A stretch of 44,248 bases of DNA from contig JAIEQB010000017.1 in assembly GCA_019748065.1 (NCBI GenBank), positions 1 through 44,248 of the forward strand, in the 5' to 3' direction. This document shows, piece after piece, positions 1 through 44,248 of the stretch. The DNA is from Alphaproteobacteria bacterium. Its GTDB lineage: Bacteria; Pseudomonadota; Alphaproteobacteria; UBA9655. The position numbers and the translations under genes were made by a program. Within the stretch, counting starts at the first letter, position 1. Every line of letters starts with the position of its first letter. The notes beneath the pieces are model-generated. The model made no database searches and was not told the DNA's origin. It was given only the letters and a program-made list of their open reading frames with translations.

Positions 1-39
1 AACGAGCATCGTAGCAAAAAGACTTGGCGGGCGCTACAT

Positions 40-65
40 CCACGGGGCTAGCCCCATGGTTTTTT
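40..65 (+). terminator. Rho-independent terminator
   Basis: A GC-rich hairpin with arms CCAcGGGG and CCCCaTGG around a CTAG loop is followed directly by six T. It would end a transcript entering from left of the window. The coding end it serves cannot be identified, because all three forward frames stop within the first 76 bases. A second, AT-only hairpin (AAAAAGAAGA at 75-84, TCTTCTTTTT at 100-109) lies just downstream. Positions 110-176 show no gene. Confidence 0.6.
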
Positions 66-176
66 CGCGCGTATAAAAAGAAGAAATAATTAGTTTATCT
101 CTTCTTTTTATTTTTAGACTATATTATACAAAAAAGCCTAAATGCTTACAATCATTTTTGCTTCAAATTTTTTTAT

Positions 177-353
177 CTAGTTCTTATCATTACCTCCCCC
201 AGTATTAGAACCCTGAACAACTCCATCATCCCCATCAAAAGCCAAGGCTTCATTACCAATTATATAATCGAAACAGAAAACGCCACATACTGTGACAGCA
301 GCAGCTAAGCCTATGGTTTTTAGGGATATTTTGGAAATAATTTTTTTAGACAT
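177..353 (-). CDS. Small secreted Gly/Asp/Asn-rich peptide, unknown function
   Basis: This 58-residue protein has a basic N-terminus (MSKKIISKISLK), a hydrophobic stretch at about residues 13-27 and an ALA motif that fits signal peptidase cleavage. That would leave a mature peptide of about 20 residues rich in Gly, Asp and Asn. An upstream in-frame start at 392 would add 13 basic residues. I prefer the ATG at 353, because AAGGAAA lies at correct spacing before it. A consensus-like promoter lies about 85 bases upstream. I recognise no family. Export is inferred from the signal-like N-terminus; the two Cys in the hydrophobic stretch do not form a clear lipobox. It could also be a single-pass membrane peptide. 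Confidence 0.5.
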   Translation of the reverse strand: MSKKIISKISLKTIGLAAAVTVCGVFCFDYIIGNEALAFDGDDGVVQGSNTGGGNDKN

Positions 354-438
354 AAAATGTTTTCCTTTTCTATATTTGTTTCTTGTTTTCATCGTAAATA
401 ACTTGACTTTCTTTTTATCTAATCATTACGACACAATA

Positions 439-467
439 ATCATCAGATAATATTTTTTAAATGTCAA
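439..467 (-). promoter_or_regulatory. Probable promoter for the small secreted peptide gene
   Basis: On the minus strand a perfect TTGACA (467-462) is followed after 17 bases by GATGAT (444-439), matching four of six -10 positions. This would start a transcript near 432 with a leader of roughly 80 bases. Confidence 0.45.
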
Positions 468-626
468 GAATTTTCTTCTGTGACAATGTAAATTATGAAT
501 AAAAATCTTCTCTTTATAAATTTAAGACTAATGAAATCCAGAAATCATTGGTTGTTAGTTTTCTGTACGTGTCTTTCAGCGTATGATGCACTCATTTTCA
601 GCTAGAAATTTATAGTTTCAGGATGA

Positions 627-1023
627 AGTACTCTAGCTTCTTTTGATGCTCTTTGAGTTTTTTGTTCCCATAAATGCTTTAACCTGGTTGAAAATAAGGT
701 TCAGAATGCATATCCTGATGAATTTGAATTGAAGTTACCTACAACTTTGCCCAGGGTATGTAGACGAAATGCATTTATTACTTTTGGCAAATCAGAGGTT
801 GGGAATATTCGCTTACTCATAGGAAAAATAATGAGAATCTTGATCTTTAAAAAGACAGAAAAAGGATCACAGGCATGTGATCCTTTCACTCCGTTACACT
901 TTACCATTCTAAAATATCTTTTTATTTTCCTCTTCAACCTGACGTTTGTAAAACTTATGATTGTGTTCACAAAAACAGTAAAATCTTAATTTTAAAATGT
1001 CTGGATAAAAAGAAGCTAGTACT
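627..1023. repeat. Possible MITE-like element with terminal inverted repeats
   Basis: The left end (627-644) reads AGTACT-CT-AGCTTCTTTT. The right end (1008-1023) is its inverse, AAAAGAAGCTAGTACT, apart from a two-base insertion. The interior of about 360 bases is AT-rich and has no convincing gene: its two opposed frames at 701-989 lack a start with a ribosome binding site. The 9-mer AGAAGCTAG recurs a third time inside a palindrome at 1297-1310. Identity as a mobile element is inference. The gap from 468 to 626 shows nothing I can name. Confidence 0.3.
849..886 (-). terminator. Hairpin terminator reading leftward
   Basis: AAAGGATCAC (861-870) and GTGATCCTTT (877-886) form a perfect 10-bp stem with a 6-base loop. 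On the minus strand the stem is followed by TTTTTCTGTC and more T. It could end the transcript of the 63-residue gene at 1025-1216, whose stop lies about 140 bases upstream. Confidence 0.5.
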
Positions 1024-1024
1024 G

Positions 1025-1216
1025 CTATTGGGCTAGCTCTTGATTGAGCCCATTCTCCTCTTCCCATTTTTCATGAATTTTCATAAGCTCTCGCAAATCT
1101 GAGCGAGCTAATTCTAGCTCAAACCATGCTTTTGCAATAAGATTATTTACATTTTTGATCTGAAAAATTACCAGTTGAGAAGTTTGCTCAAGGTGAGCTA
1201 AGTTAAAGTCAGCCAT
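1025..1216 (-). CDS. Small helical protein of unknown function
   Basis: This 63-residue protein (starts MADFNLAHLEQTS) is predicted to be almost wholly alpha-helical and has an acidic C-terminal half. It has no signal peptide or membrane segment. The start is well supported by AAGGAGAG a few bases upstream of the ATG. No family is recognised. It stands alone in the accessory region, with a plausible terminator at 849-886 downstream. The 294-base gap to the next gene (1217-1510) holds a perfect 14-bp palindrome, AGAAGCTAGCTTCT, at 1297-1310 and otherwise only AT-rich DNA. Confidence 0.55.
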   Translation of the reverse strand: MADFNLAHLEQTSQLVIFQIKNVNNLIAKAWFELELARSDLRELMKIHEKWEEENGLNQELAQ

Positions 1217-1296
1217 TGTGACTCTCCTTTCGGTGTTGCAGTGGTCAGTGGAGTAAGGGTGTTTCGTAGCCCCTTATTCCACGCATTCTCACGATG

Positions 1297-1310
1297 AGAA
1301 GCTAGCTTCT
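1297..1310. repeat. 14-bp perfect palindrome
   Basis: AGAAGCTAGCTTCT lies about 80 bases upstream of the 63-residue gene. Its half-site AGAAGCTAG also occurs at 1011-1019 and, inverted, at 633-641. It may be a protein-binding site or a remnant of the same repeat family. Confidence 0.35.
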
Positions 1311-1510
1311 AGTTTACATGCTTTTTTTCTCTTGAAGCAAGAGGCAATTTTGCAAGAAAACTTTAAATACGCTTGTTTATTTTATTTTCAATAGCATAAG
1401 ATGCGATTTTCCCTGCTTTTGTCTAAAAAATTATCGACACAATATGAAAAAATCTGCATTTTTTCGTTTACCTATCATGCGTATTTAGTTAATATTAAGT
1501 ATAACTATTT

Positions 1511-2305
1511 ATGAATCTCATGCGAACCTATAAGGACTTTATAAAATCTATCCAAAGTAAGGGAATATATGTATTTTCGAAAACTGAGGCGCTTGAAGAA
1601 ATAGAGACACATGCAAACTCTCTTAAAGTAACTTTAGCAAGAAATGTCAAAGCAGGAAATATAATATACCTTGGGCAGCATCTGTATTTAATCGTTCCTC
1701 CTGAGTATTCGGCTTTAGGGGCCCCTCCTCCTGACTGGTACATTCAACGTCTTATGAAAGCGCATGGCTGTAGTTATTATGTTGGCCTTTTAACAGCAGC
1801 TGCCTATCATGGCGCAGCTCATCAAGCTCCCCAGATCTTTCAGGTGATTTGTGATAAGAGACTTCCTCCAATACGTATTGGAAGTTCTCAAATTTATTTT
1901 TATTATTCGAAAGTCATAACTAGTGCCTCACAACAGAGAAAAAATACACTAACAGGCTACATGAATGTTTCTCCTCCTGAAGTGACTGCTTTTGACTTGA
2001 TTAAGTACGTAAAACAATCTGGGCATATTAATCATATAGCGACCATTTTATCTGAGTTAGGCGAAAAAGTAAAAGCCCAGCGTTTAAAAAACGTAGCTAT
2101 ATATTATCCTCCTGCATATACTCAGAGACTGGGTTACATCCTTGATGAGCTGGGTTACTCTCATAAAACAGTGACTCTTCATCGCTTTATTAAAAAGAAC
2201 GGCCCGCGGTATTGCTCTTTGAGAAGCGATGGCTCTAAGGGAGTTTTTCCTAAAAATGAAAAATGGCACGTTATTATTAATGAAAAATTGGAGCCTGATA
2301 TATGA
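1511..2305 (+). CDS. abiEi: AbiEi-family antitoxin, transcriptional regulator
   Basis: This 264-residue protein resembles AbiEi antitoxins of type IV toxin-antitoxin systems. These have an N-terminal winged helix that represses their own operon and a C-terminal domain that counteracts the AbiEii nucleotidyltransferase. The N-terminal part (residues about 1-75) looks like the winged helix. The segment near residues 70-125, with SYYVGLLTAAAYHGAAHQ, is typical of the family core. A second start lies four codons in; neither has a clear ribosome binding site. The stop overlaps an ATG by ATGA, the usual coupling to the toxin gene, but that toxin is cut short here (see 2302-2382). It may remain as an orphan antitoxin or repressor. 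Confidence 0.75.
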   Translation: MNLMRTYKDFIKSIQSKGIYVFSKTEALEEIETHANSLKVTLARNVKAGNIIYLGQHLYLIVPPEYSALGAPPPDWYIQRLMKAHGCSYYVGLLTAAAYHGAAHQAPQIFQVICDKRLPPIRIGSSQIYFYYSKVITSASQQRKNTLTGYMNVSPPEVTAFDLIKYVKQSGHINHIATILSELGEKVKAQRLKNVAIYYPPAYTQRLGYILDELGYSHKTVTLHRFIKKNGPRYCSLRSDGSKGVFPKNEKWHVIINEKLEPDI

Positions 2306-2382
2306 TTCCCCGTCCTTATCTCTTAGAATGGCAGAAGAAGGTTCAATGGCCTTCATTAACGGCCTATAGGGCCTTTTCTTGA
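2302..2382 (+). pseudogene. 5' remnant of AbiEii toxin gene
   Basis: Starting in the ATGA overlap with the antitoxin stop, 26 codons encode MIPRPYLLEWQKKVQWPS and then eight unrelated residues before TGA. The opening, MIP-x-x-Y-LLEW-x-x-x-x-x-WPS, matches the usual start of AbiEii/DUF1814 nucleotidyltransferase toxins, which run to roughly 250-300 residues. Everything after this N-terminal segment is gone, since the convergent fic gene ends at 2443. A short frame in the remaining 60 bases could be a scrap of the toxin C-terminus, but this is unproven. Confidence 0.65.
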
Positions 2383-2442
2383 AAAGCTACGTAAAATCTT
2401 AGGTTTCATGAGCCAAAGCAATTTTCGTTGAGAGAGAATGAC

Positions 2443-3615
2443 CTAAGACTGTAACGTACCATCTAAATATCCGGTAATTTTTGTTGGCTCTTCCAGAATT
2501 ATTAAAATGTCATTGGCGCAATATACCCTGTCTCTCTTGCCTTTAGACGTTTGTACAAGAATATCCAACTCTACAAGCTTGTCTATGGCCCTTTGAGCTG
2601 TTGTAAAAGCTACCCCCAACTTCTCAGTTATCTTTTTATTTGTACAATAAGGATTGACGGCTAAATTATTTATAATCTCTCGAATAAGCCCATCCGATCG
2701 ATTTCCAATGTTAATCTGCCATTTTTCAATTATAGTGTTAATACGTTCAGCTCGAGACAATACATCTAAGCCCTGAATAGCAACTCCATTTAAAAAATAT
2801 AGAAGCCATTCGTTCCACGTACCTTGACTACTAACATTATAAAGATTTTTGTAATACTCATCACGTGTTGCTTCAAAAAATGCACTTAAATAGAGAAGCG
2901 GAGAAGGCAACAATTTATGCTCAATTAAAAGCAATGTAATCAACAAACGTCCGACACGCCCATTCCCATCTAAAAAGGGGTGTATCGCTTCAAATTGATA
3001 ATGACATAAAGCTATATGGATGAGGGGAGGAAGAGTCCTATCGTGTAAGAACTTCTCAAATAAACCCAAGCATTCCATCAATTCATTAGGTGAGGGAGGG
3101 ACATATTTTGCTGTATCCAAAGTGCACCCTGGAGGACCAATCCAATTTTGTGACCTACGAAATTCTCCGGGAGTTGCGTGAGACCCTCGCACCCCTTGCA
3201 TAAGCTTCTCATGTATTTCTCTAATTAACCTGAGAGATAAGGGAAATTCTTTCAAACGTTCAAAGCCATAATCTAAAGCTAGGATATAATTGTTAACTTC
3301 CTGTAAATCGTCGAGATGACGGTCAACGTGGGCGCCTGCATCTTGAGCAAGGATTTCACCTAAAGTTGTTTGAGTACCTTCAATTTTGCTGGATAACACA
3401 GCTTCTCGTGCAATAAAAGGGCGCATAAGAAGATGTGGGTTTGGAAGCCTTATCCCTTCTCTTGCAAGCATACCCAGGGTATGGTCGGCCCTTGAGAGGC
3501 TTTTGGCTAATGTATTTGTCCACTCTAAAGATGGGGGTAAAGCATTTGGAATGAAAAATTGATAGCCCGTTAAGGCCTTTACAATTTTACCTGACGCTGA
3601 TTTTTTGATTTTCAT
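2443..3615 (-). CDS. Fic-family AMPylation protein with C-terminal winged helix
   Basis: This 390-residue protein carries the Fic active-site motif HPFLDGNGRVGR with His212, so it is probably an adenylyltransferase (AMPylator) acting on cytosolic proteins. The N-terminal domain contains the inhibitory motif SSKIEG (Ser75 to Glu79), which places it in class II, where this helix blocks the ATP site of the same protein. The last roughly 80 residues look like a winged helix that may bind DNA. This layout is common in genes near toxin-antitoxin loci. It is convergent with the abiE remnant and lies next to an integrase, within an apparent mobile element. Two dyads upstream (3657-3716) could be its operator. 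The ribosome binding site is weak and far from the ATG. The target protein is unknown. Confidence 0.85.
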   Translation of the reverse strand: MKIKKSASGKIVKALTGYQFFIPNALPPSLEWTNTLAKSLSRADHTLGMLAREGIRLPNPHLLMRPFIAREAVLSSKIEGTQTTLGEILAQDAGAHVDRHLDDLQEVNNYILALDYGFERLKEFPLSLRLIREIHEKLMQGVRGSHATPGEFRRSQNWIGPPGCTLDTAKYVPPSPNELMECLGLFEKFLHDRTLPPLIHIALCHYQFEAIHPFLDGNGRVGRLLITLLLIEHKLLPSPLLYLSAFFEATRDEYYKNLYNVSSQGTWNEWLLYFLNGVAIQGLDVLSRAERINTIIEKWQINIGNRSDGLIREIINNLAVNPYCTNKKITEKLGVAFTTAQRAIDKLVELDILVQTSKGKRDRVYCANDILIILEEPTKITGYLDGTLQS

Positions 3616-3656
3616 TGGCTATATCTTGTTTCTCTCCCTCTCAAGGAATATACTCT

Positions 3657-3716
3657 ATTTTCGAAAATGTCAAGAATTGAAAATAAAGAGAAGTGCTATT
3701 TTCGTTTATGAAAATA
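3657..3716. promoter_or_regulatory. Two dyad operators upstream of fic
   Basis: ATTTTCGAAAAT at 3657-3668 is a perfect 12-bp palindrome. TATTTTC (3697-3703) and GAAAATA (3710-3716) form a second dyad with a 6-base centre. Both begin CTATTTTCG, so they look like two versions of one binding site 40 bases apart. They lie 42-101 bases upstream of the fic start. Autoregulation through the Fic winged helix is inference. Confidence 0.4.
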
Positions 3717-3782
3717 AGAAACATCCCTATTACCCGTTTTCTCAAAAATCACTGTTAAGAGTCGTGTAAGGTCTAACTTATC

Positions 3783-4961
3783 TTATTGAGAGACAAGCTC
3801 CTTCACCTTACTTCCAAACAATTCTGCAGCTTCTCTCAAAGGTGCATCAGCTAAATGGGCGTAGCGTTGAGTCGTCGAGGCCTGAGTATGTCCTAAGAGT
3901 TTTCCAACAATACTTAAGCTTACTCCACTTGATACGAGATGAGAGGCAAAAGTATGGCGGAGATCATGTATATGCACGTCAGAAACACCGGCTTGGTTGC
4001 GTATCGTATTCCAAGCTCTTTTAGGATCCTTCAGTGCTTGACCTGGAACTCTCCCAGGGAATAAAAAGGGAGAATCGGCGTGTGTTTTCATCTTTGTCAA
4101 AATTTCAAGGACGGGTGAAGAAATGGGAAGATATTCCATTTTACGTTGCTTTGTGGAGGGAGCTCGCTTTGTCCAAGTTCCTCTTTCTAAATCAATTTGC
4201 TCCCATTTTGCGCTCAAAACTTCTGTCTTTCGTGACCCCATTAAGACAAGCAAACGAATAGCATTGGCAACATTTTGATTATGATAGTGATTTAAAGAAG
4301 TAAGCAATCTTTGCACTTCTTCATCATTGAGCCAACGATCACGTCCATGTTCTTTGTATTTTTTAATGTCTTTTGCTGGGTTATTAGAACGCCAGCCCCA
4401 TTGAATGGCAAGATTAAACATTTTACTCAAGAGGGCCATCGTTCTATTGGCTTGAACAGGCGTCTTTTGTAAGTCGGAATGTAATTTTTGTAAATCGAGT
4501 GTTGAGATTACATCAACCCTTAGATAGCCATACCTCTTTAAGATAATATTTTTTAGCATAGCCACGTCTTCTTTATAACTTTTAGGGGCTTTTTTTGGTC
4601 CTGCATGAAGGCGTAAATATTGATCAGCTAGATCCTGCATTGATTGTCCTGTATACTTACAGACCACCTTATGCTTTATAGAAGGATCCTCTCCTGCTCC
4701 TACACTTAAGGAGAGCTCTATTGCCTTTTGGCGTGCTAATTCTGTTGTTATAGATCCATGAACACCTATTTTTATTTTATGAGTTTCTCGCTTTTTATTT
4801 CTATATTGCAGAAAATAAGTTTTTTTGCCTGTGGGGTAAACCCTTACATAAAAACCAGTTACTTCAGTATCCCAGATTTCGATCCGTTTTGTTGGATTTG
4901 GTGCTGCACTTTCCACAACCCGCTTTGTTAATTTAATTTTATTCGTTTTTTGTGATGACAT
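3783..4961 (-). CDS. int: Tyrosine recombinase / integrase
   Basis: This 392-residue phage- or island-type integrase has an N-terminal arm-DNA-binding domain of the DUF4102 kind (residues about 1-95), a core-binding helical domain (about 105-200) and a catalytic domain (about 210-385). The catalytic set is visible: Arg in MGSRKTEV, HDLRHTFASH, the later His in LLGHTQ and the nucleophile Tyr in TQRYAHL. It appears intact and should catalyse integration or excision at the nearby tRNA-Thr attachment site (5463-5512). Its 5' region is duplicated immediately upstream. It reads away from the attachment site, with fic and abiE behind it, so the mobile element probably extends leftward. Confidence 0.92.
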   Translation of the reverse strand: MSSQKTNKIKLTKRVVESAAPNPTKRIEIWDTEVTGFYVRVYPTGKKTYFLQYRNKKRETHKIKIGVHGSITTELARQKAIELSLSVGAGEDPSIKHKVVCKYTGQSMQDLADQYLRLHAGPKKAPKSYKEDVAMLKNIILKRYGYLRVDVISTLDLQKLHSDLQKTPVQANRTMALLSKMFNLAIQWGWRSNNPAKDIKKYKEHGRDRWLNDEEVQRLLTSLNHYHNQNVANAIRLLVLMGSRKTEVLSAKWEQIDLERGTWTKRAPSTKQRKMEYLPISSPVLEILTKMKTHADSPFLFPGRVPGQALKDPKRAWNTIRNQAGVSDVHIHDLRHTFASHLVSSGVSLSIVGKLLGHTQASTTQRYAHLADAPLREAAELFGSKVKELVSQ

Positions 4962-4988
4962 ATTAAATCTTCCTCTCCTTGGTTTTTA

Positions 4989-5255
4989 TTAAATGAAGCT
5001 TATCAAGAGCTCTATTGCCTTTTGACGTGCTAATTCTGTTGTCATAGGTCCATGAACCCCTATCTTTATTATATGAGTTTCTTGCTTTTTATTTCTATAT
5101 TGAAGAAAGTAAGTTTTCTTACCAGTGGGATAAATCCTTACACAAAAGCCTGTTACTTCTGTATCCCAGATAACGACCCGTTTTATTGGATCTGGTGCTG
5201 CACTTTCTACAACCCGCTTCGTCAATTTAGTTTTATTTGTTTCTTGTGATGACAT
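4989..5255 (-). pseudogene. Tandem partial duplicate of integrase 5' end
   Basis: This 88-residue frame repeats the first 81 or so residues of the adjacent integrase with roughly a dozen substitutions (for example MSSQETNKTKLTKRVVESAA against MSSQKTNKIKLTKRVVESAA). It then ends in unrelated LISFI. The two start codons are 294 bases apart. The leader sequence is also copied, as seen in the shared ATTAAATGAAGCTTA after each unit. The junction falls where the coding copy runs into the duplicated leader. The frame still encodes a complete arm-DNA-binding domain with a start and leader like the parent's. It could be a relic or a small DNA-binding protein that competes for arm sites. Confidence 0.7.
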
Positions 5256-5328
5256 GTCAAATGTTCCTCTCCTAATTTTTTATTAAATGAAGCTTAGCAA
5301 CATTAAAATAAGGGTTCAATCAAAAAAG

Positions 5329-5454
5329 GGGGAGCATATGGGGAGCAACAGGCGTAGAAATGAGTAGATATTTATAGATGTGTATAGACGCTTGCTACTC
5401 TTTATCTTATTGAAAAATAAATATATATAGACGATTATAGATGTGGGTAGACGC
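5329..5454. repeat. Integrase arm-type direct repeats, integrase side
   Basis: GGGGAGCA occurs at 5329-5336 and 5340-5347, exactly 11 bases apart. A longer repeat, TATAGATGTGnnTAGACGC, occurs at 5373-5391 and 5436-5454, with an extra TATAGACG at 5426-5433. Direct repeats between an integrase gene and its attachment core are typical arm-binding sites. That role is inferred. Confidence 0.5.
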
Positions 5455-5462
5455 ATAGTATA

Positions 5463-5512
5463 ACTGATTTGTAATCAGTAGGTCGTTGGTTCGATTCCGA
5501 CATCCGGCACCA
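5463..5512 (+). other. Attachment site: 3' half of tRNA-Thr(UGU)
   Basis: The sequence contains an anticodon stem-loop ACTGA-TTTGTAA-TCAGT (anticodon UGU, reading ACA), variable loop AGGTC, T-arm GTTGG-TTCGATT-CCGAC, acceptor strand ATCCGGC, discriminator A and encoded CCA. There is no D-arm and no matching 5' acceptor strand upstream, so this is not a complete tRNA gene. A 3' tRNA fragment next to a tyrosine integrase is the usual scar at one end of an element integrated into a tRNA gene. The full-length tRNA should lie at the other end, outside this window. Confidence 0.75.
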
Positions 5513-5558
5513 GAGATTCACTCACTTTTTCAATGTCTCAGGTTAAGCTAAAAATCGT

Positions 5559-5578
5559 CGGGTATACGCCGGGTATAC
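5559..5578 (+). repeat. Paired CGGGTATAC repeats, far side of attachment site
   Basis: CGGGTATAC occurs at 5559-5567 and 5570-5578, again 11 bases apart, 47 bases beyond the tRNA fragment. The spacing equals that of the GGGGAGCA pair on the other side. They may be arm sites of this or a neighbouring element. The rest of 5513-5684 has no gene. Confidence 0.35.
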
Positions 5579-5684
5579 TTTTGTAGGTTTCAGCCAAAAA
5601 TTCATGAGACAAAGTGGAATGTAATGCCCCCTATAGTATAGGACAAAAGTTGATAAAAAAACTAATATTAATTCTGTCAATGCA

Positions 5685-5900
5685 CTATTCTTTTGAAAAT
5701 TTTCTTTGAAGATTATCAATTTTTAATTGAATTCTTATTATGTCTGGAGAATTTTTTGAGAAGTGAGTTTTTACAATTTCTAGAGCTTTCATTAAGCTAT
5801 GCATAGATTTAGCTTTAAGTACGTTAAGTAATTTTGTATCTTTTTTTTCTTTACACTCCAAGAATTTTTTTATGGATGTGTAAAGCTCACTGTGAAACAC
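5685..5900 (-). CDS. Hypothetical 71-residue helical protein
   Basis: This frame begins with GTG five bases after the ctaG stop and encodes a Lys-rich, mainly helical protein (starts MFHSELYTSIKKFLE) with no signal peptide or membrane segment. The only candidate ribosome binding site is GGTAAG inside the ctaG end, so expression would depend on coupling to ctaG. No family is recognised. It occupies the position between the cytochrome oxidase genes and the integrated element, so it could be either the last gene of that operon or a chance frame. Confidence 0.35.
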   Translation of the reverse strand: MFHSELYTSIKKFLECKEKKDTKLLNVLKAKSMHSLMKALEIVKTHFSKNSPDIIRIQLKIDNLQRKFSKE

Positions 5901-5905
5901 TTATC

Positions 5906-6448
5906 TTACCATTTTAGGTTTGTGCCCTTCGCCAGAGGAAAAAATGTGTAAGACAGAGTAATCGTATCCACTTCATCCATGGTGGGGTCTTCCACAATAG
6001 CGGGATCAATAAAGAATTGCACAGGAAAGTCGGTCTCTTGCCCCGCTTCAAGATGTTGCTCCAGAAAGCAAAAGCACTCCACCTTATTGAAATAAATTCC
6101 CGCCTTGTGAGGTGTGACATTATAGGTAGCCATTCCAACGGTGGGGGTCTGAGATTTATTTATTCCATGGTAGTAGGCAAGCCCCACCTCCCCGGCTTTG
6201 ACGGTAATTTGCTTTTGAAGGGGCTTAAACTCCCAAGGAAGGTTGCGCTGGGTATCCGCATTAAACCGCACTGTAATCACCCGGTCTTCAACACGTGTAG
6301 GCATTTTTCGAGCCACTTGCGTTGTGCCGCCATGGCCTGTTTTCTCGCAGAAAAGACGAAAGAGAGCCGATGAAGCAAAGGTCAGGGCTAACATACCAAA
6401 AGCTAAGCTGAGAAGAATAATAAGGGTAGAACGTCTTTTCTCTTTCAT
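5906..6448 (-). CDS. ctaG: Cytochrome c oxidase assembly protein CtaG/Cox11
   Basis: This protein of 180 residues delivers copper to the CuB site of cytochrome oxidase subunit I. It has one N-terminal membrane helix (about residues 9-30) followed by a periplasmic immunoglobulin-like domain. The copper-binding CFCF motif is present in the segment KVECFCFLEQ, and the conserved FFIDP motif follows. Length is normal for the family. I chose the ATG at 6448, which overlaps the stop of the upstream 28-codon gene as ATGTGATG; a GTG one codon earlier is also possible. It is the last recognised gene of the ctaC-ctaD-ctaB-ctaG unit. Confidence 0.95.
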   Translation of the reverse strand: MKEKRRSTLIILLSLAFGMLALTFASSALFRLFCEKTGHGGTTQVARKMPTRVEDRVITVRFNADTQRNLPWEFKPLQKQITVKAGEVGLAYYHGINKSQTPTVGMATYNVTPHKAGIYFNKVECFCFLEQHLEAGQETDFPVQFFIDPAIVEDPTMDEVDTITLSYTFFPLAKGTNLKW

Positions 6449-6530
6449 CACATATAGACGCAGGCTGCTCCATAAAAAAGGAGAGCAAGCCCTAAAAGAG
6501 TCCAGAAGAGGACTTTGTTTTTTGATTGAA

Positions 6531-6534
<4 letters not shown>
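6448..6534 (-). CDS. 28-residue single-pass membrane peptide, CoxF-like
   Basis: Between ctaB and ctaG a 28-codon frame encodes a polar MIQSKNK start and one hydrophobic helix ending in YGAACVYM. Its ATG overlaps the ctaB stop (ATGA), and its TGA overlaps the ctaG ATG. This shows that the frame is maintained in the operon and is probably translated by coupling. Many alphaproteobacterial cta operons carry a tiny membrane protein of this kind at the same place, sometimes called CoxF. The assignment rests on position and shape, since the sequence is too short for homology by eye. A role in oxidase assembly is inferred. Confidence 0.7.
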
Positions 6535-9822
<3,288 letters not shown>

Positions 9823-9845
9823 AAGGTCCTCATTATTTTTTCCGT

Positions 9846-9875
9846 ATCATACGCAAAGGCCGCCCCTTTTCTCAA
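9846..9875 (-). promoter_or_regulatory. Probable promoter of the cytochrome oxidase unit
   Basis: On the minus strand TTGAGA (9875-9870) and TATGAT (9851-9846) are 18 bases apart. The expected start lies about 15-20 bases before the ctaC ATG, so the leader would be very short. Confidence 0.5.
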
Positions 9876-9896
9876 GAGTCTTTTCACACAGAGGGC

Positions 9897-9924
9897 TTGC
9901 ATTTTTGCATAAATAAGCTAGAAA
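9897..9924 (+). promoter_or_regulatory. Possible promoter of the YejA-like gene
   Basis: TTGCAT (9897-9902) and TAGAAA (9919-9924) are 16 bases apart on the plus strand, upstream of the gene at 9962. It lies back to back with the ctaC promoter in the 139-base divergent gap. Confidence 0.35.
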
Positions 9925-9961
9925 TACACTTTAAGGCCAATGTATTGGTAAGGGGTCTATT

Positions 9962-11752
9962 ATGAAAAAATTACTCTCTTTTGTTATTTTGTTTGCTGCC
10001 TGTGTTTGTTTAATACCTTCTCTCTATGCCGTGCCGCAACATGGGATGGCCATGCATGGGGGGCTCAAGTATCCGCAAAATTTTACTCATTTTGACATCG
10101 TCAATCCCAATGCCCCTAAGGGCGGTGAGCTGCGTCTTGCCATAGTCGGCACCTATGACACTCTGAACCCTTTTATTCTTAAGGGCACACCTCCTGCAGG
10201 TATTCGGGATATTATGTTTGACAGCCTGATGAAACGTGCAACCGATGAGCCATTCAGCCTTTATGGTCTTGTGGCAGATAACGTTGAGATGGCGCCCGAT
10301 CGTTCTTGGGTGATTTATACAATTAATCCGAAAGCCAGATGGCAAGATGGCTCCCCCATCACGGCAAAGGATGTGGCTTTTTCCTATAAAACCTACCTTG
10401 AACACGGCACCCCTGGCCAACAGATGGCCTATAAAAAAGTCAAGACGGTGGATATCCTTAATGACCGAAAAATTAAATTTACCTTTAATCAGGTTGATGG
10501 AAAGTATGATGGGGAAATTCCTTTTTTGATGGGAACGATGCTCTTGATCCCTGAACACTTTTTTAAGGATAAAGATTTTGAAAAAACAGGCCTCACTCCG
10601 ATTCTGACAAGTGGTCCCTATAGAGTTGCAAAGGTTGAGCCCGGCCGCTCCATTATCTACCAGCGTGATCCCAACTATTGGGGAAAAGATCTTGCTGTGA
10701 ATAAGGGATATTTTAACTTTGACACGCTCCATTTTGATTTTTATAAAAATGCTGCCGTGGCCTTTGAAGCCTTTAAATCTGGGGATGTCCATACCCGTGA
10801 AGAATCAGATATGGGCAAATGGGCCCAATATGATTTTCCTGCTATTCATAAACAGTTAGTCAAAAAAGTTGAAATTCCTCACCAGCACCAAGTCGGGATG
10901 CAGGCCTTTGCCTTTAATACGCGCCGGGAAATTTTTAAAGATCCCCGAGTCAGAAGAGCTCTTGCTTATGTCTTTGATTTCGACTGGTTGAATAAGAGTA
11001 CCTTCCGTGGAACCCTCACCCGGACGACAAGTTTCTTTGACAATACAGAGCTTGCCGCAAAAGGATTACCTGAAGGAAAAGAACTTGCTCTCCTTGAACC
11101 TTTCCGGACCCAGCTTCCTAAAGAAGTCTTTGAGGAACCTTATACGCTTCCTACTTTTGACAAAGGCAGCCGAGAGAATTTAAAAACAGCGCGTGAGCTT
11201 CTCAAGGAAGCGGGCTGGGTGACAAAAGACGGAAAGCTAGTGAATGCCAAAACGGGAGAACCCTTTACCTTTGAAATCCTGTTAAATGTTCCTGAAAATG
11301 AAAAAATCGCCCTGGCCTTTGCCCGCAACTTAAAGCAGTTAGGCATTACAGCCAAGGTACGGACGGTAGATGCGGCTCAATATACAGCACGTCAAACCAA
11401 TATGGATTTTGATATGATTCTTCACTTTTGGGGACACACCATGTCTCCGGGGCAAGAACAAACCTTCTATTGGAGTTCAGAAGCTGCTAACAAGCCAGGG
11501 ACACGAAATTATCCTGGGATTAAAAGTCCTGTTGTTGACGCGCTTTGCAACGCTATCACCAATGCAAAAGAGCGAGAAGATCTTGTGGCCGCTGTAAGGG
11601 CTCTTGATCGAACGCTTTTATGGGGGCATTATGTGATTCCAACAGGGCACCGCACAAAAGATTGCGTAGCTTATTGGAATCATATTGATCATCCTCCCTT
11701 GGGGCCTACAGGATTACCAAGTATCCATACTCTTTGGTCTAAGGAAAAATGA
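9962..11752 (+). CDS. yejA: Peptide ABC transporter substrate-binding protein, YejA-like
   Basis: This 596-residue periplasmic binding protein of the oligopeptide/dipeptide family 5 has a clear signal peptide, with cleavage probably after SLYA near residue 23. The mature start has the YejA-type signature HGMAMHGGLKYPQNFTHFD followed by VNPNAPKGGELR. Typical SBP-5 segments such as ARWQDGSPITAKDVAFSY are present. YejA-type proteins capture peptides for an ABC importer, but no permease or ATPase gene lies nearby, so partners must be encoded elsewhere if they exist. It is divergent from ctaC and only 26 bases upstream of ctaE on the same strand, so the two may be co-transcribed. Confidence 0.9.
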   Translation: MKKLLSFVILFAACVCLIPSLYAVPQHGMAMHGGLKYPQNFTHFDIVNPNAPKGGELRLAIVGTYDTLNPFILKGTPPAGIRDIMFDSLMKRATDEPFSLYGLVADNVEMAPDRSWVIYTINPKARWQDGSPITAKDVAFSYKTYLEHGTPGQQMAYKKVKTVDILNDRKIKFTFNQVDGKYDGEIPFLMGTMLLIPEHFFKDKDFEKTGLTPILTSGPYRVAKVEPGRSIIYQRDPNYWGKDLAVNKGYFNFDTLHFDFYKNAAVAFEAFKSGDVHTREESDMGKWAQYDFPAIHKQLVKKVEIPHQHQVGMQAFAFNTRREIFKDPRVRRALAYVFDFDWLNKSTFRGTLTRTTSFFDNTELAAKGLPEGKELALLEPFRTQLPKEVFEEPYTLPTFDKGSRENLKTARELLKEAGWVTKDGKLVNAKTGEPFTFEILLNVPENEKIALAFARNLKQLGITAKVRTVDAAQYTARQTNMDFDMILHFWGHTMSPGQEQTFYWSSEAANKPGTRNYPGIKSPVVDALCNAITNAKEREDLVAAVRALDRTLLWGHYVIPTGHRTKDCVAYWNHIDHPPLGPTGLPSIHTLWSKEK

Positions 11753-11778
11753 TCTAAAACAAAAAAAGAGACCTGAAA

Positions 11779-12573
11779 ATGGCGGCAGAAAAAACACATC
11801 CCTTTCACCTAGTGACTCCTAGTCCTTGGCCTTTTGTGGGGGCCTTAGCCGCCCTTATTTCGATGCTTGGACTCGTTCTTTATATGCATGACCATGGCCT
11901 CTATGTGATGCTTATGGGAGGAGCTTTGGTGCTCTTTACCATGGCCGGCTGGTGGCGTGACGTGATTAAGGAATCCGATGATACAAAAACTTATACACTG
12001 CCTGTCCAATTCGGCCTTAAGATGGGCATGGCCCTTTTTATTACGTCGGAAGTTATGTTTTTCGTGGCCTTTTTTTGGGCCTTTTTTAACGCGAGCCTTT
12101 TTCCCACCGAACCCACCGGCGGCATTTGGCCTCCTAAGGGTATTCACCCCTTAAATCCTTTTGATTTTCCTTATTTTAATACTCTTGTCCTGTTACTCTC
12201 TGGCACAACCATTACCTGGACTCACCATGCGATTTTAAAGGATCATAAAAAAGAAGTGATCCAAGGGCTTGGATTTACCATTCTTTTGGGGCTGCTTTTT
12301 ACCTCCGTCCAAGCTTATGAATATATGCATGCCACCTTTGGCTTTAAGGAAGGGATTTATTCCTCAACCTTTTATATGGCCACCGGCTTTCATGGCGCTC
12401 ACGTCATTATTGGCACCTGTTTCCTGATTGTTTGCTGGTTTTTAGCCCGTTTTAATCGATTTACCTCTGACCGCCATGTGGGCCTTGAAGCTGCCGCCTG
12501 GTATTGGCACTTTGTTGATGTGGTTTGGCTGTTTCTTTTTGTCAGTATTTACTGGTGGGGCTCAGGGATTTAA
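11779..12573 (+). CDS. ctaE: Cytochrome c oxidase subunit III
   Basis: This 264-residue membrane protein stabilises the proton-pumping core of the aa3 oxidase. Seven hydrophobic helices are visible, with family segments MFFVAFFWAFFNASLFP, GTTITWTHHAI, GFHGAHVIIGT and AAWYWHFVDVVWLFLF. It is complete. It lies apart from its partner genes: the other subunits run in the opposite direction from 9822, with the YejA-like gene between. Its upstream neighbour ends 26 bases before it, and the ribosome binding site (AAGAGA) is weak. A weak AAGC/GCTT hairpin with a T-run follows the stop near 12575-12600. Confidence 0.97.
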   Translation: MAAEKTHPFHLVTPSPWPFVGALAALISMLGLVLYMHDHGLYVMLMGGALVLFTMAGWWRDVIKESDDTKTYTLPVQFGLKMGMALFITSEVMFFVAFFWAFFNASLFPTEPTGGIWPPKGIHPLNPFDFPYFNTLVLLLSGTTITWTHHAILKDHKKEVIQGLGFTILLGLLFTSVQAYEYMHATFGFKEGIYSSTFYMATGFHGAHVIIGTCFLIVCWFLARFNRFTSDRHVGLEAAAWYWHFVDVVWLFLFVSIYWWGSGI

Positions 12574-12713
12574 GCTTTTAAGGTTTTGCTTTTTTTCTTT
12601 CGTTTCCATGAAAAATGCTTATGGTCCAGGTAAAAAATTCAGAAAAGGTTTAACCCAAAAAGAGCCTGTTGAAGAAGTAGAGTGTTCCTTCATACGCTTA
12701 CCCGCAGTTCAGC

Positions 12714-13655
12714 TTATCTTACAGCATCAATCATTTCTCTTACCTTTGCAAGGGATTCATCAAACATAGCTTTCTCACTTGGACTGAGGTCAATTTCAAT
12801 AACTTTTTCCACCCCGCCTGCACCAAGAATAACAGGAACCCCAAAATACAAATCTTTAATTCCATATTCCCCATTAAGCCAAACTGCACAAGGAAGAATG
12901 CGTTTTACATCTTTTAGGTGAGCACTCACCATAGCCACTGTAGCAGATGCAGGCGCGTAATAGGCCGTTTTGGTTTGCAGAAGACTGGCAATCTCTCCAC
13001 CAGCTTCTCGTGTATACTTAACAATTGCATCCAAGCGTTCTTGGGTTATCCATCCCATTTTGACGAGATTTGGCAATGAAATACCCGCAACTGACGAATG
13101 ATGGGTAAGAGGAACAGCAATTTCTCGGTGTCCTCCTAACATTTCACCTACCACGCTTTTTACAGAAACATTGAACTCTTTTGCTAGAAAATAATTATAG
13201 CGAGCCCCATCTAAAACACCAGCCATCCCCACAACACGCTGATGAGGCAGACCTGATTCTTTTTGAAACAACCATACCATGGCATCGAGAGGATTGCTTA
13301 CAACAATAACGAAAGCATTAGGACATTGTTTTTTAATGTTAGGGGCAATTTCACGAATAATTTCAGCACTTCCTGCAAGCAAATCATAAGGCGTCATGCC
13401 TGATATCCGTCGCAACCCGGCCGTGACAATCACAACGTCTGAATTTTGAATGTCATTATAATCGTTTGTGCCAACAAGAGAAACATCTATACGCTCGATG
13501 GGAAAGGACTCAGAAATGTCAAGAGCTTTACCTTGAGGCAAACCAGGGGAAATATCGAAAAGGACAATATCGCCTAACTCTTTTAGTGCAATTAAGTGAG
13601 CTACTGTCCCACCAATGTCTCCTGCTCCAATAATAGAAATTTTTGGTCGTATCAT
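12714..13655 (-). CDS. Malate dehydrogenase-like paralog with altered active site
   Basis: This 313-residue protein of the lactate/malate dehydrogenase family aligns without gaps to the second copy at 26302-27291 over at least the first 180 residues. The NAD-binding GAGDIGGT motif, Asp149, Arg152 and the catalytic His176 are kept. However, the mobile substrate loop reads LRRISGMTPYDLL instead of [13 protein letters not shown], so the conserved Arg89 that binds the substrate and closes the loop is Pro. The motif after His176 is HREIA instead of HGDGM. Normal malate/oxaloacetate activity is therefore doubtful. It may act on another 2-keto acid or have a non-catalytic role. It stands alone, convergent with ctaE, and is otherwise intact. 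Confidence 0.85.
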   Translation of the reverse strand: MIRPKISIIGAGDIGGTVAHLIALKELGDIVLFDISPGLPQGKALDISESFPIERIDVSLVGTNDYNDIQNSDVVIVTAGLRRISGMTPYDLLAGSAEIIREIAPNIKKQCPNAFVIVVSNPLDAMVWLFQKESGLPHQRVVGMAGVLDGARYNYFLAKEFNVSVKSVVGEMLGGHREIAVPLTHHSSVAGISLPNLVKMGWITQERLDAIVKYTREAGGEIASLLQTKTAYYAPASATVAMVSAHLKDVKRILPCAVWLNGEYGIKDLYFGVPVILGAGGVEKVIEIDLSPSEKAMFDESLAKVREMIDAVR

Positions 13656-13786
13656 ATATCTGACCTATCTTTTATCTTCAAAGTATATTAGATCTAAAAA
13701 TACTTAAAAGATTGTTAAGAAAGATTCTTTTTTGACAAAGCTCTAAATAACCTAATGATGCTCAACCCTTTGATTTCAAATTTATA

Positions 13787-15022
13787 TTAGCTCCACCGTC
13801 TCTCTTTTCCAGGACCAATGGAAACAAAAGTTGGAACTTTGGAAGTCAAACGCTGGGCTACATCGATGAGGTTTTCCCGGGTAACAGCGTTCACTTCTTC
13901 AATAAGCTCCTGAGGGGAAACATGGCGCTTATAGATCATCATTTGCTGCGCTAATTGTTCACATCGATTTGATGTGCTCTCAAGAGACATTAAAATCCCT
14001 GCTTTCATTTGAGCTTTACTACGATCAATTTCCTTATCCTCAAGGGTATGGGGAAAGGTTTCCAAGACATTCTTAACAGTAGGAAGCAGCTCATCAACTT
14101 GCTTTTCACCCGTTCCTGCATAAATACCAAAAACGCCCGCATCCCGAAAAGATGTGTTAAAGGAGTAGACGGAATACACAAGACCGCGCTTTTCCCGCAC
14201 CTCTTGGAAAAGACGAGACGACATACCGCCCCCTAATAGACTAGAAAAGACAGAAATCGGGTAAAAATCAGGATGGCCATAGGGACAGGATTCATATCCC
14301 ACCAAAAGATGAACTTGCTCCAACTGCCGGTTTTGAAAAAAGTGTCCTCCCTGATAGCTGGAATTTTCATAGTTTTGTGTTTCATGATTAGAAAGCTTAG
14401 AAAAATGCTTTTGACAGAGATCCACAATTTTTTCATGTTTCACAGCTCCTGTCGCAGCAAAAATCATGCGGGATGCACTGTATTCTTGGGTCATATATTT
14501 TTTCAAATCACTTTGCTGAATACGGCGCACATTATCTGGGCTGCCAAGAATCGGACGACCCAAAGGATGATTGGGGAAAGCGGTTTCTTGGAAATAATCA
14601 AAGATGATATCATCCGGTGTATCATGAGCCTGACCAATTTCTTGAAGAATGACTTCTCGCTCCCGTTCGACTTCAGCTGGCTCAAAAGTTGAATTTTGAA
14701 TAATATCCGCAATGATTTCTAAAGCCAAAGGCACATCATTTTCGAGAACGCGCGCATGGTAGGCTGTGTTTTCTTTTGAGGTGTAGGCATTTAAGTGGCC
14801 GCCCACATTTTCGATTTCCTCCGCAATTTGTTTTGCAGAGCGAGAGGTTGTCCCTTTAAAAGCCATATGCTCTAAAAAGTGGGAAATACCATTCACTTCA
14901 GGTGACTCATAACGAGCCCCCACATCAACCCACAACCCGAGGGATGCGGAAAGAATTCCAGGAATATCATCAGTAATAATACGTAAACCATTATCAAGAG
15001 TTGTAATTTTAACAGTCATCAT
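13787..15022 (-). CDS. M16 zinc peptidase, mitochondrial processing peptidase type
   Basis: This 411-residue protein has the inverted zinc motif HFLEH of M16 peptidases (near residue 50) with the distal Glu in EREREVILQE about 75 residues later, so the catalytic set is complete. The second, inactive M16 half follows, with the glycine-rich segment LLGGGMSSRLFQEVREKRGLVYSVYSF. The family includes the beta subunit of mitochondrial processing peptidase and bacterial PqqL-like enzymes. Bacterial substrates are generally poorly known. No signal peptide is seen, so a cytoplasmic location is likely. It starts right after the surf1 stop and probably belongs to the unit gmk-surf1-M16. A second ATG one codon in has better spacing from the AAAAGG site. 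Confidence 0.93.
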   Translation of the reverse strand: MMTVKITTLDNGLRIITDDIPGILSASLGLWVDVGARYESPEVNGISHFLEHMAFKGTTSRSAKQIAEEIENVGGHLNAYTSKENTAYHARVLENDVPLALEIIADIIQNSTFEPAEVEREREVILQEIGQAHDTPDDIIFDYFQETAFPNHPLGRPILGSPDNVRRIQQSDLKKYMTQEYSASRMIFAATGAVKHEKIVDLCQKHFSKLSNHETQNYENSSYQGGHFFQNRQLEQVHLLVGYESCPYGHPDFYPISVFSSLLGGGMSSRLFQEVREKRGLVYSVYSFNTSFRDAGVFGIYAGTGEKQVDELLPTVKNVLETFPHTLEDKEIDRSKAQMKAGILMSLESTSNRCEQLAQQMMIYKRHVSPQELIEEVNAVTRENLIDVAQRLTSKVPTFVSIGPGKERRWS

Positions 15023-15673
15023 TCACCTTTTTAAATAAAAATATTTATGCCACAAAAGCATAATTCCAAGGGCAAATGCAAGAAAATACCACGTAAGAGC
15101 ATACTGAAGGTGATTATTAGTAAGAGAAGGAAAGGGTTTCACAGGAAAAATTTCTGCATCAAAAGAAGAGGTTGCCACAAGGTAATAGGGTAAAAGAGGC
15201 ACATTTAACGTTTGAGAGATGAGAGGTAAATCAATCCAAAAATAGCTCGGAGGCTCATTGGAGGGTTGAAAATAATTGGGAAGAACCGGTGTTTTTAACA
15301 CGCCTTCCACCTTTAAGTTACCTTGGGGAAGTGCTGTAATCTCGTAAGAGGCCCATCCTCGTTGCACGAGAAGATATTTTCCTCCCTGGGTTTGAAAAAC
15401 GTTTAAAACATAGACGCCACTTTTCCCTTGATGGGTTTTGGCTTTAAGAAAAATTGTTTTTTCAGCAAGGAAATGCCCTTCGGCAAAAATAGGTTGAAGA
15501 GCTGTTATTGACTTTAAAGAATCCAGATTTTCAGGAGTTGCTTTTTGAGTCCTTTCCAAGCTCTTCAAAAGAGCCTCCTTCTCCACCTTTCTATAAACTT
15601 GCCATGTGCCTAAACCGAGGAAAATGAAGATAGAAAGGAGTCCAAAAACAAGGAAAGATTTCTTTCTCTTCAT
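15023..15673 (-). CDS. surf1: SURF1-family cytochrome oxidase biogenesis protein
   Basis: This 216-residue protein has the SURF1 layout: an N-terminal membrane helix ending in the signature LGTWQVYRK (residues about 20-29), a periplasmic domain with VQRGWASYE, and a C-terminal membrane helix preceded by NNHLQYALTWY. SURF1 helps insert heme A into subunit I of cytochrome c oxidase, so it belongs functionally with the cta genes 5 kb away. It overlaps the gmk stop by four bases, and its own stop abuts the M16 peptidase start, so the three genes are likely one transcript. Confidence 0.94.
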   Translation of the reverse strand: MKRKKSFLVFGLLSIFIFLGLGTWQVYRKVEKEALLKSLERTQKATPENLDSLKSITALQPIFAEGHFLAEKTIFLKAKTHQGKSGVYVLNVFQTQGGKYLLVQRGWASYEITALPQGNLKVEGVLKTPVLPNYFQPSNEPPSYFWIDLPLISQTLNVPLLPYYLVATSSFDAEIFPVKPFPSLTNNHLQYALTWYFLAFALGIMLLWHKYFYLKR

Positions 15674-16326
15674 TGTTTTTGTATTTCTCGCAACCGATTA
15701 ACGAAATTCGCAAGACCAATCTGCCGACGCCTTTTCAAACGCTCAGCCTGAACAATAGAACGAACCTTTTGAATGCTCTCTTCCAGCGCCTCATTAACAA
15801 TCACATAGTCATATTCTGCCCAGTGGCTGCATTCATGTTGGGCTTGTCTCATACGCTTTCTGACAACTTCTTCTGAATCTTCTCCCCGAATATAAAGGCG
15901 CTTTTCAAGATCTTCTAAGGCGGGAGGAAGGATAAAAACACTGACCAAATCATTTAAGGCTGTCTGCTTTAATTGTTGGGTTCCTTGCCAATCAATATCA
16001 AAGAGAACGTCCGTGCCCATAGCAAGAAGCTCCTCTATGGAGGCTTGCGGGGTCCCATAATGATAACCATAAACGTGGGCATGTTCTAAAAATTTCTTGT
16101 CCTCCACCATCTGGAAAAAGGCAGTATCATCCACAAAGAAATAATCATTTCCTTCCCTTTCCGAACTTCTTTTAGGGCGCGTTGTCACGGAAATTGAAAG
16201 AACGAGTTCTTTTTCGCTCTCCAAAACTTTTCTTGCAATCGTTGTTTTCCCCGCCCCCGAAGGAGAAGAAAGAACCAACATAAATCCACGGCGCGCAATG
16301 GAAGAAGAAGAGGTATTTTGTGTCAT
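15670..16326 (-). CDS. gmk: Guanylate kinase
   Basis: This 218-residue enzyme phosphorylates GMP to GDP with ATP. The P-loop is in LSSPSGAGKTTIARKVL (residues about 15-31). The GMP-binding segment SVTTRPKRSSEREGNDYFFV and the lid and base-binding region DVLFDIDWQGTQQL are present. Length is normal and the frame is intact. It is the first gene of the apparent gmk-surf1-M16 unit and is divergent from the complex I subunit gene, with 54 bases between the two starts. Confidence 0.97.
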   Translation of the reverse strand: MTQNTSSSSIARRGFMLVLSSPSGAGKTTIARKVLESEKELVLSISVTTRPKRSSEREGNDYFFVDDTAFFQMVEDKKFLEHAHVYGYHYGTPQASIEELLAMGTDVLFDIDWQGTQQLKQTALNDLVSVFILPPALEDLEKRLYIRGEDSEEVVRKRMRQAQHECSHWAEYDYVIVNEALEESIQKVRSIVQAERLKRRRQIGLANFVNRLREIQKQ

Positions 16327-16380
16327 CTTTGCCTTACGTTAATCCTCGCTTTATGATAATCTTATCACAGGAGAAAGCCT

Positions 16381-16683
16381 ATGACGACAGTCCGTATTTA
16401 TCAACCTTGTCAATCAGCTATGCAAGCCGGAAAAGGAAAAACAAAAGAGTGGCGGGTGGAATTTGAAACCCGCGACCCCTTAAAACCTGATCCGCTTATG
16501 GGATGGGTTACCTCAGTTGATATGAAGGAAGAGCTCCAGCTTTCCTTTCTCTCCTTAGAAAAAGCCATTCAATATGCAAAAACAAAGGGGTTTCAATACA
16601 AAATATATAACCCCACCCAAAGTTCTGCTCGTCCCAAAACCTATGGAACAAACTTTACGTGTGCCCGCATGCGGGGAGCCTGA
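16381..16683 (+). CDS. NADH dehydrogenase accessory subunit, NDUFS4-like
   Basis: This 100-residue protein matches the ETC complex I subunit family (NDUFS4/18-kDa type) found in alphaproteobacteria and mitochondria. Typical segments are VRIYQPCQSAMQAGKGKT near the N-terminus, WRVEFETRDPLKPDPLMGW, and the C-terminal KIYNPTQSSARPKTYGTNF. It has no membrane segment and would sit on the peripheral arm of complex I. AGGAG eight bases before the ATG supports the start. It is a single-gene unit, convergent with the cytochrome b561 gene six bases downstream. The core nuo genes are not in this window. Confidence 0.92.
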   Translation: MTTVRIYQPCQSAMQAGKGKTKEWRVEFETRDPLKPDPLMGWVTSVDMKEELQLSFLSLEKAIQYAKTKGFQYKIYNPTQSSARPKTYGTNFTCARMRGA

Positions 16684-16689
16684 GCTCAG

Positions 16690-17235
16690 CTAATTGTGAG
16701 GCAGCATTCCCGCGAGAACTTTATCTTTCAGGTAAAAGTAGTGAAAAAGTCCACCCAAAATATGAAGCCCTACAAAACCATAAAGAGCATAAGAGAAACT
16801 GATATGTAAAGTGAGGAGAATTTTCGCAATTTCATTGGGCCCTTGCATAAGCGCGGGAATCGTAAACAAATTAAAGTAATTTACCGTATGCCCTCCCAAA
16901 ATTGTCATCAGTAACCCTGACAAAGGGAAAGCAAACAAAAGAAAATAAAGTATCCAAATATTAAGCTTGCTTAAAACTTGTGTCCACTCAAGCGCCGTAT
17001 CTATATTCTGCGGCAATTTGCTATGCTCGCGCCACCACAGGCGAATAAAAACCAGCAAAAACAGAGTCACGCCTATCTGTTCATGCCAGGTAAAAAGAGA
17101 AAATTTTTCATCTGAATTCGGCAGACTCAGCATTGTATATGCCAAAGTATATTGGCCTATAATGAGCAAGAACATTCCCCAGTGAAAAAGCTGAGCTACA
17201 CCCCCCCATTTCGTTTTTGTATTTGTCCATTGCAT
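16690..17235 (-). CDS. Cytochrome b561-type di-heme membrane protein
   Basis: This protein of 181 residues has four predicted membrane helices, and the His residues expected to bind two b hemes are visible, for example in AQLFHWGMFLL, FTWHEQIGV, LLTLHISFSY and GLHILGGLFHYFYL. Prokaryotic members (CybB type) oxidise quinol or pass electrons between quinones and superoxide or periplasmic partners. I prefer the ATG at 17235 over the GTG at 17241, because GGGGAGG then has proper spacing. No obvious partner gene (for example a YceI-like protein) is adjacent. Confidence 0.9.
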   Translation of the reverse strand: MQWTNTKTKWGGVAQLFHWGMFLLIIGQYTLAYTMLSLPNSDEKFSLFTWHEQIGVTLFLLVFIRLWWREHSKLPQNIDTALEWTQVLSKLNIWILYFLLFAFPLSGLLMTILGGHTVNYFNLFTIPALMQGPNEIAKILLTLHISFSYALYGFVGLHILGGLFHYFYLKDKVLAGMLPHN

Positions 17236-17466
17236 AGACACCTCCCCTTTTTCTTAAATTTATCACGACAGCGCAGTGGAGGAAAGAGGACAAAAACAAT
17301 AAGGGCTTTACAGAAGAGTGGATAAAATATGTTGTTATGGAGATTCCAAAATGATCACAGTGACCCTGACAAATCAAAGGCAAAATATAGGTCAAATTTT
17401 TTGACATTTATAAAGATTTGTATTATTACAATTTTGATATAAATACATTAACTTATGGTGAATATT

Positions 17467-17967
17467 ATGAGTAAGAATACTGTGCAGAACACGAGCTTCT
17501 TGAAAAAATTAAAGCTAGACCTCCTAGCCTCCGGCATTCTCTTCTCCCCTAAAGCAGGACATACCATGATGAAGCCGGAGGACGAAAAAGCCTCACGAGG
17601 TTTCAATAGCTTGTTGCCCGCAGGTCCTTCCAACCCAACCCCATCAGCAGCACCTATAGCTCCTGATTTATCGCTGGACGAGGATATTAAATATAATATC
17701 TTTGGCACTATTTTCCCAATTACATTCTCTTTCTCCCCTTCAAAACCGCTTATTTTGGAAGAAGGAATTGTTCCAGATGAACTTCAAAATCGCAAAGACG
17801 CAATTATAACTTTAATCTCATTGATCAAAATTACAGAACTTGATTCTACTAGAGCAATTACTTCTAGAGAAGAAGAGTCCCAGAATATAAGTAATCTTAT
17901 TGTTCAGGCCTTTCAACTCTCAGCTGTTGATATACAAAAAAAACTTCAGCTATCCAAAGAATGGTAA
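17467..17967 (+). CDS. Unknown protein, N-terminal part of a frame-split gene
   Basis: This frame of 166 residues has a Pro-rich region at about residues 60-75 and a helical C-terminal half. It has no recognised family and no clear signal peptide, although residues about 10-30 are moderately hydrophobic. It ends shortly after an A8 run (17936-17943). One more A would carry the reading frame straight into the next gene, which overlaps it by seven bases. Sequence blocks here, NR-x-x-AI and SREEE-x-x-NISNL, recur in the same order in the next frame (NR-x-x-AI, SRLE-x-ISFL). The two frames therefore look like one repeat protein of about 393 residues. A start four codons upstream at 17455 is possible. 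Confidence 0.5.
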   Translation: MSKNTVQNTSFLKKLKLDLLASGILFSPKAGHTMMKPEDEKASRGFNSLLPAGPSNPTPSAAPIAPDLSLDEDIKYNIFGTIFPITFSFSPSKPLILEEGIVPDELQNRKDAIITLISLIKITELDSTRAITSREEESQNISNLIVQAFQLSAVDIQKKLQLSKEW

Positions 17968-18647
17968 ATTTGCTTTCTCAAGACAGGGCTCAACCCTTTG
18001 TATTTGGAATAACAGCGCCTTTTATTGAGAAGCTCCTCTCTCCAAACTTAAATGAACACCAAATTAGAAACCGCACCATTGCAATCATGGATTCGGCCCC
18101 TTTTCTCCTAGCTGATGCTACTTCTAGCCCTGATAAAAAAAGGAGATTAGTCCAATCTCGCTTAGAAAAGATCTCTTTCCTATTTGATCTTGGTACGGAA
18201 CAAATAGTTGAGCGAGCTTCGATCATGAGGACCTATTTTGAAAACAAGGTAGTAGGTTACCACCACTTAAGTGACCCAAATAGGCTTACGGGGCGTACCT
18301 ATAATGAGGTACTGAGGAATGCTTCCTCTCTTGACAATAGGACATTAGAATCTCGCTTAGGCATTATCAAAAGTCAGGTCGACACCTTAAAATCCTTAGC
18401 TGGTATTAAACGTGAAAGTGAAACTTTGACCGCAACAATAATACCTCAAGAGTTGAGTGCTTATGCAGCAGGCCTTACGCTCAACAACGAAGACTTAGTA
18501 AATCGTTTTAATGGTATTAAAGACCTTTTTACGCCAAAAAAAGCCGAGCCCGCCAATAATTTCATGGATTTTTTGGAGTTATATAAAACCAAAATTCCTC
18601 TTCCTAGTGGCGGTCCAGCAGTAGGACCAAGTTCTTCCGCTTCCTAA
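17961..18647 (+). CDS. Unknown helical-repeat protein, C-terminal part of a frame-split gene
   Basis: This 228-residue frame opens with MVNLLSQDRAQPF and is mainly helical, ending in a Pro/Ser/Gly tail. Three segments containing SR(L/E) followed by a helix recur across this and the preceding frame. The segment SAPFLLADA followed by RLEKISFLFDLGTEQI resembles the P-x-LL and L-x-x-LG pattern of mTERF helical repeats. That is a visual impression only. It has no ribosome binding site of its own and starts inside the previous frame, so it depends on that frame for translation or on slippage at the A8 tract at 17936-17943. The function is not known. Confidence 0.45.
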   Translation: MVNLLSQDRAQPFVFGITAPFIEKLLSPNLNEHQIRNRTIAIMDSAPFLLADATSSPDKKRRLVQSRLEKISFLFDLGTEQIVERASIMRTYFENKVVGYHHLSDPNRLTGRTYNEVLRNASSLDNRTLESRLGIIKSQVDTLKSLAGIKRESETLTATIIPQELSAYAAGLTLNNEDLVNRFNGIKDLFTPKKAEPANNFMDFLELYKTKIPLPSGGPAVGPSSSAS

Positions 18648-18680
18648 GGGATTTTTAAACCACATGTTTCCATCACAATT

Positions 18681-18719
18681 TGCTGTGCCCAGTTCTCCGC
18701 CTTCGCGGGGACGGGCATG
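18681..18719. repeat. Intergenic palindromic repeat (REP-like)
   Basis: GCCC (18687-18690) and GGGC (18713-18716) enclose TCTCCGC-CTTC-GCGGGGA, giving a long GC-rich hairpin in an AT-rich gap between convergent genes. The reverse strand reads GTCCCCGCGAAGGCGGAGA, close to a palindrome family common between genes of many alphaproteobacteria. The lack of a T-run argues against an ordinary terminator. Confidence 0.5.
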
Positions 18720-18773
18720 CATTTGATACCGAGAAAAATTGTTCGGTGGTTGATATAAAAGAGTGCTCAATAA

Positions 18774-20165
18774 TCAAATATGAATGGCCCTGCCGTCCAC
18801 AGCCATGGCCGCTTCTTTAACCGCTTCATTTAAGGTTGGATGGGCATGGCAGGTGCGGGCAATATCTTCAGCGGAGGCAGAGAATTCCATTCCTAGGACG
18901 GCTTCGGCAATCAAGGTTCCTGCATCAGGACCTATGATATGGACGCCTAAAACTTGATCCGTAAGGGAGTCAGCAAGAATTTTTACAAAGCCTTCCGTAT
19001 CCCCAATCGCTTTGGCCCTACTGTTGGCAAGGAAAGGAAATTTTCCAACTTTATAGCTTCGCTCTTCCGCCTTCAGTTCTTCCTCCGTCTTCCCAACAGA
19101 GGCTACTTCAGGATGGGTATAAATTACTGCAGGAATGGCCCCATAGTTAACATGGCCTGCTTGACCCGCAATGATCTCAACGGCGGCAATGCCTTCTTCT
19201 TCTGCCTTATGAGCTAACATAGGTCCTGGAATCACATCCCCAATGGCATAGACTCCAGAAACGGAGGTTTCATAACGATCATTCACAACGATAAACCCTT
19301 TTTCATTCAAAGCAACACCGATCTTCTCAAGCCCCAAACCCTGGGTATAGGGCTTACGCCCTGTTGCCACAAGCACCGTATTAGCCTCAAGATTTTCCTT
19401 ATTTCCAGAAGCGTCTTCAAGGCTCAGAACAAGTTTATTTTTTTCTTCTTTGATTCCCGTGACCTTGGTTGAAAGTTTAAAATTAATTCCTTGCTTGGTC
19501 AGCGCTTTCATCAAAGCCGCTCCCATTTCATGATCCATGGCAGGAACAAGACGATCCATAAATTCAACGACGGTGACTTTTGAGCCCAAGCGATTCCACA
19601 CGGACCCCATTTCAAGGCCAATGTATCCTCCCCCAATAACAACCAGCTTTTCGGGAACATGGTCAAGACTCAAGCCACCTGTGGAAGACACAATTTTCTT
19701 TTCATCAATCGTGATTCCAGGAATGCTTGCACTTTCCGAGCCGGTGGCAATCAGGATATTCTTTGTCTTCCAAGTTTCTCCATTTATTTTAACTTCTTCT
19801 GCCGAGAGAATGTGGGCCTCTCCAACAAGATGATTGACCTTGTTTTTCTTGAATAAATAATCAATACCGCCAGTGAGCTGTTCAACGACCTTTTCTTTTC
19901 TCTCCATCATCTTTTTCAAATCAAGGAAAAGCTTTTCAATCTTCACCCCGTGATCCGCTAGAAGATGGCCTGCCTCTTCATATTTTTGAGACGAATAGAG
20001 AAGGGCTTTTGAAGGAATGCAACCCACATTAAGACACGTTCCCCCTAAGGTTTTCTGCTTTTCAACACAAAGAACTGAAAACCCCAATTGCGCAGCCCTT
20101 ATGGCGGCAACGTAACCGCCAGGCCCAGCTCCAATAACAATAAGGTCGACTTTATTTTTATCCAT
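18774..20165 (-). CDS. lpdA: Dihydrolipoyl dehydrogenase (E3)
   Basis: This 463-residue flavoprotein reoxidises the lipoyl groups of 2-oxo acid dehydrogenase complexes with NAD. The FAD-binding GAGPGGYVAAIRAA motif is at the N-terminus. The redox-active disulfide is in GGTCLNVGCIPSKALL, the NAD-binding GGGYIGLEMG lies near residue 180, and the catalytic His-Glu pair is in HAHPTLNEAVKEA. Location next to sucB makes it the E3 of the 2-oxoglutarate complex, and it may also serve pyruvate dehydrogenase. It is the last gene of the leftward TCA unit and begins two bases after the sucB stop. Confidence 0.97.
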   Translation of the reverse strand: MDKNKVDLIVIGAGPGGYVAAIRAAQLGFSVLCVEKQKTLGGTCLNVGCIPSKALLYSSQKYEEAGHLLADHGVKIEKLFLDLKKMMERKEKVVEQLTGGIDYLFKKNKVNHLVGEAHILSAEEVKINGETWKTKNILIATGSESASIPGITIDEKKIVSSTGGLSLDHVPEKLVVIGGGYIGLEMGSVWNRLGSKVTVVEFMDRLVPAMDHEMGAALMKALTKQGINFKLSTKVTGIKEEKNKLVLSLEDASGNKENLEANTVLVATGRKPYTQGLGLEKIGVALNEKGFIVVNDRYETSVSGVYAIGDVIPGPMLAHKAEEEGIAAVEIIAGQAGHVNYGAIPAVIYTHPEVASVGKTEEELKAEERSYKVGKFPFLANSRAKAIGDTEGFVKILADSLTDQVLGVHIIGPDAGTLIAEAVLGMEFSASAEDIARTCHAHPTLNEAVKEAAMAVDGRAIHI

Positions 20166-20167
20166 CT

Positions 20168-21337
20168 TTAGACATCCAATAAAATGCGTTCTGGGTTTTC
20201 AAGGCACTCTTTCACGCGCACCAAAAAGGTGACCGCTTCTTTACCATCAATAATGCGGTGATCATAGGAAAGAGCGAGATACATCATGGGACGAATTTCA
20301 ACTTTTCCATCGATGGCAACAGGGCGCTCTTGAATTTTATGCATTCCTAAAATCCCTGATTGGGGAGGATTCAGAATGGGCGTTGCCATGAGGGAGCCAT
20401 AAACACCGCCATTCGTTATGGTAAAAGTTCCTCCTTGCAGTTCCTGCATGGAAAGTTTGCCATCCCGAGCTTTTTGCCCCAAGCCCGCAATATCTTTTTC
20501 TATTTGAGCAAAACTTTTCTTATTGGCATCCCTCACAATGGGCACAACGAGACCTTGCGGCGTTCCAACAGCAATGCCAATGTCATAATAGTTTTTATAA
20601 ATAATTTCATCGCCTTCAATTTCCGCATTCACGGCAGGGATTTCCTTGAGCGCCACAAGACAAGCTTTGACAAAAAAGGACATAAAGCCCAATTTGACCC
20701 CATGTTTTTTCTCAAAAGAATCTTTAAGCCCTGCGCGAAGATTCATCACATTCACCATATCCACCTCATTAAAGGTGGTCAGAATAGCCGCCGTGTTTTG
20801 AGCTTCTTTGAGGCGCTCCGCAATACGCTGACGAAGGCGACTCATCCGGACACGCTCAACGCGATTATCATTTGGTTTTACAGTTTTTTCGATAATTTCC
20901 TCTTCCACTTTTTCCTTATTGAGAAGAGAGAGAACGTCCCCTTTTGTGAGACGCCCCTCTTTGCCCTTTCCTTCAATACGTCGCGGATCAATCTGATTTT
21001 CAGTCACAAGTTTACGCACAGAAGGAGACAGGGGAACTTTTTCTTCATGCTGAGGAGCAGCAACAGTAGGTTCAACTGCAACACTTCCCCCATCCACCAC
21101 CCGTCCAATGATCCCGCCTACATTCACGGATGCTCCTTGGGGGGCGAGTTGTTCAGATAAAATACCCGCTGCAGGTGAGCTCACTTCAAGGGTTACCTTA
21201 TCCGTTTCCAGCTCAACCAAAGGTTCATCTAATTTTACAGGCTCCCCTTTTTGCTTTAACCAGCGTACAATAGTAGCTTCTGTAATTGATTCTCCCATGG
21301 GGGGAACAACAATATCTTTTGACGACTCAGCACTCAT
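20168..21337 (-). CDS. sucB: Dihydrolipoyl succinyltransferase (E2 of 2-oxoglutarate dehydrogenase)
   Basis: This 389-residue E2 subunit transfers the succinyl group from its lipoyl arm to CoA. It has one lipoyl domain with the modified Lys in ETDKVTLEV (residues about 40-48). A peripheral-subunit-binding domain follows around 105-140 ([20 protein letters not shown]), then the catalytic domain with the active-site [11 protein letters not shown] near the C-terminus. The linkers are short. A GAGG ribosome binding site precedes the ATG. It is followed within three bases by lpdA and preceded by sucA, so E1, E2 and E3 are made from adjacent genes. Confidence 0.97.
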
Positions 21338-21344
21338 TTTTTCC

Positions 21345-24218
21345 TCACTTCACAAGATCTAGCGCTTGGCTAATGATAAGGTTTTGTTCAAAAACATGAC
21401 GACTTAAAAGACCTGTTGCTGTGGATGCTGATTCGGACCTCCCCACATAAATTGGCCGTTTTGCCTTTATATCAATTTCTTTTAGCACATCTTCTAAGCG
21501 ACGATCAATAAAGGTCCATGCACCCATATTAATGGGTTCTTCCTGGCACCAAATAAGCTCGGCATTTCTATACGGTTTTAAGATCTTCGCAAGAGTTTCC
21601 TTAGGAAAAGGGTAGTACTGCTCTAAACGAATCAAAGCAATATCTTCAATCCCTTCATCCAAGCGTCTTTGAAGCAGTTCATAGTAAATTTTTCCTGAGC
21701 AAAGGATAACCCGCTTAATACGAGGAGAAGGTATTAAAGTATCCGGAATAGCTTCTTGAAATGATGTACCAACCTCAAACTCGGAAAGCGGTGAAAATGA
21801 CTTCTTATACCGCAGCAATGATTTAGGCGTCATAATGATCAAAGGCTTACGAAATTTGCGATGAACTTGGCGTCTTAAAACATGAAAATAGTTCGCTGGT
21901 GTCGTGCAATTTACCACTTGCATATTGTCTTCGGCACATAATTGTAAATAGCGCTCTAAGCGAGCTGATGAATGCTCAGGCCCTTGCCCTTCATACCCGT
22001 GAGGAAGCAGCATAACAAGGCCCGACATCCGCAACCACTTCATTTCTCCTGCGGAAATAAACTGGTCAATAATCACCTGGGCGCCATTAGAAAAGTCACC
22101 AAATTGTGCTTCCCATAAGACAAGCGAATGCGGCTCGGCAAGGCTGTATCCTACCTCAAAACCAAGGACTGAGGCTTCCGCAAGGGGGCTATCCCAAACT
22201 TCAAAGGTGGCTTGGGTTGGTGAAATATGGTTAAGGGCCAGATATTTTTCTTCTGTTTCTTGATCATATAAAATGGCATGACGCTGACTAAAGGTTCCAC
22301 GCCCACTATCTTGACCACTCAGTCGCACCAAATGTCGCTCAAGAAGAAGAGATCCAAAAGCAAGGGCTTCAGCAAAAGACCAATCAATTGGATCTTCGCC
22401 TTTCCCCATAGCCGCTCTTCCAGAAAGGAATCGTTCAAGTTTTGGATGAAGGTGAAAGTTTTTTGGGGTTTTACTTAACGCTGTGGCTATAGAAACAATG
22501 GTTTCTTTCTTTATCCCCGTTATTTCAGGCCCATTATTAGATAATTTAGGAGAGAACCCTTCCCACTTTCCTGAAAGCCAATCTGCCTTTGATGGTTGAT
22601 AAGAAATTGACCCTTGAAAATCTTCCTGAAGATTATGCTCTATTGTTCTTTCAATGGCCTCCACATCTTCTTGGGTTAAAGCTTTTTCGTTGAGTAATTT
22701 TTCTATGTAACCCTTGCTTGTAAAAGGATCTTTTTTAATAGCTTTATACATCAAAGGTTGCGTAAAGGAGGGTTCATCAGCTTCGTTATGCCCAAATCGC
22801 CGATAACAAACAAGATCGACAACTACGTCAGATCCAAAACTATGGCGATATTCAGCAGCAAGACTCATCACCTTAACAACAGCTTCTGGATCATCCCCAT
22901 TGACATGAAAAATGGGCGCTTGAACAATCATAGCAATGTCGGAACAGTGAGCTGAGGAGCGTGCAAAAGCGGGAGCAGTTGTAAACCCAATTTGGTTATT
23001 AATAATGATGTGAAAGGTTCCGCCCGTTTGATAACCATGGAGCTGAGAAAGCATAAAGGTTTCTGCCACAAGTCCCTGCCCTGCAAAGGCCGCATCCCCA
23101 TGGAGAAGGAGACCCATAATTTTCTTTCGCTCAGTATCTTTGTATTGAGTTTGCTTTGCTCTGACCTTACCTACAACAACGGGGTCCACTGCTTCCAAGT
23201 GAGACGGATTAGCCGTTAAAGAGAGGTGTAACTTCCTTCCCTCAAATTCTCGATCTGTGGATGTTCCTAAATGGTATTTGACGTCTCCTGATCCTTGTAC
23301 TTGATCAGGCTGTGGATTCTGTCCTTGAAATTCAGAAAAAATAGCACGATAAGATTTTCCCAAAACATTTCCCAGAACATTAAGTCGACCTCGGTGAGCC
23401 ATTCCAATAACAATTTCCTGCACACCAAGTTCAGAAGAGCGCCGCAACATCTCCTCCAGACCCGGAATTAAGCTTTCAGCGCCATCCAAACCAAAACGCT
23501 TTGCAGCCGGATATTTGACATGCAAAAACTGCTCAAAGGCTTCAGCTGTAATTAATTCCTTTAAAATTTTCTTTTGCCAGAGCGGATCATAAATGGGCTC
23601 AGCAAGGCCCAATTCTCCCTCGCCCTCAATGCGCTTTTGAAGCCAAAGTTTTTTCTCTGGATCTTGGATATGCAGAAATTCAATACCAATAGTTCCGCAA
23701 TAGGTTTTACGCAGTCTCTCTAAAATTTCATTTAATGTCGCATAGGCCAGCCCGAGAACATCATAAATAAAGATAGGGCGATCGTAATCTGCCTCCGTAA
23801 AGCCATAGGTTTTAGGATCAAGTTCAGGATAATGATTTTCTTTTGAAAGATGCAGCGGGTCTAAATTGGCAATCATATGACCTCGTGCTCGGTAAGCACG
23901 AATTAGCATGATCGCTCGAATAGAGTCCACAATAGCGCTTTGAACGTCTTCGGAGGCAACTTCTCTAGAGGGCGAAATCTCCTTTTTTTCTTCTAAGGGA
24001 GATCGCCCCCAGCTGGGACCTAATAAATCTTTCAAGGCTCGCTCTTCACTCTCCCCCAAGGAGGAGAAAAAGTGCCGCCAGTCAAGACTGACATCAGAGG
24101 GATTTTCCAAATAGGATTCATAAATATGCGCAATATAAGGCGCATTATCACCCGTTAAAAAAGAGCGACTTTCATCCGCCCATGTTGAAGAGGATGATTG
24201 TTTTCTAAAGTCACCCAT
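21345..24218 (-). CDS. sucA: 2-oxoglutarate dehydrogenase E1 component
   Basis: This thiamine diphosphate enzyme of about 957 residues decarboxylates 2-oxoglutarate and succinylates the lipoyl arm of SucB. It has the N-terminal E2-binding segment ([20 protein letters not shown]). Thiamine-domain motifs include [29 protein letters not shown] and [14 protein letters not shown], and the C-terminal pyrimidine-binding region includes [20 protein letters not shown] chose the ATG at 24218 over an in-frame TTG at 24230, which lies directly on the GAAGG site with no spacing. It follows sucD within the unit and is intact and of normal length. Confidence 0.96.
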
Positions 24219-24233
24219 GACTAAACCCAACCT

Positions 24234-25135
24234 TCATTTTTGTCCCTTTTTCAAAGAAACCCCATTTTTTAAAAGGTCATAAAGAGTTTCTCCAATTTTT
24301 GCTGGTGAGTCAGCAACGACAACACCCGCATTCTTTAAAGCTTCAATCTTTTCCTCAGCGCCTCCTTGAGACCCAGAGATAACAGCACCCGCATGCCCCA
24401 TTCTTCTTCCAGGAGGTGCGGTCATTCCTGCTATAAAGCTTACCACAGGTTTAGGATTTTTGCATGATTTCAAAAACATCGCGGCTTCTTCTTCGGCCGT
24501 TCCCCCAATTTCTCCAATAAGCACAATGGATTCAGTTTTGGGATCGGCATGAAATAGTTCAAGACAATCCACAAAACTGGTGCCATTGATGGGATCGCCG
24601 CCAATTCCAATGCAGGTTGATTGTCCAAGGCCTACAGCTGTTGTTTGCGCAACCGCCTCATAAGTTAAGGTCCCGGAACGGGAGATAACTCCCACACTTC
24701 CCGGCCTGTGAATAGAGCCCGGCATAATGCCAATTTTACACGCCCCCGGCGTAATAATCCCAGGACAGTTAGGTCCAATAAGGCGGGTGGATGAATCACA
24801 CAAGGCCCGTTTCACACGCAACATATCCAAAATAGGAATTCCCTCCGTAATACACACAACAAGGGGGATTTCCGCATCGATGGCTTCTAAGATGGCATCC
24901 GCAGCATAGGGAGCAGGCACGTAAATGACAGACGCTGTCGCTCCCGTTTTTCGAATGGCCTCAATAACCGTATCAAAAACAGGCAGACCTAGATGTTCAG
25001 CACCCCCCTTTCCTGGCGTAACGCCCCCCACCATTTTTGTTCCATAGGCAATGGCTTGCTCCGAATGAAAGGTTCCTTGAGCTCCTGTAAACCCTTGGCA
25101 AATAACTTTTGTAGACGCGTCAACAAGAACAGACA

Positions 25136-25136
<1 letters not shown>
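24234..25136 (-). CDS. sucD: Succinate-CoA ligase alpha subunit
   Basis: This 300-residue alpha subunit binds CoA and carries the phosphohistidine of succinyl-CoA synthetase, which converts succinyl-CoA to succinate with formation of a nucleoside triphosphate. The CoA-binding Rossmann start has [20 protein letters not shown]. The ligase domain contains [20 protein letters not shown], and the catalytic His lies in [15 protein letters not shown]. The start overlaps the sucC stop by one base, as is usual for coupled subunits. The gene order sucC-sucD before sucA is typical of alphaproteobacteria. Confidence 0.97.
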
Positions 25137-27315
<2,179 letters not shown>

Positions 27316-28458
27316 TTATAAATTATTACTCTCTTTCACCTGTTCCGACAAGCCAGATGGGTCACTTTCATGAAACTTCTCCTTCAAAAAGACGCCTCCC
27401 ATCCCCAAACCTCGTGGGTCAATCCCATGCCCAAGACCCGATAGGAGAGAAAGGGTTACCGGAACGCCCAAAGCTTTCAGAGCCTCTTCCGCGGCTTGGG
27501 AGGCTGATGAGGGCAAGACTTGATCCTCTGTTCCATGGATCAACAAAACAGGTGGCAGAGCTACTTTTAATTCCATTGGGTCATTAAGAAAAGCACCCGA
27601 GTAGGCAACAACGCCAGCGGGTTGAGGCCGATGAAGAGCCATATGAAGGGCCAGCATAGCCCCTTGGGAAAATCCAACAAGGGCAAGCTTATTGGGCGAA
27701 AGGTTATGGGATTTCAAAAGGCCATCCAGGTAACAGTTAAAGGCAGGGGTTAGCGCTTGAATTTCCTTTAAAATACGCAAAGGCTCCCAATCCTTTAAAC
27801 CAAACCACTGATTCCCCGAAGGGTTTACTTCACAAGCCACAGGGCCGTGGGGTGCCACAAAAAGGGTATTGGGTAGCAGAGAGCTCCAAGATTTTCCTAA
27901 AGAAAGTAAATCTTCTCCATCAGATCCATAACCATGAATCAGAACAACGATGGAATGAGGCTTTCCCCCAGAGGCAGGTCCAAAGCTAGGCCCAGAAAAG
28001 GTGGCATTCATATGTGTTTCTCCTAGTGAAAAATTTTGTCCTCCCACAATACAAATTCCCAGCGCAAAGGCAAGAGCCGGCCCCAAAGGAAATTTCGGTC
28101 CTTTCTTCAACACCCTCCATAAAATGGCCATCAGAATGCCTCCCAGACCCGCGAGAATAAGAAAAAGAGGAATTTGCGTGGGAAGCAGCCAGAAGCCCGA
28201 AGCTCCCATCAGTTTAACGTCACCAAGCCCAAGCCACTCCTTCCCTCGCACCAGAGGGTACAGCTTATAAAGGCCATAACCAATAACTCCAAGGATCACT
28301 GCAGAAAGAAGGGTTTCAATACCTCCATAAAATAGCCCCAAAAGTGCCACACCCTCGACAAGAACATTGGAAATGATACCTTTCCGGATATCTTGGACGC
28401 TGATAGCCACCAAAAGAATCAGAAGGAGTGGAATTAAGAGGTAGGGGTAAGAGAACAT
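27316..28458 (-). CDS. Prepilin peptidase joined in frame to a serine carboxylesterase
   Basis: This single 380-codon frame holds two proteins usually made separately. Residues 1-149 are a short A24 prepilin peptidase: several membrane helices with the two catalytic aspartates Asp23 (SVQDIRKG) and Asp80 (LGLGDVKLMG), and no N-methylation domain. Residues 150-380 are an alpha/beta-hydrolase of the phospholipase/carboxylesterase family with a full triad: Ser264 in GFSQG, Asp312 in HGTEDQVLP and His344 in GLGHGID. The esterase half opens with MNATFSGPSFGPASGGKP, the normal start of free-standing relatives, and has its own ribosome binding site. The cell may thus make a fusion, a free esterase, or both. 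It is located between a small membrane protein gene and mdh. Confidence 0.88.
   Translation of the reverse strand: MFSYPYLLIPLLLILLVAISVQDIRKGIISNVLVEGVALLGLFYGGIETLLSAVILGVIGYGLYKLYPLVRGKEWLGLGDVKLMGASGFWLLPTQIPLFLILAGLGGILMAILWRVLKKGPKFPLGPALAFALGICIVGGQNFSLGETHMNATFSGPSFGPASGGKPHSIVVLIHGYGSDGEDLLSLGKSWSSLLPNTLFVAPHGPVACEVNPSGNQWFGLKDWEPLRILKEIQALTPAFNCYLDGLLKSHNLSPNKLALVGFSQGAMLALHMALHRPQPAGVVAYSGAFLNDPMELKVALPPVLLIHGTEDQVLPSSASQAAEEALKALGVPVTLSLLSGLGHGIDPRGLGMGGVFLKEKFHESDPSGLSEQVKESNNL
28009..28024 (-). promoter_or_regulatory. Internal ribosome binding site and start for the esterase
   Basis: On the minus strand AGGAG (28024-28020) precedes an in-frame ATG (28011-28009) by eight bases, inside the prepilin peptidase-esterase frame. 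Translation from here would give a 231-residue esterase, the normal family length. This suggests that two genes were joined when a stop codon was lost and that independent initiation remains possible. Confidence 0.65.
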
Positions 28459-28496
28459 GAACTCAGACTAACTACGTAAACATATTGACGTAATGA

Positions 28497-28874
28497 TCAA
28501 AAAAACCACTGATTTTTCCACGCTAAATAAAGTATTAATGCCCCAAGCCCCAGAGCATATAATGGCCATATGCTTATTATAAGATTTCCTGGAGAGAGGG
28601 TATCTAAAGAGCGTTTCACCCAAGTATTATCCAGTGCTTTCTCCTTAAGTTTTAACTCCCCAGACTTTGATTTTGTTATTTCTATAGATCTTATCTCTTT
28701 TCCTTCCGCATCAGAAAGCGATACTGGCATTTTTATGCTTTTACTAATCGGCTTCAAATCAATATCGATTTCTACAAATTCCTCAAATCCTTTTTTTTGA
28801 AAGTAAGAGGATAATATATCCATTACTTTATGAAGATCAACTGCAGAAAGTTTTCCCTTAATTTCAATTAGCAT
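28497..28874 (-). CDS. Small C-terminally anchored protein of unknown function
   Basis: This 125-residue protein has a soluble N-terminal domain of about 95 residues and one hydrophobic helix near the C-terminus (residues about 101-119, IWPLYALGLGALILYLAW). This suggests a tail-anchored membrane protein with its bulk in the cytoplasm. The start is supported by GAGG eight bases upstream. No family is recognised. It lies 38 bases before the prepilin peptidase-esterase frame on the same strand, so it may be the first gene of the transcript that continues into the TCA genes. A link to the prepilin peptidase is only positional. Confidence 0.6.
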   Translation of the reverse strand: MLIEIKGKLSAVDLHKVMDILSSYFQKKGFEEFVEIDIDLKPISKSIKMPVSLSDAEGKEIRSIEITKSKSGELKLKEKALDNTWVKRSLDTLSPGNLIISIWPLYALGLGALILYLAWKNQWFF

Positions 28875-28982
28875 TACTTAATCCTCACTTTCTTATATAA
28901 TTATTATAAAAAGTTCTTTTGAACTATAGATATAGACTTAATCGTATGCTGATAGCCAGTAAAAACAAGAAAAAGGCTTAAA

Positions 28983-30182
28983 CTATAGACCTCCTTCACT
29001 TATTTTTGCTTCAAACTTCGTCAAATTTTGAAAAATCAACCAACAAATTCCCGCCATCAAGATAAGTAAGAGAGCCAGAACAACAAGGGTTGAGTCATCA
29101 AGGAAGCTTCCTACAAATCCCCCTGTTGCAAAAGCTGTCATATTTAAAAAACTTCTTACAGCAGAAGCAGCCCCCCTGTTCTCTTCAAATCTCTGTAAAG
29201 CCCGGGACACAGAAGGTCCCCAAACAATGGAAGTTCCAAAGAAATAAAGCCCCATCGCAAGGGCAATTAAAAGAGGATATGTTGCCATAAATAAACTTAT
29301 AAAAAGCATAAAAAGACCCGCAACAAAAGTGATTTTAAGACCAAGGGCAAGAGTACGGTTAATATCTATACGCTTCAAAATCCAAGGCGTAACAACAGCC
29401 CCTAAAGCATAAAACGCAGCACTCGTTGATAAATAAAGGCCAAAAACATTAGGAGAAATATGCAATGTGTTTTCAAAATAAAAAGGGATTATGGTCAGAT
29501 AACACCACTCCACAGACCCTAAAAGAGAGAAAAAGGAGATGTAAAAAAGGAACGGTTTATCCGTTATAATCGTCCCATAAGTTTTCAAGGTGGTTAGGGG
29601 AGACATCTTTTTGCGTCCTGAAACAGGCTTTGTTTCAGATTTTGAATAGAGCATCAAAAAAAGAGTAAAAACAGCACATATAAAAATAACAAAAAAGTTT
29701 CCTTGCCATCCAAAGGAAATTTGAATGTATCCGCCTAAGGCCGGAGCAAGCAGAGGAGCTATGCAGCTCACACTTCCTGCCCAAGAAATAAATTTTGCTC
29801 CTTCATCAGCAGGATAAATATCTTGAAGAAGTGCCCATCCTACAACGGAAGAAACAATCGACCCAAAGCCTTGAACAAACCGGGCGCATAATAAAAAAGT
29901 AAGAGACGGTGCAACCATACAAGCTGCTGTTCCTAAAAGAAAAAGCGCCATTCCCCAAAACAAAATTCTTTGACGACCATAAATATCAGAAAGAGTTCCC
30001 ATAAAGGGAGCTGCTATCAAAGAGCCCATCAAATACATAGGAACAACGAGCTGGGTTGCATCCACGCTTGCAGAAAAATAGGTGGCCATGTTAGGCAGGC
30101 TGGGAAGAAATATATCGGTTGCTGCAATAGTGGCCAAGGAGGCCACCATCACGACGATCATCTGTAGGGTACGCGAATTCAT
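28983..30182 (-). CDS. Bcr/CflA-family drug efflux transporter (MFS)
   Basis: This 399-residue inner-membrane protein of the major facilitator superfamily has twelve predicted helices. The N-terminus contains the DHA1/Bcr pattern ATDIFLPSLPNMATYF. The motif-A loop GTLSDIYGRQRILFWGM follows helix 2, and RFVQGFGSIVSSVVG lies in helix 4. Relatives export drugs such as bicyclomycin, chloramphenicol or sulfonamides by proton antiport; the substrate here cannot be told. It is a single-gene unit. The 334-base gap upstream to the next gene (30183-30516) is AT-rich and holds only a possible promoter near its right end. Confidence 0.93.
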   Translation of the reverse strand: MNSRTLQMIVVMVASLATIAATDIFLPSLPNMATYFSASVDATQLVVPMYLMGSLIAAPFMGTLSDIYGRQRILFWGMALFLLGTAACMVAPSLTFLLCARFVQGFGSIVSSVVGWALLQDIYPADEGAKFISWAGSVSCIAPLLAPALGGYIQISFGWQGNFFVIFICAVFTLFLMLYSKSETKPVSGRKKMSPLTTLKTYGTIITDKPFLFYISFFSLLGSVEWCYLTIIPFYFENTLHISPNVFGLYLSTSAAFYALGAVVTPWILKRIDINRTLALGLKITFVAGLFMLFISLFMATYPLLIALAMGLYFFGTSIVWGPSVSRALQRFEENRGAASAVRSFLNMTAFATGGFVGSFLDDSTLVVLALLLILMAGICWLIFQNLTKFEAKISEGGL

Positions 30183-30431
30183 TTGCTTCTCATTGAACTA
30201 TTCACACGGTCTTATAACACAAAAGTTATTCATGTGAATGAAATTTAAGAAAGCCCTGCATTACCGACCATTTCGAAGAAAACTCCTAAAGGGTCATGAC
30301 TTTTTAGGAATTTAGTTCTCTTTATCCATAGTTTTTAAAGTATATAATTTCAAAAACAAGGAAAAAATTGATTATTTTTATCATAAACTTTTCCTCATAA
30401 AGAAAGTTTAGAATAATTTTTTTATTCCTTT

Positions 30432-30472
30432 AAAAATTTCTCTTGCCAAAATATTTTTTTCCCCACATATTC
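30432..30472 (+). promoter_or_regulatory. Possible promoter of the small secreted peptide gene
   Basis: Within the AT-rich gap, TTGCCA is followed after 17 bases by CATATT, the latter about 40 bases upstream of the start at 30517. The match to the -10 consensus is four of six. The rest of 30183-30501 shows no gene. Confidence 0.25.
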
Positions 30473-30516
30473 AGCTCACCTCATTCTGAGGGATTTATAA
30501 TATGGAGAAAATTATT

Positions 30517-30672
30517 ATGAAGTCATTTTTGTACACAATCGCTTTTCTTTTAGGCGTTACAGCAGTTGCTCAAGCTAACACAGAAGCAAAGAAAAATGCT
30601 GAAGAAGCAGAAATTGCTATTGACGAGGTTAAGGCTGACGCTTCTGAAGCTAAACCTGAAATTAAAGAATAA
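30517..30672 (+). CDS. Small secreted acidic helical peptide
   Basis: This 51-residue protein begins MKSFLYTIAFLLGVTAVAQA, a textbook signal peptide with cleavage expected after AQA. The mature part of about 31 residues is rich in Ala, Glu and Lys, strongly acidic and likely to form one helix (begins NTEAKKNAEEAE). GGAG nine bases before the ATG supports this start; an in-frame ATG at 30502 would place the GGAG inside the gene. A strong hairpin follows the stop, so it forms its own short transcription unit. No family is recognised. It could be a periplasmic peptide or be exported further. Confidence 0.55.
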   Translation: MKSFLYTIAFLLGVTAVAQANTEAKKNAEEAEIAIDEVKADASEAKPEIKE

Positions 30673-30701
30673 ACAAAATAAGTTAACTAACTTAAGTTGT
30701 T

Positions 30702-30740
30702 AAGAAGGAGGACGTGCCTAGCGCGTCCTCCTTCTTCTTG
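30702..30740 (+). terminator. Strong hairpin after the small secreted peptide gene
   Basis: AAGAAGGAGGACG (30702-30714) and CGTCCTCCTTCTT (30724-30736) form a perfect 13-bp stem with a 9-base loop, followed by a short pyrimidine stretch. It lies between the peptide stop and ftsK. A GTG start for ftsK at 30714 would put half the hairpin in coding sequence, which argues for the ftsK start at 30774. Confidence 0.65.
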
Positions 30741-30773
30741 ACCGATTTTAAGAAGTCGTGTACTTCCTCATAT

Positions 30774-32981
30774 ATGACAATTACACGCTCTAGAAACACT
30801 TTTTTTTCTTTTTTTCGTGTCCGGCTTTCTGAGCTTTTCGGACTCAGTCTCGTTCTCTTTTCTCTTTCTCTCCTCATTGCCCTTTTAACCCATGCTCCAA
30901 CGGATCCTTCTTGGAACCTTGCTGCCAGCAGTGAGACTTTAAATTTTTTAGGGTCTTTTGGCGCCAATATTAGTGATCTTTTCCTCCAACTTTTTAGCAT
31001 CTTAAGCTATGTTCTCGCTTTCTTCTTGCTCGGCATAGGTGTGGGGTTAATGACCCATCTGAAAAAAATCTCTCTTTTAATAAAAAGCCTATTTTTTCTG
31101 ATTGGGTTTTTATGTCTTTTGGCAAGTCTTTCTTTATGGGGCAGAGGGGGAGCTGTTGGCTACCTTGTCTTGAAAAACCTTAAAGATCTTCCTCTCTCTC
31201 CTTTCAACTTTTCTCTTATCTTTTCCGCAAGCGGCTTTTTATTTCTATTTCTCGCAAGTGGTCTCAAACCCTCTCATATCAAGAAGGTCATCGGACGCAT
31301 AAAAATAAGACCTGTCAAAATTAAATCCGTTAAAAAAGTTTCCCCTTCTCCCTTTGAAAAAGAAGCCCCTCCTGCCAAAACTTTTCCCAAGGACATTTCC
31401 CTTAAGATTGTCGAGTATGCTTCGGATACACCCAAAAAAGAGGCACAACAAACCGCCGTTTCTCTCAAAACATCTTTGGGAGATGATCCCTATCATTTAC
31501 CGCCCCTTGAGCTTCTCTACAGGCCCACTTCCTCTTCCCATAAGCTTGATTTTGACGAAGACTCTCTGCAAGAAAATGCAGAAAAGCTCGAAGCGGTCCT
31601 GAATGATTATGGGATACGGGGTGAAATCGTTAGCGTCAAACCGGGCCCCGTGGTTACCCTTTATGAACTTGAACCCGCTCCAGGATTAAAATCATCCCGC
31701 GTTATCGCCCTTGCGGACGATATTGCCCGCTCCATGAGCGCCATTTCAACGCGTGTTGCTGTTGTTCCCGGGAAAAATGTTATCGGAATTGAGTTGCCCA
31801 ATAAGCTGCGTGAAACCGTGCACTTGAGAGATTTATTGGCCCATGATGACTATGAAAAATCTAAATCTCACCTTGCTCTTGTTTTAGGCAAGGATATCAG
31901 CGGCGCCCCTATCATTGCTGATTTAGCTCGCATGCCTCACTTACTTGTGGCAGGGACAACGGGGTCAGGAAAATCCGTGGCTGTAAATGCCATGATTCTA
32001 TCCCTCATTTATCGTCTACCTCCTGAACGGTGCAAATTCATCATGATTGATCCTAAAATGTTAGAGCTTTCCATTTATGATGGTATTCCCCATCTACTAG
32101 CCCCTGTTGTAACTGAGCCAAAAAAAGCTGTTGTGGCGCTCAGGTGGGTCGTACGGGAAATGGAAAGTCGTTATCAAGCCATGTCAAAACTATCTGTACG
32201 CAATATTGAAGGTTACAATCAACGCATCCTTGAGGCTAAAACAAAAAGAGAAGTTTTGTCGCGCAACGTTCAAACAGGTTTTGACCCTGATACGGGAAAG
32301 CCCATTTATGAAGAGCAGCCTCTTCCCATGGAGCCACTTCCCTTTATTGTGGTCGTTGTGGATGAAATGGCAGATTTGATGCTGGTAGCCGGCAAAGAAA
32401 TTGAATCAGCCGTTCAAAGACTTGCTCAAATGGCACGTGCAGCTGGAATTCACTTGATTATGGCCACCCAACGACCTTCTGTGGATGTCATCACAGGAAC
32501 TATCAAAGCCAACTTCCCAACGCGCATTAGTTTTCAGGTCAGCTCAAAAATTGATAGCCGTACCATTCTAAATGAGCAAGGGGCCGAACAGCTCCTCGGG
32601 CAAGGAGATATGCTCTACATGGCCTCAGGAGGACGCATTTCTCGTGTCCATGGCCCTTACGTGGGAGATGGAGATGTAGAAAAAGTTGTCTCCTTCTTGA
32701 AATCTCAAAGCATGCCTTCTTATATAGAAGATATCACGGTTGATTCTTCTTCACCCGAACTGAGCTTTGGCGAGGAGGGGGGAGATAAAAATGATGCCCT
32801 TTATCAGCAAGCCTTAGCTCTTGTGTATCGTGAAGGAAAAGCGTCAACAAGCTTTATTCAAAGGCATTTAAAGATTGGCTATAATCGTGCTGCGTGCTTA
32901 ATTGAACAAATGGAAGAAGAAGGGATTGTCAGCTCCCCAAATCACGTCGGAAAAAGAGAAGTCTTAAGTAGAGCTTCTTAA
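30774..32981 (+). CDS. ftsK: DNA translocase FtsK
   Basis: This protein of 735 residues anchors at the division septum and pumps DNA to resolve and segregate chromosome ends. The N-terminus has four membrane helices within about residues 20-165, followed by a short variable linker. The motor domain has Walker A in AGTTGSGKSVAVNAM and Walker B in PFIVVVVDEMADLM, and the C-terminal gamma winged helix reads DNA (QALALVYREGKASTSFIQRHLKIGYNRAA as its core region). I chose the ATG at 30774 because the earlier GTG lies in a terminator hairpin; no good ribosome binding site is seen for either. It is followed by lolA after five bases, a common alphaproteobacterial pair. Confidence 0.94.
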   Translation: MTITRSRNTFFSFFRVRLSELFGLSLVLFSLSLLIALLTHAPTDPSWNLAASSETLNFLGSFGANISDLFLQLFSILSYVLAFFLLGIGVGLMTHLKKISLLIKSLFFLIGFLCLLASLSLWGRGGAVGYLVLKNLKDLPLSPFNFSLIFSASGFLFLFLASGLKPSHIKKVIGRIKIRPVKIKSVKKVSPSPFEKEAPPAKTFPKDISLKIVEYASDTPKKEAQQTAVSLKTSLGDDPYHLPPLELLYRPTSSSHKLDFDEDSLQENAEKLEAVLNDYGIRGEIVSVKPGPVVTLYELEPAPGLKSSRVIALADDIARSMSAISTRVAVVPGKNVIGIELPNKLRETVHLRDLLAHDDYEKSKSHLALVLGKDISGAPIIADLARMPHLLVAGTTGSGKSVAVNAMILSLIYRLPPERCKFIMIDPKMLELSIYDGIPHLLAPVVTEPKKAVVALRWVVREMESRYQAMSKLSVRNIEGYNQRILEAKTKREVLSRNVQTGFDPDTGKPIYEEQPLPMEPLPFIVVVVDEMADLMLVAGKEIESAVQRLAQMARAAGIHLIMATQRPSVDVITGTIKANFPTRISFQVSSKIDSRTILNEQGAEQLLGQGDMLYMASGGRISRVHGPYVGDGDVEKVVSFLKSQSMPSYIEDITVDSSSPELSFGEEGGDKNDALYQQALALVYREGKASTSFIQRHLKIGYNRAACLIEQMEEEGIVSSPNHVGKREVLSRAS

Positions 32982-32986
32982 GAGAG

Positions 32987-33595
32987 ATGAATATGAAGAT
33001 ACAAACCTTAGTCCTAATTTTTGGCCTTCTTTGCTGTATTACCAAGGAAGCAATGGCTCTTGAAGGAACTCAAAACTTTGAAAATTATCTCAACTCCATA
33101 AAAACTCTTTCGGGGAATTTCATTCAAAGAAATAGTCATGGGCAAACGTCTTCAGGAATCATCCAAATTTCTCGGCCTGGAAAGATGCGCTTAACCTACA
33201 ACCCTCCATCTCCTCTTTTAATTGTGGCCGATGGAAAATGGCTGGTCACCAAAGATCTTGATGCAGATCAAGTCGATTATGTCTCCCTAGAAAATACACC
33301 CGCTGCCTTTATATTACGCCCTCAGATCCGTTTTAGTGGTGCGGATATGGAAGTCATCAGCGTTGTTGCCAAGGGAAAAGAAACCGAAGTCTCTCTCGTT
33401 CGCACTGAAGATCCCGATGGAGGCTATATCACCCTTGTCTTTCAAGAAAACCCTCTGACCCTGAAAGAATGGCGGATCGTTGATACTCAAGGAGTTGAAA
33501 CTCGGGTTCTTCTTTCAAAGATTAAATCAAACATTCCCTTACCTGCAGAGCTTTTTAACATTAAGAGCCCAAATATCATTCAACAGATTTTTTAA
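32987..33595 (+). CDS. lolA: Outer-membrane lipoprotein carrier LolA
   Basis: This 202-residue periplasmic chaperone moves lipoproteins from the LolCDE complex to the outer membrane. A signal peptide (residues about 1-24, ending AMA) is followed by the typical LolA pattern: FENYLNSIKTLSGNFIQRN, then GIIQISRPGKMRLTYNPPSPLLIVADGKWL, here in two adjacent segments, and the late strand TLVFQENPLTLKEWRIVD. It begins five bases after the ftsK stop. A second ATG at 32993 has better spacing from the AGAGAG site. The gspE-like cluster follows after 93 bases. Confidence 0.9.
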   Translation: MNMKIQTLVLIFGLLCCITKEAMALEGTQNFENYLNSIKTLSGNFIQRNSHGQTSSGIIQISRPGKMRLTYNPPSPLLIVADGKWLVTKDLDADQVDYVSLENTPAAFILRPQIRFSGADMEVISVVAKGKETEVSLVRTEDPDGGYITLVFQENPLTLKEWRIVDTQGVETRVLLSKIKSNIPLPAELFNIKSPNIIQQIF

Positions 33596-33688
33596 AATTT
33601 TCTTGTTTTAAACTCAAAAAATTATTGATATACTTCATCATATCTACTTTGTGAGTCTTTCTTTTATAACAAAAAACAAGAGGGAAGG

Positions 33689-35386
33689 TTGGCTCAGGAA
33701 ATTATAAAAAAATCTTTCTCGGCTTTTTCTGAAATTTTAGCTTCACTGCTTTTGGAGAAAGGCATTTTATCATCTGATCAACTCGATGTTGCCTTTAAAG
33801 AACAAAAGCTTCAAAAAGTCCCTTTTGAAGAATGCTTGTTAAATTTAGGATTTTTAAGCGAAGCCGCTCTCACCGAAGCCCTTTCTACGGCCAGTGGATA
33901 TTCGAAAATTTGCCTCAAAACCACATTACTTGACCCCGCCTTAAGGTCCCTTTTCCCGCAAGAAGTCGCACGCTCCTTTTCCATACTCCCCTTATCCTTG
34001 GAGGAAGGAATTCTTCAAATCGCACTCTCAGATATTTATAATCTTCCCGCACTTGATTATCTCCGTCACAAAGTTTCAGGAGTTCAAGATGTTGTTCCTC
34101 GACTTGCGTCTGAGACGGACATCAGGGAAGCCCTTGATCACTATTATGGGTATGATCTCTCCATTCCTGGTTTACTCAAGGAAATTGAAGGAAGCCCTTC
34201 TCAAACCTATTCCAGCTATGATTATGAAAACCCAACGGTCCGTTTGGTTAATTCTATCCTTATTGACGCTATCAAAATGAACGCTTCTGATATTCATTTT
34301 GAACCGGAAGGAGCTTTTGTCCGTCTCCGTTACCGCATTGATGGAATTCTCTCGCAAATCTGTACACTTCATTCTTCTTATTGGCCTTCGATTTGCGTTC
34401 GGCTTAAGGTGATGGCTGAAATGAATATTGCTGAATCCCATCGTCCTCAAAATGGACGCATGACCTTTACCATGGGGCCAAGAGAAATTGATATTCGCGT
34501 TGCTTCTCATCCCACAATCCATGGTGAAAATATTGTGGTCCGTATTCTAGATAAATCACGCTCCCTCCTGGCTCTTCATCAACTGGGCTATTCACAAAAT
34601 ATTATTGAGCAAATCAAGACATCTTTTTTGCGCCCAGATGGAATTTTTATTATTACAGGACCCACAGGCTGTGGAAAAACAACCTCTCTCTATTCTATGC
34701 TCAGTTATATGAGCACACCTCAAATCAATATCATGACTCTGGAAGAACCCGTGGAATATCAACTCCCCCTTATTCGTCAATCAGACGTGCGCGATCAAAG
34801 TCGTATGAGTTTCACAGACGGCGTACGTTCTATTTTAAGGCAAGATCCTGATATTATTCTTATTGGAGAAATAAGGGATTCGGGAACAGCACAAATGGCC
34901 CTTCGTGCTGCTATGACAGGACATCAGGTTTTTTCAACACTTCATACCAATGACGCTCTAGGAGCCATTCCCCGCCTTATTGATTTAGGTCTAACGCGCT
35001 CCATGCTAGCGGGAAGCCTGATGGGCATCATTGCCCAACGCCTTGTGCGCAAACTTTGTCCCCTCTGTCGTACTGAAAAAGAAATTTCTACAACTGAGGC
35101 CATTTTACTTAATTCCTCCCTCAAAAAAACTATCTTTTTACCCCAGGGCTGCTCTTCTTGCCGAAACACCGGCTACCAAGGACGTGTTTCCATTGCCGAG
35201 ATTCTTGTTTTTGACACAGAACTTGATGAGCTTCTTTTAAATACATCCTCTAGAAGCACCTTAAGTCAACTTGCGGGGAAAAAAGGGTATATCCCCATGA
35301 AAGAGGAGGCCCGCCGACGGGTTTTAGAAGGAGAAACAAGCCTTGAAGAAATTTTAAAAACTGTCGACTTAAGGGAGGGGACATGA
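33689..35386 (+). CDS. gspE: GspE/PilB-type assembly ATPase
   Basis: This 565-residue cytoplasmic ATPase powers a type II secretion or type IV pilus machine. The N-terminal T2SSE-N domain spans about residues 30-150. The catalytic domain has Walker A in GPTGCGKTTSLYSM, the Asp box in ILRQDPDIILIGEIRD, and the His box in GHQVFSTLHTND. A zinc-binding tetracysteine (CPLC and, about 40 residues on, CSSC) is present as in GspE and PilB. The start is TTG next to AGGGAAGG, an unusual and probably inefficient initiation. It heads a cluster of five genes that overlap or abut. No retraction ATPase (PilT) is adjacent. Confidence 0.93.
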   Translation: MAQEIIKKSFSAFSEILASLLLEKGILSSDQLDVAFKEQKLQKVPFEECLLNLGFLSEAALTEALSTASGYSKICLKTTLLDPALRSLFPQEVARSFSILPLSLEEGILQIALSDIYNLPALDYLRHKVSGVQDVVPRLASETDIREALDHYYGYDLSIPGLLKEIEGSPSQTYSSYDYENPTVRLVNSILIDAIKMNASDIHFEPEGAFVRLRYRIDGILSQICTLHSSYWPSICVRLKVMAEMNIAESHRPQNGRMTFTMGPREIDIRVASHPTIHGENIVVRILDKSRSLLALHQLGYSQNIIEQIKTSFLRPDGIFIITGPTGCGKTTSLYSMLSYMSTPQINIMTLEEPVEYQLPLIRQSDVRDQSRMSFTDGVRSILRQDPDIILIGEIRDSGTAQMALRAAMTGHQVFSTLHTNDALGAIPRLIDLGLTRSMLAGSLMGIIAQRLVRKLCPLCRTEKEISTTEAILLNSSLKKTIFLPQGCSSCRNTGYQGRVSIAEILVFDTELDELLLNTSSRSTLSQLAGKKGYIPMKEEARRRVLEGETSLEEILKTVDLREGT

Positions 35387-36579
35387 CCATCTATCGTTAT
35401 AAAGCTTTTGACGAAGCGGGCATCATTCACAAAGGAATCATTGAATCCTCTTCACTTGAAACTCTCAGGGACTCTCTTCGCGCTCAAAACTTATCCTTGG
35501 TTTCTCATTCCAGAGATTTTTCCTTTTCCTTCAAAGGAAGACCAAGCCCGAAAGTCCTTATGGATATTTGTTTACATTTAGAACAGTTTGAAAATGCGAG
35601 AATCCCTCTTATTGAAAGCCTTGAAGAACTTCAAAAGACTCAATCCTCACAAAAACTCAAATCAATTCTGGAAGAAGTTAAGACAAATGTAAAAGGGGGA
35701 TGTCTTTTATCTCAAGCTTTTTCAAAGTATCCTCAATTTTTTGATGCGGTTTTTATTGGCATGATTGCAGCAGGAGAAAAGACGGGAAATCTCACCCTCT
35801 CCTATCATCAACTTTCTCAGTATTTAAAATGGCTTGATGAAATTCAGGCTCAAACCTTAAAAGCCTTTCGCTATCCCCTCATCATAATGGCCGTATTTAT
35901 GATCATGCTTTTTATTCTCCTTGTAGCTCTCCTCCCAGAAATTGCCAAGTTCATGGAGATGTCTTCAACGCCTCTCCCTTGGTCCATAAAAACCTTTCTT
36001 GCTCTCTCTCATTTTATTACAAATCATGGATTCCTTTTTTCTCTTCTCCTCCTATCTTTAAGTTTTTCTCTTATCGGTTTCCTTCATATCCACCCCAAAG
36101 GTGCTTACTGGAAATCTCACTTTTTGGATCATGTTCCCGGTCTTGGTCATCTTAGAAAAACACTGGACTTCACAAGATTTTCTCACATATTTGCCCTGAC
36201 CTATAGTAGTGGTATCAATATTCTTTATGCCCTTGAAACAACACGAAATACGATAAAACCTGGACGTCTTCATGAGGCCATAAAGCGACTAGAAGCAGAT
36301 ATAAGAGAAGGACTTTCTCTCTCAATGGCTCTTCAAAAAACAAACCTCTTCCCTTCTTTTATGATCCGCATGATTCAAATAGGAGAAAAAACCAGCTCCT
36401 TAGAGACGAGCCTTCTTTATATTAAGGATACCTTTGATACAGCCTTAAAGAGGCGCGTTGATCATTTTATAGGGCTAATTGAGCCAGCCATGTTTGTCTT
36501 TGTTGGCCTTATATTAGCATGGACTGTCTCTTCAATCTTTTTGCCCCTTTATGAAACCCTTTCAACTCTTGATTATTAA
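35383..36579 (+). CDS. gspF: GspF/PilC-type inner-membrane platform protein
   Basis: This 398-residue protein has two copies of the GspF domain, each with four-helix cytoplasmic bundles and three membrane helices in total, at about residues 165-190, 210-235 and 365-390. The repeat signatures are ISR-like GCLLSQAFSKYPQFFDAVFIGMIAAGEKTG and, in the second half, GLSLSMALQKTNLFPSFMIRMIQIGEKT, each given here in part. It forms the platform on which the ATPase acts. The start overlaps the gspE stop (ATGA), so the two are co-translated. It follows the usual E-F order. Confidence 0.92.
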   Translation: MTIYRYKAFDEAGIIHKGIIESSSLETLRDSLRAQNLSLVSHSRDFSFSFKGRPSPKVLMDICLHLEQFENARIPLIESLEELQKTQSSQKLKSILEEVKTNVKGGCLLSQAFSKYPQFFDAVFIGMIAAGEKTGNLTLSYHQLSQYLKWLDEIQAQTLKAFRYPLIIMAVFMIMLFILLVALLPEIAKFMEMSSTPLPWSIKTFLALSHFITNHGFLFSLLLLSLSFSLIGFLHIHPKGAYWKSHFLDHVPGLGHLRKTLDFTRFSHIFALTYSSGINILYALETTRNTIKPGRLHEAIKRLEADIREGLSLSMALQKTNLFPSFMIRMIQIGEKTSSLETSLLYIKDTFDTALKRRVDHFIGLIEPAMFVFVGLILAWTVSSIFLPLYETLSTLDY

Positions 36580-36581
36580 GA

Positions 36582-37871
36582 ATGAAGATGAAATTCCTTC
36601 TCCTCCTAACCGACAACAAGGCAATTCTCTATAATCAAGCTTATGAAAATATACTAATTTGTGAGGGTAATTTTGAAGAAATAAAGGAACAGATGTCTAG
36701 CTTCCTAAGAGATTTTCCAAAAGTTTCCTTTCATCTCCTTATAGATTTAAAGACGAACTTTATTCACGAAGACAGTTTGCCCCGTCTTTATCCTTGGGAT
36801 CTTGTAAGGTATATTTTTCATAAAAAAAATGAAGGAAAGAGTAAAAATGGCTTTTTCGGGTTTTCCTTCCTAAAGCAGGATAAAACATCTTATCTGAGGT
36901 GGATTCACGTCCCTCAAAACGACCCTTTATATCCTTGGCTTTTATGGTTTGAAACTTTTCCCAAGTCAGGCGGAAAGGTTTTTTTTGTCCCCTTTGAAAT
37001 CGGGGGCCTTCTAAAAAAACAACTGTCTCCCCCTTCTCGCTATCAAGTGCTGTTTTACTCTTTTTCGCCTCAAACTCAAGGCTATGTTATTTTTCAAAAA
37101 AAACGCTTTTTACTGGCCCGCCTCTTTCACAGCAAAGATGACTTTCAAGCTGCACTCCACTTTTTAAGCCGCAAGTTCCCTGACATCCATAAAAAATTGC
37201 AGATTTATTCGGTTAATTCAAAAACTGACTTTCTCAACTCACAGGTCATAAAACTTAATGAACCCAATTGTCTCCTTCAGTATTTTTTTTCTCAAAAAAA
37301 ACCTTCCTTAAAAATTCAGCGCCACTTCTATCTATCACGAACATGGATAAGAACAAGTATTCTAAGCTTTATAGCTATCCTTACCCTTATGAATGGGATT
37401 TTGCTTTATCAAGCTTATGATTATAAGAACAAACTACCCGGAGTACAGACCCACACTAAAACACTGAAACTGCATATTGAAACATTAAAAAGGGACTTAG
37501 GAGAGCAAGACATTCCTTCCCTTCAAAAAGCAATTAATTCTTATTCCTTTTTAAAATCAGGAAACGCCTTTTCCTTCAAGATTTTTGAAAAATTAGCTCT
37601 ACTTTTAAAAAACAAACCTATAAAATTTGAAAGTTTAAGCCTAAAATATGGAAAGGGTCTTGAGATTCTTCTCGATATTTCAATGAAGCAGAGGGCGGCG
37701 CAAGAACTTCTTAAAGATTTTGACCATCTTCTCCTCTCTTGCAAGACAACCTTCCCTCAAGGACAGATGGACGTTCTTGAAGCTCCCCTCAACAGTGGCC
37801 CTCATGAAACCTATAAAAGTTCTCTCTCATCTTCTCTTCCCCTTGTCAAAATCAAGATTTTACTCCCATGA
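36582..37871 (+). CDS. PilM-PilN fused / GspL-like assembly protein
   Basis: This 429-residue protein has a soluble N-terminal part of about 250 residues, one membrane helix (about residues 259-281, TSILSFIAILTLMNGILLY), a coiled-coil stretch and a small C-terminal domain. This is the layout of GspL, or of PilM and PilN joined: a cytoplasmic actin-like domain and a periplasmic ferredoxin-like domain. The C-terminal part (SLSLKYGKGLEILLDISMKQ) fits the PilN beta-alpha pattern. Sequence similarity is too weak to see motifs of a working nucleotide site, so the cytoplasmic part may be structural only. Placement between gspF and a PilO-like gene supports the assignment. Confidence 0.6.
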   Translation: MKMKFLLLLTDNKAILYNQAYENILICEGNFEEIKEQMSSFLRDFPKVSFHLLIDLKTNFIHEDSLPRLYPWDLVRYIFHKKNEGKSKNGFFGFSFLKQDKTSYLRWIHVPQNDPLYPWLLWFETFPKSGGKVFFVPFEIGGLLKKQLSPPSRYQVLFYSFSPQTQGYVIFQKKRFLLARLFHSKDDFQAALHFLSRKFPDIHKKLQIYSVNSKTDFLNSQVIKLNEPNCLLQYFFSQKKPSLKIQRHFYLSRTWIRTSILSFIAILTLMNGILLYQAYDYKNKLPGVQTHTKTLKLHIETLKRDLGEQDIPSLQKAINSYSFLKSGNAFSFKIFEKLALLLKNKPIKFESLSLKYGKGLEILLDISMKQRAAQELLKDFDHLLLSCKTTFPQGQMDVLEAPLNSGPHETYKSSLSSSLPLVKIKILLP

Positions 37872-38443
37872 AAAAAGAGGTTTTAGTTTTGTCACTCCTC
37901 ACGCTAAGCTGCCTAAGTATTTTTTTACTAACCTTAAACTTTTATCATGAAACCAAAAGTGCTTTTAATCAGTTGACTTCCGAAGCTCATAAACTGCAAC
38001 AACAAGTCTTCGCCTTAGAAGGCGATATTGCTTTTCTAAAGCGCCATGAAAATGAATTGCAGTTTTTAAAGGAAAAAGGCTGGATGATTCCTAAAAATCG
38101 CCTCCTAGCCCAAGAAACTTTTGAAAAAGCCAGTAAGGGATTTGGAAAAATAGATTTTAGCTTTGAGCCCGAACAATCCCTTTTAAAGGGCGACATGTAT
38201 TCTTATAAAATTACTAAAATTATTTTGAACTGTGAGGCCATCCTTGATAGCGATATTTTTATTTTCTTAGAAGACATATTTCGAGACTTTCCCGGCATTT
38301 TAACACTTCATGAAATAACTCTTTCAAGAGGTGATGCTCTTACAGAAACCTCTCTCTTTGCTTTAAGTCAGGGGGCTTCACCACATTTTATTCTGGGAAA
38401 TCTTATTTTTGAATGGGCTGCAATGGATAGGAGCAATCCATGA
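37868..38443 (+). CDS. PilO/GspM-like inner-membrane assembly protein
   Basis: This 191-residue protein has an N-terminal membrane helix (residues about 5-25), a coiled coil (about 30-65) and a periplasmic globular domain. This is the shape of PilO and GspM, which pair with PilN/GspL in the inner-membrane ring. It overlaps the preceding gene by four bases and the next by four. Assignment rests on architecture and position, because the family is very divergent. A run of acidic and aromatic residues near DSDIFIFLEDIFRDFPGI matches the helix that PilO proteins have before their last strand. Confidence 0.55.
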   Translation: MKKEVLVLSLLTLSCLSIFLLTLNFYHETKSAFNQLTSEAHKLQQQVFALEGDIAFLKRHENELQFLKEKGWMIPKNRLLAQETFEKASKGFGKIDFSFEPEQSLLKGDMYSYKITKIILNCEAILDSDIFIFLEDIFRDFPGILTLHEITLSRGDALTETSLFALSQGASPHFILGNLIFEWAAMDRSNP

Positions 38444-38784
38444 AAAAGAAAGCATACCTCCTACTCTCTCTTTTCTTTTCTGAAAATGAAATAGCGTTAA
38501 TAAAAGAGAATTTAACTAATTCAAAGGCTTCCTCACAAAATTTATCTCTGACATCACTCATTTATTATGATGACAGTCATTGGTCTCTTTGGCTGAATAA
38601 AAAGCTATTTCATCCTGAAAATATTCATGAACTTGAAGGCTATGACTTAAAAAAAGTGACGCCTACAGGGGCCAACTTTTTTTGTCATCTCAATCAAAAG
38701 GCTTTTTTATTGCATCTTCATCAAGTTTACGTGCCTTTCGAAGAAAAGATTTTTGATCCGCACGAAATAGGTGTATTCTTTTAA
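38440..38784 (+). CDS. Small PilP/GspC-like periplasmic protein
   Basis: This 114-residue protein starts MKKKAYLLLSLFFS, a possible short signal peptide without a clear cleavage site. The part LTSLIYYDDSHWSLWLNKKL looks like the first strand pair of the HR/PilP fold, which in GspC and PilP contacts the secretin. It overlaps the PilO-like gene and is the last gene of the tightly packed cluster. I base the call mainly on position after the PilO-like gene, where pilP normally lies. Standalone homology is not visible by eye, so it could be another accessory factor. Confidence 0.4.
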   Translation: MKKKAYLLLSLFFSENEIALIKENLTNSKASSQNLSLTSLIYYDDSHWSLWLNKKLFHPENIHELEGYDLKKVTPTGANFFCHLNQKAFLLHLHQVYVPFEEKIFDPHEIGVFF

Positions 38785-38811
38785 AGAAATAAAAATAACT
38801 TTATAAAACAG

Positions 38812-40470
38812 ATGCCTTTTTTTGAGATCTATAAATACATCATTTTCCCAACAACACGAATGAAAATTTTTGTTGCCCTCTTTATTGTTGCGTTCCTCAT
38901 TTTTGGAGACCAACTCGTGGAATGGACGGGTGGAACAGCTTTCGCTTACCTTCATATTCTTTATATTCCTATTCTTCTTGCTGGATTTACTTTTTCTGTG
39001 GGGGGCGGACTCCTCACGGGAATTATTTCAGGCCTTCTTTTGAGTCCTTATATAACGACCAGCTATGACTATGAATTAGCACAGCCTTTTTCCTCTTGGT
39101 TCCTCCGTTTGACCATGTTTAGCCTTATTGGCGCTATTGCAGGCATTGGAGCTTCAATTTTTAAAGCCTACATTAAAGAACTTGAGATTAAAAATATTAC
39201 CGATCCTCATACAGGACTTCCCAACCTTACTGGGCTTACTAAAATTTTTACGGAGCTGACCAAGAAATCAAAACACCCTCTTATCGTGGTTGTTATTGAA
39301 CTCTTTCGCATGCAAGAAATTGACACGGCTGTAGGCGCTGAAAGCGCAAATACTCTAATTAACCAAGTTGTAAAACGCTTAAAAGAAGTCCTTGGAAATG
39401 ATGCTATCTTAGGCCGCCTTCAAAGCAACCGCTTTGCTCTTCTTATCCCTGAAGAAACTAACTATATGGATATTTTAAAAAGGTGTGAATCTCTCTTTGA
39501 ATTTTCCTATGAAGTCAACTCAATTCCTCTTTTTATTGAAATGCGCTTTGGTGTTTCCCGATTTCCCGAGGATGACACAAGTTTAATGCAACTGACTCGA
39601 AAAGCTTTAATTGCCATCAATTCTTCAGAAAAAGACAGGGGGCTCATCAGTCACTTTAATAAAAACATTGCGACTTCTTCCGAACGCAATTTGATGATTC
39701 TTCACAAAGCAAAGTCAGCCCTTGAAACAAATTCCTTTGTTCTTGAATACCAACCTAAGATTTACCTTAAAACAGGAAAAGTCATGGGTTTTGAAGCGCT
39801 TGTGCGTTGGACTGATCCTTTATTGGGCCCCATTAACCCCATGGAGTTTATCCCTCTTATTGAAGAAACCCTTTTGATCAACCCCTTTACCAAGTGGGTT
39901 ATTAAAACAAGTTTTGATCAGATGGAGGCGTGGAACAAGGAAGGACTTTTGGTTGTTGTAAGTATCAACTTTTCTGTCATGAATTTTCATGACTCTCTGC
40001 TTTTTCCTATTTTAATGGAACAACTTGAAAAGCAAAAATTTTCCCCTCATTTCTTAGAAGTTGAGGTCACGGAAACAGCCGTTGCTTCAAGTATTTCAAT
40101 GATTACAGAGGCAGTGACACGTTTGCGGGAACTGGGAATAAGAGTCACTATCGATGACTTTGGAACCGGTCAAGCTTCGCAGCAATATTTATTTGAATTA
40201 CCCATTAATGCCATCAAAATTGATAAGCTGTTTGTGCAGTCCATCTCCCATAATCCCGCGGCTGAGGCCATCGTTAAAAATGCAATTTCTCTCGCCCATG
40301 AATTAAACCTTGAAGTGGTTGCGGAAGGCATTGAAACCCGTAATCAATATGACCTTTTAGCAAAATGGGGCTGCGATATCGGCCAAGGCTATTATATGGG
40401 GCGCTCCATGTCAGGAAAAGCCGCAACAGAATGGTTAAAAGAAAAGCAAAAACCTAAGAAAAAAACTTAG
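38812..40470 (+). CDS. Membrane EAL phosphodiesterase with degenerate GGDEF domain
   Basis: This 552-residue protein has about four N-terminal membrane helices (within residues 15-120), a GGDEF-like domain (about 130-285) and an EAL domain (about 300-545). The GGDEF signature is replaced by LQSNRF, so no diguanylate cyclase activity is expected. The EAL domain keeps the catalytic and metal residues: EALVRW, NFS, VTETAV, IDDFGTG, IKIDKLF and AEGIET. It should therefore hydrolyse cyclic di-GMP. It follows the pilus/secretion cluster after 27 bases and may tune that machine. Its stop overlaps the stop of the convergent gapR gene. Confidence 0.9.
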   Translation: MPFFEIYKYIIFPTTRMKIFVALFIVAFLIFGDQLVEWTGGTAFAYLHILYIPILLAGFTFSVGGGLLTGIISGLLLSPYITTSYDYELAQPFSSWFLRLTMFSLIGAIAGIGASIFKAYIKELEIKNITDPHTGLPNLTGLTKIFTELTKKSKHPLIVVVIELFRMQEIDTAVGAESANTLINQVVKRLKEVLGNDAILGRLQSNRFALLIPEETNYMDILKRCESLFEFSYEVNSIPLFIEMRFGVSRFPEDDTSLMQLTRKALIAINSSEKDRGLISHFNKNIATSSERNLMILHKAKSALETNSFVLEYQPKIYLKTGKVMGFEALVRWTDPLLGPINPMEFIPLIEETLLINPFTKWVIKTSFDQMEAWNKEGLLVVVSINFSVMNFHDSLLFPILMEQLEKQKFSPHFLEVEVTETAVASSISMITEAVTRLRELGIRVTIDDFGTGQASQQYLFELPINAIKIDKLFVQSISHNPAAEAIVKNAISLAHELNLEVVAEGIETRNQYDLLAKWGCDIGQGYYMGRSMSGKAATEWLKEKQKPKKKT

Positions 40471-40471
40471 G
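40453..40471. terminator. Small hairpin at the overlapping stops
   Basis: CCTAAG (40453-40458) and CTTAGG (40466-40471) form a stem around an A7 loop exactly where the EAL gene and gapR end on opposite strands. It may act as a weak two-way terminator. Confidence 0.3.
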
Positions 40472-40748
40472 CCGCAGCCAATTCAGCCTCACTCGGAGGG
40501 GTTGCACCCATGCCTAAAGCGCTCAAATAAAGATCTAAAAGCTCTTCTTGCTCAAGCCGCTCTTGAGTTTCCATTTTACGGATTTTAATCACTTGCCTTA
40601 TAATTTTGATATCAAAACCCATGCCCTTGGCTTCTCCAAAAACCTCTCGGATTTGCTCAGCAACAGCCGCTTTTTCTTCCTCAAGACGCTCAATTCTCTC
40701 AATAAATGACTTTAATTGCGCTGAGGAAACGCCTCCAACTTGACTCAT
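40467..40748 (-). CDS. gapR: GapR-family nucleoid-associated protein (DUF2312)
   Basis: This 93-residue protein matches the DUF2312/GapR family of alphaproteobacteria, which clamps onto overtwisted AT-rich DNA and supports replication. The N-terminal coiled coil (LKSFIERIERLEEEKAAVAE) is followed by the family core IREVFGEAKGMGFDIKIIRQ and VIKIRKMETQERLEQEELLDLYLSALG, given here in parts. The C-terminus is Ala/Glu-rich. It is transcribed alone, with its stop overlapping that of the EAL gene. The family is near-universal in alphaproteobacteria and supports the taxonomic reading. Confidence 0.95.
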   Translation of the reverse strand: MSQVGGVSSAQLKSFIERIERLEEEKAAVAEQIREVFGEAKGMGFDIKIIRQVIKIRKMETQERLEQEELLDLYLSALGMGATPPSEAELAAA

Positions 40749-40888
40749 AATCTACTCTCCTTCATTTAAAAATCTATACTCTCTTATAAAGGGAATTTTG
40801 ATCATTTGGCAATTAGAGAATTAATATATTGGGGATTTACGATTCTCTCAAAAGGAAGGATAATTCGCGTTTAAAAGGAGTTAACATC

Positions 40889-42319
40889 ATGCGGCGTCAA
40901 CGTTGCGCAAAAATTATCGCCACCTTAGGTCCAGCCAGTTCCTCTCCGGAAATGATTGAACAATTATTTCTCACAGGCGTGGATGTGTTTCGCCTTAACT
41001 TTTCCCATGGGAGCCATGAAGACCATGCTAGGCGCTATAACATTATTCGCGATCTTGAAAAAAAACTGAATCGGCCCATTGGTATTCTGATGGATCTACA
41101 AGGCCCTAAGCTCCGCGTTGGAACCTTTCGTGAGCCCATTGTTCTGCACGAGAATACAACTTTTACCTTGGATCAAGATCCCACCCCCGGAAATGAGAAT
41201 CGAGTTTTTTTGCCTCACCCCGAAATCTTTAAAGCCATCAAAAAAGACGTCTTCCTTCTTCTTGATGATGGAAAGATCCGCCTGCAAGTCTTGAATAATA
41301 CCCCTGATAAAATCGAAACAACGGTCCTTATTGGCGGCCCTCTTTCCGAGAGAAAAGGTGTGAACGTTCCCTCCGCCACCCTTCCCATCTCTGCTATGAC
41401 AGCGAAAGACAGAGAAGACCTAGCTTTTGGATTAAAGCTAGGCATAGACTGGGTAGCTCTTTCCTTTGTTCAGCACCCAAAAGATGTTATTGAGGCGAGA
41501 GAAATTATTGGCGAGAAGGCGGGCATTGTTTCTAAGCTTGAAAAGCCTTCAGCTATTAACCATTTGGATGAAATTGTGCACCTTTCTGATGCTATTATGA
41601 TAGCCCGTGGAGATCTAGGCGTAGAAATGTTACCCGAAGAAGTTCCCAGCATTCAAAAGCGCATTGTGCGCACGTGCCGGAAAGCCGGAAAGCCTGTTGT
41701 TGTAGCAACCCAAATGCTTGATTCTATGATCAAACACCCTACTCCTACTCGGGCTGAAGCCTCAGACGTTGCAACGGCTATTTATGACAGCGCTGATGCG
41801 GTCATGCTTTCAGCTGAATCAGCTTCCGGATGCTATCCTCTTGAATCAGTTGCCATCATGGACCGCATCATTACCCATGTGGAACATGATCCTTTTTACC
41901 GGAAAATGCAAGAAGCTAGCCTACCAGAGCCAGAAGCAACAACGTCCGATGCCATTACAGCGGCTGCCCGTCAAGTAGCTCACACCATTAAAGCCGCGGC
42001 CATTGTTACCTTCACAAGCAAGGGAGGAACAACTTTTAGAGCTGCTCGAGAGCGGCCTGAGGTTCCCATTTTGGCCATTACCCCAGAACGACTAACAGCG
42101 CGCAAACTTTCCCTTGTTTGGGGGGTTCATGCGGTAATAAGTAACGACGTTAAAAGCTTTTCAGAAGCTGTTGAAAGTGCATGCCGCGTGGCAAAAAAGG
42201 AAGAATTTGCAAAACTGGGGGACCTTATTGTTGTCACGGCGGGAGTTCCTTTCCGGGTTTCTGGAACGACAAACATCTTGCGTATCGCAAGCATTAATCT
42301 TCATAATGCCCATGAATGA
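40889..42319 (+). CDS. pyk: Pyruvate kinase
   Basis: This 476-residue enzyme makes pyruvate and ATP from phosphoenolpyruvate and ADP. Visible motifs are KIIATLGPASSSPEM at the start, NFSHGSHEDH, MDLQGPKLRVG, the catalytic-site segment IMIARGDLGVEML and KPVVVATQMLDSM, followed by PTRAEASDVATAIYDSADAVMLSAE in part. The C-terminal allosteric domain includes TFTSKGGTTFRAARERP. I chose the ATG at 40889, with AAGGAG eight bases upstream, over an in-frame ATG 20 codons earlier. The gene overlaps the start of the ABC1 kinase gene. Confidence 0.96.
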   Translation: MRRQRCAKIIATLGPASSSPEMIEQLFLTGVDVFRLNFSHGSHEDHARRYNIIRDLEKKLNRPIGILMDLQGPKLRVGTFREPIVLHENTTFTLDQDPTPGNENRVFLPHPEIFKAIKKDVFLLLDDGKIRLQVLNNTPDKIETTVLIGGPLSERKGVNVPSATLPISAMTAKDREDLAFGLKLGIDWVALSFVQHPKDVIEAREIIGEKAGIVSKLEKPSAINHLDEIVHLSDAIMIARGDLGVEMLPEEVPSIQKRIVRTCRKAGKPVVVATQMLDSMIKHPTPTRAEASDVATAIYDSADAVMLSAESASGCYPLESVAIMDRIITHVEHDPFYRKMQEASLPEPEATTSDAITAAARQVAHTIKAAAIVTFTSKGGTTFRAARERPEVPILAITPERLTARKLSLVWGVHAVISNDVKSFSEAVESACRVAKKEEFAKLGDLIVVTAGVPFRVSGTTNILRIASINLHNAHE

Positions 42320-43637
42320 AGATTCTCTCACAGGACGCCTTAAACGTTATACAAACGTCAGCACAGCTGTTGGAGGCCTTATGGCTCGTCTCTTAGGCGA
42401 CCGTTATTTGAGAGTTTCCATTGATGCGCCGCAGCATGCAGAGGACTTAAAGGTAACTCTGGGCCACCTCAAAGGCCCCTTGATGAAGATTGCTCAAATT
42501 TTGGCCACTGTCCCGGACATACTCCCCCCTGAATACGCAGCAGCTTTCCTTGAGCTACAATCTAACGCTCCTCCTATGGGATGGCCCTTCGTAAAACGGC
42601 GCATGCAGGCTGAACTAGGTACAGATTGGAGAAACAATTTTCTTGAATTTGAGCCCACTGCGGCTGCGGCCGCATCTCTTGGCCAAGTACATCGCGCCCT
42701 TGATTTAAAAGGGACACCCTTGGCTTGTAAATTGCAATACCCTGAAATGGGATCGGCTGTGGAAGCAGATCTCAACCAACTTAAATTCATCTTAAAATCC
42801 TTTGAAATTTACAGCGGTGCTCTGGATACAGAAAACCTTCAAATTGAAATCCGTAAGCACCTCCGAGAAGAGCTAGATTACCTTCTTGAAGCCAAGCATA
42901 TAAAATTCTTTTCTGAAATTTTAAAAGGCGCACCTTTTGTTGCAATTCCTGACGTTTTTGATAAATTGACCACAACAAGGCTCTTAACCATGTCCTGGCT
43001 TGACGGAGAAAAACTCCTCGCCTTTACGGATGCCCCTCAAGATCTTCGTAATGAGATCTCAACAGCCCTTTTCAAATCTTGGTATTATCCTCTCTATACT
43101 TATGGTGTTTTGCATGGAGACCCTCACCTTGGTAATTATTCTTGGAGCCAAGAAGGCAAATTAAATCTTCTTGATTTTGGGTGTGTCCGTATTTTTAATC
43201 CTTCTCTTATTGAAGGTGTCTTAGACCTTTATAAATCCCTTCAAACAGGTGATGAGGAGCTGGCCGTTCATGCCTATAAAACATGGGGCTTTACGAAGAT
43301 TGATAAGGAGTTGATTGAGGTTCTCAACATGTGGGCTCATTTTTTATATGAGCCCTTATTAGACAATAGGGTGCGTCCTATTGATGAAACCTACTCGGGC
43401 GTTCGCGGGCGAGAAGTGGCAGGCGCTGTTTTTAAAGCCTTAAAACGTAAGGGAGGCGTTAAGCCTCCCCGTGAATTTGTGTTTATGGACCGAGCCGCTG
43501 TGGGTCTTGGATCCGTTTTTATGCATCTACGTGCTCAACTCAATTGGCATGCGCTTTTTGAAGAGCTCATCCAAGATTTTTCCAAAGAATCCTTTGAAAA
43601 AAGACAAAAAGAAGTCCTTTCCAAAAGCGGGCTTTAA
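42312..43637 (+). CDS. ABC1/UbiB-family atypical kinase
   Basis: This protein of about 441 residues belongs to the ABC1 (UbiB/Coq8/AarF) atypical kinase family. The family hallmark KxGQ appears as LMKIAQILATVPDILPPEY, with Ala for Gly. The Ala-rich nucleotide loop (AAAAASLGQVHRA) follows, then the catalytic HGDPHLGNYSW and metal-binding LLDFGCVR. Relatives support ubiquinone synthesis or lipid homeostasis through ATPase activity. There is no C-terminal membrane anchor, unlike classical UbiB. The start overlaps the pyk end (ATG at 42306 or 42312), so the genes are probably co-expressed. Confidence 0.88.
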   Translation: MNEDSLTGRLKRYTNVSTAVGGLMARLLGDRYLRVSIDAPQHAEDLKVTLGHLKGPLMKIAQILATVPDILPPEYAAAFLELQSNAPPMGWPFVKRRMQAELGTDWRNNFLEFEPTAAAAASLGQVHRALDLKGTPLACKLQYPEMGSAVEADLNQLKFILKSFEIYSGALDTENLQIEIRKHLREELDYLLEAKHIKFFSEILKGAPFVAIPDVFDKLTTTRLLTMSWLDGEKLLAFTDAPQDLRNEISTALFKSWYYPLYTYGVLHGDPHLGNYSWSQEGKLNLLDFGCVRIFNPSLIEGVLDLYKSLQTGDEELAVHAYKTWGFTKIDKELIEVLNMWAHFLYEPLLDNRVRPIDETYSGVRGREVAGAVFKALKRKGGVKPPREFVFMDRAAVGLGSVFMHLRAQLNWHALFEELIQDFSKESFEKRQKEVLSKSGL

Positions 43638-43646
43638 AGACTCAGT

Positions 43647-44057
43647 CTACTCCTCCCGGTGAGTTTTTTCCATACGCTCATGTAATTCTTGAGCTTCTAG
43701 GCATAATGTAGCGATAGGACGTGCTTCAAGACGCGCAATGCCGATAGGAACACCCGTCTCTTCACAAAACCCATAGGTTCCTTCTTCAATGCGCTCTAAT
43801 GCCTCATTAATTTTGAAAATTAGTTTACGCTCACGGTCACGCGTGCGAAGCTCTAAAGAACGATCAGTTTCTGAGGACGCCCTATCATTCACATCTGGCT
43901 CATTCAGAGATTCCTCTTGCATATGATGCAAGGTTTCAACGGATTCTTTTTGTAGATCCTCACGCCATTTCAGGAGTTTTTCCCGAAAATAGTCTAACTG
44001 CGCCTTATTCATATAAGGTTCATTTTCGCTTGGTTTATAATTCAAGGGTATTCCCAT
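43647..44057 (-). CDS. dksA: DksA/TraR-family transcription factor
   Basis: This 136-residue protein binds the RNA polymerase secondary channel and, with ppGpp, adjusts stable RNA and biosynthetic promoters. The coiled coil spans about residues 17-95 with acidic tip residues in LNEPDVNDRASSETDRS. The zinc-finger region GTYGFCEETGVPIGIARLEARP has only two of the four usual cysteines (C-x2-T, then C-x2-A), as in other low-cysteine DksA forms that need no zinc. AGAGG nine bases upstream supports the start. It is convergent with the ABC1 kinase gene, with nine bases between the stops. Positions 44058-44162 hold its leader and no gene. Confidence 0.92.
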   Translation of the reverse strand: MGIPLNYKPSENEPYMNKAQLDYFREKLLKWREDLQKESVETLHHMQEESLNEPDVNDRASSETDRSLELRTRDRERKLIFKINEALERIEEGTYGFCEETGVPIGIARLEARPIATLCLEAQELHERMEKTHREE

Positions 44058-44162
44058 TTTCTTGCCTCTCGACGATTTTTAAGACCGGCACATCATGACG
44101 TATCTTGGTAATCTCTGCAATCTTAAAGTTTATATTCTGTATGAGTTCAGTACATATGAGAC

Positions 44163-44248
44163 TCAAGAGGGCATAGGATAGGATTCATGAATATACTGCA
44201 AAGGAGTGAGTCCATTCAAACTAAAATGAGGTCTGAAAGAATTATATT
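44163..44248 (-). CDS. Transposase C-terminus, cut by window edge
   Basis: The last 27 codons of a gene entering from the right encode YNSFRPHFSLNGLTPLQYI followed by a short tail and TGA. The pattern YN-x-x-RPH-x-x-L-x-G-x-TP is the hallmark end of rve-domain (DDE) transposases of the IS3/IS481 type. An insertion sequence therefore borders dksA, and its inverted repeat should lie within about 44060-44160, though I cannot define it from one end. Whether the element is intact cannot be seen here. Confidence 0.75.
   Translation of the reverse strand, partial: YNSFRPHFSLNGLTPLQYIHESYPMPS

Follow-up and report, generated by a model that had tools for sequence, protein, structure and literature searches.

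A prepilin peptidase and an esterase in one reading frame, probably joined by loss of a stop codon, with a conserved candidate start inside the frame

The fused frame and its surroundings

The locus lies in a window of 44,248 nucleotides (positions 1-44248), the whole stretch of DNA that was analyzed, and the coordinates of the frame are numbered within it. The frame runs on the minus strand from an ATG at 28458 to a stop codon at 27318-27316. The features that bear on its interpretation are as follows.

26302-27291, minus strand: malate dehydrogenase (mdh) gene, directly downstream of the fused frame
27316-28458, minus strand: whole fused frame of 380 amino acids (A24 peptidase, linker, and esterase), open in 13 of 14 same-genus loci
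28123-28428, minus strand: Peptidase_A24 domain, residues 11-112, matched by a Pfam profile
28392-28390, minus strand: catalytic Asp23
28221-28219, minus strand: catalytic Asp80, within GLGD
28012-28044, minus strand: linker, residues 139-149, variable in sequence and of low model confidence, with a TAA in species G002
28020-28024, minus strand: internal Shine-Dalgarno (SD) site AGGAG, with GGAG at a spacing of 8 in 14 of 14 species
28009-28011, minus strand: internal ATG, codon 150, invariant in 14 of 14 species and aligned with the true esterase start of outgroups G015 and G016
27319-28011, minus strand: esterase (Abhydrolase_2), residues 150-380
27669-27667, 27525-27523, and 27429-27427, minus strand: esterase triad Ser264, Asp312, and His344
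33689-36579, plus strand: genes for a type II/IV secretion ATPase (T2SSE) and a platform protein (T2SSF), likely partners of the peptidase

A preliminary description, which left the strand unstated, proposed that a single frame encodes an A24 peptidase and a complete esterase. Both domains indeed score above their Pfam cut-offs in hmmscan searches, Peptidase_A24 (PF01478) at 55 bits against a curated cut-off of 26.5 over residues 11-112 and Abhydrolase_2 (PF02230) at 112.7 bits against 23 over residues 164-352. The five catalytic residues named in that description are correctly placed, and D23, D80, S264, D312, and H344 are invariant in an alignment of 12 full-frame proteins, as is the peptidase GxGD motif (G77-x-G79-D80); the Ser-Asp-His triad of the esterase half stands in a GFSQG context. 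A Pfam profile search of the fused protein gave no match to the methylase domain A24_N_bact (PF06750), which is present in the peptidase counterparts of the sister genera, G015 and G016. In an AlphaFold model (mean pLDDT 71), the helices and the fold of the hydrolase can be recognized, and the linker is disordered and unplaced; we drew on it for helix limits and fold family only and left domain packing aside.

Because genes for T2SSE and T2SSF lie nearby, the peptidase half can be assigned, by neighborhood only, to a T2SS-type machine, and from its family and its neighborhood it would process the type IV pilin-like proteins of that machine. Three ORFs that follow the T2SSF gene (36582-38784) have no Pfam match and are, by position, possibly divergent GspL/GspM-like parts. 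The fused gene is not the only prepilin peptidase gene of the genome, an idea that we rejected on finding a second, CpaA-like A24 gene on another contig (C82) with cpaB- and secretin-like neighbors. Two candidate substrates that bear N_methyl are also encoded on C82.

Prepilin peptidases have a cytoplasmic active site, with four cytoplasmic loops for eight transmembrane segments (PMC10191384). In agreement with that topology, Lys and Arg residues in the peptidase half together average 2.0 (loop 1), 3.0 (loop 3), and 3.3 (loop 5), as opposed to 0.07 in loop 2, 0 in loop 4, and approximately 0 at the N-terminus. Both catalytic aspartates are thus predicted to face the cytoplasm, with the C-terminus of the peptidase outside. 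By this positive-inside distribution, the esterase would be periplasmic when fused and cytosolic when started internally. If the full-length form is stable, this would be a new way to place one enzyme in two compartments. Paralogous Abhydrolase_2 esterases that are 49-51% identical to the fused esterase are encoded in G010 (L040, 1468-2250) and G149 (L053, 3198-3977), and these have hydrophobic, signal-like N-termini, which suggests that the esterase family is probably exported in some relatives.

Conservation and origin of the join

A search of the relatives of this genome found the two-domain locus in 14 same-genus genomes at 54-91% identity. With each locus read in its own strand, the join reads through in 13 of the 14, and conservation in related genomes, which the preliminary description had put forward as one of the checks to make, is therefore borne out. 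Stops in G006, G012, and G011 were considered as breaks of the join and rejected, as they are located near the C-terminus. A fifteenth member of the genus, G001, was left out of the count because its contig ends beside mdh; this genome has two free esterase genes that hardly differ from each other and lie on different contigs (L039 and L041), one of them near a transposase-like ORF. That a missed stop or a frameshift, in sequencing or assembly, has produced the join artificially is a notion to which we give almost no credence: the records of the close relatives are all draft metagenome assemblies of uncultured Alphaproteobacteria, but the open join recurs in 13 independently assembled species genomes that differ by many substitutions, and with 13 of 14 genus members fused we take the join to be real.

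The exception is G002, in which the linker reads GGG AAT TAA AGC TTA TCA and thus holds a stop between the two domains, yet both halves still score as intact domains. In a tree of sucA and sucC, G002 is nested among fused species, and G011, G005/G007, and G008 branch deeper. One fusion and one re-split would suffice to explain this pattern, as against about six separate fusions. Given that the relevant branches have moderate support (42 to 97% SH-aLRT), we regard the re-split as likely rather than certain. The position of G002 and the integrity of its halves suggest that a fused ancestor could split again with neither half lost.

The outgroups point to how the join arose. The order comprised three genera only, with G015 and G016 representing the sister genera. 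In G015 the peptidase gene is full-length and shares one frame with the esterase gene, from which it is separated by a single stop: the junction (ATT TGA GGA GAG ACT TTC ACA ATG) passes from the TGA directly to GGAGAG and the esterase ATG. In G016 approximately 1 kb separates the two genes. In G330, from another family, a peptidase gene ending in TGA comes first, then the esterase gene, then mdh, and the first two again share one frame with one stop at their junction (CGA TGA AAG CCG TTT ATG); an apparent fusion in this genome was rejected on account of the TGA and the 9 nt between stop and ATG. An apparent long match in G664 was likewise rejected, being a free esterase beside an ABC-transporter-like gene. 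Since the genes of G015 and G330 are adjacent and in frame with a single stop between them, the fusion appears to have arisen by losing one stop. The preliminary description had held that a stop between the domains in close relatives would speak against it; such a stop is found in one genus member (G002, 1 of 14) and in outgroups G015 and G330, whereas the other 13 of the 14 are fused.

The esterase is paired with mdh in the absence of an adjacent peptidase gene in other alphaproteobacterial families (G028, G035, and G297). Based on these comparisons, the simplest history would be that an esterase-mdh cluster existed, that a peptidase gene came to be placed upstream of it, and that a single stop was lost in the ancestor of the genus. 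The ancestral state would have been an adjacent, in-frame pair, with mdh after it, in which a few bases separated the stop of the prepilin peptidase gene from the start of the next gene; that gene would have encoded a soluble Abhydrolase_2 esterase under an SD and ATG of its own. Loss of the peptidase stop would then have joined the two frames, and selection would have kept the SD and ATG of the esterase. The peptidase of the genus has evidently also lost A24_N_bact, which G015 and G016 keep. The window holds two malate-dehydrogenase-like genes, at 12714-13655 and 26302-27291.

It had further been suggested that the fusion couples pilin processing to lipid or ester hydrolysis. We find no support for this proposal, because the esterase goes with mdh in families that have no adjacent peptidase gene and because the predicted topology puts the peptidase site in the cytoplasm and the fused esterase on the opposite side of the membrane.

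The internal start and the products of the frame

The preliminary description noted an AGGAG eight bases ahead of the internal ATG, and this holds exactly, with AGGAG at 28024-28020, ATG at 28011-28009, and 8 bases between them. Taken alone, an internal SD with an ATG is not remarkable: the combination occurs at 6 of the 276 in-frame internal ATGs of the ORFs in the window. Its conservation is a different matter. GGAG precedes the ATG by exactly 8 nt in every one of the 14 species, and in 10 of these it is part of AAGGAG; Met150 is invariant, whereas residues 148-149 of the spacer vary freely. A second SD-like site in the same ORF, a GGAGG before Met110, is not conserved and serves as an internal control. 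Thus, the site at codon 150 exceeds chance, being kept in 14 of 14 species amid variable neighbors.

The same constraint is visible at single codons. Codon 146, the glycine within the SD, is GGA in 14 of 14 species, although GGA makes up 254 of the 618 glycine codons in these frames (41%) and the next highest GGA count among 26 near-invariant glycine columns is 11 of 14. Counted on the species tree, codon 146 has undergone zero synonymous changes and is unique in this among 37 invariant fourfold-degenerate columns, the others having 2-9; a rank test gives about 1 in 37, with species that are not independent. Codon 147 encodes Glu or Asp throughout (GAN). These comparisons indicate that the nucleotide signal of the SD is constrained beyond the need of the protein, and from this we infer that initiation at codon 150 yields a free esterase in the cytosol. 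The SD could instead be a remnant of the former gene start that is decaying slowly, but slow decay would hardly have left it in 14 of 14 species so far diverged. We regard the internal start as the best-supported feature of the frame.

No SD match longer than 4 nt precedes the peptidase start in any of the 13 cases examined. A 5-base SD match occurs at only 4 of the 34 assumed gene starts in the window (1-44248); strong SD sites are therefore uncommon there, and the one before codon 150 ranks with the best of them. The pyruvate kinase ORF (40829-42319) has a TTG start and, 20 codons on, an in-frame ATG with AGGAG at 8 nt that is the likelier true start.

Between a bifunctional enzyme and two products, which the preliminary description had left side by side, the comparative evidence favors two products: all 14 species retain the SD and ATG, the SD glycine is constrained, and the esterase of G002 is intact behind a stop. 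We consider it probable that loss of a stop fused a pair of genes, that the SD and ATG of the esterase were kept, and that the frame gives both a free esterase and a membrane-anchored fusion. The first product would be a free cytosolic esterase of 25 kDa initiated at codon 150, for which there is strong comparative support. The second, to be expected wherever ribosomes start at the upstream ATG, would be a membrane-anchored peptidase-esterase of 41 kDa, its peptidase active site facing the cytoplasm and its esterase lying beyond the last membrane helix, toward the periplasm. Most likely, the frame gives free esterase in addition to the fused protein, or in larger amounts than it.

The strongest rival to this reading, to which we grant a little less than an even chance, is that the fusion is neutral: the peptidase would tolerate a C-terminal extension, nearly all useful esterase would come from the internal start, and the fused by-product would perhaps be degraded. 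Judged by SD match, the peptidase start is much weaker than the internal site, and the join is dispensable in G002, where the open frame is evidently not indispensable. The openness of the linker elsewhere bears on the same question. In a neutral simulation at third-position rates, with root codons chosen by hand to be consensus-like, a stop in the 11-codon linker is expected at about 6 of 14 tips, and one or no stop has a P of 0.04-0.12 depending on the rate. Neutrality is accordingly not rejected at the conventional level over all rates; however, the linker is open in 13 of 14 deeply diverged species, and stops tend to be fewer than neutrality would predict. We take this as a weak, suggestive sign of selection to keep the linker open.

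The same simulation, together with active sites that are intact in both halves of all aligned proteins, could be read to mean that the frame makes mainly one bifunctional membrane protein, that the fusion itself was selected, and that the SD and ATG at codon 150 are vestigial. We think this improbable, as protein function explains neither the invariant ATG nor the lack of any synonymous change in the SD glycine codon, the frame of G002 is split, and the sequence of the linker is variable.

The preferred reading, a stop-loss fusion that yields two products, would make this locus a clean natural record of gene fusion through the loss of one stop codon, a record that includes single-stop outgroups, a genus-wide fusion, an initiation site kept as synonymous constraint, and one apparent re-split. 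The locus also offers a simple test case for whether a bacterial protein that databases list as fused is produced in no other form, and a warning for Rosetta Stone inference that an annotated fusion need not imply a functional link between its domains.

Comparison with known systems

Neither domain is unusual, and each belongs to a well-described family; two products from one frame are already known in bacteria. Samples of 385 genomes from the class and 398 from the phylum, which overlap and for which only matches over set E-values were listed, held no Peptidase_A24-esterase fusion outside the genus, and no peptidase-esterase fusion was found in the open-licence papers searched.

The peptidase half resembles prepilin peptidases of the GspO/PilD type (MEROPS A24; PF01478 with PF06750) in its A24 domain, two catalytic aspartates, GxGD motif, predicted cytoplasmic active site, and adjacent T2SSE/T2SSF genes. 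It differs from them in that the fused protein is without the N-terminal A24_N_bact domain (methylase, zinc), so that the four-cysteine A24_N_bact that marks bifunctional PilD/GspO is missing, and in that it carries an in-frame C-terminal esterase. Peptidases of the CpaA/TadV type, which are without the methylase domain, are similar in having the peptidase domain only and an A24 part of similar length, but the CpaA-like gene of this genome stands separately on C82 and the fused one is near T2SS-type genes.

By Foldseek and phmmer, the esterase half is nearest to the Abhydrolase_2 carboxylesterases PE8 (PDB 5dwd) and 4fhz, with which it shares approximately 40% identity, the fold, and the catalytic triad; those enzymes differ in being free-standing and soluble. 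In-frame internal starts that give a short C-terminal isoform have been described for the bacterial proteins ClpB (PMC6168691) and SpaO (PMC13059759). As in those cases, one frame would here give long and short products from two starts, the internal one being our proposal. Unlike in ClpB and SpaO, the short product would be a complete, unrelated enzyme that was once a separate gene, and its stop-loss origin is visible in the outgroups.
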